A stretch of DNA of 64,000 nt from contig JAPPEU010000057.1 in assembly GCA_028875245.1 (NCBI GenBank), positions 1 to 64,000 of the forward strand, given 5' to 3'. Both the position numbers and the translations under genes were made by a program. How positions within the stretch are numbered: the stretch's first letter is position 1; each line of letters starts with the position of its first letter. Below the pieces are notes generated by a model that ran no database searches, had not been told where the DNA came from, and was given only the letters and a program-made list of their open reading frames with translations. This document shows positions 1-64,000 of this stretch, one piece after another. Source of the stretch: Chloroflexota bacterium (GTDB lineage: Bacteria > Chloroflexota > Anaerolineae > Aggregatilineales > Phototrophicaceae).

Positions 1-1
1 T

Positions 2-656
2 TTCCTTTGTTTTGTATTGGCGGTAGCGTTGTTCGCGGGGGGTGGGGGGGCCGCGGCGCCCCCCCCCCCCCCCCGCAGATCTGCAACTGAAATGTGATGC
101 CGACGGCTTGTTCTTTCAATGGCGAGCGGTCAAAAAAGCGCAACACTATCGTTACCGGCTCGTAGCTGATGGCGAGCGCCTTATCAATTCCCGCACGAAA
201 AAGACCAGTATTCACTTGGGCGCCGGCGATCCGGGACAAGAGTATACCGCTAGAGTTCGAGTCAAGAGAAAAGGTAAACTATCCAAGTGGTCGAGCGTGA
301 CCGCTAGATGTCCGGCCGCCGCGCCGATCCCAGTTCACACTGCTACGCCCCTTCCAGCTCCCTTGGTCGAAGTCACTATTACAAATATCGGACGCGACCG
401 CGCGACTATCGAGTGGAACTGGAAGCGTCTGCCCGCTTCAACAGTGGAAGTAGCCTTTATTATGCGCCCAGAAGTCTATGAGGATTTCTGCGCCGGCATG
501 AATGGGGGAATTTGGCCGCTGCGTAGCGAAGGCAAGGAAAAGAGGTACTATGTCCACATGTGCCCCGATACCAGCTACTATTGGGCCTTCATGATAGCGC
601 ACAAATCAGGCCTCGTCGAGACGCTGAAAGAGGGGCTTTTCCGCACTTTACCCTAG
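2..656 (+). pseudogene. Exported fibronectin-III-like protein, frameshifted at a poly-C run, 5' partial
   Basis: The ORF track gives 204 residues from base 42, but that N-terminus (MGGPRRPPPPP) is an artefact of the poly-G/poly-C stretch. Read in the frame of base 2, the start of the window encodes a signal-peptide-like run, FLCFVLAVALFAGGGGAAA, which leads into a proline run. The downstream protein continues in the frame of base 3. Removing one C from the 16-C run (59-74) joins the two into signal peptide, proline linker and two beta-rich modules (about residues 12-90 and 107-204 of the ORF). Both modules look like fibronectin type III domains (FFQWRAV, YTARVRVK, ATIEWNW). It is probably a cell-surface or secreted protein. 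The break is either a homopolymer sequencing error or phase variation; the sequence alone cannot decide. The start codon lies upstream of the window. Confidence 0.55.
59..74. repeat. Homopolymeric C tract (16 C) inside a coding region
   Basis: A run of 16 C follows a G-rich stretch and falls exactly where the signal-peptide frame and the fibronectin-like frame part. With 15 C (or 18) the frames would be continuous. It is a candidate slipped-strand site or a sequencing/assembly error. Confidence 0.7.
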
Positions 657-677
657 TCAGTGGTCAAGCCCGTGTTT

Positions 678-1481
678 TCATTCGCGGCGCGCCTCTGGCG
701 GCTTCACCGGCGCGATATGGAGATCAATTCCCATATCGAGCAGCGCTTGCCTGTCAGCGTCCGCGATGCCCTCATCCGTCACCAGCGCTTGAATCTCCCG
801 CGTTTGCATGACTTGCACCATGGCGGTATGACCGATTTTGCTCGAGTCGATGACGACGATCGTCGTTTCAGCCGAGCGCGCCATGGACTTCTTGACCGCC
901 GTGTCGAGCATCTGCGAATCCGCCAGGCCGGCCGCAATCGTGAAGCCGACGCCCGAGATGAACGCTTTGCGGGCGAAGAAATCCTCAAAGAAGCGCTCGG
1001 CAACCGGCCCAACGAAGGTCTGCGCGGTGGCGCTCAGCAGTCCGCCGGTGCTGAGAATGGTGCTGCCCGGCAAATGACGGTGAAGCGCGTCGATGGTGCG
1101 GATGCTGTTGCTCGCGATCGAGAGATTCGCTTTGCCTTTAAGGCAGGGGACCATGGCGCGCACCGTCGTGCCCGAGTCGAGGAAGAGCACATCCCCCGCA
1201 TCGACGAATTTCTCCGCGGCATATTGGCCGATCGCCCGCTTCTCCGCCGCGCGGATGGTCGCCCGCTCGATTTGATGAGTCTCGTGCTGTTGAAAAGAAT
1301 CGCCATTATAGATGGCGCCGCCGTGCGACATTGTGACAAAGCCGGCTTCTTGCAAGGTCTTCAGATCGCGCCGGATCGTCATGGTCGACTTGTGGAATCG
1401 CTTGCCCAGATCAATGATGGTATCGCTGCCAACCTGGGCAAGGTGTCTTAGGATGGCGCGGCGTCTCGCTTCTGGCAACAT
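678..1481 (-). CDS. DeoR/GlpR-family transcriptional regulator
   Basis: This 267-residue protein has the usual DeoR length. Residues 1-57 form the winged helix-turn-helix typical of the family (MLPEARRRAILRHL, then STMTIRRDLKTLQEAGFV, then the SHGGA turn). The rest is a DeoRC sensor domain of the sugar-phosphate isomerase fold, with the GTTVRAM phosphate-binding-like loop and the LVTDEG motif near the C-terminus. Such proteins repress sugar catabolic operons and release DNA on binding a phosphorylated sugar. It is transcribed away from the 1482-1997 gap, which would hold its promoter. The natural targets are the neighbouring dehydratase and transporter genes, but that is inference. Confidence 0.9.
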   Translation of the reverse strand: MLPEARRRAILRHLAQVGSDTIIDLGKRFHKSTMTIRRDLKTLQEAGFVTMSHGGAIYNGDSFQQHETHQIERATIRAAEKRAIGQYAAEKFVDAGDVLFLDSGTTVRAMVPCLKGKANLSIASNSIRTIDALHRHLPGSTILSTGGLLSATAQTFVGPVAERFFEDFFARKAFISGVGFTIAAGLADSQMLDTAVKKSMARSAETTIVVIDSSKIGHTAMVQVMQTREIQALVTDEGIADADRQALLDMGIDLHIAPVKPPEARRE

Positions 1482-1786
1482 GTTAAACTGTACATCCCCC
1501 GCAAATGCAAGAATCCCGGGCGTCTAGTCCTGTATCTTCTCACTGTCACATTGAAGTCTGGGCTGCGCGCTGAGGCATCGGCGCTGAACAGAAGCTGAGC
1601 ATGTCAAGCGATCAAAACCTCATAGCTTGTTTGCTGGCGACCCTCGCCATCCCGCCCCCAGTTTCAAGGCCCCAAGCGCTGCGCGGGGGCCATGCGCAGC
1701 ATTGGTCTTTTCCGATAGAGTTTGCAAAATCAAGACATTTCCGAGATATTACCGAAGGCTCTCGAGTTTTGCAAATTCGCAAAGGT

Positions 1787-1988
1787 GCGGTAGTGTATCG
1801 AAGTCGGTGGAAATTAGGTAAATTGCATCCACCTAGCAGTCTGTAGGGGCGAGCCTTGGCTCGTCCGTCGGCGGTTTTGACAGTGGGCGACTCAAGAGTC
1901 GCCCCTACAAAATCTTAGGTATTTGGGGTTGATGAAATAATTCGAGGACTGGCTCAAAGAATTTCAACCGAAAAGGGCACACTACCGC
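1787..1988. mobile_element. MITE-like element with terminal inverted repeats (copy 1)
   Basis: The left end reads GCGGTAGTGTATCGAAGTCG and runs on to GTGGAAA. The right end, reverse-complemented, reads GCGGTAGTGTGCCCTTTTCG and runs on to GTTGAAA. The 202-bp element has no coding capacity and contains family A hairpins. Its right half matches, in reverse orientation, the sequence at the end of the window (63940-64000). I see no target-site duplication here. Confidence 0.7.
1842..1910. repeat. Family A palindromic repeats (two, facing inward)
   Basis: The first unit is TGTAGGGGCGAGCCTTGGCT followed by CGTCCGT. The second is GTGGGCGACTCAAGAGTCGC followed by CCCTAC. Each forms a short hairpin (AGCC/GGCT and ACTC/GAGT stems), and the pair is in opposite orientation. 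Confidence 0.8.
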
Positions 1989-1997
1989 CCCAATCGC

Positions 1998-3134
1998 TCA
2001 ATCTGACAATCTGTCTACCCGGTAGCGAGCGAGTGTCCTTTCATCAAGGCTGAGGCCCAAACCGGCGCCATCGTTCGGTTTGAGCGCGCCTTCGGCGAAG
2101 TGTATCGCTTCGCGCATCACCGTGTGCCGCAGCGGGTTGAACAATTGGTTGTATTCGTAGATGAGGAAGTTGGGCATGACCGCGCAGGCGGCGACCGCGG
2201 CGACGATGCCGATGCCGGCGCCCACCCCGTGCGGCGCGACCGTCACATTCTCCAGCGCCGCCAGATCAGCGATCTTCATCATGCCGGTGATGCCGCCGCA
2301 GCGCGTGATGTTGGGCATGATGACATCGACCGCTTCCGCTTTCAGCAGGTCGCGGAATTGATGCCAGGCGCCCAGCCACTCGCCCGACGCCACCGGCAGG
2401 TCAACGCGTCTGCGGATGCGCGCTAGATCGTCGGGATACTCCGGATGAACCGGCTCTTCCAGCCAGTAGACGCCGAGCTTCACCAGATCTTTCGCCAGCG
2501 CAACCGCCTCGCTCACGGTATAGGCCCCGTTGGCATCCACCAGCAGCTTGATATCCGCGCCGACGGCCTCCCGAACCGCTTCGACATGCGCGATATCCCT
2601 GCCGAGGCCGCGCCCGATTTTGAGCTTGACCGCGTGAAAACCCCGCCGCAGGAACGCGCGCGCCCGCTCCGCCGAGTCAGCCGCTGTCGCCATGTAGGGT
2701 ATCGGGCTGGCGTAGCAATCGACCATCTCGCGCATGGGGCCACCCAGCAGATTCACCAGCGAATCGCCGTAGAGCTTCCCGCGCAGATCCCAAAGCGCTA
2801 TATCAACGCCGCTGATGCCCATTGGGGCGAAGCGCATACCCTCGTTCATCGCCGTCCAGAGCGCCAGATAATGCCGCGGGTCGACGCCGAGCAGCATGGG
2901 CGCCAGCACCTCGTTGATATGCGCCGCCGTGCCGCGCGGGCCCGGGCGCCCCATCGCCTCGCCGATGCCTGCCAGTCCCTCGTCTGTCTCAACGCGCACG
3001 ATGACCGCGCCTTGACCGAGCAGGGAATTGTTCCGCATGCTGAAGGCGGGCTGCGAGAGCTCCGGCGGGACGACATCCAGCGCGTCGGCGAATGATGCGA
3101 AGAGGGGGATGGCTTCGACTTTGGTGATTTTCAT
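1998..3134 (-). CDS. Enolase-superfamily dehydratase/racemase (mandelate racemase subgroup)
   Basis: At 378 residues this is the normal family length. The N-terminal capping domain (to about residue 125) ends in the VDIALWDLRGKLYG signature. The barrel carries the KLKIG motif, whose second lysine is the expected base. It also has metal ligands in LLVDANG, LEEP and SGEW, and a histidine in APHGVGAGIG. These are mandelate-racemase-subgroup features: the enzyme abstracts the proton alpha to a carboxylate and either dehydrates or epimerises a sugar acid. The substrate cannot be read from sequence. It precedes (in transcription order) two PhyH genes on the same strand only in reverse, so it may be last in a minus-strand group 5102 to 1998. 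Confidence 0.85.
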   Translation of the reverse strand: MKITKVEAIPLFASFADALDVVPPELSQPAFSMRNNSLLGQGAVIVRVETDEGLAGIGEAMGRPGPRGTAAHINEVLAPMLLGVDPRHYLALWTAMNEGMRFAPMGISGVDIALWDLRGKLYGDSLVNLLGGPMREMVDCYASPIPYMATAADSAERARAFLRRGFHAVKLKIGRGLGRDIAHVEAVREAVGADIKLLVDANGAYTVSEAVALAKDLVKLGVYWLEEPVHPEYPDDLARIRRRVDLPVASGEWLGAWHQFRDLLKAEAVDVIMPNITRCGGITGMMKIADLAALENVTVAPHGVGAGIGIVAAVAACAVMPNFLIYEYNQLFNPLRHTVMREAIHFAEGALKPNDGAGLGLSLDERTLARYRVDRLSD

Positions 3135-3221
3135 GCAAAATTCCGGCGGCGCGAACTGGCGCTGCTTCTGCTGTGGATCGAGCGGACTGCTCGCGCCCGC
3201 GGAGCGCGTGATGTTCAGCCG

Positions 3222-4019
3222 CTAGCCCAACAGCGGATTCTTCTCGGTCGCCGCCAGATCGCCCGGCTCGGTCCCCGGCAGCCAGTGATTGCGGTCGTTG
3301 ACGCGGCTCTTGTTGTCCAGCTCGCTCACCCGCGTCCCATCGGCGAAGTAGATGACCGTCATCGCCGGGCGCATCCGGCCGGAAAAATTCGGCGGCGCCG
3401 AGTGCAGCGTCCAGCCGCTATGAAAGGTGGCCGCGCCCGCTTTCATCTCAGCGGCTTGTTCCAGCGTGAAACCCTTTCGCTCGACGAAGGCTTTCAACTG
3501 CGCTTCCGACTCATCCGAAATCGGGATATCGCCCAGATAGCCCGCGACATGCGAGCCGGAGGCAAAACGCAGCGTACCCATGTCGGCAGTGATATCGGCC
3601 AAGGTCATCCACATCGTGACGGTCTTGTCCGTCGCCAGCGGCCAATAATGCTGATCTTGATGCCAGGGCGTGATGCCGCCGCCCGCCTCTTTGAAAAGCG
3701 CCTGATCGTGATACAGCCGTACGCGCTCGACGCCCATCAGCCGCGCCGCGATGCCGGCGAAGCGCTTGGCCGTTACATATTCCTTCACCTTGGCGCTGTG
3801 TTCCCAGAGGTTGGTGGTCTGCAAAAAAGCCTTGCCGTAGGTGTCGCGGTCTTTGAGCGCGCGCGTTTCCTTGTTGCGGCGGGATACCGCTTCTTCGATG
3901 GCTTCCTTGTAGGGCGGGATCTGCGCCGCGTCGAGCACATTGTCCAGCAGGATGTGGCCATCCCGCTGATACTGGGCGACTTGCTCGTCGGATATAGGGT
4001 ATTCAATATCGAGAATCAC
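3222..4019 (-). CDS. Phytanoyl-CoA dioxygenase (PhyH) family protein
   Basis: This 265-residue protein has the double-stranded beta-helix motifs of Fe(II)/2-oxoglutarate oxygenases. The HxD pair is in PWHQDQHYW, and the distal His in TLHSAPPN is followed by GRMRPAMTVIYF, where an Arg would bind 2-oxoglutarate. The N-terminal YQRDGHILLDNVL segment is typical of PhyH proteins. Bacterial members hydroxylate diverse small molecules, so phytanoyl-CoA should not be assumed as substrate. It lies 48 bp downstream of a second, only distantly similar PhyH gene on the same strand, so the two are probably co-transcribed. Confidence 0.85.
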   Translation of the reverse strand: MILDIEYPISDEQVAQYQRDGHILLDNVLDAAQIPPYKEAIEEAVSRRNKETRALKDRDTYGKAFLQTTNLWEHSAKVKEYVTAKRFAGIAARLMGVERVRLYHDQALFKEAGGGITPWHQDQHYWPLATDKTVTMWMTLADITADMGTLRFASGSHVAGYLGDIPISDESEAQLKAFVERKGFTLEQAAEMKAGAATFHSGWTLHSAPPNFSGRMRPAMTVIYFADGTRVSELDNKSRVNDRNHWLPGTEPGDLAATEKNPLLG

Positions 4020-4067
4020 GGACAGTCCTCCGGGCGGCTCACCCAGTCGCCCCTGCAGAATTACGCA

Positions 4068-5102
4068 TTAATGATCGTGCTCGGCATCTACATGCGGCAC
4101 GAGCACCATGAAACCGGCGTCGTCGCCCATCATCGATTTGACGCGCTTGTCATCAAAGCGCTCGCCGTAAAGTTCCGGCGCGTTGGCGGCGCAGAGCGTG
4201 CCGAACCGGGGCTGGGCATAGGGCAGGTGGGTCGAGCCGCGCGCCAGGATATGCCGGTGATTGGTAGCGCCGGTGGCGTCGGCGCCTTCATAATGCGCGC
4301 GGTTGCTGCCATGGTCCCAGGCGATGCGCGAGCGGGCGTTGCAATAATGGCTGACGAAGGCGCGCCGCGGCCGGTCGGAATCGTTGCGATGCGAGCGGTG
4401 AAACACGTGACCGCCGAAGAACACGACATCGCCCGGCTCGGCAGAAATCGGCACTTCCTCCTTATATCTTAGCGCCACCTGCGCCAAGGTGTTGATTTCC
4501 ACGTCGCTGTGGCTGACGCTCTTGACCGCTTCGATATCGCTGAGGATGGTATCGCCCTGCTGCGTTACGCCATCGCAATCGGGATAGATCGGCTCATGCT
4601 GCGAGCCCGGCGTCATCCAGAGGCAGCCGTTTTCCTCATCGGCCGGGTCAATGGCCATCCAGGCGCCGATCAGCGTGTCGGGCTGGGTGGGGATGTAATA
4701 CGAATCCTGATGGAAACCCTGCCCGCCCTGACCGGGCTGCTTGAAAAAAAGCATGGTCTGCAAGCCGAGCACATCCGGGCCGATCAGCGCCTCCAGCACA
4801 TCGACGATGCGCGGATGCAGCAGGAAGCGCTCGGCGATATCGCAGCTGCGATGCGGCATGTGAATGCGGTCGTAAAAATGGCGGCGTTCCGCTTCGGTCG
4901 CGTTGGCCGGCGGCGCGGGCAAACCGGGCATGACCCGCCGGCCCGCCATCATGTCATCGGTGAAATCGGCCAGCTCGCGCGCTTCATCCGGCGCGACCAA
5001 GCCGCGGACGACCAAATAACCATCGCGGCGGAACGTTTTATACTCTTCCACCCGTACTTGATACGGCTCATGCGTACGCGCGGGTGTTTCTGCTAAAACC
5101 AT
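4068..5102 (-). CDS. Phytanoyl-CoA dioxygenase (PhyH) family protein
   Basis: A second PhyH-type oxygenase. The iron-binding HxD is in GFHQDSYYIPTQ, and the distal His lies in VFHRSHRNDSDRPRR, whose arginines are placed to bind 2-oxoglutarate. The ORF track starts at 5126, but an ATG at 5102 (MVLAETPARTHEPYQV) is preceded by GGAG at a 9-base spacing, while nothing like a ribosome site precedes 5126. I therefore prefer the 344-residue form. The region is divergent from the aldo/keto reductase at 5259, so 5103-5258 should hold promoters for both directions. Confidence 0.85.
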   Translation of the reverse strand: MVLAETPARTHEPYQVRVEEYKTFRRDGYLVVRGLVAPDEARELADFTDDMMAGRRVMPGLPAPPANATEAERRHFYDRIHMPHRSCDIAERFLLHPRIVDVLEALIGPDVLGLQTMLFFKQPGQGGQGFHQDSYYIPTQPDTLIGAWMAIDPADEENGCLWMTPGSQHEPIYPDCDGVTQQGDTILSDIEAVKSVSHSDVEINTLAQVALRYKEEVPISAEPGDVVFFGGHVFHRSHRNDSDRPRRAFVSHYCNARSRIAWDHGSNRAHYEGADATGATNHRHILARGSTHLPYAQPRFGTLCAANAPELYGERFDDKRVKSMMGDDAGFMVLVPHVDAEHDH

Positions 5103-5258
5103 AGCAATACACTCCGAAATTTCCATTCATCTATAAGATTATCGCTTTCTCGCCAGATTTCACAGTGTCCCTGACCGATTTCCGACCTTTGATGACGGCG
5201 AGTAAACCGTTGGCTATACTTGTCGAAGCATTTGTAACGCTTAGGAAAGGAACTCAAC

Positions 5259-6299
5259 ATGGAACAGCGAACCTTCGGCAATACCGACTTGACGTGTTCT
5301 GCAATCGGATTCGGCACCTGGGAATTGAGCACGACGCAATACGGCGAGATCGACATCGACGCGGCGGTGCGCGCCGTGCACATGGCCATCGACCACGGCA
5401 TTACCCTCTTCGACACGGCCGAAGTTTACGGACCGTATACGTCTGAGGAATTGCTGGCGCGCGGCTTGGGCGAACGCCGTAAGGATATCGTCCTCGTGAC
5501 CAAAGTCGGCTTTGTCTTTCATGATGACCCGACCATCGTTGGCGACGCCGCCATTGCCGGCCGCAATGCCTCAGCGGCCTACATCACTGAGCGGACGGAG
5601 GGCTGCCTCAGGCGGCTCAACACCGATTACATCGACCTCTTGCTGATCCATTGGCCGGATCTGAAAACAGCGCATGAAGAGACCATTGGCGCGCTCGAAG
5701 CGATGAAAGCGGCCGGCAAAATCCGCCACTATGGCGTCTCCAACTACGATGTGCCGATGATGGAAGGCTGTCAAAAGCACGGGCGCTTGACCGCCAACCA
5801 GGTCGGTTACAATATGTTTGACCGGCGCATGGAATCAGCCGTTTTGCCCTATTGCCTGGAGAACGGGATCGGCTTCATGGCTTACGGCAGCCTGGCCTTC
5901 GGTTTGCTGACCGGCGCTTTGACCCCCGAGACCGAGTTCGCCGAGAATGACTGGCGCGGGCGCGGCATGGCTTTTGGCTTGCCTCTGTTCCAGCGCGAGA
6001 ATTTCCTCAAGGAACTTCGCGTCACCGAGCGGCTCAAGGAGATCGCGGCGCGTCATGGCAAGTCAGTCGCCCAATTGGCGCTCGCCTGGGTGCTCAGCCA
6101 CCCGGCTGTGACGGTCGGTTTGGTGGGCATGCGCAACGAACGCGAACTCGAAGAAAATATCGCCGCCATCGACTGGCGCTTGAGCGAGGCCGATCGCGCC
6201 GAGATCGACGGGATCTTCGAAGATGAAGGTGTACCGACTCATGCGGACGCCGAGCAAATGACCGACACCGCGGCCGGGGGCGACTCACATGCGAAGTAG
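5259..6299 (+). CDS. Aldo/keto reductase
   Basis: This 346-residue NAD(P)H-dependent oxidoreductase has the AKR barrel fold. The catalytic tetrad is visible as Asp52 and Tyr57 (FDTAEVYG), Lys82 (LVTKVGF) and His131 (LLIHWPD). The cofactor-binding C-terminal signature is seen in VTVGLVGMRNERELEENI. The start is supported by AGGAAAGGAAC just before the ATG. The sequence pattern resembles the YdjG/aryl-alcohol-type AKRs that reduce sugar-derived aldehydes and ketones. It stands alone on the plus strand between two minus-strand groups. Confidence 0.9.
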   Translation: MEQRTFGNTDLTCSAIGFGTWELSTTQYGEIDIDAAVRAVHMAIDHGITLFDTAEVYGPYTSEELLARGLGERRKDIVLVTKVGFVFHDDPTIVGDAAIAGRNASAAYITERTEGCLRRLNTDYIDLLLIHWPDLKTAHEETIGALEAMKAAGKIRHYGVSNYDVPMMEGCQKHGRLTANQVGYNMFDRRMESAVLPYCLENGIGFMAYGSLAFGLLTGALTPETEFAENDWRGRGMAFGLPLFQRENFLKELRVTERLKEIAARHGKSVAQLALAWVLSHPAVTVGLVGMRNERELEENIAAIDWRLSEADRAEIDGIFEDEGVPTHADAEQMTDTAAGGDSHAK

Positions 6300-6321
6300 G
6301 GCGGCAAGGCGGCAGCGCGCG

Positions 6322-7494
6322 TCAGCCTTCATGCAGCCCCGCCGGCGCCAGCTCGCCGATTGAGCGCTCCAGCTCGGTCGCGGATTGTGGGCTTGCCGCC
6401 TCGGGCGGGGGCTCGGGATTGGCCGTCGGCGGCAGCGGCGTATCGTACTGATAATCGGGCTCGGTTTTCTGCCGCTCCCAAATCATGCGCATTTCTTTCC
6501 AGGCGCCCGCAAGACTGCGCGGCGCCGGCATGTCATCTTTGATCTCGTCGTAGAGTTTGCCGAGGTTGTAGCATGGTACGCCAGCGTACATGTGATGCTC
6601 GATATGCCAATTCATGCGCCAGTACAAAAATGAAAACAGCGGGTTGATCTTGATCGAGCGCGTGTTCTTGCGGAAGTCCCGGCTGTAATCGCGCAAGCCG
6701 CAATGCTGCGTCAAACCGACGAAATACGACAGCCAATTGGCGATGAAGGCGGGCGCGCTGAGCAAGAGCGGCAGCACCCACCAGCCGCTGACGACGGCCA
6801 CTATCAAGACGCCGCCGTGGAAGGCCAGCAGAATCCGCGACCAAAGAATCGACCGCCGATGCTGATCGGGCTGGTCGCTGTGCAGGGCTTTCAGCCATTC
6901 GTTGATCGGCGCCCGCTCATCGGCCGGCACGCGCCCGACCGCGCCCAGCGCCGTGATGATCAGCGTTGAAATCAGCCCGCCTTTGCCAAAGGTGCGGCCG
7001 CGCTGCGTCAGCAGGTTGATGGTGAATAGCTGCAGCATGAATGCGGAAGCGAGCGACGGCTCCAAGGGCAGCAGATTCTCCCGATCGCCTTCCACATGCA
7101 GCGTGTAGCGATGGTGATAGGTGTGGCTGCTGGCATAATCAAAGGGGTCCCACCAGCCGATGAGGCTGAAGAGATAGAGAAAGACCTTGTTCAGCCATTT
7201 GGTCTTGAAGACGGTGCCATGCCCCAGCTCATGGGGCGCGGTGCCGGTGAAGAAGCTGGCCACCGTGCCATGGCAGAAGAGGGCGAGTAGAAAGCCCAGC
7301 CACAGTTCGTTCCACCAATAGCCGAATACGAATGCGCCCGTCAACAGGAACAGCCCAAAATGGCCGCCGGCCTGGAACCAGGCTTGCGCGTCGCTGCGGC
7401 GCGAAAGCTCGCGCAATCGGCCGGGTTTCATGGCGCAGCGATACCAATCCACCCTCAGCGTCTTCCGTACTTCCGAGAGAGGTTGGTATGTCAT
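6322..7494 (-). CDS. Membrane fatty-acid-desaturase-like di-iron protein
   Basis: This 390-residue integral membrane protein has the three histidine boxes of the desaturase/hydroxylase superfamily: HELGH at 88-92, HTYHH at 124-128 and HIEHH at about 298-302. Several hydrophobic spans lie between them. The C-terminal 40 residues are proline-rich and cytosolic-looking. The family uses a di-iron centre and O2 to desaturate or hydroxylate lipids or related molecules. GAGGAAA precedes the start at good spacing. The gene converges with the aldo/keto reductase (22-bp gap) and is divergent from the transporter operon at 7603. Confidence 0.88.
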   Translation of the reverse strand: MTYQPLSEVRKTLRVDWYRCAMKPGRLRELSRRSDAQAWFQAGGHFGLFLLTGAFVFGYWWNELWLGFLLALFCHGTVASFFTGTAPHELGHGTVFKTKWLNKVFLYLFSLIGWWDPFDYASSHTYHHRYTLHVEGDRENLLPLEPSLASAFMLQLFTINLLTQRGRTFGKGGLISTLIITALGAVGRVPADERAPINEWLKALHSDQPDQHRRSILWSRILLAFHGGVLIVAVVSGWWVLPLLLSAPAFIANWLSYFVGLTQHCGLRDYSRDFRKNTRSIKINPLFSFLYWRMNWHIEHHMYAGVPCYNLGKLYDEIKDDMPAPRSLAGAWKEMRMIWERQKTEPDYQYDTPLPPTANPEPPPEAASPQSATELERSIGELAPAGLHEG

Positions 7495-7531
7495 GCAATT
7501 TCCTCGATTCGCAGCTTAATTCTCCAACTCA

Positions 7532-7561
7532 TTGAAATTATGACGAATATGGTGTTAGAAT
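7532..7561 (+). promoter_or_regulatory. Putative sigma-70-type promoter for the transporter operon
   Basis: TTGAAA (7532-7537) and TAGAAT (7556-7561) are separated by 18 bp and lie about 40 bp before the start of the binding-protein gene. This is a pattern match only. Confidence 0.45.
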
Positions 7562-7602
7562 ACAACTGATCGTAAGCTGTTCATTAAACGAGGTAGGTAA
7601 CG

Positions 7603-8946
7603 ATGAAATCCAAATTATGCCTAACAGTATTGCTCCTTTTTGTCTTTGGACTGCTGGCTGGAGTCGCGGTCGCGCAAGATTCCGTCAGCATCACCGTCCG
7701 CTGTAAAGCCAGCCCGCCGGAAGAAGATTGGCGCTGCAACAATTTCGCCGTCGTTGAAGAGCAAGTCGAAGCCGACCTGGGCATCGACATCGACCTGAAC
7801 CTGATTCAGGACAACGCCGGCTGGGGCGATTACAAGAATGAGTTCGTCCTGGCATCCGAAGCGGGCGAAGCGCCGGACATCATCCTGTCCGGTCATGAGG
7901 ACATTGGCGCCTGGGCGCCGGCCGGCTTCATCATCCCGCTTGATGATGTGATCCCCTTGCACAGTGAATTCGACGATATGGTGCCCTCGCTTTGGGATTC
8001 GCATGGCTACGCCGGCCAGATTTGGGGCATCCCGCAAGATGCCGAAGCGCGCCCCATCTTCTATAGCAAGCTGCTCTTGCGCGACCTGGGCTGGAGCGAA
8101 GAAGACATCGAGTCCCTGCCCGACCGCGTCGTCGCTGGCGAATGGACCTTCGCCGATATGCTGGCGACCGCTGAAGCCGCCATTGACGAAGGCGTCGTCG
8201 ACGCCGGCAACGGCTGGTGGCACCGCCCGAGCAACGGTCCCGACTTCCTCTACTACTATTACGGTCATGGTGGCGAAGTCCTCGATAATGAAGGCAACCT
8301 GGTGGTGGATAGCGACGCCTTGGTCGCGACCTATGAACTGCTGGGCGGCGCGGTGGCCTCCGGCGTGCTGCGTTCCGATGTCATCGGTCTCGACTGGAAC
8401 GAGGTCTGGCATCCGACGGTGGCGCAGGCCGATACCGTGCTCTTTGCCGCCGGCGGCACCTGGAACTGGCCCAACTGGGCGATCAACTACGTGGCTGACA
8501 AGGGCGGCGATGAGTTCCTCTTCGAGAACATCGGCTTGACGCTGATCCCGGCGATGGCCACCGGCAACGCCATCACCCTGACGCATCCGCTGACCTATAT
8601 GATCAGCAGCGGCAGCGAGAATCCGGATGTGGCCCTGGCGCTGATCGCGGCCATCACCACGCCCGAGCACAACAACAAGCACGCCATCGACAGCTTCCAT
8701 CTGGGCATTCTCAACGCGCAGCTGGAATCGGAAGCCTACGCCAACAACCGTCTGCTCAGCAGCGCGCATTACATGCTCGATCACACCACGGCACTGCCCA
8801 ACCATCCGGGCTGGAACGCCTGGTCAAACGCCTATTTCCTGGGCATCCAGGCGGTCGAAACCGGCGAGGCTGACGCGGCCGGCGCGGCCGATATCGCCAT
8901 TGCCCAAATGCAAAACGAGCTGGGCGACGGCATTACGGTACGCTAG
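7603..8946 (+). CDS. ABC transporter extracellular solute-binding protein (carbohydrate type, UgpB-position)
   Basis: This 447-residue protein opens with a clear signal peptide (MKSKLCLTVLLLFVFGLLAG, with cleavage near AVAQ-D). The mature part has family-1 binding-protein features: a two-lobed fold, the DIILSGHEDIGAW segment and a GIPQDAEARPIFYSKLLL hinge. GAGGTAGG precedes the start. It heads an operon of two permeases, an ATPase and a glycerophosphodiesterase, the same gene order as E. coli ugpBAECQ. A glycerophosphodiester or glycerol-3-phosphate ligand is therefore a fair hypothesis, although the protein itself does not prove it. Confidence 0.9.
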   Translation: MKSKLCLTVLLLFVFGLLAGVAVAQDSVSITVRCKASPPEEDWRCNNFAVVEEQVEADLGIDIDLNLIQDNAGWGDYKNEFVLASEAGEAPDIILSGHEDIGAWAPAGFIIPLDDVIPLHSEFDDMVPSLWDSHGYAGQIWGIPQDAEARPIFYSKLLLRDLGWSEEDIESLPDRVVAGEWTFADMLATAEAAIDEGVVDAGNGWWHRPSNGPDFLYYYYGHGGEVLDNEGNLVVDSDALVATYELLGGAVASGVLRSDVIGLDWNEVWHPTVAQADTVLFAAGGTWNWPNWAINYVADKGGDEFLFENIGLTLIPAMATGNAITLTHPLTYMISSGSENPDVALALIAAITTPEHNNKHAIDSFHLGILNAQLESEAYANNRLLSSAHYMLDHTTALPNHPGWNAWSNAYFLGIQAVETGEADAAGAADIAIAQMQNELGDGITVR

Positions 8947-8973
8947 CGGATTGCTGTGGCATTCTGTCGCGGA

Positions 8974-9109
8974 CCTTGGGGGCGGGCCACCGGCTCGCCC
9001 GTACAAGCCTGCTCAAACGAAATGATTCTGTGGGGGCGGTTCTTTGAATCGCCCGTCGCATCCGCAACAACGTTGAAATTGTAGGGGCGGCTCTGTGAGT
9101 CGCCCACAA
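8974..9109. repeat. Family A palindromic repeats (three)
   Basis: Three hairpin units sit between the binding-protein and permease genes. Their stems are GGGCGGGCC/GGCTCGCCC, GGCGGTTC/GAATCGCC and GGCGGCTC/GAGTCGCC, each with a 3-5 nt loop. The stem inserts differ between units but still pair. The last unit ends 14 bp before the next start codon. Confidence 0.8.
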
Positions 9110-9123
9110 ACCAATGCCAACCC

Positions 9124-10107
9124 ATGTCCCAACCTGGTCCTAAACCCAAATCGTCAGCCACTCTATTACAAAGCCGCCGCAACGCCCTAAGATCCTATCT
9201 GGGCGCTTACGGCTTTATGGCGCCGGCCGGCGTTCTCGTCATCATATTCTTTCTGATTCCCGTCGCTATCGTCCTCTATCTCAGCGTCACCAACCTGGCC
9301 AGCTCCAACTTCACCTCCGACCTGGCCAAGATGGAATATGTCGGTCTCAAGAATTATGAAACGCTGCTCAACGATCAGTTCGCGCGCAAGATCTTTTTCA
9401 ACACGATATTTTATGTGCTGGTGACGCTCTCCATCTTCAACGTGTCACTGGCGCTGATTGTTTCCCTGCTCACGACCCATATTGATCGCAGCGCCGGCTT
9501 TGTATTTCGCGCGCTCTGGATCTTGCCTCGCATCACCTCGCCGGTCGTCTATATCCTGATCTGGAAGCGGATGATGGCGGAAGCGCCCTTTGGCATCCTT
9601 AATCAATTCAACGAATTCCTGGGCCAGCCCACCTTCAATTATGTGTCGACCAATCCCTGGGTCTTTGTGGTTGTGGTGAACGGCTTCATCGGCGTCTCAT
9701 TCGGGATGATCATCTTCACATCCGCAATCGAATCGATCCCCAAAGACTTGCTCAACGCCTCGCTGGTCGATGGCTCGTCGAGGATGCAGCGCATTCGCTA
9801 TGTGATCTTGCCTTTGATACGCTGGCCGCTGCTCTTTGTGGTCACGTATCAGACCTTGTCCCTCTTGACTTCCTTCGTGGAAATCCAATTGCTGACTGAC
9901 GGCGGGCCGGGGCTCTATCGCACCGAGGTCTGGTCGCTGACCGCTTATCATCGCGCCCTGTCCAATTACTTCGGCAACGCGCAATGGGGCTATGGCTCGG
10001 CTTTCGCTGTCCTGTTGGTGATGATCGGCGTCGTGCTCGCGGTGATCTATATGCGCGTCTTCCGCTTTGACGAGTTGGTGGCCGAGCCACGCGTGGAGGC
10101 TTTATGA
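9124..10107 (+). CDS. ABC transporter permease (UgpA/MalF type)
   Basis: This 327-residue MetI-fold permease has about six membrane spans, starting at LGAYGFMAPAGVLVIIFFLI. The EAA cytoplasmic loop that docks on the ATPase is seen as PKDLLNASLVDGSSRMQRIRYVILPLIR. Its length and pattern match the first permease of family-1 sugar importers. It overlaps the next gene by 4 bp (ATGA), so the two are translationally coupled. A family A hairpin lies immediately upstream. Confidence 0.9.
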   Translation: MSQPGPKPKSSATLLQSRRNALRSYLGAYGFMAPAGVLVIIFFLIPVAIVLYLSVTNLASSNFTSDLAKMEYVGLKNYETLLNDQFARKIFFNTIFYVLVTLSIFNVSLALIVSLLTTHIDRSAGFVFRALWILPRITSPVVYILIWKRMMAEAPFGILNQFNEFLGQPTFNYVSTNPWVFVVVVNGFIGVSFGMIIFTSAIESIPKDLLNASLVDGSSRMQRIRYVILPLIRWPLLFVVTYQTLSLLTSFVEIQLLTDGGPGLYRTEVWSLTAYHRALSNYFGNAQWGYGSAFAVLLVMIGVVLAVIYMRVFRFDELVAEPRVEAL

Positions 10108-11681
10108 CCGCGCGCGAGAGCCTGTTCGACTCGGGCAAACTCAAGGTCGAGGAGGCGCCGCCCGCGCTCGCTCGGGATTTGAAAGACGGCCTGCGCCTTG
10201 GCGTCATCGGCATTCTCGTCATGTTGGGCGCCGCCTTTTTCTTAAGCGGCATTGTCGGCCCCCTCTTCGCCCTGGGCAACGTCGAAGAGACGGTGATGGA
10301 TGTCTTGACCCGCCTTGCATTGCTGGCGCTGCCATTCGTCGCCTACATCGCCGCCGCAAGCGTCGCCCGCCGCTATACAGTAAGGGACAGTCCGCGCGCG
10401 CTTGGCTTGGCATTGACCACGACGGTCATACTCTTCGCCGCCATATCGGCCGGGCATTATGTCTTCAACTATGGCGTGTTCGCGCCCCGCCCGTCGTTGC
10501 AGATGACGCTGCGCCAAACCGACGCCGGCATTCGTGTTGAAGCGCTGGTCGCCGGTGGCGCGGCCGATACCGCCGAAATGCAGGTCGGCGATGTCATCAC
10601 GGCGATCCGGCGCGACCGCGTCGACTTGGCCGCCTTCAACAAACGGCTGAGCCAATCAGAGGCGGACGCGCCGCTTCGGCTGCGCTTCATGCGCGGCGAT
10701 GAGGAATTGCAAGAGACAGTCCGTGTCATTCTTGTCTCCGACAAGCAGTTGAGCGTCTTGCTGCCGGGCCTCCTCTTTGGCCTTGCCTTCACGGCAATCA
10801 TCGTATTCCTGCCCGGCCATTGGGCGCCTTATATCGCGCTGGTTGGCTTGCTGTCTCCCTTGCTGGTCGGCTATTTTTGGGTCATCGTCGCCACCTTCTC
10901 ATACCGCACCGAAGGGCTCGTGCCTCTCGACAGCAACGACAATTTCGGCGGCTTCACCTTGAAAAACTGGGAATCTATCTTCGCCGGCAATATCTCGGGC
11001 CTGGAATTCAATATCTGGCCGATTCTGATGACCTCGCTGGCGATTGCGGTTGTCATGACCTTTGTCGTCCTGCTGGTATCGTCGATGGCCGGCTATGCCC
11101 TGTCTCGCATGCACTTTCCCGGGCGCCGTTTCTTCCTCTCCTTCACCTTAATCCTGCACGGCTTCCCGGCGATAACACTCTTGATTCCGATATTCATCGT
11201 GCTGCTGCGGCTGGGCAACATGCCCATCATCGGTGAGGTGATCGGTTTCAACACCATCGGCGGCATCGCCTTGGTCATGGTCGCCTTTCAACTGCCGCTC
11301 GGCGTCTGGCTGATGAAAGGCTTTTTCGACAACATCCCCTGGGATATGGAGCGATCCGCCCTCATCGACGGCGCTTCTCGCTTCCGCACCTATTGGGAGA
11401 TCCTGCTGCCGCAGATCCGCCCCGGCTTGCTGGCGCTGGGCATATTCGCTTTCATCGGCGGCTGGAACGCCTACATCATTCCGGCCACCTACTCAATCGG
11501 CACCGGACTTAGCAACCTGCCGGTGTTCTTGAACGAGCTGATCGACGAAACCGCGCCGGTGGATTGGAATCAGGTGGCGGCGGTCGGTTTATTCCAACTG
11601 ATTCCGATCTTCATATTCTTCATCTTTGCTCAGGAATACCTGCTCAATATCTATGCCGGCGGCACCAAAGGCAGTTCGTAA
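10104..11681 (+). CDS. ABC transporter permease with N-terminal membrane domain and embedded PDZ domain
   Basis: At 525 residues this is almost twice the usual 275-290 of UgpE/MalG permeases. The C-terminal part (about 270-525) is a standard MetI domain, with FTLKNWESIF before the core and an EAA loop at DMERSALIDGASRFRTYWEI. The extra N-terminus has three predicted spans (about 33-53, 70-88, 101-120), then residues 131-210 that look like a bacterial PDZ domain (VEALVAGGAADTAEMQVGDV), then two more spans. With a cytoplasmic N-terminus the PDZ domain would face outward, toward the binding protein. The reading frame is continuous and the base composition matches its neighbours, so this does not look like an artefact. 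Confidence 0.85.
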   Translation: MTARESLFDSGKLKVEEAPPALARDLKDGLRLGVIGILVMLGAAFFLSGIVGPLFALGNVEETVMDVLTRLALLALPFVAYIAAASVARRYTVRDSPRALGLALTTTVILFAAISAGHYVFNYGVFAPRPSLQMTLRQTDAGIRVEALVAGGAADTAEMQVGDVITAIRRDRVDLAAFNKRLSQSEADAPLRLRFMRGDEELQETVRVILVSDKQLSVLLPGLLFGLAFTAIIVFLPGHWAPYIALVGLLSPLLVGYFWVIVATFSYRTEGLVPLDSNDNFGGFTLKNWESIFAGNISGLEFNIWPILMTSLAIAVVMTFVVLLVSSMAGYALSRMHFPGRRFFLSFTLILHGFPAITLLIPIFIVLLRLGNMPIIGEVIGFNTIGGIALVMVAFQLPLGVWLMKGFFDNIPWDMERSALIDGASRFRTYWEILLPQIRPGLLALGIFAFIGGWNAYIIPATYSIGTGLSNLPVFLNELIDETAPVDWNQVAAVGLFQLIPIFIFFIFAQEYLLNIYAGGTKGSS

Positions 11682-11698
11682 CGCGAAAGCGCTGGACA

Positions 11699-12781
11699 AT
11701 GGAAATACGCATTGACAACCTGACCAAGAAATTCGGCGATGTGGTCGGCGTTGAGAATCTGACCTTGCACATTGACGATGGCGAATTTGTGGCTTTTTTG
11801 GGGCCGTCGGGCTGTGGCAAGACGACCACGCTGCTGACCCTGGCCGGCATCTACAAGCCGACCGACGGCCTCATTCGCTTCGGCGACCGGGTGGTCAACA
11901 CCGTGCAGCCGAAGGACCGCAATATCGGCATGGTCTTTCAAAGTTATGCCCTCTATCCCCACATGACCATCTTTCAAAACATCGCCTACCCGCTCAAGCT
12001 GAAGAAAGTGCCCAAGAACGAACAGAATGAGCAGGTGCGGCGTGTCGCCAATGTTATGGGCATCGGCGATTTGCTCGATCGCCGCCCCGGCCAGCTTTCC
12101 GGCGGGCAGCAGCAGCGGGTCGCTCTCGGGCGCGCGCTGGTGAAAGAGCCGGATGTGCTGCTCTTTGATGAACCCTTGTCCAATCTGGATGCCCGCCTGC
12201 GCTTGACCATGCGCGGCGAGATCAAACATTTGCAGAAGAACCTGGGCATCACATCCATTTATGTGACGCATGACCAGGTGGAAGCGATGACCATGGCCGA
12301 TCGCATCGCCGTCATGAATCTGGGGCACTTGCAGGCTTTTGACGCGCCCGATGAATTGTACGACCGGCCCAAGACGCGCTTCGTCGCCGGCTTCGTCGGC
12401 AATCCACCGATGAACTTTCTCGATGTGGAAGTCTCCCGTTTGAATGGGCAATTCCTGGCGGAGGCGGATGCGATCCGTCTTCCACTGGGCGCAGAGCGAG
12501 GCGAGCCGCCCGCGGGCCACCCCGGCGCCGTTGTCATGGGCATCCGGCCGGAGGATATCCAAATCGCTGATGATGGCGATGTCCGCGGCGAGATATTCGT
12601 GGTGGAACCGCTCGGCCGCGAAGACCTGATCGATGTGCGCATCGGCTCAAACAGTTTCATCTTGCTCGCCGATACCGAGAAGCAGTACCGAGCCGGGCAG
12701 CCGGTCGCGCTCAAGTTCGACATGTCGCAGGCGCAATTCTTCGATCCGCAGACTGAGCGATCCCTGCTTTGGCGCCAGTAA
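11699..12781 (+). CDS. ABC transporter ATPase (UgpC/MalK type)
   Basis: The track ORF begins at 11564, but the conserved protein starts at ATG 11699 (MEIRIDNLTKKFGDVVG), giving 360 residues. Walker A is GPSGCGKTT (35-43), the Q-loop is Q81 in MVFQSYALYPH, the signature is LSGGQ (133-137), Walker B is VLLFDEP (153-159) and the switch His is 191. Beyond about residue 235 is the TOBE regulatory domain of MalK-like ATPases (VMGIRPEDI). It energises the two permeases just upstream. It may also serve the second sugar importer at 58.6-62 kb, which has no ATPase of its own; this is common for MalK/MsmK-type proteins but is inferred here. Confidence 0.92.
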   Translation: MEIRIDNLTKKFGDVVGVENLTLHIDDGEFVAFLGPSGCGKTTTLLTLAGIYKPTDGLIRFGDRVVNTVQPKDRNIGMVFQSYALYPHMTIFQNIAYPLKLKKVPKNEQNEQVRRVANVMGIGDLLDRRPGQLSGGQQQRVALGRALVKEPDVLLFDEPLSNLDARLRLTMRGEIKHLQKNLGITSIYVTHDQVEAMTMADRIAVMNLGHLQAFDAPDELYDRPKTRFVAGFVGNPPMNFLDVEVSRLNGQFLAEADAIRLPLGAERGEPPAGHPGAVVMGIRPEDIQIADDGDVRGEIFVVEPLGREDLIDVRIGSNSFILLADTEKQYRAGQPVALKFDMSQAQFFDPQTERSLLWRQ

Positions 12782-12789
12782 ACAGCCGC

Positions 12790-14220
12790 ATGTTGGATGC
12801 GCAGCTGGATAGCCTTCGGCGAATCCCGCAAATAGAACCGGCTTGCCAGCTTGCGCTGCGCCATGCGCCTATCATTCGCTTTGACGCGCGCGAGCCTTTC
12901 CTTCCCGCAGCCGTCGGTTATACGGTATTTCGAGGCGACGCGCCATCCGCCTCCTTTCCACGCGACATCAAACTGCGCGCGGGTTGCGCCTTCGCCATCG
13001 AATACGCCATCTGGTGGGACTGGGACATCCAGCACCTCTATGAGTTGGAACATATATGGGTCTATGTCGATCGCGCCGGGGAACTTGTCGACGCTGAAGC
13101 GAGCTGGCATGGACGTTACCATAGAATGCGGGATGACGACGGAAGGCTGCCCACGCAAGACGGCAGATTAGCGCTCCATTCGGAGCCGGGCAAGCACGCT
13201 TTCGCCCCGTCGCCCGAATGGTTGCTGCAACGGAAAGCGAAGACGCTCGCCAGTTGCGGCGTCCGCGCCGGGGCGATGGGCCTGCATGTCACGCCCCTCT
13301 TCAACGGCCTCATCACTGACGACAAGCCGCAAAACCACCGCCTGGTGCACACATACCTGGAGCGGCGCGCTTTCGAGCCCACATACAGCTTTTCCCAGCG
13401 CTTTGATCTTCGCTGCGCCAGATTTGTCCCTTGGCCGCATCTCTTCGCCTGGATTCCGGCGCGCGTTTCAGCCTGGCTGGACGAACTGGAAGCGACCATC
13501 CCGCCAGAAGAAAGACGCGTCCTGCGAATCGCCCATCGCGGCGCATCAGCATACGCGGCGGAAAACTCACTGGCGGCCATAGTCGCGGCGGCTGAACTGG
13601 GCGCCGATATGGTGGAAATCGACATCCGTACGACGGCGGATGATGTGCCCATTGTGATTCATGACGGCAGCCTCATGCGGATGCACGGCGTTGAAGGTGA
13701 TGTTTCGGACTTGACGATGGACGAGCTTTGCCGCTTGACGGCGAGCGGGAGCCCGGTCATCAGCTTTGACGAAGCGGTCGCCCTGTGTCGCGAACTGCAG
13801 TTGGGGCTGTACCTGGATATCAAGCGGCTCACCGTTGCCGCAGCGCGTTCTATGTTCGCGGCGCTGGATGAGCGGCACTATCTGAAGCACACGATCTTTG
13901 GCTCATTCCGCCCCGATTATCTGGCCGATATCAAAGCGGCGCGCCCCGACGCCAGGACCTCCGTTTTATTCGGCGCGGTTCACATCGATCCAGTCAAATT
14001 GGCGGGCGCGGTCAATGCCGATTACGTCCACCCCTGTTGGGAGCATCGCGCCGAGGAGCCGCACAAGCTCTTGACGCCGGCCTGGATTGAAAGCGTGCGA
14101 GCGGCGAACCTGGGCATCGTCTGCTGGCATGAAGAGCGGCCGGCGGAAATCGCGGCGCTGATGGCCCTGGGCGTCGATGCCATCTGTTCCGATAAGCCCG
14201 AACTGCTCTTGCGAGCGTGA
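12790..14220 (+). CDS. Two-domain protein: unknown N-terminal domain plus glycerophosphodiester phosphodiesterase
   Basis: Starting from ATG 12790 (the track uses TTG 12769) the protein has 476 residues. The C-terminal half is a GDPD barrel: catalytic-type residues H249 (IAHRGAS), E258 (AENSL), E276/D278 (VEIDIR) and H291 (VIHDGSL), ending in VDAICSDKPELL. It would cleave glycerophosphodiesters to glycerol-3-phosphate and an alcohol. The N-terminal 235 residues match no family I can name. They are rich in Trp, His and acidic residues (IWWDWDIQHLYELEHIWVYV, then ASWHGRYH and PGKHAFAP), so a second metal site or hydrolase is possible. There is no signal peptide, so it acts in the cytoplasm. The position after the ATPase gene equals that of ugpQ. 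Confidence 0.8.
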   Translation: MLDAQLDSLRRIPQIEPACQLALRHAPIIRFDAREPFLPAAVGYTVFRGDAPSASFPRDIKLRAGCAFAIEYAIWWDWDIQHLYELEHIWVYVDRAGELVDAEASWHGRYHRMRDDDGRLPTQDGRLALHSEPGKHAFAPSPEWLLQRKAKTLASCGVRAGAMGLHVTPLFNGLITDDKPQNHRLVHTYLERRAFEPTYSFSQRFDLRCARFVPWPHLFAWIPARVSAWLDELEATIPPEERRVLRIAHRGASAYAAENSLAAIVAAAELGADMVEIDIRTTADDVPIVIHDGSLMRMHGVEGDVSDLTMDELCRLTASGSPVISFDEAVALCRELQLGLYLDIKRLTVAAARSMFAALDERHYLKHTIFGSFRPDYLADIKAARPDARTSVLFGAVHIDPVKLAGAVNADYVHPCWEHRAEEPHKLLTPAWIESVRAANLGIVCWHEERPAEIAALMALGVDAICSDKPELLLRA

Positions 14221-14233
14221 AAATGAAAGGCAA

Positions 14234-15361
14234 ATGATGGCAACGGAGCCACTGTTCCCAACGAGCGTCATCGGCAGTTTGCCCCGTCCGAAGTGGGTCA
14301 TTGACCTGCTGCTCAAGCATCAGGACGGCTCGCTGAGCGATGAAGCGCTGGATGAGGCGCTCGACAAGGCAATCGTCTATGCGATAGGCATGCAGGAAGC
14401 GGCCGGCATCGACATCATATCGGATGGCGAATGGCGCAGAATCGGCTACTTTGAAGTCTTCGCTCAGCGGGTCGGCGGTTTTCAAGGCGCTGAATATCAG
14501 ACGCAAGCGCTGGCGCCTGAAGTGCTGCCCGATAGCGGGCTCTCCCGGCCGCAGCAATGGACGCTGAAGGAATTCCAGCAAGCCCTCGTGGTGGATCGCA
14601 TGACTTATTCGCGCCCGATTGCGGCGGGTAGCGCGGCCTTCCTGCGTCAAAACACCGAACATGAAATCAAAGTCGCCTTGCCAACGCCGCATATGATCGG
14701 CGGACGGCTCTGGCATCCCGAATACTCCAGCGGCGCTTATCCGACGCGGCGTGAATTCATCGAAGCCGTCATTCCGATTCTGCGGGAAGAAGTCATCGCC
14801 TTGCGCGCTGCCGGCGTCGATGTCGTTCAGTTCGATGATCCTTGGCTTTGTTTCTTCGTTGACCCCGAGCATCGCGCCCGATTTGACGATCCCGATGCCG
14901 AGATTGAGCGCGCCATTGATGACCTGAATCGCGTCCTCGCCGGCATCGACGGGCTCAAAACCGCCCTCCATGTCTGCCGCGGCAATCGCGCCCGCACCGT
15001 TTACGCCAGCGGCGATTATGAGCCGATCATGCCTCATCTGCTGCGCGCTGATGTCCACCAGCTCGCAATGGAATTCGCCGTCACGCAAGCGGGGGATGTA
15101 TCGATATTCGAGCGCTTCCCGACCGATAAGGAGATCGGCTTGGGCGTTGTGGATGTGCGCGGCGAGGTCGCCGATAGGCCGGCCCTTGTTGTGGAGCGGG
15201 TCGAAAAAGCGCTGCGATACCTAGAGCGGGAACAGATCACGCTCAACCCGGATTGTGGCTTCGCGCCCACCAGCACCAACCCGATTTCGCTTGAAGAAGC
15301 CTACCAAAAGCTGAACGCGATGGCGCAGGCCGCGGCGATTCTGCGCGAACGTTATGCCTGA
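14234..15361 (+). CDS. MetE C-terminal-domain-like methyltransferase
   Basis: This protein of about 375 residues has the cobalamin-independent methionine synthase catalytic barrel only; the N-terminal half of MetE is absent. The family opening IGSLPRPKWVIDLL is present. The zinc-ligand pattern is kept: His and Cys in LHVCRGN, a Glu in LAMEFAVT and a Cys in LNPDCGFAP. Such short proteins transfer methyl groups to thiols in methionine or other C1 pathways, and the acceptor is not evident. The track start at 14177 runs into the previous gene. ATG 14234/14237 follows GAAAGG and is preferred. It lies 13 bp after the phosphodiesterase and is probably in the same operon. Confidence 0.85.
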   Translation: MMATEPLFPTSVIGSLPRPKWVIDLLLKHQDGSLSDEALDEALDKAIVYAIGMQEAAGIDIISDGEWRRIGYFEVFAQRVGGFQGAEYQTQALAPEVLPDSGLSRPQQWTLKEFQQALVVDRMTYSRPIAAGSAAFLRQNTEHEIKVALPTPHMIGGRLWHPEYSSGAYPTRREFIEAVIPILREEVIALRAAGVDVVQFDDPWLCFFVDPEHRARFDDPDAEIERAIDDLNRVLAGIDGLKTALHVCRGNRARTVYASGDYEPIMPHLLRADVHQLAMEFAVTQAGDVSIFERFPTDKEIGLGVVDVRGEVADRPALVVERVEKALRYLEREQITLNPDCGFAPTSTNPISLEEAYQKLNAMAQAAAILRERYA

Positions 15362-15396
15362 AGATCCCCCGCCAATTCCCCGTCAAAGCATGACGA

Positions 15397-15532
15397 ATTG
15401 TAGGCAGGTCGCCCGTCGTGCCGCGAAATGTTAGGGCGAGCCACCGTCTCGCCCCTACGAACTGATGGCTCGTTCGCCAATGCCGACCCCAACAATGCCA
15501 AATGTAGGGGCGACATATCATGTCGCCCGCCG
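15397..15532. repeat. Family A palindromic repeats (three)
   Basis: Units begin TTGTAGGCAGGTCGCCCGTC, TGTTAGGGCGAGCCACCGTC and TGTAGGGGCGACATATCATG. The third has an ACAT/ATGT stem. They fill most of the 251-bp gap before the diol dehydratase gene, and I see no cobalamin riboswitch pattern there. Confidence 0.75.
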
Positions 15533-15612
15533 CCGCGCGCCATTGCCATTCGACAGCCGCCGCGCCATGTGTTAGATTCTGCCTGTAGCAAAGGCGAATG
15601 TGAAACGCAAAA

Positions 15613-17847
15613 ATGGAACGCTCCAAGCGATTCGACCTGCTGGCGCAGCGCGATATCAACAAAGAGACCTATGTCGAGCCTTGGCCCGAAGCCGGCTTGA
15701 TCGTCGCCGACAGCCCTTACGACCCGTCGCCCAGCATAAAAATTGAAGATGGCCGCGTCCGTGAAATCGACGGCGTCGCGCGGGCTGACTTTGACGCGCT
15801 GGATATTTTCATCGCCACGCGCGCACTGGACCTGAGAGTCGCTGAAGAAGCGATGGCGCTGCCTTCAAAGGACTATGCGCGCATGCTGGCAGACATCAAC
15901 GTGCCGCGCGCGGAGATCGCTCGTTTGATCGCAGGCTGCACGCCGGCCAAGCTGACCGACATCATCCGGCACATGAATGTCCTGGAAATGATGATGGGCT
16001 TGGCCAAGATGCGCATCCGGCGCACCCCGGCCAATCAAGCCCATGTCACCAACTGGCGCGAGCATCCGGCGCTGCTGGCGGCGGACGCGGCCGAAGCCGC
16101 ATTGCGCGGTTTCGCCGAAGTCGAGACGACGGTTCGCGTCGCCCGCTTCGCCCCCTTCAACGCGCTGGCCATCCTGGTCGGCACGCAGACGGGCCGCGGT
16201 GGCGTGCTGACGCAATGCTCGGTAGAAGAAGCCCTGGGTTTGCGCCTGGCGATGAAAGGGCTGACGAGCTACGCCGAGACGCTTTCGGTCTATGGCACCG
16301 AAAAGACATTCGTCGATGGCGACGATACGCCCTGGTCCAAGGCTTTTCTCGCTTCCGCCTATGCCTCGCGCGGCGTCAAAATCCGCTTCACCTCCGGCAC
16401 CGGCTCGGAAGCGCTGATGGGCCGCGCCGAGCGGAAATCGATGCTGTACCTGGAAGCGCGCTGCCTGCTGGTCGTCAAGGGCGCCGGCAGTCAAGGCGTG
16501 CAGAACGGCTCGATTTCCTGCATCGCCCTGCCGGAAGCCCTGCCCGGCGGCGTGCGGGCCGTGCTGGCGGAGAACCTGCTCGCCTCCATGCTCGGCCTGG
16601 AAGTGGCGGCCGGCAACGATGCGCTGGCATCGCATTCGAGCATTCGCAAAACCGCCAAGCTCATGCTGCAATTCATCCCGGGGGCGGATTTCATCTTCAG
16701 CGGCTACAGCGCCATCCCCAAGCGCGACAACCTCTTCGGCGGCGGCAATTTCGATGCCGAAGACTTCGACGATTACAACGTCTTGCAGCGCGATATGCAG
16801 GTCGACGGCGGCGTCCGCCCGATCACCGAGGCTGAGGCCCTGGCTATCCGGCGCAAGGGCGCCCGCGCGATTCAAGCTGTCTACCGCGAAATGAATCTGC
16901 CGGAAATCACTGACGAGGAGATTGACGCAGCCGCCCTGGCGCATGGCAGCGACGACATGCCCGAGCGCGATATCGTGCCCGATCTGGAAGCGGCCGACGC
17001 CTTCATGGCCGGCGATGACGATTTTCTCGCCGTCATCCGCGCCTTGCAGAAGACCGGTTTCAGCGATGTCGCCGACAATATCCTGGAAATGGGGCGGCAG
17101 CGCATCGCCGCCGATTACTTGCAGCCATCGGCGATATTCGACGCCGACTTCAAAGTGCAAAGCGCGATCAACGACGCCAACGATTATGTCGGGCCCGGCA
17201 GCGGCTATCGCCCGGGTGGGGAGCGCTGGCGCGAGATGCAGGCCATCCCGCAAGCCAAATCGCCGGAAGGCTTCGTCGACCCGCATATTGGCGAGCCCCT
17301 GTCGCGCTTGGTGGAGCTCGGTCCCGCGGCCCCGGGAACGCAACGCGAAGTTGTTCTTGCGCTCGGCCCGGCATTTGGCGGCGCGCTTGCGACGACAATC
17401 GGCGGCTTGGATCATGACGCTGTGCTTGAGGCGATATTGAGCGGCGTCGCCTCCGAGGGCATTGTGGCGCGCATCGTCCGCGTCTATCACTCATCGGATT
17501 GCGCCGCCATCGGTTACGTCGGCGCGCGTTTGAGCGGCAGCGGCATCGGCATCGGCCTGCAATCACGCGGCACCGCCGTCATCCATCAGAAAGACCTGGC
17601 GCCGTTGAACAACCTGGAGCTATTCCCGCAATCGCCCAGCCTGACGCTGGCGACCTATGAAAACATCGGGCGCAATGCCGCGCGTTATGCCTTGGGTTTG
17701 GCGACGGTGCCGGTCGCGGTCGAAATTGACAACGGCGCCCGCCTGCGCCTCATCGTGAAGACGGCCCTGCTCCATCGCCGCGAAACCGACGAGGTCTGCC
17801 CCGAGCAGCCGCCGATGGAATTGCGCTTCGATTGGGAGCCGGAGTAG
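15613..17847 (+). CDS. B12-dependent diol/glycerol dehydratase, fused large and medium subunits
   Basis: This 744-residue protein converts 1,2-propanediol or glycerol to propanal or 3-hydroxypropanal by adenosylcobalamin radical chemistry. Residues 1 to about 550 match PduC-type large subunits very closely (MERSKRFDLLAQR, HMNVLEMMM, PWSKAFLASAYASRG). Active-site residues sit one position off the PduC numbering: Q142 and H144 in NQAHVTN, and E171 in EVETTV. Residues from about 555 match the medium subunit (PduD type: PEGFVDPHIGEPL, IHQKDLAPLNNLELF), so the two subunits that are usually separate are fused. The small subunit follows with a 1-nt overlap. No reactivating factor, aldehyde dehydrogenase or microcompartment shell gene is in the window. 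Confidence 0.93.
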   Translation: MERSKRFDLLAQRDINKETYVEPWPEAGLIVADSPYDPSPSIKIEDGRVREIDGVARADFDALDIFIATRALDLRVAEEAMALPSKDYARMLADINVPRAEIARLIAGCTPAKLTDIIRHMNVLEMMMGLAKMRIRRTPANQAHVTNWREHPALLAADAAEAALRGFAEVETTVRVARFAPFNALAILVGTQTGRGGVLTQCSVEEALGLRLAMKGLTSYAETLSVYGTEKTFVDGDDTPWSKAFLASAYASRGVKIRFTSGTGSEALMGRAERKSMLYLEARCLLVVKGAGSQGVQNGSISCIALPEALPGGVRAVLAENLLASMLGLEVAAGNDALASHSSIRKTAKLMLQFIPGADFIFSGYSAIPKRDNLFGGGNFDAEDFDDYNVLQRDMQVDGGVRPITEAEALAIRRKGARAIQAVYREMNLPEITDEEIDAAALAHGSDDMPERDIVPDLEAADAFMAGDDDFLAVIRALQKTGFSDVADNILEMGRQRIAADYLQPSAIFDADFKVQSAINDANDYVGPGSGYRPGGERWREMQAIPQAKSPEGFVDPHIGEPLSRLVELGPAAPGTQREVVLALGPAFGGALATTIGGLDHDAVLEAILSGVASEGIVARIVRVYHSSDCAAIGYVGARLSGSGIGIGLQSRGTAVIHQKDLAPLNNLELFPQSPSLTLATYENIGRNAARYALGLATVPVAVEIDNGARLRLIVKTALLHRRETDEVCPEQPPMELRFDWEPE

Positions 17848-18257
17848 TGGCTGAAACCAAGAGCGAGTACCCGCTGCGTGACAGCGAGGCCGACCAGCTC
17901 CGCACCCATAGCGGGCTCCCCCTGGGCGACATCACGGCCGAGGCGATTGCGGCCGGCGCGCTCAGAGGCGATGACCTGCGCACCCATGCCGATACCCTGC
18001 GGCGGCAAGCGGCGATCGCGCGCGACAGCGGCTATCCGCAACTGGCGGCCAATCTATTGCGAGCGGCGGAACTGACCGACGTGCCCAACGAGGAGCTGTT
18101 GAAGATTTATGAACTGCTGCGCCCGGAGCGCGCTTCCTACGGCGAACTTGTCCGCCTGGCGGATTACCTGGAAGAGACTTACGGCGCGCGGGAAAACGCC
18201 GCCTTCATCAAGGACGCGGCGGAAGTCTATCGCGAGCGCGGCCTGCTGCGCCGCTGA
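17847..18257 (+). CDS. B12-dependent diol/glycerol dehydratase small subunit
   Basis: The start is GTG 17847, inside the upstream stop (TAGTG), with GGAG just before it; the track start at 17832 lies in the upstream gene. The 136 residues match PduE/DhaC-type small subunits: YPLRDSEADQLRTHSGLPLG near the N-terminus, the IARDSGYPQLAANLLRAAELT helix region, and the YGARENAAFIKDAAEVYRER C-terminus. It packs against the large subunit and completes the enzyme. The tight overlap supports one-to-one translation with the fused subunit. Confidence 0.9.
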   Translation: MAETKSEYPLRDSEADQLRTHSGLPLGDITAEAIAAGALRGDDLRTHADTLRRQAAIARDSGYPQLAANLLRAAELTDVPNEELLKIYELLRPERASYGELVRLADYLEETYGARENAAFIKDAAEVYRERGLLRR

Positions 18258-18278
18258 AGCGCATGCTTGCGTTACAAA

Positions 18279-18358
18279 TGCAGGGCTGTTTCGCTGAAAC
18301 GCCCGCAGTCAAATTGTATACGGTCAAAACGGGCGTCTCGGCGAGATGCCCCTGCATG
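18279..18358. repeat. Family A palindromic repeats (inverted pair)
   Basis: TGCAGGGCTGTTTCGCTGAA with CGCCCGCAG and ACGGGCGTCTCGGCGAGATG with CCCCTGCATG face each other, so the pair can also form a larger cruciform. It ends 22 bp before the next start codon. Confidence 0.75.
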
Positions 18359-18380
18359 TGATATGCGATAGGGACAGCCG

Positions 18381-19655
18381 ATGACAGACAGGCCGCTTGA
18401 ATCCAACATCAACACCCACTCGCGCCCGAGCGATCTCAAAATCACCGATCTGCGCATCGTCAATCTCGAGCCGCTGCCCTTCAACGTCACCTTGCTTCGC
18501 CTCGACACGAACCAGGGCATCAGCGGCTATGGCGAAGTCCGCGACGGCGCCAGCCCGACATACGCGCTCTTGCTCAAATCGCGCCTGCTGGGCGAGAACC
18601 CCTGTAACATCGACAGGCTATTCCGCAAAATCAAGCAGTTCGGCTACCATGGCCGGCAAGGCGGCGGCGTCTGCGGCATCGAGATGGCGCTCTTCGACCT
18701 GGCGGGCAAGGCTTACGGCGTACCGGCTTATCAACTGGCCGGCGGCAAGTTCCGCGACAGAGCCCTGATCTACAGTGACACCGACACGGTCGCCGATGGC
18801 GCGGCCATGGGCGAACGACTCAAACGGCGCATGGACGCCGGCTTCAAATTCCTGAAAATGGATATCGGCATCGGCCTGCTGGACGGGATCGACGGCGCGA
18901 TCTCGGCGCCGCCGGGCGCGCTGGAACGGCGCGATGTCATGCATCCCTTCACCGGCATCCAACTCACTGATATCGGCATCGACTACCTTGTGGAATACGT
19001 CCGACAGGTGCGCGGCGCTATCGGCTATGAGATTCCGCTGGCGGCGGACCACTTCGGGCATATCAATGTCGAATCCTGCATCCGGCTGGGGCAAGCGCTC
19101 GACCCGTTCTCGCTCGCCTGGTATGAAGACATGATCCCCTGGCAGTTGACCGAGCAGTGGCGGCAGCTGAAACAATCGGTGCTCACGCCCGTCTGCACTG
19201 GCGAGGACATCTATCTGAAAGAGGGCTTTCGGCCGCTGCTGGAGGCCGGCGCCGTCTCGATCATCCACCCTGACCTGGCGACCTCCGGCGGCATCATGGA
19301 GACGAAGAAGATCGGCGACATGGCGCAGGATTACGGCGTGCCGATGGCGATGCACATGGCCGGCTCGCCCGTCTCCTTCCTGGCCAATGTCCACTGCGCC
19401 GCCGCCACCGAGAACTTCTACGTGCTGGAGAATCACTCGGTTGACCTGCCCTGGTGGAGCGATCTTATCGATGGCATATCGAAGCCGCTGATCGTCGATG
19501 GCTACGCGCCCGTGCCGGAAGCGCCCGGCCTTGGCTTCGGCGATCTCAACGAAGCGGTCATCCGCGAGCACATCGACAAGACGCGCCCCGACGGCTATTT
19601 CGAGCCGACTGAGCGCTGGGATGGCGAGCGCTCGCTTGATCACTTGTGGAGTTGA
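18381..19655 (+). CDS. Enolase-superfamily sugar-acid dehydratase (ManD/DgoD-like active site)
   Basis: This 424-residue enzyme has an N-terminal cap ending in CGIEMALFDLAGKAYG and a C-terminal barrel. The first acid/base position reads FLKMDIG, a KxD rather than the KxK of classical racemases. The second metal-ligand strand is AADHFGH (DxH), followed by YEDMIPW, TGEDIY and a barrel-end His in MAMHMAGSPVS. The KxD plus DxH pattern is that of acid-sugar dehydratases such as mannonate or galactonate dehydratase. The exact substrate is unknown. A poorly conserved N-terminal extension of about 18 residues precedes the domain, so the start could be slightly downstream. Confidence 0.8.
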   Translation: MTDRPLESNINTHSRPSDLKITDLRIVNLEPLPFNVTLLRLDTNQGISGYGEVRDGASPTYALLLKSRLLGENPCNIDRLFRKIKQFGYHGRQGGGVCGIEMALFDLAGKAYGVPAYQLAGGKFRDRALIYSDTDTVADGAAMGERLKRRMDAGFKFLKMDIGIGLLDGIDGAISAPPGALERRDVMHPFTGIQLTDIGIDYLVEYVRQVRGAIGYEIPLAADHFGHINVESCIRLGQALDPFSLAWYEDMIPWQLTEQWRQLKQSVLTPVCTGEDIYLKEGFRPLLEAGAVSIIHPDLATSGGIMETKKIGDMAQDYGVPMAMHMAGSPVSFLANVHCAAATENFYVLENHSVDLPWWSDLIDGISKPLIVDGYAPVPEAPGLGFGDLNEAVIREHIDKTRPDGYFEPTERWDGERSLDHLWS

Positions 19656-19689
19656 CGGGCGGACAAAACAGACCAGGCCAACGCGAAAA

Positions 19690-19722
19690 AACTCTGTGCC
19701 CTCTGTGTCCTCGGTGGTAAAA
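19690..19722. repeat. Family B repeat, single copy
   Basis: AACTCTGTGCCCTCTGTGTC followed by CTCGGTGGTAAAA. This is one arm of the family whose paired copies flank the pentapeptide gene. Confidence 0.7.
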
Positions 19723-19763
19723 ATAAACGACATCTTCACTGCGACTCACAACTGGTACGCACC

Positions 19764-21041
19764 ATGCGCATAAGCGAAATCCACATCACACCCGTCGCCG
19801 TGCCGGACCCGCCGCTGCTGAACGCGGCCGGCCTGCACGCGCCTTACGCCCTGCGCATCGTCATCGAAATCGTCAGCGCCGACGGACTCTCCGGCTGGGG
19901 CGAGATTCCAGGCGGCGAAGCGACGCTTGCCGCCCTGGCACATGCGGCCGACCATCTCATCGGCCTGGATCCTTGGGCGCTCAACGCCATCTTCGCGAAA
20001 CTGGAATCGCTGGCGCAACCGGACGCCCGCGGGGCGAATCCCTGGGATCAACGGACCTGGGTGCACATCCGCAGCGCCATCGAAGTCGCCTGTTACGATC
20101 TGATGGGCAAGTCGGTTGGACGGCCGGTCGTTGATTTGCTCGGCGGCCCCGCTCGGGAGCGTGTGCCCTTCGCCGCCTATCTCTTCTACAAATATGAAGG
20201 CGCTGGCGGCGACTTCGGCTTTGGACGCGATGAGAGGGCGACGGGCTGGTTTGCCGACCGGGCTCAAGCGGCGCTCGATCCTGATGGCATCGTCGCCCAA
20301 GCGCGCGCCATGGTCGCGCAGTACGGATTCAAATCGATCAAGCTCAAGGGCGGCGTCTTTGAACCGGGGCGCGAGGTGGCTGCCATCCTGGCTTTGCGCG
20401 ACGCATTCGGGCCGGATATGCCGCTGCGGCTCGACCCCAACGCAATCTGGCGCGTCGACACCGCCATCGCCGCCGGCAAACAGCTCGAAGGCGTGCTGGA
20501 ATATTTCGAGGATCCCGTGCGCGGGCAGGCGAATATGGCGGCGGTCGCGACTGCGGTCGACATTCCACTGGCGACCAATATGTGCACCACGTCTTTCGCC
20601 GATCTGCCCGGCAGCGTCGCCCATCAATCGGAGGCAATCATTCTGTCGGATCATCACTTTTGGGGCGGCTTCCGCGCCTCGCTGGATCTGGCGCGCTTCT
20701 GCGCCGTCTTCGACCGCGGCATGTCGATGCACTCAAACAGTCACCTCGGCATCTCGCTGGCGGCGATGACGCATCTGGCCGCCGCCGCGCCAAACCTGAC
20801 CTACGACTGCGACAGTCACTATCCCTGGCAAGACGGCCACGATTTACTCGTTGAACCGCTGCAATTTGAGGACGGCGTCATCGCTGTTCCGCGCAAACCC
20901 GGCTTGGGCATTGAAGTCGACCGCGCTAAACTTGCCTCTTTGCACAAGCAGTATCTCGCTTGCGGCTTGACCGAGCGAAATGACGAAATCGAAATGCAAA
21001 AGGTTCAGCCCGGCTGGACCTTCCAGCCGACGCGCTGGTGA
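19764..21041 (+). CDS. Glucarate dehydratase-like enolase-superfamily enzyme
   Basis: At 425 residues it has the length and motif series of glucarate dehydratases. These are LFYKYEG in the first barrel strand, the KxK pair in IKLKGGVF, LRLDPNAIW, YFEDPVRG, ATNMCTT, SDHHFWGG, and the His-bearing HSNSHLGISLAAMTHLAAA, then YDCDSHYPWQ. The reaction is dehydration of D-glucarate (or L-idarate) to 5-dehydro-4-deoxyglucarate. The next gene encodes a DHDPS-family protein that could be the following pathway enzyme, which strengthens the call. Galactarate or another aldarate remains possible. Confidence 0.85.
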   Translation: MRISEIHITPVAVPDPPLLNAAGLHAPYALRIVIEIVSADGLSGWGEIPGGEATLAALAHAADHLIGLDPWALNAIFAKLESLAQPDARGANPWDQRTWVHIRSAIEVACYDLMGKSVGRPVVDLLGGPARERVPFAAYLFYKYEGAGGDFGFGRDERATGWFADRAQAALDPDGIVAQARAMVAQYGFKSIKLKGGVFEPGREVAAILALRDAFGPDMPLRLDPNAIWRVDTAIAAGKQLEGVLEYFEDPVRGQANMAAVATAVDIPLATNMCTTSFADLPGSVAHQSEAIILSDHHFWGGFRASLDLARFCAVFDRGMSMHSNSHLGISLAAMTHLAAAAPNLTYDCDSHYPWQDGHDLLVEPLQFEDGVIAVPRKPGLGIEVDRAKLASLHKQYLACGLTERNDEIEMQKVQPGWTFQPTRW

Positions 21042-21094
21042 TCGCCATTGACGAAATCTGTGCGGTTTGTCCGTAAAATCAAATCACAGGCAAT

Positions 21095-21163
21095 GTTCCC
21101 CTTCCTCATTTTGGGGATGCTTCCACATAGAGATGTGGAAGGGGCCGGGGATGGGGGTAAAAT
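21095..21163. repeat. Family C GC-rich repeat directly before a start codon
   Basis: CCCCTTCCTCATTTTGGGGA, then CCACATAGAGATGTGGAAGG and GGCCGGGGATGGGGGTAAAA. It contains a CCACAT/ATGTGG hairpin and ends 7 bp before the ATG at 21170, so its G-rich arm occupies the usual ribosome-binding position. Confidence 0.65.
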
Positions 21164-21169
21164 CAAGCC

Positions 21170-22114
21170 ATGACAATCGAAACGCCAGCCTTGCTTGACG
21201 GACTTAATTCGGTGATCGGCATCCCGCTGATCCCCTTCGCCGGGCCCTGCATCGACTTCGCCGGTCATGCCAAAAATGTCAGCTATCTGATGTGCAACAA
21301 TTCTCTGAGCGGCGGACGGCCCCGCGTCATATCCATCGCCGGCACCAGCCTTGTGCATCATGTTGGCTACGACGATCAGGTGAAGCTGCTGCAAATCGCC
21401 GGGGAGCGCATGGAAGGGCAGGGCATCTTGATGGCGGCCCTGGCGCCCAATCCACTGCCGGCCGCCGTCAACTTAATCAGACAGTTGGCCGCTTTGAAGC
21501 GCCCGCCGGATGTCTACCTGATCATGCCGCTCAGTGGCACTTACGGACCGGTCGGGCTCTACGAGACCCTGATGGCTTTCGCTGAAGAGCAGGCGCGCGA
21601 GCATGAGGCGCGCTTCCTCTATTATTATCGACGCCCGCGCGACCGCGCCATGATCATCCGCCTGCTGCAGGACTCGCCCCACTTCATCGGCGTCAAGATC
21701 GGCACGGGCGAAGACGACGTGCTGCCCTTCACCGAGGCCCTTGACGATAGCGCCAAGATCGTCATCTGGGGCATCGGCGACCGCTCGACGGCGGCGGCCG
21801 AGATGGGCGCGCAGGGGCACACTTCCGGCATCAACATCGTCGCCGCGCGCGCCTCGGACGAGATCAACAACGCCCAGCGCCGGCGCGATTATGAAGCGGC
21901 GCGACAGATCGAGGACGAAGTGTCGCCGCTTGAGGACATCCGCTTCATGGAGGAACGCGCCTACAATTATTCAGCCGTGATGGAAGCGATCAATTGCAGC
22001 GGCTTCTCTGACGTGGTCGGCGGGACGGGCGGTCCCTTCAACCCGCGCGTGCCTGCGGAAATCGCCCGCCGGATTCAGCGCATCATGGCAGCGATTGAAC
22101 ATTATCATTATTAG
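21170..22114 (+). CDS. DHDPS/N-acetylneuraminate-lyase family protein, probable KdgD-like dehydratase
   Basis: This 314-residue class I aldolase-fold enzyme has the Schiff-base lysine in FIGVKIGTGE and the catalytic tyrosine in FLYYYRRP. A small hydroxyl-rich motif (SIAGTS) takes the place of the usual GTTGE loop. Next to a glucarate-dehydratase-like gene the best role is 5-dehydro-4-deoxyglucarate dehydratase/decarboxylase, giving 2,5-dioxopentanoate. Other 2-keto-acid lyase activities of the family remain possible. No aldehyde dehydrogenase for the next step is seen nearby. Confidence 0.8.
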   Translation: MTIETPALLDGLNSVIGIPLIPFAGPCIDFAGHAKNVSYLMCNNSLSGGRPRVISIAGTSLVHHVGYDDQVKLLQIAGERMEGQGILMAALAPNPLPAAVNLIRQLAALKRPPDVYLIMPLSGTYGPVGLYETLMAFAEEQAREHEARFLYYYRRPRDRAMIIRLLQDSPHFIGVKIGTGEDDVLPFTEALDDSAKIVIWGIGDRSTAAAEMGAQGHTSGINIVAARASDEINNAQRRRDYEAARQIEDEVSPLEDIRFMEERAYNYSAVMEAINCSGFSDVVGGTGGPFNPRVPAEIARRIQRIMAAIEHYHY

Positions 22115-22139
22115 ACTCATGCAAGCCAAATCACGCTTA

Positions 22140-22169
22140 TTTCTCTGCGCCTCTGTGTCTCTGTGGCAA
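22140..22169. repeat. Family B repeat, single copy
   Basis: TTCTCTGCGCCTCTGTGTCT followed by CTGTGGCAAC, ending about 20 bp before the start of the next gene. Confidence 0.65.
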
Positions 22170-22188
22170 CGACAAAAAAGGAACTCAC

Positions 22189-23352
22189 ATGAAAATCACC
22201 GATGTTCAAGCTTGCGTCATCGGCCGGCAGGAACCGGATAGCGGCGGCAGCGTCTGGACCTTCGTGCGCGTCTATACCGACGAAGGCATCGTCGGCACCG
22301 GCGAATGCAACTCGGGCGGTCCCGGCTACAGCGGCTTCGCCACCAAGCATGCCATCCTCGCGCTCAAGGATCTGCTGATTGGCGAAGATCCCTTCAACAT
22401 CAATCGCGTCTACGAGAAGCTGCGCCGCGCGGGGCGCTATGGCGGGGCGAGCAGCGCGCCTTTGATCTTTGCGCTGACCGGCATCGATAACGCCCTGTAC
22501 GATATCGTCGGCAAGGCGCTCGGCGTCCCCGTTTACAAATTGCTGGGCGGCAAGTTTCGCGATGATATTCGCCTCTACGCCGATTGTCACTTCGGCGAGG
22601 ACGACAGCCCGCAGTCCTTCGGTGAAAAGGCGCTGGAGGCGGTGGCCGAGGGTTACGGCGCGGTCAAATTCGATGTCGATTACACCGGTCATGGCAAGCT
22701 TGATGACTTCAACTGGACGGTCGGCGCGCAGGAAATGAGCCATATCATCGGCTTGGTGGAAGGCGTCCGCGAGGCGATCGGCTTCGAGATCGACCTGGCC
22801 ATCGATTGTCACGGCCACTTCGATCTGCCCTCGGCCATCACATTGGCCCGCGCGCTGGAGCCGCTGCGCTTGATGTGGCTGGAAGAGCCGCTGCCGGCCG
22901 AGAATGTCGACGCCCTGGCCCAGGTGCGCGCCTCCACCTCAACCGTCATCTGCACAGGCGAGAATCAGTACACACGCTTCGATTTCCTCGAGCTGTTCAA
23001 GAAGAACGCCGTCGATGTCATCATGCCCGACCTGGCGAAAGCGGGCGGTATCGCCGAAGGGGTACGCATCGCCGACCTGGCCGACGCCCACTACATCCCC
23101 ATTGCGCCGCATAATGTCTCGTCGCCTCTGGGCATGATGGCGGCCTGCCATGTGCTGGCGGCCGTGCCGAACTTCCTCTTCCTCGAATTCCACGCTCGCG
23201 GGATTCCCTGGTGGAGCGAGCTCTGCGATGGCGAGAAACCCTTCGTGCAAAACGGCGTCATGACCGTCTCCGAGCAGCCCGGCATCGGCGTCGAGCTGAA
23301 CGACGCGGTCGCCAAATCCCTGCTCTGGAACGGGGACAGCTATTTCGACTGA
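22189..23352 (+). CDS. Enolase-superfamily sugar-acid dehydratase (galactonate/gluconate dehydratase-like)
   Basis: This is a 387-residue protein with AAAAAAGGAACTCAC before the start. The cap domain ends in LTGIDNALYDIVGKALGVPV. Barrel motifs are VKFDVDY (KxD), LAIDCHGHF (DxH), WLEEPLP, CTGEN and IAPHNVSSPLG with the terminal His. This DxH/His arrangement is typical of galactonate dehydratase-like enzymes, which dehydrate aldonic acids to 2-keto-3-deoxy acids. It is the third enolase-superfamily gene in a row. Their active-site motifs differ, so they probably act on different sugar acids and are not simple duplicates. Confidence 0.85.
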   Translation: MKITDVQACVIGRQEPDSGGSVWTFVRVYTDEGIVGTGECNSGGPGYSGFATKHAILALKDLLIGEDPFNINRVYEKLRRAGRYGGASSAPLIFALTGIDNALYDIVGKALGVPVYKLLGGKFRDDIRLYADCHFGEDDSPQSFGEKALEAVAEGYGAVKFDVDYTGHGKLDDFNWTVGAQEMSHIIGLVEGVREAIGFEIDLAIDCHGHFDLPSAITLARALEPLRLMWLEEPLPAENVDALAQVRASTSTVICTGENQYTRFDFLELFKKNAVDVIMPDLAKAGGIAEGVRIADLADAHYIPIAPHNVSSPLGMMAACHVLAAVPNFLFLEFHARGIPWWSELCDGEKPFVQNGVMTVSEQPGIGVELNDAVAKSLLWNGDSYFD

Positions 23353-23440
23353 GCTCGCGCGCTAGAATTGCAAGGCTTCACTACAGCCGCTCGCGAGTGA
23401 CAACTCGGCTCACACAAAATAATGAACCCTCAAAAACAGG

Positions 23441-23521
23441 AATCTGTAGGGGCGTTTCGCTGAAACGCCCGTCCATGCGATGGCGCGAAGTTTAGGGCGA
23501 GCCACCGTCTCGCCCCTACAA
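23441..23521. repeat. Family A palindromic repeats (two)
   Basis: CTGTAGGGGCGTTTCGCTGA with AACGCCCGTCC (a GTTTC/GAAAC stem), then GTTTAGGGCGAGCCACCGTC with TCGCCCCTAC. Confidence 0.8.
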
Positions 23522-23561
23522 ATTTCGCTATGATAGCAGATGGAATTTGGCAAGTTCATAA

Positions 23562-23690
23562 AATAAGAGGACGCAGAGGGATAAATCGTTGTAGCCCGGG
23601 AGGCGATGCAGCGGCGTTTGATCCGTAGTGTCGGCGGTCAGAGTCGGTTCGATCTGCGCGACCCTCTGTGTACTCGGCGTCCTCGTGTTG
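23562..23690. repeat. Family B inverted pair
   Basis: AATAAGAGGACGCAGAGGGA on the left and GACCCTCTGTGTACTCGGCG with TCCTCGTG on the right, in inverted orientation with about 75 bp between. Confidence 0.6.
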
Positions 23691-23726
23691 AAAAGCCGCT
23701 TGCCAGAAAACTCCGAGGACCAGCCC

Positions 23727-24743
23727 CTAGAGCCTGACCGTCTCCCCGCTGTCACAAGCCCGCATCACACCGAAGACGAATTCCATCGTATGAATATTGT
23801 CTTGCGCCGTCGTCGCGAAGCTTGAGCCGCTCGTCGCCGCTTCGCAGAATTCATGCAGCAGATAATCCTGCCCTTCGCGCGCCATCGCAGTCAGCGGCAT
23901 TTCGCGTATGGCGTCGTGCAGGCCGGCAAGCCCGCGCGCGCCCTCGTCGGCGCGAAGCAGCTGTTGCGCGAATATGCGATCGTCCTCGACCCGCAGGACG
24001 CCCCGCTCGCATTCGAAGCGCCAGTTGGCATTCCAACTGGTCTCAAAAGCCTGCGAACACCAGGAGCCGCTGTATGTTGCCCGCAGGCCATCAGCGAACT
24101 CGATCTGGGCGGCGGCGCTGGCATCGCCGGCGAACCAGCTCCAGGGCGGGTTCCAGCTGCGCGCTGAGATCGCTTTCGCGTCTCTGTCGAGGAAGAGGCG
24201 CATCAAATCAAAGTGATGGATCGACATATCGAGGATCAGCGGATGGGCCATCTCCTCGCGGAAGCCGCCGAAATGCGGTCCGCGGTAGAACTCGGCCTGC
24301 AGCGCTCCCAAAGCGCCCAGTTCTCCGCTATCCAAAACCGCCTTAATCGTCTGTGTCAGGGGGCGGTAGCGATAATTCTGGGCGACGCCGCAGAGGAGGC
24401 CGCTTTCATTTGCGACCGCGACGATCGCGCGGGCGTCCTCCAACGTACCGGCCAGCGGTTTCTCCGTCAATACGGGCATGCCCGCGTTCATGGCGGCGAT
24501 GCAAATTTCGCGATGAAATTGCGGCGGCGTCACGTTGATCACCGCGTCGGCGTCGGTGGCATGAAGCGCTTCCGGCAGCGACTTGTAGATCAACGCGCGA
24601 TCCAGATCATAGGCTTCCGACTGCGCTCGCGCGATCTCGTCGTCAATCTCGACGAAACCGGCGAAATCCACATGGGGCGAGCGCTGCACCGCCCGCAGCC
24701 AGGTATTGCCCATCCCGCCGATGCCGACTTGAATGACTCTCAT
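23727..24743 (-). CDS. Gfo/Idh/MocA-family NAD(P)-dependent oxidoreductase
   Basis: The true start is at 24743 (MRVIQVGIGGMGNTWLRAVQ, 338 residues), preceded by AGAAGG; the track extension to 25025 is frame read-through. The Rossmann fold carries GIGGMG, and the EKP motif is present as TEKPLAGT. The second domain has SIHHFDLMRLFL, where a catalytic-type His lies. Such enzymes oxidise or reduce sugars, inositols or their derivatives. It is 38 bp downstream of a ribose-type permease in a minus-strand operon, suggesting it acts on the imported sugar or cyclitol. Confidence 0.9.
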   Translation of the reverse strand: MRVIQVGIGGMGNTWLRAVQRSPHVDFAGFVEIDDEIARAQSEAYDLDRALIYKSLPEALHATDADAVINVTPPQFHREICIAAMNAGMPVLTEKPLAGTLEDARAIVAVANESGLLCGVAQNYRYRPLTQTIKAVLDSGELGALGALQAEFYRGPHFGGFREEMAHPLILDMSIHHFDLMRLFLDRDAKAISARSWNPPWSWFAGDASAAAQIEFADGLRATYSGSWCSQAFETSWNANWRFECERGVLRVEDDRIFAQQLLRADEGARGLAGLHDAIREMPLTAMAREGQDYLLHEFCEAATSGSSFATTAQDNIHTMEFVFGVMRACDSGETVRL

Positions 24744-24781
24744 GGTGATGCCTTCTTGGACCATTTGTCGTTGCCGGCGGC

Positions 24782-25813
24782 TCAGCGTACGCGCCCGCCG
24801 TTGAAGCGCTGGAAGATCAATGACAGAATGATGATCAAGCCGTAGAAGAATTGCGTGAAGAAGCCGGTCAGCCCGGCCGCGATGACGCCTGTTTCGATGA
24901 AGGCGACGATTGTCGTGCCAATTGCGCCGCCGAAGACCGTGCCGATCCCGCCCCAGGCTGGGGTTCCGCCGACGAATATGCCCGCCAGGACTGGCAGCAG
25001 CAAGCCGTCGCCGGTGGTCGGCCACCAGACGAAATTGATCATGACCGAGAAGATGCCGGCCAAAGCCGCGCCGACGCCCGTGAAGATGAAGACCATCGTG
25101 CGCGTACGCTTCACATCAATTCCCATCTCAGCCGCGCTTTCGGGGTTATCGCCGACGCAATGCACGCGAACGCCGAAGCTGTGCCGGTTATAAAGGAAGA
25201 CGCCCAAGGCGGTGAAGGCCAGCGCCCAGAGCATCTGATTGGGGATGCCCAAATGATCGACGATTTTGATGGGATCGTCAGTCAGCAAGTTATGGATGAA
25301 AGTGTCGCGGATCTCCGGGATGGCGATGGAAAAGCCTTCCACGATGATGTTGATCAAACCGCGCAAGAAGAAATTCATGCCCAGCGTCGCCACCAGCGCC
25401 GACAACCCGATGCGCACAACCAAAATCGCATTCAAGTAGCCCAAGGCCGCGCCCACCGTCAGCGCCGCCGCGATGCCGACGAGCGGATCGCCACCATGAT
25501 CGACGATGGAGGCGAAGGCGTATGACGCGAGACCAACGACCGATGGGAATGACAAGTCGATCTCGCCAGCCGTCACGACGAAGACCAGCGGCACGACCAG
25601 GAACATCGATATTGGCAGGGCGATCATCACCGAGCGGTAGGTCTTGAATTGGGTGAAGACATCGGTATTGGCAAGGGTGAAGCCTATTAACATGACGATC
25701 AGGAAGAGCGTCGAGGTAATGGCGCGGCGATTGTTGCGCGCCCACTTGACCAGAGCGCTCGCGTCCTCCCGCGCTTTTTGCTGTTGCCCGCCTGGCTTTG
25801 CGCCTAATCCCAT
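24782..25813 (-). CDS. Ribose/autoinducer-type ABC transporter permease
   Basis: This 343-residue protein of the RbsC family has about eight to ten hydrophobic spans. It carries the family markers FVVTAGEIDLSFPSVVGLASY and GTPAWGGIGTVFGGAIGTTIV, and the ATPase-contact segment VDVKRTRTMVFIFTG. AGGAG precedes the start at good spacing. It sits between the ATPase gene (15 bp upstream) and the oxidoreductase gene. Confidence 0.92.
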   Translation of the reverse strand: MGLGAKPGGQQQKAREDASALVKWARNNRRAITSTLFLIVMLIGFTLANTDVFTQFKTYRSVMIALPISMFLVVPLVFVVTAGEIDLSFPSVVGLASYAFASIVDHGGDPLVGIAAALTVGAALGYLNAILVVRIGLSALVATLGMNFFLRGLINIIVEGFSIAIPEIRDTFIHNLLTDDPIKIVDHLGIPNQMLWALAFTALGVFLYNRHSFGVRVHCVGDNPESAAEMGIDVKRTRTMVFIFTGVGAALAGIFSVMINFVWWPTTGDGLLLPVLAGIFVGGTPAWGGIGTVFGGAIGTTIVAFIETGVIAAGLTGFFTQFFYGLIIILSLIFQRFNGGRVR

Positions 25814-25827
25814 GCTTGCCCAGCTCC

Positions 25828-26607
25828 TTACGCGTCCAACATGCCAGCATCGGCGTGGGCCATTTCGGCGATTTCCTGCATATGTTTCATCAGCACCTCG
25901 GCTGACGCGATCTCGTCTTTGGCAACGGTCATGACAACCTTGCCGCGGTCCAGGACCACGAAGCGATCGGCGATATCGTAAACGTGATAAATGTTATGCC
26001 CGATAAAAATAATCGACCGGCCCCGGTCGCGCACATTCTGCACGAAGCCGAAGACCTTCGCCGTTTCGACCAGCGACAGCGCGGTCGTCGGCTCGTCCAG
26101 CACGATGAGATCGGCATCGAAGTAGAGCGCCCGCGCGATCGCCACGCCTTGCCGCTCCCCGCCGGACAAGGTCGCCACTGGCGAATCGGGATCGAATACT
26201 TTCGAGGTGAAACCGATTTCGCGCATCAGCCGATTGGCTTCTTCATATTGCGTCTTCACCTTGATGACGCCGAATCGGTTCTTGATCTCTCGACCCATGA
26301 AAATATTGCGCGTGATCGTCTGCTGAGGCGCGAGGGCGCGGTCTTGATAAACCGTTTCGATCCCGGCCTCGCGGGAGCGCGCGGCGTTCCAATTGCGGAC
26401 CTCGCGTCCACGCACGATAATCTGCCCGCTATCGGGCGGATGCACGCCGGACAAGATCTTGATCAGCGTGGACTTGCCGGCGCCATTATCGCCGATTAAG
26501 CCGACCACCTCGCCCGGCCGCACGCCGAAGCTGATGCCATCCACCGCATTGACATTGCCGAAGGATTTGCTGACGTTGCGCAACTCAATGATGTAATCGT
26601 CTTTCAT
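25828..26607 (-). CDS. Sugar ABC transporter ATPase, single-domain (FrcA type)
   Basis: The start at 26607 (MKDDYIIELRNVSKSFGNVN) follows GGGAG and gives 259 residues; the track extension to 26646 lies in a repeat. Walker A is GDNGAGKST, the signature is LSGGERQGVAIARAL and Walker B is LIVLDEPTTALS. It has one ATPase domain, whereas RbsA-like proteins have two in tandem, so the active transporter must use a homodimer. The N- and C-termini are complete, so it is not a truncated RbsA. Confidence 0.9.
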   Translation of the reverse strand: MKDDYIIELRNVSKSFGNVNAVDGISFGVRPGEVVGLIGDNGAGKSTLIKILSGVHPPDSGQIIVRGREVRNWNAARSREAGIETVYQDRALAPQQTITRNIFMGREIKNRFGVIKVKTQYEEANRLMREIGFTSKVFDPDSPVATLSGGERQGVAIARALYFDADLIVLDEPTTALSLVETAKVFGFVQNVRDRGRSIIFIGHNIYHVYDIADRFVVLDRGKVVMTVAKDEIASAEVLMKHMQEIAEMAHADAGMLDA

Positions 26608-26631
26608 CGCGCTCCCGTTACTATGGAGTGT

Positions 26632-26702
26632 TGACGGGGCGACCAACCGGCCGCCCTCGAATGTACTGACTGTGCCGCGGGCGACCCGCCGGGCCGCCCC
26701 TT
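26632..26702. repeat. Degenerate family A repeats
   Basis: GACGGGGCGACCAACCGGCC and GCGGGCGACCCGCCGGGCCG resemble family A arms but the stems are less regular. They lie between the binding-protein and ATPase genes. Confidence 0.55.
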
Positions 26703-26726
26703 CGATTGCCGAATGTTACACGTAAA

Positions 26727-27728
26727 CTAGCGATAACCCGCGATCGCCAAATCAGACACCTGCTCGTAGTTGCTGGTGTCGATGAAGCCGGCGCCGGTAT
26801 CCGCGTTGAGCGGCGCCAGGCCGAACTTCGCTGTCAGGCAGATGCTGAGGACCGGCAGGTAGCCTTGCAGGAAGGGCTGCTGATCCGCGGTCAAGTGAAT
26901 CCAGTCCTCGGCGAATCCCTGCATGATGAATTCGTTGGTATCAAAGCCGACGGCTTTGATCTGACCCGCTTCCAGGCCAGCCGCCTCGAAGTAGGTCTGG
27001 GTATTGCCAAGGGTCTGCCCGCCAGAGAAGACGACAAGCTTAACGTCCGGATTGTCGGTGAGGGCGGCGACCATGGCCGGGATGCCGATATTCGGGTCAG
27101 CAGCCCAGGTTGGAGCCGAATCGACGTGGACGATTTCCACGCCGGCTTCTTCTAACACTTCCCAGGTGCCCAATTCGCGCAAGGCGCGTTCACGCTGCGC
27201 TAAGTTAGCCAGGACGATGGCTTTATCGCCCGCGCCGATGCCAAATTGGCGGACGGCCTCTGCGCCCAAGGCGCGGCCCTGGGAATAGAGTTGGGCGCCG
27301 ACATAGCCGCCACCGTAACGGGCGCGGACCTGATCGACATCGACATTCTGGTACATCATGATAATGCCGGCTTCGGCCGCTTCCGCCGCCAGCGGCATGA
27401 TCGCTTCGTTGCCCGGGTGCCCCATCATGGCGATGCCATCGGGGGCCTGCGCCACCGCTTCGCGCAACTGCTGCGTCATCAACTCGCTGTCCCAGCCAGA
27501 AAAGACATATTCGACATTGGCGCCGAGATCGCGCTCAGCCGCCAGCGCGCCGCGATAGACGATACCAGCGAATGCGTCGCCCTCGGTGCCGCCAGCGAAG
27601 AAGCGGATCGTCACGCCCTCGCACCAGTGCGCCTGATCGAGATCATCCTGGGCGAGCGCCGGCGCCGCCAAGGCGAACAGCACCGCCGCGACCAACAAGA
27701 GACTTGCCATTTTCCGATTGTTAGACAT
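26727..27728 (-). CDS. Periplasmic sugar-binding protein (ribose/LsrB-like)
   Basis: The start at 27728 (MSNNRKMASLLLVAAVLFAL, cleavage near APALAQ-D) follows GGAGGAA and gives 333 residues; the track ORF extends upstream without support. The mature protein has the type I periplasmic binding fold, with GIAMMGHPGNEAIMPLAAEA and VVFSGGQTLGNTQ. It is the first gene of the minus-strand operon with the ATPase, the permease and the Gfo/Idh enzyme, so it delivers a pentose, hexose or cyclitol to that importer. Confidence 0.9.
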   Translation of the reverse strand: MSNNRKMASLLLVAAVLFALAAPALAQDDLDQAHWCEGVTIRFFAGGTEGDAFAGIVYRGALAAERDLGANVEYVFSGWDSELMTQQLREAVAQAPDGIAMMGHPGNEAIMPLAAEAAEAGIIMMYQNVDVDQVRARYGGGYVGAQLYSQGRALGAEAVRQFGIGAGDKAIVLANLAQRERALRELGTWEVLEEAGVEIVHVDSAPTWAADPNIGIPAMVAALTDNPDVKLVVFSGGQTLGNTQTYFEAAGLEAGQIKAVGFDTNEFIMQGFAEDWIHLTADQQPFLQGYLPVLSICLTAKFGLAPLNADTGAGFIDTSNYEQVSDLAIAGYR

Positions 27729-27989
27729 AACTTCCTCCATCGAATCTCGTAACGAAACGGAAGCCAGCTTGCATCGTGAGACCGCCACAACAGCGCGCAA
27801 AGCCTGAATCTGCAAAACTGACCTGGCAAAGTCTAACATCTAATTTCGTTAACTGACAAGACCGCTGTGGCTATGGCAGCCTGCAAAGCACATACGGTAC
27901 AATGGCGCAATCTGTCCGACGCACTGCAATTCTGTAACAGATTGTTGTGTCTTGTCTAGTTCTGCAAGTTGATTTGCACGGAGGAAAAC

Positions 27990-29546
27990 ATGTTCAAACG
28001 TACACTGTTCACCTGCCTGGTGCTGAGCATCCTGCTCATCACATCGCCGGCCGTCTTGGCGCAGGATGACATCCTGCTCTACGGCGGCAACCAAGACATC
28101 GACAATATCGACCCGGCCATCGGCGAGAACTACTCGATCAATGCCGCCCTGCGCAGCCTGTATGACGCCTTGTTCATCGCGCGCGGCTACGATATCGAGC
28201 CGCATCTGGTCGAGAGTTGGGAAGTCAACGATGACGCCACCGTCTGGACCTTCACCTTGCACGATCACGCCGTCTTCCATGATGGCAGCCCGGTGACGGC
28301 TGATGCGGTGGTATACAGTTTCAACCGCATGATGGCGATTTCCGGTCCGCCAACCTGGCGCTGGGAAACGATCACGGACGAGAATTCGGCCCAGGCCTTG
28401 GACGACCATACGGTGCAATTCACGCTGACCCAGCCCTACGCGCCCTTCATCGGCACCTTGACCCAGGTCTTCATTGTAAATCCCGCCATTGTGGAAGCCA
28501 ATGCGGGCGACGACATGGGCCAGGCCTACCTCAAGGAAAACGCCGCGGGTTCCGGCCCCTTCATGCAGGGGCGCTGGGAAATCGGCAACTTGTATGAGTT
28601 CATTGCCGTGCAGGACTATTGGGCCGGCTGGCGCGGAGATGACCATCTGGATGGCTTCATCTGGATCATCCAGCGTGATGGCGCGACGCAGTTGAACTCC
28701 ATATTAGCCGGTGAAACACACGTCGCTGATCAAGCGACGCCGGCCGACAAGGACAAAATCATAGAGTCGCCAAATCATGTATGGGAAGAGCATCCGGGAA
28801 CCTACGTGAATACGTTGAAGTTGAACAACCTGGGCGAGTACACCGGCGACGTCAACTTGCGCAAGGCGATCGCGCATGCGATGAACTACGAAGCCATGGT
28901 GCAGGCCCAGGAAGAAAGCATCAGCTTGATGTTTGGCCCCACGCCTGATTATTTCCCCGGTTATGTCGAAACGCTGAACTACCCGACCTATGATCTGGAC
29001 AAAGCGCGGGAATACCTGGCGATGACACCCTGGCCCGACGGCGGCATCAGCCTGGATTATGTCTATGTCACCGAACTCTCGCACGAGATCGTCCCGGGTC
29101 TGATTCTACTGGAAGGCCTGGCGGAGATCGGCATCGAGATGAACATGGTGCCGATGCTTTGGCCCGATATGGTCGCCAGTTGCGGCTCGCCGGAAACCGG
29201 ACCGGACATTATCAACATTTACACCGTGCCGTCCTTCATTGATCCGGACGCCCACCTCTACAACCAGTATCACTCGGATCAATGGGGCAGCTTCAACTCC
29301 TGCAGCTTCTACGAGAACGAGCGCGTGGACGATCTGCTGGATACCGCTCGCGTCACCGGCGACGCCGAGATGCGCGAGGAAATGTATGTCGAGGCTCAGG
29401 AGATCATCAACGATGATCAGCCCTCGGTCTGGATGTACACCTTGAACAGTGGCACGGCGCTCAACACCTGTGTCAAAGGTTATCGCTACTCGCCCTATTA
29501 TCAGGTCACGGCGCTCTTCCAGGATCTGTGGATGGAAGGCTGCTAG
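27990..29546 (+). CDS. Oligopeptide/nickel-type ABC transporter substrate-binding protein
   Basis: The start at 27990 (MFKRTLFTCLVLSILLITSP) follows GGAGGAAAAC; the track start 27969 is 7 codons early. The 518-residue family-5 binding protein has a signal peptide ending near AVLAQ-D. It carries the fold markers LVESWEVNDDATVWTFTL, HDGSPVTADAVVYSFNRM and LRKAIAHAMNYEAM. The family binds peptides, but many environmental members bind other polar solutes. Its permease and ATPase partners (31418-35462) lie downstream, separated from it by two foreign-looking genes. Confidence 0.92.
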   Translation: MFKRTLFTCLVLSILLITSPAVLAQDDILLYGGNQDIDNIDPAIGENYSINAALRSLYDALFIARGYDIEPHLVESWEVNDDATVWTFTLHDHAVFHDGSPVTADAVVYSFNRMMAISGPPTWRWETITDENSAQALDDHTVQFTLTQPYAPFIGTLTQVFIVNPAIVEANAGDDMGQAYLKENAAGSGPFMQGRWEIGNLYEFIAVQDYWAGWRGDDHLDGFIWIIQRDGATQLNSILAGETHVADQATPADKDKIIESPNHVWEEHPGTYVNTLKLNNLGEYTGDVNLRKAIAHAMNYEAMVQAQEESISLMFGPTPDYFPGYVETLNYPTYDLDKAREYLAMTPWPDGGISLDYVYVTELSHEIVPGLILLEGLAEIGIEMNMVPMLWPDMVASCGSPETGPDIINIYTVPSFIDPDAHLYNQYHSDQWGSFNSCSFYENERVDDLLDTARVTGDAEMREEMYVEAQEIINDDQPSVWMYTLNSGTALNTCVKGYRYSPYYQVTALFQDLWMEGC

Positions 29547-29572
29547 GCAGGCATCGTCCAAATCTCACTGTG

Positions 29573-29604
29573 ACTCCCCTCCTGCTGATATTGTGGGAGG
29601 GGAA
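29573..29604 (+). terminator. Hairpin after the binding-protein gene
   Basis: TCCCCTCC and GGAGGGGA pair over 8 bp around a 13-nt loop, 30 bp after the stop codon. There is no U-run, so it may stabilise or attenuate the mRNA rather than terminate it. It could also be a short family C remnant. Confidence 0.4.
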
Positions 29605-29673
29605 CTTCGTCGGTGTGTTACATTGAAGTATGAAGCCGAATCTCATTGCGGATAAGATCTACCGTCATTTACC

Positions 29674-30252
29674 ATGAATGCGCAAATGTGGGAGCTTATG
29701 GCGAATCCTACAGTGTTGGATTTGGATCAGTTGAGGAAAGCAATTCCGTATATGTCAGTCAACTTGGCGGATTTAATTCATGAAGCTGTCGTCATGTGCT
29801 TCCACCATGGCCAACATCGTTCTGGAGTAGCTTGCCAAATACGAGACTTTGAAAACATTCTTGCAGCGGCGACAATAGTTTGGACCAAGTCGTTTTCAGA
29901 CATAATTCAAAGAACATTTGGTGAAACTGGATATGCTGTAGAATTCGCCGCAGAAGGCATAGCTTGTCTGACGATTACGGAATTTACCGAATATACTGTA
30001 ATTGAGCGGTCCATTAGACATGATGGCGTCGACTTTTGGTTGGCAAGCAAAGATGAAACCGGTAGGCATACTTTCCAACGCGCGGCAAGAATGGAAAGCA
30101 AAGGAATAACTGAAGCAAGATACCCAAGCGATATAAAGAATCAACTAGACCGGGGAATTAAACAGACCAAACAATCCGATCATACGGATTTGCCTGTGTA
30201 CATTATAGCTACGGAATTCAGTCAACCTGTTATCTATATGGTGCAGCGATGA
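29674..30252 (+). CDS. Unknown protein, possible PD-(D/E)XK nuclease-like
   Basis: I do not recognise this 192-residue protein. The C-terminal half contains DGVDFWLAS, then about 20 residues later ARMESKGI. That is a D...ExK spacing like a PD-(D/E)XK nuclease core, but the match is weak. The region is visibly AT-richer than its neighbours (26 G/C in the 60 bases from 29701). It overlaps the next gene by 4 bp (ATGA), so the two are coupled. An internal ATG at 29698, close after GGGAG, could be the real start. The two genes split the binding-protein and permease genes of one transporter. Confidence 0.6.
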   Translation: MNAQMWELMANPTVLDLDQLRKAIPYMSVNLADLIHEAVVMCFHHGQHRSGVACQIRDFENILAAATIVWTKSFSDIIQRTFGETGYAVEFAAEGIACLTITEFTEYTVIERSIRHDGVDFWLASKDETGRHTFQRAARMESKGITEARYPSDIKNQLDRGIKQTKQSDHTDLPVYIIATEFSQPVIYMVQR

Positions 30253-31421
30253 ATGAAAAGGTACAAGATGTCACGCGTTTACATCGAAAGGCAATGGAAT
30301 TTGCCGACGAATCCCGAGTGGCCAAACTCTACGGAGATCTCGAAAAGTATCTGCATTACACGCGCCTCGCCCTCGAAAGAGAAGCCGCTGCCGCTGACAT
30401 GATGGTTGACGAGGACGTCGAGCCTACGCGCTCTGTCTTGCATCGCAGCGCCGCAACATTGGCATGGCGCTGCGAAGAATACGACCGGGCGAAACGCCTT
30501 ATCTATCGCGCTCTAGGCGGCAACCCCCCGACCGATATAGAGTATGAGTTGTATAACTTGCTCGGCAAGGTAAAATTTGAATTAGCTGGCATTGAACTTG
30601 GAAAGCACAAGGTTCAATTCGGCCTTCAAGGAAGGGAAGTCGGCTTTGGAACAGCGTCGGCAAGAGAGCTAAATTCTCGGATAATCGCTATTGAGGATTT
30701 GGTGCGGCAGACAATCAGATTCCGCAACCGTTCGGCGAAGTACAGGCCCAACGTAGTTGAGATGGCGGAAGGATATCGAATTTATCAAGGAGAAACAGAA
30801 GCCGCCAGTTTCATTGTACATCTCACATTGGGCAGACCGAGAGAATCAATGTTGCCGGGATTCGTCGATTTCGATCAGATTGTTTCTCCGTTAATTCAAA
30901 ATCTTGGCTTGCTCCAGGACGGACAAATTAGTGCACTAGAAGATCAGTTTGACGAGCCGGCAGACTACGCTAGTTTCATGAATGCCGCGAAGTCTCTCGC
31001 CCCCGACGGCGACAAGATTTCGTCCGTCAATTTGCAGGCAAGGATTGAAAATAAGATTGAACGCCTATTCTTTAAGCGGTCCAAAGCTGAATTACGTGAA
31101 ATTCCCTTGCCGGACATTGGTAAAGAGGAGGAGTTTCAGGCAACATATGAAAACATTGTCAGAAAGGGTGTCTTAAAGGTCGCTGACGATCGTGAAACGC
31201 CTATATGTGTGCTGATAACTGACAGCCGCAAAACATGGTATATTGAGGGACCCGAAGACATAATTGAAAAGATTGGGCGGTCATACTGGCGATCTGCCGT
31301 CGAAGTTGAAGGTATAGACACAAGCAAATCTCCAACGCGCAAAAGCATCCTAGTCGACGATGTGGCCAACATTAGAGAACTTCCATCAGGGCGGTACCTA
31401 ACCTCGTTCGCATTCCCATGA
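30249..31421 (+). CDS. Unknown protein with TPR-like N-terminus
   Basis: A 390-residue protein with no family I can name. Residues 1 to about 120 are helical and repeat-like (YGDLEKYLHYTRLALERE, AATLAWRCEEYDRAKRLIYR), similar to tetratricopeptide pairs. The remainder is mixed alpha/beta with a charged middle (IENKIERLFFKRSKAELREI). It is cytosolic, without signal or membrane segments. It is coupled to the previous gene (ATGA), and its own stop overlaps the start of the next permease (ATGA at 31418), so it has been fitted into the operon without a gap. AT-rich codon use matches its partner and differs from the transporter genes. Confidence 0.6.
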   Translation: MNEKVQDVTRLHRKAMEFADESRVAKLYGDLEKYLHYTRLALEREAAAADMMVDEDVEPTRSVLHRSAATLAWRCEEYDRAKRLIYRALGGNPPTDIEYELYNLLGKVKFELAGIELGKHKVQFGLQGREVGFGTASARELNSRIIAIEDLVRQTIRFRNRSAKYRPNVVEMAEGYRIYQGETEAASFIVHLTLGRPRESMLPGFVDFDQIVSPLIQNLGLLQDGQISALEDQFDEPADYASFMNAAKSLAPDGDKISSVNLQARIENKIERLFFKRSKAELREIPLPDIGKEEEFQATYENIVRKGVLKVADDRETPICVLITDSRKTWYIEGPEDIIEKIGRSYWRSAVEVEGIDTSKSPTRKSILVDDVANIRELPSGRYLTSFAFP

Positions 31422-32431
31422 ACATCCGCTTCTACATCTTGCGGCGCATCGCCTTGCTCATCCCGACGCTGATCGGCTTGAGCATCTTGACATTCGCCAT
31501 CGCCCGCATCGTGCCTGGCGACCCGGTCGGTCTGGCGGCGGGTCCACAAGCCACCCAAGAAATCAAGGATGCCTTGCGGCGGGACTTGGGGCTGGATCAG
31601 CCCTTGCCGATACAATATATCAATTACATGGCGGGTCTCTTCCGCGGCGATTGGGGCGAGTCTCTGTACACGCGCCGCGCTGTCATCAGCGAGCTGCGCG
31701 CCTTTTGGCCGGCCACGCTCGAGTTGACGACCGCCGCCGTCGTCATCGCGACGCTGCTGGGCGTGCCAGCCGGCGTCATCTCGGCGATGTATCGCAATCG
31801 CCTGCCCGACCATGTCGCTCGCGTCCTGTCGCTCTTCTTCGTCAGCTTCCCCTCATTCTGGCTGGCCATGATTTTCCAGACCTGGTTCGGGCGCGATCTT
31901 GGGCTTTTCCCCATCAGCAAGCGCCTGCCTGTGCTGGTCGCTCCGCCCGCGTCGACCACGGGCTTATTTCTCGTCGACAGTCTGATTCAACTCGACTTTG
32001 ACACTTTCTTGGTATCGCTAAGGCACATATTCGTTCCCGCGCTTGTGCTCTCATTCGGCGCCTTCGCCAGCATCACGCGCATCACCCGCGCCAGCATGGT
32101 CGAGGCGCTCGAGAAAGATTTTGTGCGGATGGAGCGCGCCATCGGCATCCCCTACCGCGTCATCATCTTCAAATACGTTTTGCGCAACGCACTTATCGCC
32201 ACGATCACGGTGATATCGCTGAATTTCGGCTGGCTAATGGCGGGCGCCGTCTTGATCGAGACGATATTCGATTGGCCCGGGCTGGGCTTATACGCGGTTA
32301 AAGCATCCTTAAGTCTCGATTTTCAACCGATCATGGGCATCGCCATTTTGTACGGCATCGTCTTCAGCCTGGTCAATATCCTGACCGATATCGTCTACGG
32401 CATTCTGGATCCGAGGATTCGTTATGGCTGA
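31418..32431 (+). CDS. Oligopeptide-type ABC transporter permease (DppB type)
   Basis: This 337-residue permease begins MNIRFYILRRIALLIPTLIG, the usual DppB opening, followed by the IVPGDPV motif. The membrane core includes the EAA-like loop VEALEKDFVRMERAIGIPYRV and the terminal DIVYGILDPRIRYG that marks the end of DppB proteins. It works with the DppC-type permease that overlaps it by 8 bp. Its start overlaps the stop of the inserted unknown gene. Confidence 0.93.
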   Translation: MNIRFYILRRIALLIPTLIGLSILTFAIARIVPGDPVGLAAGPQATQEIKDALRRDLGLDQPLPIQYINYMAGLFRGDWGESLYTRRAVISELRAFWPATLELTTAAVVIATLLGVPAGVISAMYRNRLPDHVARVLSLFFVSFPSFWLAMIFQTWFGRDLGLFPISKRLPVLVAPPASTTGLFLVDSLIQLDFDTFLVSLRHIFVPALVLSFGAFASITRITRASMVEALEKDFVRMERAIGIPYRVIIFKYVLRNALIATITVISLNFGWLMAGAVLIETIFDWPGLGLYAVKASLSLDFQPIMGIAILYGIVFSLVNILTDIVYGILDPRIRYG

Positions 32432-33437
32432 CGGGCAACCCCCCTCTAAATCTCCCCCCAATGCATTAGGGGGAGACTTTCAGTCCGCGCCTGATTCGCG
32501 AATTGACGCGAGCCATGCTCCCCTCCCTAATGCTTTGGGAAGGGGCCGGGGGAGGGGTAGAAAAGCGAAGTCCGCCCGCTCCGCCCGCTGGGAGAATATC
32601 GCCCGCGGTCTCTATCGCTTCCGCTCCAACCGGCTTTCCATGGTCGGGCTTACCATGCTGATCTTCATCTTGTTGGTAGCGATCTTCGCGCCGTTCATCG
32701 CTCCTTATCCTGAAGACGCCGCCGGCAAAACGCGCGTGATGGCCCGCTTGCAGCCGCCGAGCGAAGACTTCGCATTTGGCACGGACAAAGTGGGCCGCGA
32801 TATTTTCAGCCGTGTGATCATGGGCACGGGCCTCGCCCTGCAGGTCGGCAGCATTATCATCTTGCTGGCGACGACAATCGGCGTCACCATCGGCGCGATA
32901 TCCGGTTATGCCGGCGGCTGGCTGGACGATATTCTGATGCGCATCACCGATGTCTTTCTGACTGTGCCGGCGCTGGTCCTGGCGATCGCCATTTCGGCCG
33001 CCCTGGGCAAAGGCATCGTCAACGCGATGATCGGCATTTCCCTGGTCTGGTGGCCTGGTTTCGCCCGCTTGACACGCAGCCTGGTGCTGTCCTTGCGCGA
33101 GGAACCATTTGTCGAAGCGGCATACGGCATCGGCGCAGGACACCCGCGCATCATCTTCCGGCACATCCTGCCGAATGCCGTATCGCCGATCATCATCAAG
33201 ATGACGACTGATTTCGGCTTCGCAGTGCTGACCGCGGCCGCCCTCGGTTTCATCGGCTTGGGCGCGCAGCCGCCGACGCCGGAATGGGGCGCCATGATCA
33301 ACGACGGCCGGCGCTTCTTCCCCGACGAATGGTGGATCGCCACCTTTCCCGGCGTTGCCATCTGGTTGATGGTCTTCAGCTGGAACCTGATCGGCGACGG
33401 CCTGCGCGATGTGCTCGACCCGCGCTCGCGGCGATGA
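32424..33437 (+). CDS. Oligopeptide-type ABC transporter permease (DppC type) with repeat-derived N-terminus
   Basis: This 337-residue protein is a normal DppC from about residue 60 onward (FRSNRLSMVGLTMLIFI, FGTDKVGRDIFSRVI, EEPFVEAAYGIGAGHPRIIF and the closing GDGLRDVLDPR). The first 55 residues (rich in Pro, Gly and Arg) are encoded by a family C repeat carrying CCCCCAATGCATTAGGGGGA and its partner arm. The only good start is ATG 32424 within the DppB overlap, so the repeat appears to be translated as a cytoplasmic N-terminal tail. Confidence 0.9.
   Translation: MADGQPPSKSPPNALGGDFQSAPDSRIDASHAPLPNALGRGRGRGRKAKSARSARWENIARGLYRFRSNRLSMVGLTMLIFILLVAIFAPFIAPYPEDAAGKTRVMARLQPPSEDFAFGTDKVGRDIFSRVIMGTGLALQVGSIIILLATTIGVTIGAISGYAGGWLDDILMRITDVFLTVPALVLAIAISAALGKGIVNAMIGISLVWWPGFARLTRSLVLSLREEPFVEAAYGIGAGHPRIIFRHILPNAVSPIIIKMTTDFGFAVLTAAALGFIGLGAQPPTPEWGAMINDGRRFFPDEWWIATFPGVAIWLMVFSWNLIGDGLRDVLDPRSRR
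32445..32562. repeat. Family C repeat inside the DppC reading frame
   Basis: Left arm TCCCCCCAATGCATTAGGGG and right arm CTCCCTAATGCTTTGGGAAG with GGGCCGGGGGAGGGG. The reading frame stays open through the whole repeat. Confidence 0.75.
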
Positions 33438-33444
33438 TGGCGCG

Positions 33445-34470
33445 ATGACCGACCTGCTCAACATAGACGACTTGCATCTCGAATTCCACACCTATGACGG
33501 CGTGGCGAAAGTGCTGGCCGGCGTCAACCTGACGATGCGGCGCGGCGATGTGCTCGGCCTGGTGGGCGAGACCGGCTGCGGCAAATCGATGACTGCGCTG
33601 TCCGTTCCCCGATTGATACCGATGCCGCCGGGAGTTATCACCGCCGGACGCGTGACCTTCAATGGCGAGGATATCCTTAGCAAGAGCGAAAGCGAGATGG
33701 AGGCCTTCCGCGCCCGCCATGTCGGCATGATTTTTCAGGACCCGGTGACGAACCTCAATCCGCTCTTTACCATCCGCGAGCAATTGGTCGATGCGGTGCT
33801 CTATCAGCAGGCGCAGGGGAAGAAAGTGCCCGGGCGCTGGCGCGGTTTCAGCCCATCGGTGAGGCAGCTGCGGAAGGACGCGCATGAACGCGCCGTCGAG
33901 TTGATGCGCCTGACCGGCATCCCCGATGGCGACAAGCGGATCTACGATTATCCGCATCAGTTCAGCGGCGGCATGCGGCAGCGCGTGCTGATCGCGATGG
34001 CCCTCGCCGGCGACCCGGACCTGCTGATCGCTGATGAGCCGACAACGGCGCTCGATGTCACGATTCAGGCGCAGATTCTGCGCTTGATTCGCTCGCTGGT
34101 GGCGCAATTGGGCTTGACCGTCCTGCTCATCACGCACAATCTCGGCGTCGTGGCGCGCAGCTGCGAGCGGGTCGCTGTCATGTACGCCGGCCGCGTCATT
34201 GAAGAATCGCCGGTGCGCGAATTGTTCCGCAACCCGAAACATCCTTACACGCGCGGCTTGATTGCGGCGGTGCCACAGAAGGATGTGGGGCGCGGCGGTC
34301 TGGAAGGTATTCCTGGCATGATTCCCAACTTGATCAACCCGCCATCTGGCTGCCGTTTTCACCCGCGCTGCGAACAGGCGATGGATCGCTGCCGGACGAG
34401 CGTTCCACCGGCGATTGATGTTGGCGCCGGGCATAACGCTGCATGTTTCCTCTACCCGGAGGATGCATGA
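33445..34470 (+). CDS. Oligopeptide-type ABC transporter ATPase (DppD type)
   Basis: Starting at ATG 33445 ([20 protein letters not shown]) this is 341 residues; the track start 33409 lies inside DppC. Walker A is GETGCGKS, the signature [15 protein letters not shown], Walker [13 protein letters not shown] and the switch His is in LITHNLGV. The C-terminal oligopeptide-ATPase extension has the [14 protein letters not shown] cysteine motif that can hold an iron-sulfur cluster in DppD proteins. A 4-bp overlap couples it to the next ATPase. Confidence 0.93.
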
Positions 34471-35462
34471 GTCATTTGCTGGAAGTCAAAGATCTGCGCA
34501 AGTTTTTTCCCGTGCACGGCGGGCTCTTCAATCGAAAAACGACGGATTTCCGCGCCGTTGACGGCGTCAGTTTTGTTTTGCAAGAGGGCAAGACGCTGGG
34601 GCTGGTGGGCGAATCCGGCTCGGGCAAAACGACCATCGGCAAGTGCATCCTGCGCTTGATGGAACCCAGCGCCGGGCGGATCCTCTACGCCGGGGCGGAT
34701 ATCACGCATCTGAAACAGCGTGACTTGCGCCGCCTGCGCAGCGAGATTCAGATGATCTATCAGGCGCCGGCCGCTTCGCTCAATGGGCGCATGACCGTCG
34801 GCCAAATCATCGGTGAGCCGCTTTGGATCCACGAGAGCCTCAAAGGCGACCCGGCGCGCGACCGCGTCCTTGAGTTGATGAATGTCGTCGGCCTCAAAGA
34901 AGAGCACTACTATCGCTATCCGCATGAATTCAGCGGCGGGCAGCAGCAGCGCATCGGCATCGCGCGCGCGTTGGCGGTGCAGCCCCGGCTGATCGTGCTT
35001 GATGAGCCGACCTCGGCGCTGGATGTCTCGGTGCAGGCGCAAATCCTCAATCTCCTGCAAGACCTGCAGGATCAATTCGATCTGACTTATCTTTTCATCT
35101 CGCATGATCTTGGCGTCGTGCGCTATATGTGCGATGAAGTAGCGCTGCTTTATCTGGGCAAGCTCGTCGAGGTCGCGGCTACCGAGGTCATCTTTGAAAG
35201 CCCGAAGCATCCGTACACGCAGGCGCTGATCTCCGCCATTCCCGAGCCGGATCCTGATTCGCAGCGGGAAGAAATCATTCTGCATGGGGAGCTGTCGTCT
35301 ACCATTTCCCCCCTGACGCTTGCGGGGAGCGGCTGCCCGTTCGCGCCGCGCTGCCATGCCGAGAAACTGACGCAATGCGAGACGGTTCCCCCGCCGCTGC
35401 TGGAGGTAGAGCGCGCGCATCAGGTCGCCTGTCATTTGCATCCCCAACTGGACAGCGCCTGA
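34467..35462 (+). CDS. Oligopeptide-type ABC transporter ATPase (DppF type)
   Basis: The start at 34467 ([19 protein letters not shown]) follows CCGGAGG and overlaps the DppD stop; the product has 331 residues. Walker A is GESGSGKTT, the signature FSGGQQQRIGIARAL, Walker B LIVLDEPTSALD and the switch His is in FISHDLGV. The C-terminal CPFAPRC motif is typical. It pairs with the DppD-type subunit as a heterodimer. Its stop codon overlaps the start of a DUF917 gene (TGATG), which ties that enzyme to this importer. Confidence 0.93.
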   Translation: MSHLLEVKDLRKFFPVHGGLFNRKTTDFRAVDGVSFVLQEGKTLGLVGESGSGKTTIGKCILRLMEPSAGRILYAGADITHLKQRDLRRLRSEIQMIYQAPAASLNGRMTVGQIIGEPLWIHESLKGDPARDRVLELMNVVGLKEEHYYRYPHEFSGGQQQRIGIARALAVQPRLIVLDEPTSALDVSVQAQILNLLQDLQDQFDLTYLFISHDLGVVRYMCDEVALLYLGKLVEVAATEVIFESPKHPYTQALISAIPEPDPDSQREEIILHGELSSTISPLTLAGSGCPFAPRCHAEKLTQCETVPPPLLEVERAHQVACHLHPQLDSA

Positions 35463-36562
35463 TGCTGCGCGAAGTGACCTTGGACGATATCCGCCCCATC
35501 GCCATCGGCGCCGGCATTCTGGGCACGGGCGGCGGCGGCAATCCATACCTCGGCGGCTTGCACCTGGCCGCGGTCATTCGGGAGCGGGGTCCGCAAACTG
35601 TGGTCGATCCATTCGCGCTGGCGGATGATGCCCTGGTCTGCGTCGCCGGCAGCATCGGCGCGCCAACAGTCAGCATCGAGAAGTTGCCCGAAGGCACGGA
35701 GATGTCGCGGGCCCTGCGCCTGCTTGAAGAACATATCGGCCGCCGCTTTGACGCGGTCGCCATTGCCGAAATCGGCGGCGCCAACTCGATGCAGCCCCTA
35801 ATCGCTGGCTTGCAGGCGGGCATACCCACCATCGACAGCGACAGCATGGGGCGCGCCTTTCCCGAGATTCAGATGTCATCTTATCTCTTCGGCAGCGACG
35901 CGACCGTTGCGCCTTACGCCATGGTGGACGCGGCCGATAAGGCAGCCGTCGTGCCATCCGCGGCGAGCGATCTCTGGGGCGAGCGGATCGCCCGCAACAT
36001 CGCCGTCAGTATGGGGGCGCGCGCTGGCCTGGTCGCTTGCAGGATGAGCGGCGCTCAGTTGAAACAGTCGGGCGTCCACTATACGCTGTCGCTGGCGCAT
36101 CACCTGGGCAGGCGAGTCATGGCGGCGCAGGAGCGGAAATCGGATGTGCCGCAGGTGGTGGCCGATGTCCTGGACGGGCGCGTCATCTTCCGCGGCAAGA
36201 TCTCCGATGTCAACCGGCGCACCACCAAAGGCTTCGCCCGCGGCTGGGTGCGGATTGATCGCTTTAACAACGACGACCGACTGGAGATCGAGTTTCAAAA
36301 TGAACTGCTGATCGCGCGGATCAACGGCGAGGTGGTCGTCACAACGCCCGATCTCATCTGCATCGTCACGGAAGAGGAGGGCGAGCCAGTGACGACCGAG
36401 ATGCTGCGTTATGGCACACGAGTCGCGGTGATCGCGGTGCCGGCGCCGGCGCAGCTCAAGAGCGAAGTCGCGCTGGAAGTGGTGGGTCCGCGCGCCTTCG
36501 GCTATGATGTCGAATTCACTCCGTTGCCGGGCGGGGTGATCGGGCGGCCGGAGGCTAGCTGA
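35462..36562 (+). CDS. DUF917 / S-Me-THD family protein (paralogue 1)
   Basis: The start at 35462 (MLREVTLDDIRPIAIGAGIL) overlaps the DppF stop, giving 366 residues. The family mark is the Gly-rich GTGGGGNPYLGG loop near the N-terminus, followed by GAPTVSIEKLPEG and DSDSMGRAFPEIQM. DUF917 proteins are now placed with S-methyl-thiohydantoin desulfurase-like proteins and often sit beside hydantoinase/oxoprolinase genes. The natural substrate is uncertain. Coupling to the oligopeptide-type importer suggests the imported solute, or a product of it, is its substrate. It is most like paralogue 4 at 46085 (both open AIGAGILGTGGGG). Confidence 0.85.
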   Translation: MLREVTLDDIRPIAIGAGILGTGGGGNPYLGGLHLAAVIRERGPQTVVDPFALADDALVCVAGSIGAPTVSIEKLPEGTEMSRALRLLEEHIGRRFDAVAIAEIGGANSMQPLIAGLQAGIPTIDSDSMGRAFPEIQMSSYLFGSDATVAPYAMVDAADKAAVVPSAASDLWGERIARNIAVSMGARAGLVACRMSGAQLKQSGVHYTLSLAHHLGRRVMAAQERKSDVPQVVADVLDGRVIFRGKISDVNRRTTKGFARGWVRIDRFNNDDRLEIEFQNELLIARINGEVVVTTPDLICIVTEEEGEPVTTEMLRYGTRVAVIAVPAPAQLKSEVALEVVGPRAFGYDVEFTPLPGGVIGRPEAS

Positions 36563-36615
36563 TATCGAACATATTTGCTATCCTAGTTCGGTAGACAATC
36601 TCGGAGATTGGGAAT

Positions 36616-37629
36616 ATGGCGACCGATAATCATATATTGCTCTATGAGACGGCGGATGGGGAAACGCGCCTCGAAGTGCAATACCGAGACGAAAGCGTTT
36701 GGCTCAGCCAACGAGATATGTCTATTCTTTTTCAGAAGGCGATACCTACTATCATAGAACATATTAGAAACGTTTATGCAGAGCGAGAACTTGAGCAAGA
36801 GTCAACTACTCGGAAATTCCGAGTAGTTCAAATTGAAGGCGGTCGCAGGGTTTCGCGTGAAGTGTCACATTACAATCTCGACATGATAATTTCGGTCGGT
36901 TATCGGGTAAATTCTTATCGCGGCACACAGTTTCGGATATGGGCTACGAGGCAATTGCGCGAATTCATCGTCAAGGGCTTCGTCATGGACGATGACCGCC
37001 TGGCGCATGGCGGCTCGAATTACTTTGAGGAACTGGAGCAGCGGATACGCAATATCCGCAGTTCAGAATATAACTTCTATCGCAAAGTTCTCGATGTCTT
37101 CGCCACCAGCATTGATTATCAGTCAAGCAACGCGGTGGCGAAAAAGTTCTTTGGTACGGTGCAGAACAAATTCCATTATGCGATTCACGGGCATACCGCC
37201 GCCGAACTGATTCTGGAACGCGTCGGCCGCGACAAGCTCAATATGGGATTGACTACATGGAAGCGCGACACAATGACCGTGCAAGACGCTTTCGTCGCCA
37301 AGAATTATCTAGAAGCCATTGAATTGACGCGGCTGAATCTACTCGTGGAGCAATTCTTGTCATTTGCGGAATTGCAAGTTGTCGATCAGAGGCCGATGTA
37401 TATGGCGGACTGGGTAAAGAAGCTTGACCAATTCATAGGCGAACTAAATGAAATGCCGTTGCTACAGAATGCTGGTAAAGTCTCGCGGGACGCTATGAAG
37501 GCGCGTGTCCGAAAAGAGTATGAAGCCTATCGCGAGCGACTTATGCTGGAAGAGAAGCTTTCCGAAGAAGAATTCGCCCGCCGTCTGCAAGACGCGGGAG
37601 ACAAGATGCTGCCGCCGGGCGATACGTAG
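36616..37629 (+). CDS. RhuM-family (virulence/mobile-element associated) protein
   Basis: This 337-residue protein has the RhuM pattern: an N-terminal DNA-binding-like domain (ESVWLSQRDMSILFQ, then IRNVYAERELEQESTTRKFR), the HYNLDMIISVGYRVNS motif and RIWATRQLREFIVKGFVMDD, followed by helical regions. RhuM-like proteins are common in mobile elements and defence islands, but their activity is not settled. It opens the accessory patch that also holds the methyltransferase and Uma2 genes. The first third is AT-richer than the flanking transporter genes. Confidence 0.85.
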   Translation: MATDNHILLYETADGETRLEVQYRDESVWLSQRDMSILFQKAIPTIIEHIRNVYAERELEQESTTRKFRVVQIEGGRRVSREVSHYNLDMIISVGYRVNSYRGTQFRIWATRQLREFIVKGFVMDDDRLAHGGSNYFEELEQRIRNIRSSEYNFYRKVLDVFATSIDYQSSNAVAKKFFGTVQNKFHYAIHGHTAAELILERVGRDKLNMGLTTWKRDTMTVQDAFVAKNYLEAIELTRLNLLVEQFLSFAELQVVDQRPMYMADWVKKLDQFIGELNEMPLLQNAGKVSRDAMKARVRKEYEAYRERLMLEEKLSEEEFARRLQDAGDKMLPPGDT

Positions 37630-37728
37630 AAGTAGATAGTGAGATAACCCAAGCCAACGTCGCCAGTGATGCGGTCGGGGGCTTGCGGATAGCCGGTTCG
37701 ACATTTGAGTTTGTAGGGAGGCAGAATT

Positions 37729-38217
37729 ATGAAACGGCTGTTTTGCTTCATTGCGGCGGCGCTATTCGTCTCGCTGTCGATATCGCTTCAAGCGGAGGCC
37801 GCCTGCGACGCCGCCAGGCTGAAGGAAGATATTCAAGCGCGGCTGGAATTGCTTGACGAAGAGCCGGTGCGGGCCATCGCCGAGATTATTGATTTGGCTC
37901 TGGGCGGATTGCATGACTGCTCGGACGAGCCCCATACCTATGAAGGCTTTGAAGGCGCGCAGCCGGTCTTGGGTCCCGTGCCTGTATCCGAAGGCCTGCA
38001 TATTATTACGATGACCACCGAGGGCAGCGCCAGAATCGACGGCGTCGCGTTAGAGGGATGCGGCAAAGAATTGGACGGCCTCATTCACAATATCTCCGCC
38101 GGGCAAGGCATTCGCGGGGCGGCGAATCTCGTCGCGGTGGAAAGCGACTGCATATTTTATCTCGAGCTCAGCAAGATTACGGCGCCCTGGACGCTGACGA
38201 TCGCGAAAGCGCCATGA
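37729..38217 (+). CDS. Secreted protein of unknown function
   Basis: A 162-residue protein with a signal peptide (MKRLFCFIAAALFVSLSISL, cleavage near QAEA-A). GGGAGGCAG precedes the start. The mature part has an N-terminal acidic helical segment and a beta-rich C-terminus (GLHIITMTTEGSARIDGV, FYLELSKITAPWTLTI), with four cysteines that may form disulfides. I know no family for it. Its stop overlaps the methyltransferase start (ATGA), an odd coupling between an exported protein and a DNA enzyme. Confidence 0.7.
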   Translation: MKRLFCFIAAALFVSLSISLQAEAACDAARLKEDIQARLELLDEEPVRAIAEIIDLALGGLHDCSDEPHTYEGFEGAQPVLGPVPVSEGLHIITMTTEGSARIDGVALEGCGKELDGLIHNISAGQGIRGAANLVAVESDCIFYLELSKITAPWTLTIAKAP

Positions 38218-39635
38218 CCGAAGCCAACTTCGCCAGCGGCACAGTCTGGACGGGCGACAACCTGCCCGTCATGCGCGGCATCAACAGCGGCTGCGTCGAC
38301 CTCATCTACCTCGACCCGCCCTTCAATTCCAACGAAGATTACGCCGCGCCCATCGGCAGTCAAGCGGCCGGCGCCGCCTTCAAAGACACCTGGGCGCTCT
38401 CTGATATCGACGTCTACGAACATGGCGAACTGGCGGAGCGCAGCCCAGCCGCCTATGCCGTCATCGACGCCGCGCGGCAGACGCACGGTAAAAACATGAT
38501 GAGCTATCTGATTATGATGGCGGTGCGTCTGATCGAGATGCGGCGCATATTAAAAGCGACTGGCTCGATTTATCTGCATTGCGATGACACGGCGAGCCAT
38601 TATCTCAAACTGCTACTGGATGCGATCTTTGAACGGGACAACTTTCGAAACGAGATTATCTGGAAGCGGACTAGCTCTCACAACGACCCAAACAGGTATG
38701 GTCGCATTAATGACACGATCCTGTACTACGCTAAGTCAAGCGAAATCACATGGAATACTCAGTACACACCATATTCTGAGGAGTATCTTAATCAATTCTA
38801 CAGGCATCAAGATGAACGCGGGCGATACAGAATATCTGACTTAACCGGCCCAAGGATTAGCTCTGGAGATTCAGGTTCCACCTGGCGTGGTTTCAATCCG
38901 TCGAGCAGAGGCCGTTCCTGGAGTGTGCCAAAGAAGATTGTGGAGGAGCTAGCCGGCAAGGAAGCTCTCAAATGGAGCGTAAGCGACCGGCTCGATTTAC
39001 TAGACTCGCATGGATATATTCATTGGCCGCCAACTGCCAATGTGCCGGGATTCAAACGATATCTCCACACTATGCCTGGTGTGCCACTTCAAAGTAATTG
39101 GTCAGACATAAAACCCATAGGCGCGCGCGCTAAAGAACGTGTAGGCTACCCCACGCAGAAACCGATCGCCTTGCTCGACCGCATCATCGAAGCCAGCAGC
39201 AACGAAGGCGACCTCGTCTTCGACCCCTTCTGCGGCTGCGCGACGACGCTGGTCGCGGCTGACCGGCTCAACCGACAATGGGCCGGCATTGACCTGTCGC
39301 CCCTGGCGGTCAAGCTGGTCGACCGGCGCATCCGCGACGACCGCGGCGCGCTCTGGGGCGGCGCTATCGTATTGGACAAGCCGCCGCTGCGCAGTGACTT
39401 CGGGGCGCTGCCCAATTATCGCACGCACCGCCACCGCCTCTATGGCGAGCAGGAGGGCGTCTGCGCCGGCTGCGATACGCATTTCCCCTTCAAGGTCATG
39501 GAAGTCGATCATATCTTGCCGCGCAGCAAAGGCGGCAGCGATCATTACGAGAATTTGCAACTGCTCTGTACGCACTGCAATAAGAGCAAAGGCAGCAAGA
39601 CTATGGCGGAATGGCGAGCCGCGCAAGCCGGCTAG
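38214..39635 (+). CDS. DNA methyltransferase fused to an HNH nuclease domain
   Basis: From ATG 38214 the protein has 473 residues; the track start 38058 reads through the previous gene out of frame. The methyltransferase has catalytic motif DPPFNS near the N-terminus and the AdoMet loop DPFCGCATT near residue 342, an order typical of beta-class N4/N6 enzymes. Residues from about 420 form an HNH domain (CAGCDTHFPFKVMEVDHILP, then NLQLLCTHCNKSKG) with its zinc-type cysteines and DH pair. The middle, about 38640-39135, is AT-richer (26 of 60 bases G/C from 38701, against 41 of 60 from 39241), as if the target-recognition region had been exchanged. No separate restriction gene is seen. Confidence 0.88.
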   Translation: MTEANFASGTVWTGDNLPVMRGINSGCVDLIYLDPPFNSNEDYAAPIGSQAAGAAFKDTWALSDIDVYEHGELAERSPAAYAVIDAARQTHGKNMMSYLIMMAVRLIEMRRILKATGSIYLHCDDTASHYLKLLLDAIFERDNFRNEIIWKRTSSHNDPNRYGRINDTILYYAKSSEITWNTQYTPYSEEYLNQFYRHQDERGRYRISDLTGPRISSGDSGSTWRGFNPSSRGRSWSVPKKIVEELAGKEALKWSVSDRLDLLDSHGYIHWPPTANVPGFKRYLHTMPGVPLQSNWSDIKPIGARAKERVGYPTQKPIALLDRIIEASSNEGDLVFDPFCGCATTLVAADRLNRQWAGIDLSPLAVKLVDRRIRDDRGALWGGAIVLDKPPLRSDFGALPNYRTHRHRLYGEQEGVCAGCDTHFPFKVMEVDHILPRSKGGSDHYENLQLLCTHCNKSKGSKTMAEWRAAQAG

Positions 39636-39681
39636 ACATTGTGGTATAGTCAAACAAACTGGGATTGTCCGCGAGGTCAAG

Positions 39682-40248
39682 ATGGAAATCCAGCAGCGTC
39701 TCTACGATATTGACGATCTGTGGCGCATGGTCTGCGAGGCGGACGATGACAAGCGCTATGAGCTTATCGAGGGAGAGATTATTGAGATGGCGCCTGTGGG
39801 AGAAGCGCATGGTTTCTTGGCAGGTAAAATATTCCACTATTTTCTGCTCAACGACCCGTTACAGCGGGAGGGTATCCCATCCGTCGAGACTGGATTCTAT
39901 ACCCTTGCCGACCGAAGCACCTTGCTCTCGCCCGATGTCGCCTTTCGCTGTATCTCCACGGCAACCGCAAGCCCACAGAAACGTTGGGTATCCAAAATGC
40001 CAGACATAGCTGTCGAAATCAAGTCGCCCAACGATAGCCTGCCCCAACTCCGCCGCAAAGCCGATATCTACTTGCGGCATGGCGCGCGACTGGTCTGGAT
40101 CGTGCTGCCCGATACAGAAAGCGTGGAAGTCCACCGGCTGGGCGCGGACGGCGAGAAGCAGCGCGAAGTCATCGGCATCAAGGGACAGCTTTCCGGCGAG
40201 GACGTCTTGCCTGGCTTCACATTGCCGCTGACGAAGCTCTTCGCCTGA
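39682..40248 (+). CDS. Uma2-family (DUF820) putative endonuclease, copy 1
   Basis: The real gene starts at ATG 39682 (188 residues); the longer track ORF reads the methyltransferase in another frame. The Uma2 core is of PD-(D/E)XK type: ELIEGEIIEMAP, LLSPDVAF and then PDIAVEIKSPND, where D and E-x-K are the expected metal and catalytic residues. The family is abundant in Chloroflexota and cyanobacteria and its role is unproven. Its first 100 and last 130 bases are almost identical to the next gene, while the core differs. Confidence 0.85.
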   Translation: MEIQQRLYDIDDLWRMVCEADDDKRYELIEGEIIEMAPVGEAHGFLAGKIFHYFLLNDPLQREGIPSVETGFYTLADRSTLLSPDVAFRCISTATASPQKRWVSKMPDIAVEIKSPNDSLPQLRRKADIYLRHGARLVWIVLPDTESVEVHRLGADGEKQREVIGIKGQLSGEDVLPGFTLPLTKLFA

Positions 40249-40270
40249 GTAGAAAAGGAGCGAGCTCAAG

Positions 40271-40837
40271 ATGGAAATCCAGCAGCGCCTCTACGACATA
40301 GACGACCTGTGGCGCATGGTCTGCGAGGCGGACGATGACAAGCGCTATGAGCTTATCGAGGGAGAGATTGTTGAGATGGCGCCAACAGGAATATGGCATG
40401 GGCGGCTGGTGATCCGCTTGGGAGGCTATCTGGACCGCTTTGTCGAAGCCAATCAGTTGGGCATCGTCACTGGTGATACCGGCTATTATCAGCCCGCCGA
40501 TCGGCATAATTTGTTGGGTCCAGATATCGCCTTTGCCAGCATTGACCGGATAAAACAGCCGAAATCTCAAGAATTTGCGCCCCTGATGCCTGACCTGGCG
40601 GTGGAAATCAAATCGCCGAGCAACTCGCTGGCTGAGATCCGCCGCAAAGCCGCCATCTATCTCGAACGTGGCACACAGTTGGTCTGGATCGTCCTGCCCG
40701 ATACAGAAAGCGTTGAAGTCCACCGGCTGGGCGCGGATGGCGAAAAACAGCGCGAAGTCATCGGCCCTGACGGCCAGCTGTCAGGCGAGGACGTCTTGCC
40801 TGACTTTAGCCTCGCGCTTTCGACACTCTATGCATGA
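40271..40837 (+). CDS. Uma2-family (DUF820) putative endonuclease, copy 2
   Basis: A 188-residue tandem partner of the previous gene, with AAGGAGCGAGCTCAAG before its start. It shares the ends (MEIQQRLYDIDDLWRMVCEA and the DTESVEVHRLGADGEKQREV region), but residues 40-130 have diverged to roughly half identity (for example IWHGRLVIRLGGYLDRF against EAHGFLAGKIFHYFLLN). Catalytic-type residues are kept (LLGPDIAF, PDLAVEIKSPSN). The stop overlaps a short ORF (ATGA). Confidence 0.85.
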   Translation: MEIQQRLYDIDDLWRMVCEADDDKRYELIEGEIVEMAPTGIWHGRLVIRLGGYLDRFVEANQLGIVTGDTGYYQPADRHNLLGPDIAFASIDRIKQPKSQEFAPLMPDLAVEIKSPSNSLAEIRRKAAIYLERGTQLVWIVLPDTESVEVHRLGADGEKQREVIGPDGQLSGEDVLPDFSLALSTLYA

Positions 40838-40986
40838 GGGAATGCGGCAGGCGGCGCCGCGCTCTTTATCGCGCCGAAGCCACCAGGCTTCAAGGGCAAA
40901 TGCTGCAGCGTCAGCGACAGCTTCCGCGCGACCAATTTAGCAAAACAATGACTGAATGGCGAGCCATGCAATCGGCATCCGCTTGA
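40834..40986 (+). CDS. 50-codon ORF coupled to Uma2, helical tail-like
   Basis: This ORF is too short for the track. It starts in the Uma2 stop (ATGA at 40834) and encodes 50 residues, mostly Arg/Gln-rich and helical (TRLQGQMLQRQRQL). Its end, KTMTEWRAMQSA, closely resembles the last residues of the methyltransferase-HNH protein (KTMAEWRAAQAG), and the DNA is similar too. It may be a small coupled protein, or a displaced C-terminal piece left by duplication. Confidence 0.4.
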   Translation: MRECGRRRRALYRAEATRLQGQMLQRQRQLPRDQFSKTMTEWRAMQSASA

Positions 40987-41018
40987 TGAATCGAATCGAG
41001 ACACAAGGAGAACACACA

Positions 41019-42560
41019 ATGAGAATCGGAGTAGATGTCGGCGGGACGAATACCGACGCCGTCCTGATGGATGGCATGACGGTCGTCAGCTCGACCAAGA
41101 CGCCGACCACGGCGGAGGTATCGGAGGGCATTGCGAAGGCGCTCCGCACCGTGATCGAAGATTCCGGCATCGACCGGGCGGCGATCGACGGCGTGATGAT
41201 CGGCACGACGCATTTCACCAACGCCGTCGTCGAGCGCAAGCATCTGACGCCCACCGCTTGCATCCGCCTGGGCTTGCCAGCGACTGTCTGCCTGCCGCCG
41301 ATGGTCGATTGGCCCGATGATTTGCGAGATATGGTCGGCGGCAACTCGCACCTCGCGCACGGCGGCCACGAATTCGACGGGCGCGAAATCTCCGAGTTTC
41401 AGCCGGAGGAAGTCCGCGCTATCGCCGAGCAGATCCGCGGCGCCGGCCTGGACGCCATCGCCATCTCGTCGGTGTTTTCACCGGTCAATGCGGCATTTGA
41501 AGAGCAAAGCGCCGAGATCGTCCGTTCGGTCATCCCCGATGCCAATATCACGCTCTCGAGCGAGATCGGGCGCATTGGACTGCTCGAGCGGGAGAACGCC
41601 GCCATCATGAACTCCTGTTTGCGGCAGTTGGCGGCGCGCACGATTGATGGCTTCAAAGCGGCGCTGAATGAACTCCGAATTACGGCGCCTTTCTACATCA
41701 GCCAAAACGACGGCACGCTGATGAACGCTGACTTCGCCAAGGAATATCCGGTGCTCACTTTTGCTTCGGGGCCGACCAACAGCATGCGCGGCGCGGCCTT
41801 CCTCAGCGGCTTGCGCGATGCCATCGTGGTGGATGTCGGCGGCACGACAACCGACATCGGCGTCTTGCAGCACGGCTTCCCGCGCGTGGCGGCTCTGGCG
41901 GTGGATATCGGCGGCGTGCGCACCAACTTCCGCATGCCCGATACCTATTCGATTGGCTTGGGCGGCGGGAGCTTGATCGCGTCCAATCCATTGAAAGTCG
42001 GCCCCCGCAGCGTCGGCTATGAATTGACGGAGAAGGCGCTGGTCTTCGGCGGCGATGTCTTGACGGCGACCGATGTGATTGTGGCCGCTGGCGCGGAAGA
42101 TATTGGCGACGCGAGCGCCGTCAGCCATCTCGATGACAAACTCATTAACGCTGTGCAGGAACGGATCATGGACATGATCGCCATCGCCGTCGATCGCATG
42201 AAGACGAGCGCGACGCCGGTGCCGGTCATCGTTGTCGGCGGCGGCAGCATCCTGGTCACCGGTCAGATCGAAGGCGCTTCCGAGATCATCAAGCCCGATC
42301 ATTTCCCGGTCGCCAATGCCATCGGCGCGGCCATCGCCCAGGTCGGCGGCGAATGTGACCGCATCTTCTCCCTCGCCGAGCTCAGCCGCGATGAAGCCCT
42401 GGATCAAGCCAAAGGCGAAGCGAGCGAGCGCGCGGTCAATGCCGGCGCCGACGCCGAGAGCATCGAGATCGTCGATGTGGAAGAAGTCCCGCTGGCTTAC
42501 CTGCCGGGCAACGCCACCCGCATCATGGTCAAAGCCATCGGCGATTTGGTGGAGGCCTAA
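41019..42560 (+). CDS. Hydantoinase/oxoprolinase HyuA-type subunit
   Basis: The start at 41019 (MRIGVDVGGTNTDAVLMDGM) follows CAAGGAG, giving 513 residues. Two ATP-binding motifs of the actin-like fold are visible (GVDVGGTNTDAV and VVDVGGTTTDIGVL), with the oxoprolinase-type GTTHFTNAVVERK and GLGGGSLI loops. HyuA-type proteins open cyclic amides in an ATP-dependent way. No HyuB partner is present; instead three DUF917 genes follow. HyuA and DUF917/S-Me-THD are often linked or fused, so the four probably work in one pathway for a hydantoin-like ring. Confidence 0.88.
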   Translation: MRIGVDVGGTNTDAVLMDGMTVVSSTKTPTTAEVSEGIAKALRTVIEDSGIDRAAIDGVMIGTTHFTNAVVERKHLTPTACIRLGLPATVCLPPMVDWPDDLRDMVGGNSHLAHGGHEFDGREISEFQPEEVRAIAEQIRGAGLDAIAISSVFSPVNAAFEEQSAEIVRSVIPDANITLSSEIGRIGLLERENAAIMNSCLRQLAARTIDGFKAALNELRITAPFYISQNDGTLMNADFAKEYPVLTFASGPTNSMRGAAFLSGLRDAIVVDVGGTTTDIGVLQHGFPRVAALAVDIGGVRTNFRMPDTYSIGLGGGSLIASNPLKVGPRSVGYELTEKALVFGGDVLTATDVIVAAGAEDIGDASAVSHLDDKLINAVQERIMDMIAIAVDRMKTSATPVPVIVVGGGSILVTGQIEGASEIIKPDHFPVANAIGAAIAQVGGECDRIFSLAELSRDEALDQAKGEASERAVNAGADAESIEIVDVEEVPLAYLPGNATRIMVKAIGDLVEA

Positions 42561-42591
42561 TCATGCTCGCAGTAAACGCCGACATTATCAT

Positions 42592-42622
42592 TTGTAGGGG
42601 CGAGGCGGTGACTCGCCCGCAG
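42592..42622. repeat. Family A palindromic repeat
   Basis: TGTAGGGGCGAGGCGGTGAC with TCGCCCGCAG, 17 bp before the start of the next gene. Confidence 0.75.
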
Positions 42623-42639
42623 CTCGTCGGAGGCTCGAC

Positions 42640-43719
42640 ATGCGCATAATCGATGAATCGGTCCTCGAAGATCTTGCGCTGGGCGCGGCCGTCCTCGGCA
42701 CCGGTGGCGGGGGCGACCCCTACATCGGCAAGCTGATGGCGCGCCAAGCCATCCGCGATTATGGCCCGGTCGAGCTTTACACCCTCGATGAGCTCGACGA
42801 TGAGGACCTGGTCGTGCCGACGGCCATGATGGGCGCGCCGACTGTGATGGTCGAGAAGATGCCCAACGGCGATGACATCGTCAACGCCTTTCAGTCGGTG
42901 GGCAAATACATCGGGGCGCCGGTCAAAGCGACGATGAGCATTGAAGCCGGCGGGCTGAACTCGGTCGTGCCGATTTATTGCGCCGCGCGCCTGCGTGTGC
43001 CGATGGTCGATTGCGATGGCATGGGCCGCGCCTTCCCCGAGTTGCAAATGGTCACGCATACGATTCATGGCATTTCATCGACGCCCTTCGCCATGTCCGA
43101 TGAGCGCGGCAACACGGTCTTGATGGAGACGGTCAGCAACCTGTGGACGGAGACATTCGCCCGCAGCGTGACGGTCAACATGGGCGCGATGGCGATGATC
43201 GCGCTCTATGCCGCCACCGCCGCCCAACTGCGCGAAGCCGCTATCCCAGGCACGATCACCCTGGCGGAAGAAATTGGCAAGGTCGTGCGCCGCGCCCGCC
43301 TGGAAGAAGACGAGCCGGTTGAAACGATACGCGAAGCGGTCGGCGGATACCTGATTTTCAAGGGCAAGATAGGCGATGTCGAGCGGCGCACCGAAGCCGG
43401 CTTCGCCAAGGGTGACGCCCTGATCGACGGCATCGACGAATACGCCGGGCAACAATTGCAATTGAGCTTCCAGAATGAGCATCTCGCCGCCCGCATCGAC
43501 GGCGAATTCAAGGTGACGGTACCGGATCTGCTGGCGGTGCTGGATGTGGATACGGGCGAGCCGATCACCACGGAAGGTCTGCGTTATGGCTTCCGCGTCG
43601 CCATCATCGCGATTCCCTGCGCCGATAAATGGCGAACGCCCAAGGGCTTGGAGATCGTCGGTCCCGCTTATTTCGGCTATGACACCGAATACGTCCCGGT
43701 CGAAGAACGATACGGCTAG
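42640..43719 (+). CDS. DUF917 / S-Me-THD family protein (paralogue 2)
   Basis: A 359-residue protein with GTGGGGDPYIGK near residue 21, MMGAPTVMVEKMPNGD, SIEAGGLNSVVPIY and DCDGMGRAFPELQM. The C-terminus has FQNEHLAARIDGEF and GEPITTEGLRYG. It lies 79 bp after the hydantoinase gene with a family A hairpin between. It is clearly closer to paralogue 3 (44180) than to paralogues 1 and 4: both open LALGAAVLGTGGGGDPY or a near match and have a Lys-Leu-Met-Ala-Arg stretch. Confidence 0.87.
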   Translation: MRIIDESVLEDLALGAAVLGTGGGGDPYIGKLMARQAIRDYGPVELYTLDELDDEDLVVPTAMMGAPTVMVEKMPNGDDIVNAFQSVGKYIGAPVKATMSIEAGGLNSVVPIYCAARLRVPMVDCDGMGRAFPELQMVTHTIHGISSTPFAMSDERGNTVLMETVSNLWTETFARSVTVNMGAMAMIALYAATAAQLREAAIPGTITLAEEIGKVVRRARLEEDEPVETIREAVGGYLIFKGKIGDVERRTEAGFAKGDALIDGIDEYAGQQLQLSFQNEHLAARIDGEFKVTVPDLLAVLDVDTGEPITTEGLRYGFRVAIIAIPCADKWRTPKGLEIVGPAYFGYDTEYVPVEERYG

Positions 43720-43723
43720 GCAA

Positions 43724-43753
43724 TTGTAGGGACGATTCTGTGAATCGCCCGCG
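43724..43753. repeat. Family A palindromic repeat
   Basis: TTGTAGGGACGATTCTGTGA with ATCGCCCGCG; the stem is ATTC/GAAT. Confidence 0.75.
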
Positions 43754-43784
43754 AAAGATCTATATGTAGGGGCGACCTATCAGA

Positions 43785-44051
43785 ATCTGTTGAAGAATGT
43801 CCTCTGTTGCAGAATTGCACACATTTTCACCACAGAGGAAAGAAGGAAACACAGAGAACACAGAGACAATTTGCTGCGCTTTGTGTCGGTTTTTATTTAA
43901 TTTCTCTCGTAGAAGCAGAGTTTTCCGACACCATCGAAACGATTCTATTCAAACAGAAAACTCTGTGCCCTCTGTGAATTCTCGGTGTACTCTGTGGTAA
44001 AAGCTATACGGTGTCCGCTACAGGGAAAATCTGCGTGATTTTCAACAGACT
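43785..44051. mobile_element. 267-bp MITE-like element with 8-bp target-site duplication
   Basis: The direct repeat CTATCAGA flanks the element at 43777-43784 and 44052-44059. The ends are inverted: left ATCTGTTGAAGAAT, right (reverse-complemented) AGTCTGTTGAAAAT. Joining the flanks rebuilds a family A hairpin (TGTAGGGGCGAC-CTATCAGA-TCGCCCGTC), so the element inserted into an existing repeat. It encodes nothing and carries a family B inverted pair inside. Confidence 0.8.
43818..43999. repeat. Family B inverted pair inside the MITE-like element
   Basis: TTTTCACCACAGAGGAAAGA on the left and CTCTGTGCCCTCTGTGAATT leading to CTCTGTGGTAAAA on the right, inverted. Confidence 0.75.
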
Positions 44052-44080
44052 CTATCAGATCGCCCGTCGCGGAACATGAA

Positions 44081-44154
44081 TGTAGGGACGTTTCGCTGAA
44101 ACGCCCGCAATTGGATAGGAAATGGACGGACGTCTCAACGAGACGCCCCTGCAA
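44081..44154. repeat. Family A palindromic repeats (two, inverted)
   Basis: TGTAGGGACGTTTCGCTGAA with ACGCCCGC, and GGACGTCTCAACGAGACGCC with CCTGCA, facing each other 26 bp before the next start. Confidence 0.75.
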
Positions 44155-44179
44155 GTCCGCAAAGGGCAGGAGATAAGCC

Positions 44180-45259
44180 ATGCGCCTATTGCACGAACAA
44201 GAAATCGAAGACATCGCCCTGGGCGCCGCTGTCTTGGGCACGGGCGGCGGTGGCGACCCCTACGTCGGCAAATTGATGGCGCGGGAAGCAGTGCGCCAAT
44301 ATGGGCCCGTAGAGCTTTACACCCTCGACGAACTTGATGATGAGGACCTGATCGTGCCATCGGCTGGCATGGGCGCGCCGATCGTCATCGTGGAAAAGCT
44401 GCCGGCCGGCGATGACATGATCCGCGCCTTTGAAGCGCTGGGCCGCTATTCCGGGCGTAAACCGCGAGGCACGATGAGCATCGAAGCCGGCGGTCTCAAT
44501 TCGATCATGCCAATTTATGTCGCCGCCCGCCTGCGCATCCCCATGGTCGATTGCGACGGCATGGGCCGCGCCTTCCCCGAGATACAGATGACGATTTTCA
44601 CCGCGCATGGCATCACCGCCAGCCCCTTCGCCATGTCCGACGAGCGCGGCAACGTGTTGCTGATGGACACGGTCAGCAACAAGTGGGTGGAGACATTTGC
44701 CCGCTCCTGCGTTGTGCACATGGGCGCCGAAGGCATGATCGCGCTCTATTCGGCGACGGTGAAGCAATTGAAAGAAGCGGCCATTCACGGCACGATCACG
44801 CTGGCGGAAAAGATCGGGGTGACGGTTCGCACTGCTCGCCGTGAGGAAGCCAATCCGGTCGACGCCGTGCGCGAGGCGGTCGGCGGCTTTCTCGTCTTTC
44901 GCGGCAAGATCACCGATGTCGATCGGCGGATCGAAGGCGGCTGGAATCGCGGCGACGCCAAGATGGCCGGCACGGGTGACTTCAGCGGGCGGGAGCTGCT
45001 GCTTGAATTTCAGAACGAGCACTTGGCCGTGCGGGTCGATGGTGAATTCGCCGCCACCGTGCCCGATTTGATCGCCGTGCTCGATAGCGAAACGGGCGAG
45101 CCGATCACGACCGAGGCGCTGCGTTATGGCATGCGCGTGGCGGTGATCGCCTTCCCCTGCGCGCCGCAATGGCGGGAGCCGGCCGCGCTGGAGCTCGCTC
45201 ACCCGCGTTACTTCGGCTACGATGTCGACTACGTGCCGGTCGAGGAGCGCTTTGGGTAA
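44180..45259 (+). CDS. DUF917 / S-Me-THD family protein (paralogue 3)
   Basis: A 359-residue protein, equal in length to paralogue 2 and very similar throughout (LGAAVLGTGGGGDPYVGKLM, VELYTLDELDDEDLIVPSAG, IVDCDGMGRAFPEIQ-type motifs, GEPITTEALRYGMRVAVIAF). The similarity suggests a local duplication after which repeats invaded the space between. Differences in the 80-110 region (PRGTMSIEAGGLNS against PVKATMSIEAGGLNS) are small, so the two may form a heteromeric complex or handle related substrates. Confidence 0.87.
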   Translation: MRLLHEQEIEDIALGAAVLGTGGGGDPYVGKLMAREAVRQYGPVELYTLDELDDEDLIVPSAGMGAPIVIVEKLPAGDDMIRAFEALGRYSGRKPRGTMSIEAGGLNSIMPIYVAARLRIPMVDCDGMGRAFPEIQMTIFTAHGITASPFAMSDERGNVLLMDTVSNKWVETFARSCVVHMGAEGMIALYSATVKQLKEAAIHGTITLAEKIGVTVRTARREEANPVDAVREAVGGFLVFRGKITDVDRRIEGGWNRGDAKMAGTGDFSGRELLLEFQNEHLAVRVDGEFAATVPDLIAVLDSETGEPITTEALRYGMRVAVIAFPCAPQWREPAALELAHPRYFGYDVDYVPVEERFG

Positions 45260-45260
45260 T

Positions 45261-45284
45261 TCACCACAGAGGCACAGAGAAAAT
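45261..45284 (+). repeat. Family B arm, left of the pentapeptide gene
   Basis: TTCACCACAGAGGCACAGAG directly follows the DUF917 stop and precedes the pentapeptide-repeat gene by about 16 bp. It pairs with 46050-46080. Confidence 0.8.
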
Positions 45285-45299
45285 ACTAGAGGCTACGAA

Positions 45300-46046
45300 A
45301 TGGCTACGAATGAGCCGATTCGCGGATTGGATTTGTCAGGTGAAGATTTGCGGGGTTGGGACTTGTCGGATATGGATTTGTCTGGTGCGAATATGTCTGA
45401 CACGGATCTTAGAGATGTGGACTTAACATATACCAATCTGTCAGAAGCAAATTTGTCTGGCGCGAACTTGTCGAGAGCAATAGCCTATAACGCAATATTG
45501 AATGGAGCGATATTGCATGGAGTGGATTTATCAGGGGCGACTTTTGCTGGGGCGACCTTGAAATTCGTGGACTTTACTGGCGCGAAATTGTCCTGCACAA
45601 GATTCCGTGACGCAATCATGCACGGCGCAGATTTGTCTGGAGTGAGCTTTTCCGGTACGCGATTGTTTGGCGCGAAATTGCATGGCGCCGACTTGACCAG
45701 CGCGGATATGTCTGAAGAGGACCTGACCGGTGTGGATATGTTCAAGGCGAATTTAGCTGAAGCAGATTTGTACGATTCGGACCTGTATGGAGTGAACTTG
45801 ACGCAGGCTAATTTGCACAAAGCGATCATGTCTGGTGCAAAATTTACAAATGCAAACCTGACTGGTTCAGTTTTGCGCTACGCAATCCTGTCATTCGCAG
45901 ATTTGACAAGCGCGGAATTAACCTGTGCTGACATGACCGGCGCAAATTTATATTGTGCTGAATTCAGCAGTGGGACCACCCTCCCCGACGGCAGCAAGTG
46001 GACACCTGAAACAGACATGACCCAATTCACCGATCCTTCAGATTAA
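45300..46046 (+). CDS. Pentapeptide-repeat protein
   Basis: From ATG 45300 (MATNEPIRGLDLSGEDLRGW) the protein has 248 residues; the track start 45222 lies in the previous gene. About 35 tandem A(D/N)LXX-type pentapeptides (ANLSGANLSRA, GADLSGVSFSGTRLFG) fill residues 8-225 and would form a right-handed quadrilateral beta-helix. The C-terminus is a short unrelated tail. Some family members mimic DNA and protect gyrase, but most have no known role. The gene is AT-richer than its neighbours (26 of 60 bases G/C from 45481) and is bounded on both sides by inverted family B arms, so it looks like an inserted cassette. Confidence 0.88.
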   Translation: MATNEPIRGLDLSGEDLRGWDLSDMDLSGANMSDTDLRDVDLTYTNLSEANLSGANLSRAIAYNAILNGAILHGVDLSGATFAGATLKFVDFTGAKLSCTRFRDAIMHGADLSGVSFSGTRLFGAKLHGADLTSADMSEEDLTGVDMFKANLAEADLYDSDLYGVNLTQANLHKAIMSGAKFTNANLTGSVLRYAILSFADLTSAELTCADMTGANLYCAEFSSGTTLPDGSKWTPETDMTQFTDPSD

Positions 46047-46049
46047 CCA

Positions 46050-46081
46050 ATCTCTGCGCCCTCTGTGCCTCTGTGGTGAAG
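46050..46081 (-). repeat. Family B arm, right of the pentapeptide gene
   Basis: TCTCTGCGCCCTCTGTGCCT followed by CTGTGGTGAA, inverted relative to 45261-45284. It lies between the pentapeptide stop and the ATG at 46085. Confidence 0.8.
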
Positions 46082-46084
46082 CCC

Positions 46085-47230
46085 ATGAACCAAGTCACCC
46101 TCGACAACACCCTCCCCATCGCCATCGGCGCCGGGATCCTCGGCACGGGCGGCGGCGGCAGCACCTATCTCAACCGCCTCCGACTGAACAACGAACTGAA
46201 GCAACGGGGCGGACCGGTCGCCATCATCCAGGCGGACGATGTGCCTGACGACGCGCTGGTCTGCGCCGTTGGCGGCATGGGCGCGCCGACCGTCAGCAAC
46301 GAAAAGCTGCAAGAAGGGCAGGAGATCAAGCGAGCCATCCGCGCCCTGGAGGAGCACCTGCGGCGGAAAATCTACGCCATCGTCATCGGCGAGATCGGCG
46401 GCGGCAACGCTCTCGGTCCCATGATCACAGCGCTGCAGTGCGATTTGCCGGTCGTGGATGGCGATGGCATGGGGCGCGCCTTTCCCGAGCTGGATATGGA
46501 TACCTTCATGATCTATGGCGTGGCGCCGGCGCCTTTTGCCCTGGCCGATTCGCACGGCAATGTCGCTATTTTCCAGCGCATTGACTCGGCGAGGCAGGCG
46601 GAAGCCTTCGCGCGCAGCTTGACCATCGAGATGGGCGGCTCGGCGGCGCTCGTCATGCCGGTGATGACCGGCGTCGAATTGAAAGCGACGCTCATCCGCG
46701 ACACGCTCAGCCTGGCCAAGCGCATCGGCGACGCCGTCTTAAAATGTCGGGCGCGCAGCATGGAGCCGGCTGAAACCGTGGCGGCGCTCTGCAATGGAAA
46801 AGTCCTCTTCAGCGGCAAGATCATCGATGTCGAGCGGCGGACGGTGCAGGGTTTTGCCCGCGGCAAGCTCATCATCAGCGCGTTTACCTCGCAGCATCCC
46901 CCCAATGCATTGGGGATTCCGCCCTCCGTGAGGCGGGGGGACCGAGGGGGGAACTCGAGGGGGGTTCTCGAAATCGAGTTTCAAAACGAGAATCTGATAG
47001 CGCGGCGCAACGGGGCGATCGTCTGCGCGGTCCCCGACTTGATCACGCTGGTTACGCTCGATGAGGGCGAGCCGATCGGCACGGAGTCGCTGCGTTATGG
47101 CTTGCGCGTGGCGGTGCTGGCGCTGCCGGCGCCGAAAGAGCTGAAGACGCCGGCAGCGCTGGCGGTCGTCGGTCCGCGCGCCTTTGGCTATGATGTGGAT
47201 TATGCGCCGCTGCCGGGGGATTTGTTGTAG
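46085..47230 (+). CDS. DUF917 / S-Me-THD family protein (paralogue 4) with in-frame repeat insertion
   Basis: From ATG 46085 (MNQVTLDNTLPIAIGAGILG) the product has 381 residues. It carries GTGGGGSTYLNR, GAPTVSNEKLQEG and DGDGMGRAFPELDM, closest to paralogue 1. Between ARGKLIISAFTS and LEIEFQNENLIARRNG is an extra stretch of about 26 residues (QHPPNALGIPPSVRRGDRGG) absent from the three paralogues, encoded by a family C repeat at 46898-46972. The frame is kept on both sides. The start codon follows a family B arm with no separate ribosome site, so expression may depend on the inserted sequence. Confidence 0.87.
   Translation: MNQVTLDNTLPIAIGAGILGTGGGGSTYLNRLRLNNELKQRGGPVAIIQADDVPDDALVCAVGGMGAPTVSNEKLQEGQEIKRAIRALEEHLRRKIYAIVIGEIGGGNALGPMITALQCDLPVVDGDGMGRAFPELDMDTFMIYGVAPAPFALADSHGNVAIFQRIDSARQAEAFARSLTIEMGGSAALVMPVMTGVELKATLIRDTLSLAKRIGDAVLKCRARSMEPAETVAALCNGKVLFSGKIIDVERRTVQGFARGKLIISAFTSQHPPNALGIPPSVRRGDRGGNSRGVLEIEFQNENLIARRNGAIVCAVPDLITLVTLDEGEPIGTESLRYGLRVAVLALPAPKELKTPAALAVVGPRAFGYDVDYAPLPGDLL
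46898..46972. repeat. Family C repeat inside a DUF917 reading frame
   Basis: TCCCCCCAATGCATTGGGGA, then GCCCTCCGTGAGGCGGGGGG and ACTCGAGGGGGGTTCTC. The first word matches the arm found inside the DppC gene at 32445. Confidence 0.8.
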
Positions 47231-47305
47231 GGCGCCTGCTGTTGCGGTTTGCTTGACAGCCGGTCTATACCCATATACGATTGTGGCGAGTGACCATTGT
47301 TCGAA

Positions 47306-47941
47306 ATGAGACTGAAAGCTATGTCTGAGCAGCTCTCTACGTGGCAACTTGCGCGTGAGTTATTGGATACCATTGCCGTAAAGCGGCAGGAGTATTTGAC
47401 GCGCCTGGCAGAATTCATGGCAACACAGCAAAGCATGGACGCGTCAGCAACCAGACAGCAGCTTGCGCACAAATTGCCCAACGTCGCCGATGTTTCGCGG
47501 GATAGGGAATTGGCGTCCGCGCTAAGCAAAGTTATTGGCGAAAGTGTGATACAAGCACTGACATATGCCCTTCTGTCGGAGTTGAACAGTGCGCTGGCAC
47601 AGACAGATTTGACACAACTTCCTGCGGAGCGCTTGGAAGAGATCGCCCTGGATGTGGATAGACCCGGCGGCATTTCGGCGTCCTTCTACCAGTTGCTAAA
47701 GGAAGGCGTTCATGGCTGCGCCGGACCCGCGCTTGTGCACGGAAACAAGATCTCGCACGCAGAATCGACTCATGACATCTATAGGCAGTTGGCAGCGAAA
47801 CTCGTTCGCGAAATTGAATTGGAAAGCTTCCGAACGATGCCACATGACCAGTTTGTTGACCTGACATTTGGCAGTTTGCCGGATCTGACTCTAGACATGG
47901 TGCGGGATAGACGTGCCGAGACTGCCCAATCCCTGGAATGA
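47306..47941 (+). CDS. Unknown protein coupled to VapC
   Basis: About 211 residues from ATG 47306 (TTG 47297 and ATG 47321 are alternatives). It is mainly helical, with no recognisable DNA-binding domain of the VapB types and more than twice a usual VapB length. A His/Cys-rich patch (VHGCAGPALVHGNKISHAES) lies near the middle. Its last codons overlap the VapC start (ATGA at 47938), the arrangement seen for antitoxin-toxin pairs. It may therefore be an atypical antitoxin, or an unrelated gene upstream of a solitary toxin. Confidence 0.6.
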   Translation: MRLKAMSEQLSTWQLARELLDTIAVKRQEYLTRLAEFMATQQSMDASATRQQLAHKLPNVADVSRDRELASALSKVIGESVIQALTYALLSELNSALAQTDLTQLPAERLEEIALDVDRPGGISASFYQLLKEGVHGCAGPALVHGNKISHAESTHDIYRQLAAKLVREIELESFRTMPHDQFVDLTFGSLPDLTLDMVRDRRAETAQSLE

Positions 47942-48342
47942 AGTATTTGCTGGACACTGACATCTGTATCTATTGCTTGAATGGCAGGCGGCCGCTAGTT
48001 ACGCGTCGGGTGAATGTGATTCCTCGCCACGAAATCGCGGTCAGCACGGTGACAAAAGGCGAGTTGTTCGCCGGCTCCGCGAATAGTACGCAACGCCAAC
48101 GAACCAGAGAGAGGCAGGAAGCGTTCCTGGTACGCTATACAAGCCTGCCCTTCGACGATGCCGCCGCCGATGAATACGGACGAATTGACGGTTTGCTAAG
48201 GAGACGCGGAATGCGTATCGATCCGCTCGATACGCAAATCGCCGCTATTGCTCTCGTCCACAATCTGACGCTCGTAACGCACAACACTCGCCACTTCAGG
48301 CGGGTGCCGAATCTCACCATTGAAGATTGGACGAACGCCTAA
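47938..48342 (+). CDS. vapC: VapC-type PIN-domain ribonuclease toxin
   Basis: This 134-residue PIN-domain protein opens KYLLDTDICIYCL with the first catalytic Asp. Further conserved acids are in STVTKGELFAG and RIDPLDTQIAAIAL, and the C-terminal THNTRHFRRV motif is present. VapC toxins cleave RNA (often tRNA or rRNA) and are held off by a co-expressed antitoxin. The coupled upstream gene is not a standard VapB. Confidence 0.9.
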   Translation: MKYLLDTDICIYCLNGRRPLVTRRVNVIPRHEIAVSTVTKGELFAGSANSTQRQRTRERQEAFLVRYTSLPFDDAAADEYGRIDGLLRRRGMRIDPLDTQIAAIALVHNLTLVTHNTRHFRRVPNLTIEDWTNA

Positions 48343-48370
48343 ACGCGTTTATTTTCAAAGGATAGCCGCC

Positions 48371-49834
48371 ATGCCCAAACGTCCCCACATCATCATCTTC
48401 AACCCCGACCAATGGCGCGGCGATGTCATGGGCCACCTGGGTAATCCGGCCGCTGTCACGCCGTCTCTCGATCAGATCATTGAGAACGACGCCGTCTCCT
48501 TTCGTTACGCCTTCTGCCAGAATCCCGTCTGCACGCCGAGCCGCTGTTCCTTCATGACCGGCTGGTATCCGCACGTCCGCGGCCACCGCACCATGTTCCA
48601 CATGCTGCAACCCGACGAGCCTGTCCTGCTCAAGATCCTCAAAGACAACGGCTACTTCGTCTGGTGGGGCGGCAAAAACGACCTCGTGCCGCGGCAGAAT
48701 GGATTCGCCGAATACTGCGATGTCAAATACGAAGCGCCGCGCGAATTGCGGCCGAACCTGCATCGCGCTGACGATTGGCGTGGCGACCCCGCCGGCGACA
48801 ACTATTATTCCTTCTACGCTGGCCATCTTGACACCGCTCCCGGCGAAGTCTATTACGATAACGATTGGGCGATGGTCAATGGCGCGGTCGATCTGATTCG
48901 CAACGCGCCGGACGATCAACCGCTCTGCATTTACCTGCCGCTGGGCTATCCGCATCCGCCCTACGGCGTGGAAGATCCCTGGTACAGCTGCATCGACCGG
49001 GCCGCGATTCCCGAACGCATTCCCGCGCCGGATTGGGAGAAGAAGCCCAAGCTCGTCGCTGGCATCTACGAGCGGCAGCGCTTGCAGGGCTGGAGCGAGG
49101 AGCGTTTCACCGAATTGCGCGCGACGTATTATGGCATGTGCGCCCGCGTCGACGCGCAGTTCGGCAAGTTGGTCGCCGCCTTGAAGGAGCAAGGCATCTA
49201 CGACGAGAGCGCGATCTTCTTCTTCTCCGACCATGGCGATTTCACTGGCGATTACGGACTGGTGGAGAAGACGCAGAATACCTTCGAAGACTGCCTGACC
49301 CGTGTGCCACTTATTGTCAAGCCGCCGGCGCAAACGCCGATCCAGCCGGGCATCCGCGAGCAAATGGTGGAGTTGATTGACTTCACGGCGACCGCCTACG
49401 AATGGGCGGGCATCAAGCCGGGATACGATCACTTTGGGCGCTCGCTTTCGGGGCTGATCGCTGGCGCGGAGTGTGAAGGCCGGGATGCCGTCTTCTGCGA
49501 GGGCGGCCGGCGCCATGGCGAAGAACAGGCGATGGAGAAAGACAGTCCGTCCTTCTATGATCCGAGCGGGCTCTACTGGCCGCGCGTTCAACTGCAAGGG
49601 AGCGAAGCCGGCGAGCACAGCAAAGCGGCGATGTGCCGGACGCGTGATTTCAAGTATGTCCGCCGGCTGTATGAGAGCGATGAGTTATACGATCTCCGGC
49701 GCGACCCCGGCGAGGAACAGAATCGAATCGATGACCCGGCCTACGCGGCGGTTCTGGCCGAGCTGCGCGAGCGGATGTTGACCTGGTATCAAGAGACCTG
49801 CGATGTCGTGCCTTACAAGACGGATGTGCGCTAG
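48371..49834 (+). CDS. Sulfatase (type I, formylglycine-dependent)
   Basis: The start at 48371 (MPKRPHIIIFNPDQWRGD) follows AAAGGAT, giving 487 residues. The alkaline-phosphatase-fold metal residues are seen in FNPDQWRGD and FFSDHGDF. The activation motif CTPSR in NPVCTPSRCSFMTG is where the Cys becomes formylglycine. There is no signal peptide, so it acts in the cytoplasm on an imported sulfate ester or phosphonate. A formylglycine-generating enzyme is not seen in the window. It is distinct from the second sulfatase at 62009. Confidence 0.9.
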   Translation: MPKRPHIIIFNPDQWRGDVMGHLGNPAAVTPSLDQIIENDAVSFRYAFCQNPVCTPSRCSFMTGWYPHVRGHRTMFHMLQPDEPVLLKILKDNGYFVWWGGKNDLVPRQNGFAEYCDVKYEAPRELRPNLHRADDWRGDPAGDNYYSFYAGHLDTAPGEVYYDNDWAMVNGAVDLIRNAPDDQPLCIYLPLGYPHPPYGVEDPWYSCIDRAAIPERIPAPDWEKKPKLVAGIYERQRLQGWSEERFTELRATYYGMCARVDAQFGKLVAALKEQGIYDESAIFFFSDHGDFTGDYGLVEKTQNTFEDCLTRVPLIVKPPAQTPIQPGIREQMVELIDFTATAYEWAGIKPGYDHFGRSLSGLIAGAECEGRDAVFCEGGRRHGEEQAMEKDSPSFYDPSGLYWPRVQLQGSEAGEHSKAAMCRTRDFKYVRRLYESDELYDLRRDPGEEQNRIDDPAYAAVLAELRERMLTWYQETCDVVPYKTDVR

Positions 49835-49902
49835 GCGTTTCTCTATGCTCTCAGTAAAACCAAGTTCGTCATGTGAAAACTGACAAGCAATCTATAGACA
49901 AA

Positions 49903-49931
49903 GTGGGCGAGCCACCGTCTCGCCCCTACAA
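49903..49931. repeat. Family A palindromic repeat
   Basis: GTGGGCGAGCCACCGTCTCG with CCCCTACAA. It lies between two convergent genes together with a decayed family B arm at about 49989-50012. Confidence 0.75.
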
Positions 49932-50019
49932 CCTTTCGATTGTTATGGCAATTTCCGTTTGTTCTGCGATCATTCTCATTACTTTCTTGGAACTACTTCT
50001 GCGCCTCGGTGGTGAAAGC

Positions 50020-51684
50020 CTAGCCACAGCCGGCGGTAACTTTGTACTGAATCCGCAGGCGCTGGTTGGCCGGCAGGCCGCTGAAACGGCATTCGTCGCC
50101 GTTGCTCCAAACGATGCGCAAATCGGCGCTTGAAGCGGCGCCCAAGCCAAAGTGCAATTCGAGTTGATTGTTGCCGCCCAGTCCAGCGCCGATGCGGACG
50201 GCCTGCATCTGCGTGTCACCGTCCGGGGTGCTCAGGTAGACCTGTGTGCCAACGGCGTCGCGATTCACTAGGGAAGCGCCTGCCGGATAATAGCGCGAGG
50301 GGTTCAAGGATGGGTCGTCGCCGCGCAGGTCCAGGGACAGCCAGCGATTGCCGCCGCTCTGATTCTGATAGAGGCGGTAGCCGCTGTTCCAATTGCCCGT
50401 CACCAGATCGAGATCGCCATCGCGGTCGTAATCGGCATAAGCGACGCCCAAGGTCGGCAACGCTTCGTCGATGCCGCTGCGCGCGCTGACATCGTTGAAG
50501 CCGGCGCGTCCGTTGTTGTGGAAGAGGGCGTCGGCGCGCGGATTCATAAAAGTGGTCTCCAGCTCGGGGAAGGACTGGAAGTATTCAGTTGAGGCGACAT
50601 AGAGGTCTTGCCAGCCGTCATTGTCGAAATCGAAGAAGGCGGCCCCCCAGCCGACGCCGGCGTCGGGCCCCAGATTGATGGCGACGCCGGCCGAATGAGC
50701 GCGGCTGCGGAAGGCGCCGCCGTCGTTCCGCAGCAGATACATCGTGTAGACCATATCGGTGATGTAAAGATCGAGATCGCCATCGTTGTCATAATCGCCG
50801 GCGTCAAAGCCCATGCCGTTGATCAGCAGGTCGGCATTGCTTTCGCTTGACGCATTCGTCCAGCACCAATGCCCGCAGCCGGCGCCGTCGTTCCGCCAGA
50901 GCACATTGCCGATTGCGTTCTGCAGCTTGTCGTTGACGACGTAGATATCCTGGTCGCCATCGCCGTCATAATCGAGAAAGGCGGGCGCGAAACCGGCGCC
51001 CAGCGTGAAGGCGTAGTCGAGCGTCAGCGTGACATCGGTGAAGCTGCCATCGCCGTTGTTGTGATAGAGCCGGTCCCCCTGCGCGCCGAAATCGACCGGG
51101 TCGCATTCGGGGTAGCAGGACCAGTTGGTCAGGTAGAGGTCAAGCCGGCCGTCGTTGTCATAATCGCCCCAGGCGGCCGATGTTCCCTTGCCGATATCGC
51201 CGACGCCGGCCAGGGTGGTGACATCGCTGAAGCCCGCGCCGCCGTCGTTGTGGAACAGGCGGTTCGCGCCGTCGTTGACGATGTAGAGATCGAGCCAGCC
51301 GTCGTTGTCGTAGTCGGCCCAGGTGGCGCCGCCGCTCGGCACATCCGGCAGGCTGAGCGGCCCCGAGTGCGGCGAGACCGCAAAGGTCCCATCGCCTTCA
51401 TTTCGGTAGAGCAAGTTGGGGGCCAGATTGCCAGTTACGAAGAGATCAAGCCAGCCATCGCGATCATAATCGCCCCAGGCCTGCCCGATGGCGAGGTAGC
51501 CCTGCATCGCCTCCTCGTCGTCCCAAATGGCGCGGTGGGTCGCGCTGATGCCGGCTTCGGCGCTGACATCACGGAAGATGGGCTGGTCGGCCTGGGCGAC
51601 TGCGACCGTGACAGACGGCAAAGTGATAACCAACCCAATTATCGCAAAGAGCATCAGTCCCAAGCACCGCGCCCAAGAAATCAT
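50020..51684 (-). CDS. FG-GAP/VCBS repeat protein with ASPIC/UnbV C-terminus, exported
   Basis: I take the start at 51684 (MISWARCLGLMLFAIIGLVI, cleavage near VAQA-D), because the track extension to 51753 is encoded by a family A repeat. The 555-residue mature protein has seven DxDxDG calcium-binding loops (DYDRDGWLDLF, DYDNDGDLDLY and others) that build a beta-propeller. The C-terminal ASPIC/UnbV module follows (RWLSLDLRGDDPS, IVWSNGDECRFSGLP). Such proteins are extracellular and bind or display ligands; no catalytic residues are evident. Confidence 0.9.
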   Translation of the reverse strand: MISWARCLGLMLFAIIGLVITLPSVTVAVAQADQPIFRDVSAEAGISATHRAIWDDEEAMQGYLAIGQAWGDYDRDGWLDLFVTGNLAPNLLYRNEGDGTFAVSPHSGPLSLPDVPSGGATWADYDNDGWLDLYIVNDGANRLFHNDGGAGFSDVTTLAGVGDIGKGTSAAWGDYDNDGRLDLYLTNWSCYPECDPVDFGAQGDRLYHNNGDGSFTDVTLTLDYAFTLGAGFAPAFLDYDGDGDQDIYVVNDKLQNAIGNVLWRNDGAGCGHWCWTNASSESNADLLINGMGFDAGDYDNDGDLDLYITDMVYTMYLLRNDGGAFRSRAHSAGVAINLGPDAGVGWGAAFFDFDNDGWQDLYVASTEYFQSFPELETTFMNPRADALFHNNGRAGFNDVSARSGIDEALPTLGVAYADYDRDGDLDLVTGNWNSGYRLYQNQSGGNRWLSLDLRGDDPSLNPSRYYPAGASLVNRDAVGTQVYLSTPDGDTQMQAVRIGAGLGGNNQLELHFGLGAASSADLRIVWSNGDECRFSGLPANQRLRIQYKVTAGCG

Positions 51685-51818
51685 CTGCAGGGGCGACTTG
51701 CTGAGCCGCCCGCGATGAGGCCTTTTCAACTGTCCTCCCTGATCAAGAGTCAAGGTCCTTTCCTGAGCATTGTTGTTCTGTTTCGCCGATAGGACGAGTC
51801 ACCGCCTCGCCCCTACAA
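51684..51818. repeat. Family A palindromic repeats (two)
   Basis: TCTGCAGGGGCGACTTGCTG with AGCCGCCCGCG at 51684-51714, and ATAGGACGAGTCACCGCCTC with GCCCCTACA at 51789-51818. The first adjoins the start of the FG-GAP gene. Confidence 0.7.
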
Positions 51819-51828
51819 GTCGCGTCTG

Positions 51829-53436
51829 TCATCTTGCCGTCGTCCGCGCATAGGGCGGCCAATCCAGCGGCACGCCCAGATCATCTTTCAGCAGGCACTG
51901 GAAATCGCGCAGGTGGCTCTTGCTGTTGCGGACCTGGCGCGGGCTCAGGGCCTTGTCCAGGCAATAGGCGGCCAAGGCGCCGGCCGATTCGCCGATATTC
52001 CACTCCACCGGATGCAGGCGATAGCAGCCGTTGGTGATATGGGTGACGCCGAGGTTCTTGCAGGCGGGCAGCAGGTTCTCGACGCGCTGGGGGATCAGCG
52101 AACCGAGCGGGATCTGAAATGGATAGCAACTGATGTCGATGTAATTGCGCAAGCCGGTGCTGGGATGCAGGTCGATGCGATAACTGCCGATGCCAACGCT
52201 GTCATCGAATTGCTCGGCCGAGTCGAAGCCTTCGCGCTGCTCTACGCCGACGTGTTCCTCAAGCACGGTAAACTCGGCCAGGATGCGGCGCGCTTCCCGG
52301 ACATAGACGTATTTCGCCATGCCATCGCTCGTGCCGACGACATCGGGGCGCAGCCGCAAGCCAGGATAGCCACAGCCGCCGTCTGAGCGCGGCGCCTCGG
52401 TTTGCATCCAATAAAGGAAGGCGAAGCTCAGCTGCTTGCATTCGCGCAGGGCCGCCTGCTTGACGTCTTCTGAAACGCCGAGCAGGGGCTTCAGCCAATA
52501 ATCGATCATCGGCCAATTGACCAAGGTGATATCGCTGGGGAAGGCGCCCTCAGGATAATGGCCCTTATAGAGGATGCGGCGGAAATGCCAGAGGTCGCCC
52601 GGCCCGCCGGTGTAGCGATGGCGGAAATCGGCGTGGAAGATCTGGCGATGGACCGGCTCCAGCGTTTGCGGGCTGGAATAAACCCAGCTCAATTGCTTGT
52701 CGGGCCAGAAATCGGCTTTGTACTCGCGCCAGAAGTCATAATCTTCCGGTTTGTCGATTCTGTGGTCTTCGCCTTCAAGATGGTCAACCGCGAAGCACCA
52801 GGAGATCGACTGCTGATCGAGCGGCAGCGGATCGCCTTCGACGGCGTGCAGCTCGCCGGTCTGCGCCTGGCTCTCGGCGCCGATGATGGATTCGACATCC
52901 GCCAGCTCCAGCAGGTCGCCCAGCTCGGTGGCGTCGAGAATGTAGGGCGCGGATATCACAACCTGGTCGCCGCTGCGCGTATCTTCCAGGGTGATGGCCA
53001 GGACGCGGTCGCCATCCGTCTCAGCCGCGACGGGAACATGATAGAGCAGGACATCAAGCTGCCTGCTGGAGCGGTAGCGCGCGAGCATCGCTTCAATGAC
53101 GGCCAGGCTGATGCGCGGCTCGTGGCAGAGGCGGCTGACGTTGCCCTGGCCCGGGTTCCAATTCATAGTGTTGCGCGCTTTTTCCGTCAGCGGATAGTTG
53201 CGGCGGTAATAATCGCGCACACCATCGGAAAAGCGCATATAAGTCGCGGTCGCGCCGCATTGATCGACCCAGGGATTCTCGTCAGGAGGGACGGCCTGGG
53301 CGGTCAGCTGGCCGCCGATCCAGTCGGTTTCCTCGCTCATAATGACGGACTTGCCCATGCGCAAAGCGGCGAGCGCCGCCCCAATCGCGCCCGTGCCGCC
53401 GCCGACGATGAGAATGTCGCAGGTTCGTTCTTTCAT
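51829..53436 (-). CDS. FAD-dependent oxidoreductase (large cytosolic type)
   Basis: This 535-residue protein has an N-terminal FAD-binding GxGxxG-like motif (DILIVGGGTGAIGAALAALR) and the later ILDATELGDLLELADV motif typical of the FAD-dependent family PF12831. A second cofactor-contact region is GCYRLHPVEWNIGESAGALA near the C-terminus. Members of this group oxidise polyols, sugars or other substrates and frequently sit beside PhyH genes and ABC importers. The substrate is unknown. It is one of two such genes in this region, and the other (54815) is only distantly related. Confidence 0.88.
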   Translation of the reverse strand: MKERTCDILIVGGGTGAIGAALAALRMGKSVIMSEETDWIGGQLTAQAVPPDENPWVDQCGATATYMRFSDGVRDYYRRNYPLTEKARNTMNWNPGQGNVSRLCHEPRISLAVIEAMLARYRSSRQLDVLLYHVPVAAETDGDRVLAITLEDTRSGDQVVISAPYILDATELGDLLELADVESIIGAESQAQTGELHAVEGDPLPLDQQSISWCFAVDHLEGEDHRIDKPEDYDFWREYKADFWPDKQLSWVYSSPQTLEPVHRQIFHADFRHRYTGGPGDLWHFRRILYKGHYPEGAFPSDITLVNWPMIDYWLKPLLGVSEDVKQAALRECKQLSFAFLYWMQTEAPRSDGGCGYPGLRLRPDVVGTSDGMAKYVYVREARRILAEFTVLEEHVGVEQREGFDSAEQFDDSVGIGSYRIDLHPSTGLRNYIDISCYPFQIPLGSLIPQRVENLLPACKNLGVTHITNGCYRLHPVEWNIGESAGALAAYCLDKALSPRQVRNSKSHLRDFQCLLKDDLGVPLDWPPYARTTAR

Positions 53437-53533
53437 GTGCTGTTTCTCACTTGCGGTCTACATTTGACAGGTCAAGCCAGAGTCTAATATAATCAGCGGA
53501 CGAAAGGCAAGTTTTCCGCCGGAGGCTTGGCGC

Positions 53534-53878
53534 ATGGACCAATTGTTCATTTCTGCAGGCTTGGAGCAACTCTTGCAGTTTGCTATTTTGCTGTTCGTTG
53601 TGGTTGGTTTCTTCCGCCAATTCGCCACGCAAAGGGACATCAAAAAACTGGACGACAGATTGGTCAAACTCGAAACTGGTCAAACCGAATTGAAAGCCGG
53701 GCAGACCGCGCTCGAAGGCCGATTTGAAATCCTCGACTCCAATGTACGCGAAAATGGCAAAAAAACCGACGCCTCGCTGGATCTGCACAATGCTGTCCGA
53801 ACGGACATACAGGTCCTGCAAGCATCGGTCAACCGCCTGGACAGCTATTTCGAAACTCCCAAGCTGAAGTCATCCTGA
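53534..53878 (+). CDS. Small membrane-anchored coiled-coil protein
   Basis: A 114-residue protein with one N-terminal membrane span (LLQFAILLFVVVGFFRQF) and a heptad-rich charged region (DDRLVKLETGQTELKAGQTA onward) that should form a coiled coil. GAGG lies about 10 bases before the ATG. I know no family for it. It stands on the plus strand between two minus-strand groups. Confidence 0.65.
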   Translation: MDQLFISAGLEQLLQFAILLFVVVGFFRQFATQRDIKKLDDRLVKLETGQTELKAGQTALEGRFEILDSNVRENGKKTDASLDLHNAVRTDIQVLQASVNRLDSYFETPKLKSS

Positions 53879-53917
53879 TTTCAGCGCTGCGTTCTTTCAT
53901 TTGATTATTTTGCACAG

Positions 53918-54814
53918 TTACATGCCGGGCTTGCTCGGTTCGCCAGCGGCGATGACGTGCCCCACCCCCTGCTTGGGCGCGTGATGATAGCCATTTTCGA
54001 CGCACCACTCGGCGATCGGGTTGTAGCCACCGGTGAAATCAAAATTCGGATTGTCATCAACCGGTTCGCCGACCAGATAGCGTTCCATCGGCGATAATTT
54101 CTCCACCATTTCCGGCGCCTGCTGGCGATAATCGGTGGGCGTGATCCAATCGTAGGAATAGCCGATCATGACGGCCTTGCGAATGCGATCGCTCAGATTG
54201 GCGGCGCCGGCGTGCCAGGTGCGGTTCTCGAAGAAGACGGCGTCGCCCGGGTTCAGGCTGGGCTCAACCTTGCTCGCGGGATCAACCTGGCCTTCGGGAA
54301 TCTCGATGGGCGCCTTAAGCTGGTTGCTGCCCGCCGCCATCATGGTGACGCCGGTGTTGGGTTCGCTCAGGTCGGTCAAATAATAGGCGACTTTGAGCGA
54401 GTGCCTGGGAATATGTTGATCACCCAGGTCGCGCATGGACATGTAATGATCGCGGTGCCAGCCCGGGATGCGTCCGGTATCGGGCGAGCCGGGTGGATCA
54501 GGCGCGCGATAAATCAGGTGGCTGGTCAAGAGCGACAAATGCGGGCTGAGCAGCTGCGCCACGATAGCGAAGACCTTGGGGTTGGTGATCAGCGGCAGGA
54601 AGGCGTCGTCCATCGATACGCAGTTGCGGAAACCATCATACAAGCCACCAGGGCGGCGCTGGCGATTGATCTCGCGGTCGGAGGCGATCAACCGGTCGCC
54701 GGCTTCGATCAGGGCGGCGACGGTCTCGCCGTCGATCGCCTCGCGCATGATCAGATAACCTTCTTCATCAAATTGCCGCTTTTGTTCGGCTGTGATGCTT
54801 ACAAAATCCATCAT
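53918..54814 (-). CDS. Phytanoyl-CoA dioxygenase (PhyH) family protein
   Basis: The third PhyH-type oxygenase in the window, 298 residues. The HxD is in GWHRDHYMSM, and the distal His is in NRTWHAGAANLSDRIRKAVM, whose Arg would bind 2-oxoglutarate. A strong GGAGGAATAA precedes the start (two ATGs in a row), and it lies right at the end of an FAD oxidoreductase gene, so the two form an operon. This pairing suggests hydroxylation followed by oxidation of one substrate, which is inference. Confidence 0.88.
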   Translation of the reverse strand: MMDFVSITAEQKRQFDEEGYLIMREAIDGETVAALIEAGDRLIASDREINRQRRPGGLYDGFRNCVSMDDAFLPLITNPKVFAIVAQLLSPHLSLLTSHLIYRAPDPPGSPDTGRIPGWHRDHYMSMRDLGDQHIPRHSLKVAYYLTDLSEPNTGVTMMAAGSNQLKAPIEIPEGQVDPASKVEPSLNPGDAVFFENRTWHAGAANLSDRIRKAVMIGYSYDWITPTDYRQQAPEMVEKLSPMERYLVGEPVDDNPNFDFTGGYNPIAEWCVENGYHHAPKQGVGHVIAAGEPSKPGM

Positions 54815-56605
54815 TTATTCCTCCGCTATTGCATAAAGCGCGGTCTGTTCCGCATCCGTTCGTTTCCCCACTTCAGAATAGATTCTATCCAAAAGTTGAC
54901 CGCGCGACCCGCTGAAACTCGCCAACGCCGGCGTATTCGCCCACGATGTCCAGTTGCTGCGGTCGCCGGCCGAGACAGGCTGGTTGAGATTGGCTTGGTA
55001 GCCATCTCCCAGGAAGCCGCGCAAAGCGAAGAACTGCAAAGCCTCATAGTGGTCATCGCCGGGCGCCGCGTCCTCATAGTAGGTCAGCACCGCGCCGGCC
55101 GCAAGAAGACGGCGCTGCATCTCGATGACATTGGCCTCGCGCACCGATGTGCCGTCATCAAGGCTGACGTTGATGGCGATGCCGGCCGCCTCGCCCAGCG
55201 CCATCCAGCAGGGTTCCATGCGCAGCGTGCTGAAGCCGATGTGCGTGCCCGATGCCGGCGCCGGTATCAACAGGTTCTCGACGTCCAGCGGCACGATGAC
55301 GCCGTAGGGGACGCAGTAGGGAGTGGTGGGGTAGGTGAAGATGCCGTCCGTATGCGGGCGCCCTTCTTCACGTTTCAAGCAGGCGTGTGAATCCAGGGCG
55401 TAGTGGCTGGCGGTGATGCTGGTTATGTGCGCGCGCGCCCCCCGTTTGGAGAGGGCGTCGTGGGCGGTGAAGAGATACTCGCCGCGGATGCGCCGCCCCT
55501 CGCGCACGTAGATCTGACGCGGGAAGTTGTCGTTGTCGCTGAATTCGTCGCGCGCCAGCCCCCAGCGATTGCAGCGCTCGCGAAAATCAGCCGGCAGCTC
55601 GGGATCGTTCTGCGCGAAGTAAAACAGGCCCAGGATGTAATCGCGCAGGCGCTGGGCGAAGCGATCGCGCCAATCCCAACTGGCAGTGGGGTAGGGCCAA
55701 TTCTCTTCCGGCAGATCGGTCGAGATGAAGGCGGCGTGCTGATTGTTGCCGTCGACTTTGTCATTGGGCAGGCGCGCCATATTGGTGATGGCGCCGATGC
55801 CATCGAACTCCAGCGGCTTTGGCGGGCCGGCAAAGCGATTCAGGCGCACATCATCAATCAGCGAGACGAACTCCTCGCGATGGTAGGTCGGCGGCTTCTG
55901 GATCCGCCTCAAGTTCGCCGGGTTGTCGGTAAGCGCCAGGCGGTAATTGTAAGACTGCACGGCGTTGTCGCCTTGCCCGGTGGAGTGGTATTCGTCGACC
56001 GGCGCGTCCCAGCGCTGGTAAAATTTGCCGGCGCATGGCTCGCCGTATTCGTTCGCCCCTTCGCGGCCCAGCATGTATGGCGCGCCCGCCGCCGCCGCCA
56101 GGTCGCCTTCGTAAGTGGCGTCGACGAAGACCTTCGCCCGATAGATTTCTTCGGCGCCGCTTTCGCGGTTGATGATTTTGATCGCGCTTAAGGCAGCGCC
56201 GTCTTTGATCGCGTTGCTCGGCTCGTGGTTGAATTGCCGCATCGTGCGGACTTCGAGCAAGTCGCCTTGTTCGGCGATCATTTGATGCAGGATCATCTCG
56301 GCGACATGGGGCTCGAAGCGGTAGCCGTCGCTGCAATCGATCACTTGCTGCGAATCCGCGCCATATTTGTCGCTGTAATGCTGCTTGACGCGCCCGATAA
56401 ATTCCAGAAAGAGACCGCCGGTGGCGCCGCGGGTGTGGATGTCGGTGGCGCCGAGTCCATTGGCGGGCAAACCGCCGATATACGCGCTCCGCTCGAGGAT
56501 GACCGCCCGCCGCCCCGCTTTGGCGACGCTGATGCCGGTCATGATGCCGGCCGGCGTGCCGCCGACGATGACGGCTTCAAATTCGAATGATGGGGGAGGC
56601 GTCAT
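54815..56605 (-). CDS. FAD-dependent oxidoreductase
   Basis: A 596-residue flavoprotein of the same broad family as the 51829 gene. The Rossmann motif is AVIVGGTPAGIMTGISVAKA, and the family motif VDATYEGDLAAAAGAPYMLG is present. A C-terminal cofactor segment is GFSTLRMEPCWMALGEAAGI. The stop codon abuts the PhyH start region (54814), so both are translated together. It starts downstream of a repeat cluster, which probably contains its promoter. Confidence 0.88.
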   Translation of the reverse strand: MTPPPSFEFEAVIVGGTPAGIMTGISVAKAGRRAVILERSAYIGGLPANGLGATDIHTRGATGGLFLEFIGRVKQHYSDKYGADSQQVIDCSDGYRFEPHVAEMILHQMIAEQGDLLEVRTMRQFNHEPSNAIKDGAALSAIKIINRESGAEEIYRAKVFVDATYEGDLAAAAGAPYMLGREGANEYGEPCAGKFYQRWDAPVDEYHSTGQGDNAVQSYNYRLALTDNPANLRRIQKPPTYHREEFVSLIDDVRLNRFAGPPKPLEFDGIGAITNMARLPNDKVDGNNQHAAFISTDLPEENWPYPTASWDWRDRFAQRLRDYILGLFYFAQNDPELPADFRERCNRWGLARDEFSDNDNFPRQIYVREGRRIRGEYLFTAHDALSKRGARAHITSITASHYALDSHACLKREEGRPHTDGIFTYPTTPYCVPYGVIVPLDVENLLIPAPASGTHIGFSTLRMEPCWMALGEAAGIAINVSLDDGTSVREANVIEMQRRLLAAGAVLTYYEDAAPGDDHYEALQFFALRGFLGDGYQANLNQPVSAGDRSNWTSWANTPALASFSGSRGQLLDRIYSEVGKRTDAEQTALYAIAEE

Positions 56606-56629
56606 GCAATAGACCTTCCGTTTGATTGT

Positions 56630-56741
56630 ACGACGGGCGACCCAATGGATCGCCCCTACATTTACCAGAATGGCGGGCGACCCAATGGCTCGCCCCTACG
56701 GATTCGCGATTGGAGGGCGCGTCACCGCCTCGCCCCTAGAG
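56630..56741. repeat. Family A palindromic repeats (three in tandem)
   Basis: Units GACGGGCGACCCAATGGATC, GCGGGCGACCCAATGGCTCG and GGAGGGCGCGTCACCGCCTC, each followed by CGCCCCTA. They lie upstream of the minus-strand FAD oxidoreductase gene. Confidence 0.8.
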
Positions 56742-56766
56742 ATTTGCGTTTTGCGGGCTTGGCCAT

Positions 56767-57105
56767 TTATTCCTTCAATGCCAGCGAAACCAGCACTGTA
56801 ATTGATGTCCCGTCCTTTAGGGAGCCGCGCAGCCGCAGCCAGCCGCCGAAGTGCGTCACCCGGCCGAATGTGACCGCATCCACCGTCGTCGGCAGGTCAA
56901 AAACTGTACCCTCGTCGGCCCAATGGATGCCGTCCGCGGAGATCTGAACGCGGGCGATGCCGCTGAAATCCGGCGAGACATCCAGCGCGCGCACGAAGAA
57001 GATCGCCTCGCTGGCCCAAGCCGACTCGTAGGGCTCGCTCGCGAACTCACCCTGCCAGATGACATTCCGTTCAACAGTCGCGGTATAGCTTCGTCTGAGC
57101 GCCAT
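56767..57105 (-). CDS. Unknown small protein, beta-rich
   Basis: A 112-residue protein without signal peptide. Alternating hydrophobic residues (FFVRALDVSPDFSGIARVQI, VTHFGGWLRLRGSLKDGTSI) suggest a beta-sandwich. It starts 2 bp after the stop of the 284-residue gene upstream (57108), so the two are translated together and probably act together. Confidence 0.6.
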   Translation of the reverse strand: MALRRSYTATVERNVIWQGEFASEPYESAWASEAIFFVRALDVSPDFSGIARVQISADGIHWADEGTVFDLPTTVDAVTFGRVTHFGGWLRLRGSLKDGTSITVLVSLALKE

Positions 57106-57107
57106 GA

Positions 57108-57962
57108 TTAAAACTCCCCGCTGAGCAGCACAGAATCGAGATAGAGGAAGGCGCGCTTGTCACGATTGGTCTGCACCCAGAAGGCGGCGTTGAGCATGCA
57201 GTTCAGGTTGGGCATGGCCGGGATAGTGATGTATTTCAGCGCCGCGCCGTCGTAGACTAGGTCATTGCACTGAAAGCCGAGGAAGCGCCGTTCAGCGAGG
57301 TCAAAGTTCACACGCAGATAGTGCCAGTTCATCTTGGTGGCTATTTCGTTGTAGCAGAGCTCTTGCGCCGGCGCGTCGACAAATTCCCAGAATTCGGGTC
57401 CGAGATGCGGGGTCGAGACCGTCTCGCCTCTATCGCCGATCTTCTGGAAGGCAGGCGTCTCGCCTTTGACTTGCCAGCGATTAATCATGTCGCCGCCTTG
57501 CGCGTTGAGATAACGTAAATGCGGCATCCAGCGGATGTCTGGGTTCATGCCGTCTTGCAAGTCAAAGAGCACGCCAAAGGCGCGCACATCATTGGACGAC
57601 AGGCGCAATTCGGAAGCTTCCGGCTTGAAACAGAAATAAGCTTCCAGTTGAACGGGTCCCGGCTTGCGAAACGTCACCCGCTTGATGCTGGTTGCCAGTG
57701 ACCCTTCACGCGCTCGACTGGCAAGCTTTAGGGCATAGGTGCCTTCCATTGAACCCGCCGTGCCGGTATCCCACATCGTCAAATTGCTGATCATCGGCGG
57801 CCGATAATCGGCGGAGAGCGGTATGATCGAGTCCAGCGTATGCTCATAATTGCCGATCAATTCGGACCAGCCGTTCACGCCTTCGTCGAAGTCATCATAG
57901 AAGATGATTCGCTTCAGGGGATCGAAGCGGCTAAGGCGTGGATCGACCGAGTAGATGCTCAA
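57108..57962 (-). CDS. Unknown conserved-looking protein, possibly DUF6772 family
   Basis: A 284-residue protein with no signal peptide. It has an aromatic, beta-rich sequence (FYDDFDEGVNGWSELIGNYE, MEGTYALKLASRAREG, VQLEAYFCFKPEASELRL) resembling a concanavalin-like beta-sandwich that could bind carbohydrate. I believe similar proteins are called DUF6772, but I am not certain. It forms a two-gene unit with 56767-57105 next to FAD oxidoreductase, PhyH and sugar-importer genes. Confidence 0.55.
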   Translation of the reverse strand: MSIYSVDPRLSRFDPLKRIIFYDDFDEGVNGWSELIGNYEHTLDSIIPLSADYRPPMISNLTMWDTGTAGSMEGTYALKLASRAREGSLATSIKRVTFRKPGPVQLEAYFCFKPEASELRLSSNDVRAFGVLFDLQDGMNPDIRWMPHLRYLNAQGGDMINRWQVKGETPAFQKIGDRGETVSTPHLGPEFWEFVDAPAQELCYNEIATKMNWHYLRVNFDLAERRFLGFQCNDLVYDGAALKYITIPAMPNLNCMLNAAFWVQTNRDKRAFLYLDSVLLSGEF

Positions 57963-58005
57963 GATGTTTGCCTCCTAATGATTCCTGCCCTTAGTTAGAA
58001 AATGT

Positions 58006-58281
58006 CTACGACTCCATTAGTGACGGCAGCACATACCACTCATCTTCACCGGGGGAATCATATTTCATCCAATCCGTATCGGGAGACGTCAAGATGTCGA
58101 CCAACAACTCCATTACGCCGCCCCGCCTAATGCTCGCGACTTCTACTGTATTGGCGCCGTTGATATCGTCCATTTCCTTTAATTCCGCGCGGAGCCACTC
58201 CTGATAATCACCGCGGCCGAATCGTTCCAGTTTCACCGCGTTAGCGTATTTCAGAATATTCAGGACACCTGGATTTTCCAT
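58006..58281 (-). CDS. Small unknown protein
   Basis: From ATG 58281 (MENPGVLNILKYANAVKLER; GTG 58290 is the alternative) it has 91 residues, is acidic and has a short amphipathic helix. GGAGTAGGG precedes the start. I recognise no family. It lies upstream, in its own transcription, of the 57962 gene, and may belong to the same minus-strand group. Confidence 0.5.
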   Translation of the reverse strand: MENPGVLNILKYANAVKLERFGRGDYQEWLRAELKEMDDINGANTVEVASIRRGGVMELLVDILTSPDTDWMKYDSPGEDEWYVLPSLMES

Positions 58282-58428
58282 CGCAACCACCCTACTCCTG
58301 TCTGCTGCTTCTGCCGTTTTTTGACATCTCGCCCGCTACAGGGTACACTACCATCGTCTAAACAATGTGGGTAGCAATTCGTCCAAGTATAGCCAGCGTG
58401 CGGCAAACTGCAAATCAACATGCCGTGG

Positions 58429-58563
58429 GTAGTGTATCGAAGTCGGTGGAAATTCATTTTCACCACAAAGGAAAGAAGGACACAAAGAAATTGCATATAG
58501 CCTACGTTTCTCGGTGTCCTCGGTGGTAAAGTTTTTTTGTTTCCACCGAAAGGGATACACTTC
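58429..58563. mobile_element. 135-bp MITE-like element with 9-bp target-site duplication (copy 2)
   Basis: CATGCCGTG flanks the element at 58420-58428 and 58564-58572. The left end is GGTAGTGTATCGAAGTCGGT leading to GGAAA; the right end, reverse-complemented, is GAAGTGTATCCCTTTCGGTG leading to GAAA. It shares ends with copy 1 and carries an inverted pair of family B arms (58449-58530) inside. Confidence 0.8.
58449..58530. repeat. Family B inverted pair inside MITE copy 2
   Basis: TTCACCACAAAGGAAAGAAG on the left and TCGGTGTCCTCGGTGGTAAA on the right, about 40 bp apart and inverted. Confidence 0.7.
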
Positions 58564-58641
58564 CATGCCGTGCAATCGAGTTGTGTAGCAATGGCGGAAA
58601 CGCCAATTGATTCGCCCATTATATTTCGATAGGAGGATACC

Positions 58642-60021
58642 ATGAAAGTCTCACGTTTATTTGGCTTGGCAATCGCTGTAATGATGCTCTTTTCGCTCGG
58701 CTTAGTACCGACGCTCGCGCAATGCGACGGCGAGGTCATCGAGCTCGAGTTCATGAATTGGTGGGGCGCCGCCCGCGAAGCGCTGATGGATACGCTCATT
58801 GGCCACTTCGAAGCGGAGAATCCCTGCGTCAGGGTCATCAACCAGGTACAGCCCTGGGATAACCGCGCCGAACTGCTCGCCACCGCCGCCGCCAGCAGCA
58901 ACCCGCCCGGCATCATCATGTCGACGCGGCCGGAGACCTATCAGTTTGCCATCAGCGGCTTGATCATCCCGATCGATTCTTTCGTGGAGGCGCATGGCAC
59001 TGACCTCAGTGTCTTCTATGATGGCGAGATTGGTCTGCAATACTGGAACGGCGAACTTTATGGCTTGCCGATGCCGACCGCCGGCGGATTGACCAGCTTG
59101 TACATATACAACAAAGACATGCTGCGCGATGCCGGTTTTGACCCGGAAGCTCCGCCGAAAACCTGGCAAGAGTTGGAAGAGATGTCTGCGGCGATTACCG
59201 TTGCCGATCCGATGGGTGTTGATGTTATGGGCACTCAAGTAATCGGAATAACCGGAGAAGATGCGTCATTTGTCTCCTGGCTGTATACGAACAATGGCAG
59301 GTATTCCTCGGATGATGGTCGCACCTTGCTCTTCAACAGCCCGGAAGGCATAGAAACGCTTGAGTGGATGGTCAACTTCACCAACAACATAAACGGCGGC
59401 GTGGAAAATGTGGCAGACTTCTTCCAGGACACCGCCTTTGCCCAAGGCGATCATCCATGGTACGACAATCAACTTGCCTTCCTCCGTATCAACACTTCCT
59501 TCTATGGTCACTACAACGTGAACGATCCGGAGGGTTATGCCGATACGAGCCATTGGGGCACGATGCTGCGGCCCTACAACGGAGACAATCCAGACGCGAC
59601 CCATGCCGGCACAACAGGATACAATTACAGCGGCGCCTGGGCTTACACGATTCCAGCAGTGCATTCGCCCGAGAAACAAGAAGCTGCCTTCAAGTTCGCC
59701 GAATTCATCGGTGTCCATCCCTTGGGAGGCTGCGCCTTCCTGTTCGCGCAGAGCCGGCCCTCGCCAGTGCGGGAATGCAACGAGAATCCGGCTTACTACG
59801 AAGTCAACCCCACGTGGTCCGTGGTGCTTGAAGGCTTGGCTACCGATGTGGCCGTATCGATCACACCGGTTCAAGGACAGCTGGCTGAGATCCTTGCCAA
59901 CGCTATCGAAGAAGCTCTGTTCGGCGTGAAGTCGCCGGCTGACGCGCTCAACGACGCGCATGCCGAGATGCAGGCGCTGCTGGATGAATTCTGGGCGGAA
60001 TTCGACGCCGACAATATGTAG
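58642..60021 (+). CDS. ABC transporter extracellular sugar-binding protein (second importer)
   Basis: A 459-residue family-1 binding protein with a signal peptide (MKVSRLFGLAIAVMMLFSLG, cleavage near TLAQ-C). GGAGG precedes the start. The mature protein has LEFMNWWGAAREALMDTLI and YGLPMPTAGGLTSLYIYNKD, typical of maltose/multiple-sugar type proteins. It heads an importer of two permeases at 60154 and 61149, with a sulfatase downstream. A sulfated or sulfonated sugar is a plausible ligand, but that is inference. A family C repeat lies just after its stop. Confidence 0.9.
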   Translation: MKVSRLFGLAIAVMMLFSLGLVPTLAQCDGEVIELEFMNWWGAAREALMDTLIGHFEAENPCVRVINQVQPWDNRAELLATAAASSNPPGIIMSTRPETYQFAISGLIIPIDSFVEAHGTDLSVFYDGEIGLQYWNGELYGLPMPTAGGLTSLYIYNKDMLRDAGFDPEAPPKTWQELEEMSAAITVADPMGVDVMGTQVIGITGEDASFVSWLYTNNGRYSSDDGRTLLFNSPEGIETLEWMVNFTNNINGGVENVADFFQDTAFAQGDHPWYDNQLAFLRINTSFYGHYNVNDPEGYADTSHWGTMLRPYNGDNPDATHAGTTGYNYSGAWAYTIPAVHSPEKQEAAFKFAEFIGVHPLGGCAFLFAQSRPSPVRECNENPAYYEVNPTWSVVLEGLATDVAVSITPVQGQLAEILANAIEEALFGVKSPADALNDAHAEMQALLDEFWAEFDADNM

Positions 60022-60025
60022 GCGC

Positions 60026-60150
60026 CGCCCCCCAATCCCCCGACCTCTTCCCCCACAAGGAGGGAAGGGGAGAACTACTGTAATCGGGTGAAGATGGTAA
60101 GTCCCTCCCTCTTTATGGGGGAGGGATTTAGGGTAGGGGTTTCGGAGAAA
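60026..60150. repeat. Family C repeat before a permease gene
   Basis: CCCCCCAATCCCCCGACCTC, AAGGAGGGAAGGGGAGAAC and CCCTCCCTCTTTATGGGGGA with GGGATTTAGGGTAGGGG. The upstream extension of the permease ORF (60088-60153) is encoded by it. Confidence 0.7.
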
Positions 60151-60153
60151 ACC

Positions 60154-61125
60154 GTGCAAGCCTCTTTGAAATCAAAACATGTTCAACACGACGCCACCCG
60201 GAAGCTGCGGCTGCAGGAGTGGTGGTTCCGCAACCGCGCCTTGATCGGCTTCGCGTTTATCTTCCCCTGGTTTGCCGGCTTCATCATCTTTGACGCCTTG
60301 CCCTTCATCTACAATTTGTACCTGAGCTTCACCGATTATCAGATCGGCACAAGGGGTATACCGCCCTGGATAGGCTTTGAAAACTACATCGACATCTTCA
60401 CCGATGACAAGCTCTTCGGCAAGAGCATGTATAACACGGTGTATTATCTGGGATTCAGCGTACCCTTGCGTCTGGTCTTCGCCTTCTTGATTGCGCTGAT
60501 TTTGAATTTGCGCGTGCGAGGGATGGAACTCTATCGCACCTTGTTCTACGTGCCATCGGTGGTGCCATTGGTCGCCGCGACGGTGATATTCGCCGGTTTC
60601 CTCAACACGCGCTATGGATTTCTCAATCAGTTTCTCGTGCTCATTGGCGCCACGCCGGTGCGCTGGCTGTCGTCGCCGGACGCGATAAAACCGTCGCTGA
60701 TCTTGCTCAGCCTCTGGGGCTTCGGCGGGCAGATGATCATCTTCCTGGCCGGCTTGCAGAGCATTCCGGAAGATCTGTATGAGGCGGCGGCGATTGACGG
60801 CGGGACCGGCTGGCATCGCCTCGTCTATATCACCGTCCCGCTGATGACGCCGACGATATTCTTCAATTTGCTCTTGGGTTTGATCGGCGGCTTTCAGATA
60901 TTTGAACAGGTCTTCATTCTCATCGGGACCAATGGGGGACCCTTGCAAGCGGGACTTGTTTACATGCTACATGTTTACAATAAAGCCTTTCGAGATTTCG
61001 AGTTTGGCTATTCGGCCGCGCTGTCCGTGATTTTGTTCCTTATCATCTTTGTTTTGACTATCATGCTCGTCTACACCTCGAATCGCTGGGTGTTTTACGG
61101 GGATGCGCAAGATGATGAGACCTAA
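60154..61125 (+). CDS. ABC transporter permease (MalF type)
   Basis: I prefer GTG 60154, which follows CGGAGAAAACC at good spacing, over the track start 60088 in a family C repeat; the product has 323 residues. About six spans begin at ALIGFAFIFPWFAGFIIFDA. The EAA loop is PEDLYEAAAIDGGTGWHRLVYI. It works with the second permease at 61149 and the binding protein at 58642. No ATPase gene follows. Confidence 0.9.
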   Translation: MQASLKSKHVQHDATRKLRLQEWWFRNRALIGFAFIFPWFAGFIIFDALPFIYNLYLSFTDYQIGTRGIPPWIGFENYIDIFTDDKLFGKSMYNTVYYLGFSVPLRLVFAFLIALILNLRVRGMELYRTLFYVPSVVPLVAATVIFAGFLNTRYGFLNQFLVLIGATPVRWLSSPDAIKPSLILLSLWGFGGQMIIFLAGLQSIPEDLYEAAAIDGGTGWHRLVYITVPLMTPTIFFNLLLGLIGGFQIFEQVFILIGTNGGPLQAGLVYMLHVYNKAFRDFEFGYSAALSVILFLIIFVLTIMLVYTSNRWVFYGDAQDDET

Positions 61126-61148
61126 GCTGGGGACCCTAGGGTGCAGGC

Positions 61149-62003
61149 ATGATTGAAGATCCCAGAGCAAAAATGGTTCGTTACATCATGATCTATACGA
61201 TTTTGAGCTTGGGCGCGATTGTGATGATGGTGCCGCTGCTATGGACTGTCTCGACGTCGCTGAAAACCCGCGACAAGATCACGATTCGCCGGCTGGAGCT
61301 CATCCCGGATCCAGTCGCCTTTGAGAATTATCCTTACCTCTTCGAGGCGCGCCCGATCCTGCAATACACGCGCAACACGATGGTCATCGTGGTCGCCTCG
61401 CTGTTTGGCGCCTGGGTGCCCTGTACGCTGGCCGGTTACGCTTTCGCGCGGATTCCTTTCCCGGGGCGGAATATATTCTTCGGCATCTTGCTGGCGACGA
61501 TGATGTTGCCTTATGTGGTGCGATTAATTCCCTTATTCCTGTTTTTCGACGAGATCGGCTGGACGCGCACCTTCGGACCGCTGATCTTGCCGCGCGTCCT
61601 CGGGCATAATGCCTTCTATATCTTTTTGTATCGGCAATTTTTCCGTGGCATACCGGAAGACATTTACGACTCGGCTCGCATTGACGGCTGTTCCGAATTC
61701 GGCGTTTGGTGGCGCATATTCATGCCCATGTCGCGGCCGGTGCTGGCGGCGGTATCGATCTTCGCCTTCTCCTTCGCTTGGAACGACTTCCTCAATCCGC
61801 TGATATACCTGGGTTCGAACAAGGAACTCTGGACACTTGCGCTGGGCTTGAACGCCTTGCAGGGTTTTGAAGGCGAGGACAACAGCCTCAACTTGATCAT
61901 GGTCTTCTCGATGCTGATGATCATACCGATGCTGATCGTCTTCTACTTCGGGCAGAAGCATTTGATCACAGGCGTGACGGCATCGGGCAGCCTCAAGGGA
62001 TAG
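61149..62003 (+). CDS. ABC transporter permease (MalG type)
   Basis: A 284-residue permease of normal MalG length, without the PDZ extension of the 10104 gene. It opens with one span (MIYTILSLGAIVMMVPLLWT) and has TRNTMVIVVASLFGAWVPCT in the core. The EAA loop is PEDIYDSARIDGCSEFGVWWRI. It lies 23 bp after the partner permease. The MalK-type ATPase needed to drive it is not in this cluster; the 11699 product is the only candidate in the window. Confidence 0.92.
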   Translation: MIEDPRAKMVRYIMIYTILSLGAIVMMVPLLWTVSTSLKTRDKITIRRLELIPDPVAFENYPYLFEARPILQYTRNTMVIVVASLFGAWVPCTLAGYAFARIPFPGRNIFFGILLATMMLPYVVRLIPLFLFFDEIGWTRTFGPLILPRVLGHNAFYIFLYRQFFRGIPEDIYDSARIDGCSEFGVWWRIFMPMSRPVLAAVSIFAFSFAWNDFLNPLIYLGSNKELWTLALGLNALQGFEGEDNSLNLIMVFSMLMIIPMLIVFYFGQKHLITGVTASGSLKG

Positions 62004-62008
62004 ACCCC

Positions 62009-63487
62009 TTGGATTCCTCCGCCGCCGAAAAACCCAACATCGTTTACATCGTGCTGGATCAGTGGCGCGGCGATTGCCTGGGCGTCGCGGACAGCGCGCA
62101 TCCGGTGATGACGCCGCATTTCGATCAGATCGCCTATGAGGGCATCTGGTACCGGCGCGCCTATGCCGACTGTCCGATCTGCATGCCCCAACGCGCGACC
62201 ATGCTCACAGGCTTCAGCGCCAGCCAGCACGGCATGCCCTACAACAACATGAGCGGACCGCGCAGTCCAATCGTAATGGAGCAGAGCCTGCCTTTCCGCC
62301 TGACGCGCGAAGCGGGGTATCAGACCAAGGCGGTCGGCAAGATGCACTTTTGGCCCGAGCGCGCCCGCTTTGGCTTTGAAGATATCAGCTTGCATCCGAA
62401 CGATTATGTCAACTTTCTCGAGGAGCAAGGTTACGGCGGCGCCTACCGCGGGCATGGCTTGGGCGGCAACGAGGTGTATCCGGCGGTCAGCGCTGTCCCG
62501 GAGCGGCTGACGCATACACATTGGATCGTCGATGAAGGCATCCGTTTTTTGGGCCGCCGCGATCCTGATTGCCCGTTCATGCTCTGGCTGGTCTTTGAGG
62601 CGCCGCACAGCCCATTCGATCCGCCAGCGCCTTATGATCGCATGTATGATGACTTCGTTATTCCGGAAGCGGTCATTGGCGATTGGGTGGGCACAGATGA
62701 CGAGCCGCCGTCGCTAACTGCGGATCGCATCGCGAGGAATGCCGATCGCATAAGTCCACAGATACTGAAGCGGGCGCGGCGCCACTACTACGGGCAAATC
62801 ACGCATATTGATTATCAGCTGGGGCGCCTCTTCGGCGAGCTCAAGCGCCGGGGCCTCTACGACAACACCGTCATCGTCATCACCTCGGATCATGGCGAGC
62901 ATCTGGGCGATCATCGCCTCTTCGCCAAGGTCAGCTTTTTGGAATCTTCGGCGCGCGTGCCGATCATCCTGCGTCTGCCGCGGGCGCATGACCGCAAAAC
63001 CCCTCTCGGCCCTCTCGATGCATCAGGAGGAAGGCTGTACAATCGACGGGTAAATAGCCCGGCACTGACCGCCGATATCGTACCGACATTGCTTCAGCTG
63101 GCGGGTTTGCAGCCGGCGGCGGAAATGGATGGCGTCTCGCTGCTGCAGCTTTCTGATGAACGCGTTGTCTGCGGTGAAACACAGCAGTCGGTCTTCGTCA
63201 CCGACGGCCGCTACAAGTTCATCCATTATTTTGCAAACGGCGTTGAGCAGCTCTTTGACCTGTCGACCGACAGCGATGATCTGTTCAATCTCGCCGCCGT
63301 CGATGCCTGCGCCGATGTGAAAGCAGCGTTGAAGTCCCGGCTGGTCGCCTATTTGACCGAGCGGGCGCGACCCGCGGCGGTCGACGGCGAACTGCTGACA
63401 GAGCCATCGTCGTTGGATGTCGACGAACTTAGGGCGCGGAACACGGCCGCCTGGCGCGGGCCGCTGCGTTATGGGGATGGATACTAG
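62009..63487 (+). CDS. Sulfatase (type I, formylglycine-dependent)
   Basis: The start is TTG 62009, with CAAGGGA about 9 bases before it, giving 492 residues. Metal-binding residues are in IVLDQWRGD and VITSDHGEHLGD. The activation motif is CMPQR in DCPICMPQRATMLTG. There is no signal peptide. It directly follows the sugar permeases, so it likely hydrolyses sulfate esters of the imported sugar in the cytoplasm. The loop DRKTPLGPLDASGGRLYN near residue 330 contains a CCCTCTCGGCCCTCTCGATG stretch that only loosely resembles family C. Confidence 0.9.
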   Translation: MDSSAAEKPNIVYIVLDQWRGDCLGVADSAHPVMTPHFDQIAYEGIWYRRAYADCPICMPQRATMLTGFSASQHGMPYNNMSGPRSPIVMEQSLPFRLTREAGYQTKAVGKMHFWPERARFGFEDISLHPNDYVNFLEEQGYGGAYRGHGLGGNEVYPAVSAVPERLTHTHWIVDEGIRFLGRRDPDCPFMLWLVFEAPHSPFDPPAPYDRMYDDFVIPEAVIGDWVGTDDEPPSLTADRIARNADRISPQILKRARRHYYGQITHIDYQLGRLFGELKRRGLYDNTVIVITSDHGEHLGDHRLFAKVSFLESSARVPIILRLPRAHDRKTPLGPLDASGGRLYNRRVNSPALTADIVPTLLQLAGLQPAAEMDGVSLLQLSDERVVCGETQQSVFVTDGRYKFIHYFANGVEQLFDLSTDSDDLFNLAAVDACADVKAALKSRLVAYLTERARPAAVDGELLTEPSSLDVDELRARNTAAWRGPLRYGDGY

Positions 63488-63505
63488 CGGGCCAGGAGCG
63501 CGGGC

Positions 63506-63889
63506 TTACTGCAGCGCCAGGTAGTCGCCGACAATGGTGGTGAATTTGATGCGGTTGCCGAAGGGATCGCAGCAGAAGAAGCGCGGGCGGCCCGGGATAA
63601 CCTCCCCATCGTAAGGCGAATAACCGGCCGCGACCAGTTTCTGCCGCATGCCGGGCACGTCATCCACCACCAGGCAGAAATGTCGATTGGATGTATCGCC
63701 CAGCGGCTCTTCGCGGAAGCAATGCAATTCGGCGTCTTCACCCAATTTGAACCAGATGACCTCGGCCGCCTGGATGCTGTTTGGCGCGGCGATCTCCGGC
63801 AAACCCAGCAGCTCGCCATAGAAGGCGCGCGTCAGGGCCTCGCTGCCGGGCGGGCGCGGAATGCTGACATGCTGTAGACGAACGCTCAT
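63506..63889 (-). CDS. Glyoxalase/bleomycin-resistance fold (VOC) protein
   Basis: From ATG 63889 (MSVRLQHVSIPRPPGSEALT), preceded by GAGGGTC, the product has 127 residues; the track start 63925 is not supported. It has two beta-alpha-beta-beta-beta modules with AFYGELLGLPE, FCLVVDDVPGMRQKLVAAGY and CDPFGNRIKFT. The metal-binding His and Glu positions are partly kept (QHVSI, HFCLVV, NRIKF), so it could be a dioxygenase, isomerase or binding protein of the VOC family. It converges with the sulfatase gene. Confidence 0.85.
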   Translation of the reverse strand: MSVRLQHVSIPRPPGSEALTRAFYGELLGLPEIAAPNSIQAAEVIWFKLGEDAELHCFREEPLGDTSNRHFCLVVDDVPGMRQKLVAAGYSPYDGEVIPGRPRFFCCDPFGNRIKFTTIVGDYLALQ

Positions 63890-63939
63890 CGCTGACCCTC
63901 GCAGTCTCTCTGACGAATAAGTCAATTTTACCAGAACTG

Positions 63940-64000
63940 GCGGCAGTGTATCGAATTCGGTTGAAAATCTTTGAGCCAGTCCTCGAATTTTTTCATCAAC
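63940..64000. mobile_element. MITE-like element, left end only (copy 3, cut by window edge)
   Basis: GGCAGTGTATCGAATTCGGT, then TGAAAATCTTTGAGCCAGTC and TCGAATTTTTTCATCAAC. This matches the reverse complement of the right half of copy 1 (1921-1988) almost base for base. The element continues past the window. Confidence 0.75.

Follow-up and report, generated by a model that had tools for sequence, protein, structure and literature searches.

A conserved PDZ domain within the MalG-type permease of an ABC importer from one order of Anaerolineae

The 64,000-nucleotide stretch of Chloroflexota DNA analysed here (the window) encodes an ABC importer with one unusually long permease, and this raises the question of whether that permease really contains a PDZ domain and, if so, how the domain arose and what it might do at an importer. 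The gene (10104..11681, + strand) is a single intact, ATG-started frame of 525 residues whose start codon overlaps the stop of the preceding MalF-like gene (ATGA). ORF reading, Pfam and NCBIfam identify it as a permease of the MalG/UgpE type in which three extra membrane helices, the PDZ domain and a fourth extra helix precede a complete MetI permease. A sequence-only reading had described a 525-residue protein with additional membrane spans around a PDZ domain, and the ORF, hydropathy and AlphaFold2 all agree with that description.

The C-terminal part of the protein (residues 242-525; 10827..11678, +) is an ordinary MalG/MetI core that aligns with PDZ-less orthologues. Pfam BPD_transp_1 matches residues 327-513 with 51.5 bits (E = 1.3e-13; curated cut-off 26.4), and the EAA loop that couples the permease to the ATPase (11328..11426, +) is intact, its EAA-G sequence ERSALIDGASRFRTYWEILLPQIRPG being invariant or nearly so in the alignments. 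The best NCBIfam models for the MetI half are MalG, GlcU and UgpE, all far under their equivalog cut-offs; specifically, the maltose importer model MalG scores 97.6 bits against a cut-off of 261, and the glycerol-3-phosphate importer model UgpE 66 bits against 297. The gene encodes a MalG-type subunit of a type I ABC importer of the UgpBAEC/MalEFGK class. With the permease core and the coupling loop both preserved, the importer can be expected to function normally, its core cycle unchanged.

Several lines of evidence identify the PDZ domain (residues ~128-211; 10485..10736, +). Pfam PDZ_2 matches residues 134-207 with 22.3 bits (E = 1.7e-4). Taken singly, this sequence falls below the cut-off of 27, yet the assignment is safe because of matches across the family: PDZ_2 was found in 29 of 29 aligned members at E <= 0.01 (best E 1.4e-8), and five distant orthologues pass the cut-off with 28.5-34.5 bits. 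A profile of the N-terminal part retrieved the PDZ domains of DegQ/DegP from the PDB (E = 2.6e-15), and the best single-sequence match is the PDZ2 of DegP/DegQ. AlphaFold2 modelled residues 16-240 with a mean pLDDT of 86 (~82-90 across the PDZ domain), placing helices at residues 22-57 (10167..10274, +), 62-91 (annotated as residues 64-91; 10293..10376, +) and 96-120 (10389..10463, +), a PDZ fold at 129-211, and a further helix at 216-235 (10749..10808, +). Foldseek matched this model to the HtrA-type PDZ domains of HhoA, DegS and DegQ with probability 1.00 (rmsd 1.2 for HhoA). The limits of 131-210 proposed from the letters are correct to within a few residues, and the possibility, raised at the same time, that a confident model might lack the fold did not come true. 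In the full-length AlphaFold2 model the N-terminal part is again confident and the MetI core has low confidence, probably because only 29 similar sequences were supplied, which makes for a shallow alignment.

We take R129-P-S-L-Q-M134 (10488..10505, +) to occupy the position of the carboxylate-binding loop of the domain. Column counts in the alignment show that S131, L132 and M134 are nearly invariant and that position 133 is Q or E rather than the usual glycine. The canonical X-phi-G-phi pattern is absent from this loop, with S-L-[QE]-M in its place, a pattern that fits a conserved but non-classical PDZ surface.

Hydropathy and AlphaFold2 place the four extra helices before six core helices. 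Positive charge is found in the N-terminal tail and the loop at 86-98, and acidic residues mark the loop at 52-63 and the core's external loops; the loop at 236-243 is neutral and short. MalG has an N-inside layout; adding four helices to it and considering these loop charges, the N-terminus of the first extra helix is predicted to lie inside and the PDZ domain on the outer face of the membrane. The same placement had been suggested by simple topology, and the distribution of charge (positive inside, acidic outside) supports it.

The neighbouring genes, all on the + strand, complete a recognizable importer. Upstream are a solute-binding protein with a signal-peptidase-I type signal, no lipobox and a C-terminal tail ...GDGITVR (7603..8946; Pfam and reading of both termini) and a 327-residue partner permease of the MalF/UgpA type without a MalF-P2-like domain (9124..10107; Pfam, NCBIfam and hydropathy). 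Downstream, Pfam and NCBIfam identify a UgpC/MalK-like ATPase with OB/TOBE domains (11699..12781), which is followed by a glycerophosphodiester phosphodiesterase fused to an N-terminal domain, with no signal peptide seen (12769..14220; Pfam and sequence). The extra domain of the latter product comprises ~250 residues and has no Pfam match. Compared with E. coli UgpBAEC and MalEFGK2, the core, EAA loop, partner permease, MalK/UgpC-like ATPase and MalE-like binding protein are the same; the difference is the added N-terminal extension of ~240 residues, organized as three helices, PDZ and one helix.

Wherever a PDZ locus has enough flanking sequence to judge, the genes run binding protein, MalF, PDZ-MalG, ATPase, so the expectation that the long permease stays beside a UgpC/MalK-like ATPase across genomes held in the loci examined. 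Plain-form operons elsewhere in the class have the same four genes in the same order, with the glycerophosphodiesterase in some genomes. In PDZ-form operons this enzyme is often the next gene, which makes glycerol-3-phosphate or a glycerophosphodiester at least as likely a substrate as a sugar. Judging from the gene neighbours, the cargo is most likely glycerol-3-phosphate, a glycerophosphodiester or an oligosaccharide. Sponge-associated Anaerolineae have many ABC transporters, including ones for glycerol-3-phosphate (PMC6306507). In several genomes, some with the PDZ form and others with the plain form, this glycerophosphodiesterase adjoins or lies near the importer.

The extension is present in one open frame in 27 of 33 genomes of the same genus, and the system is altogether missing from the other six. 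Of the 154 genomes of the order, 51 encode the permease, 49 of them with the extension; in one exception (G768) the gene is interrupted by a contig end, and the other (G040) truly lacks the extension. None of 37 sampled permease-bearing genomes from other orders has it, and in a phylum-wide sample of 400 genomes it occurs in the window's own genome only. The extension turned up at 28 loci in a scan of GTDB species genomes, every one of them labelled as Chloroflexota, Anaerolineae or a lower-ranking group within these. Many of their isolate names resemble those of sponge metagenome bins, and the bearers are presumably uncultured and mostly sponge-dwelling. Within the genus the median dN/dS is 0.125 for the PDZ domain, 0.17 for the first three extra helices and 0.04 for the core, values that are rough given synonymous sites near saturation. 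On these substitution patterns the PDZ domain is under purifying selection and kept by selection.

The unusual length of the permease is the only feature in favour of an assembly error, chimera or gene-fusion artefact. Such an origin was raised when the gene was first noticed, in the form of an N-terminal half joined by misassembly, but the same ORF occurs in dozens of separately assembled genomes and is under purifying selection throughout. We therefore regard an artefact as refuted, with a negligible residual probability.

Operons in other Anaerolineae orders encode MalG proteins of ~275-315 residues with 48-63% core identity to the protein described here; they are otherwise the same operon, without the extension and with a lipoprotein as binding protein. 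In a tree of MalF and MalK, genes that do not themselves carry the trait, all 23 PDZ-form operons fall into one clade with a support of 100, the plain operon of the same-order genome G040 is its sister, and the remaining plain forms lie outside. As the PDZ-less G040 splits off between the PDZ clade and the rest of the plain forms, the simplest interpretation is a single gain. One change explains the tree, and the most likely history is one gain within a single Anaerolineae order, with the direction of change inferred from a midpoint root (the branch to a paralogue used as root was too long). Among the matches to the extension we found no stand-alone protein with three helices, PDZ and a helix that could represent its donor; the weaker matches are other PDZ proteins. 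The G040 orthologue itself (L188:3460-4566, -) has a plain N-terminus; a different insertion, which includes hydrophobic stretches, separates its core helices 1 and 2.

The PDZ and plain forms also differ in their binding proteins, which suggested that the domain might replace a lost lipid anchor. The binding proteins of plain-form operons are lipoproteins in 13 of 13 cases with complete N-termini, mostly with a long linker, whereas those of PDZ-form operons have a signal-peptidase-I signal and none has a lipobox. Although strong at first, the case for a specific substitute was weakened by controls, for which SBP_bac_1 proteins were sampled (loci L063-L122 and L198-L227). In G000 (the window's genome), G038, G306 and G269, a lipobox is likewise missing from nearly all the sampled binding proteins that belong to other importers (two lipobox flags look false, the cysteine lying outside the signal or past the cleavage site). 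In G040, which has no PDZ domain, the lipobox is missing from 9 of 9 readable binding proteins; in G153 and G110, from other orders, it is present in 16 of 16 readable signals. The loss of the anchor thus apparently extends over the whole order and either predates the PDZ domain or is independent of it, so that its correlation with the domain represents one lineage event rather than independent evidence. The genes for Lgt and LspA are still present in the PDZ-form genomes tested. We consider a causal link between the two changes improbable. The loss in these Chloroflexota may possibly be tied to the cell envelope, and the PDZ domain may still exploit it.

The domain could in principle recognize the operon's own binding protein by its tail, as the sequence-only reading suggested in proposing docking through a free C-terminus. 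A classical PDZ ligand is a free C-terminus whose last residue is hydrophobic. In the 23 PDZ-form operons the last residue of the binding protein is R in 20, K in two and Q in one, and the tail is nearly the same in plain-form operons. This part of the proposal is not supported, and we rejected the tail as a classical ligand. The MalF tail, ...VEAL, would suit a PDZ domain better; it is cytoplasmic by topology and of the same kind in plain forms.

What, then, might a PDZ domain predicted to face outwards do at this permease? During transport in E. coli, the binding protein makes contacts with MalF-P2 and with MalG (PMC3150292). A second folded domain at the same entrance would most plausibly serve docking. 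We suggest that the PDZ domain may be an extracellular docking module next to the permease mouth, which would hold a soluble extracytoplasmic partner and thereby make more loaded binding protein available locally or modulate its delivery, in a manner comparable to that of the MalF-P2 domain in the maltose importer. The likeliest partner would be the operon's own binding protein, which in this order has no lipid anchor; the contact would then be made by a surface or a strand and not by a C-terminal tail of the classical kind. We put docking or delivery control at the permease at somewhat less than an even chance, and hold more tentatively still that the permease has a PDZ receptor of its own that recruits or gates delivery by the unanchored binding protein (or another tail-bearing partner). 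Besides the C-terminus of the binding protein, a poor classical ligand that is alike whether or not the operon has the PDZ domain, and the carboxylate loop without its usual glycine, several observations count against docking. Other sampled ABC systems also have unanchored binding proteins, yet this is the sole PDZ permease in the window's genome (no other was found among its 72 MetI matches, judged by similarity to this PDZ), which indicates that a tether is not generally needed. G040 likewise has unanchored binding proteins and no PDZ domain, and six genomes of the genus do without the whole system.

Alternatively, the PDZ domain may bind another extracytoplasmic protein, such as a protease, an envelope or wall scaffold or a peptide signal, and localize or regulate the importer independently of the binding protein. 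It is best matched by PDZ domains from HtrA/Deg proteases, domains that bind a large number of extracytoplasmic tails; the near-invariance of S131, L132 and M134 and the unsuitable tail of the binding protein point the same way. However, the operon offers no candidate partner, as the glycerophosphodiesterase, a desaturase and an oxidoreductase look cytoplasmic or unrelated, and we consider this reading rather unlikely. We judge it slightly less likely again that the domain and its helices have a structural role or mediate self-association, forming importer dimers or clusters or stabilizing MalF-MalG packing, and take no peptide ligand. The replacement of the loop glycine by Q/E would be in keeping with such a role, as would the top single-sequence match, given that the PDZ2 of DegP/DegQ serves mainly cage assembly, and four extra helices would suit packing. 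Against it, a plain MalG suffices in other orders, and the loop is conserved rather than drifting. Docking by the PDZ domain at the permease remains our preferred interpretation.

MalF-P2 offers an analogy only, as the two domains are unrelated. Both are folded extracytoplasmic domains that follow an odd number of helices on a permease subunit, but P2, which is not a PDZ domain, belongs to MalF and sits inside the core, between the first helices. The domain described here shares fold and sequence family with the PDZ domains of DegQ, DegP, DegS and HhoA; in contrast to those proteins, there is no protease, the domain is attached to importer helices and the loop glycine is Q/E. We found nothing relevant on PDZ domains with ABC permeases or importers in the open-access literature, and a survey of microbial PDZ domains does not mention transport, permease or ABC (PMC6411480). 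Within that literature a PDZ-bearing importer permease appears to be undescribed. We consider it a real, conserved and probably single-origin domain addition to a well-known importer, whose function we infer. If correct, a PDZ receptor on the permease would represent a type of control point new to type I importers. As orthologous importers exist with and without the domain, its effect on recruitment of the binding protein could be tested by deletion or grafting. The finding also points to an apparent disappearance of lipid anchors from binding proteins across this order of Chloroflexota.

The window's genome contains very many sugar-type importers, with 72 MetI-like and 67 SBP_bac_1 matches in 4.2 Mb, and its longer permeases hold other inserts. 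A MalG-type permease of 532 residues on contig C7 (L158:1008-2603, -) has an insert of ~270 residues after the first helix, weakly similar to cadherin and bacterial Ig domains. On contig C2 (L157:9-1994, +), an apparent MalF-MalG fusion is encoded in one frame of 662 residues.
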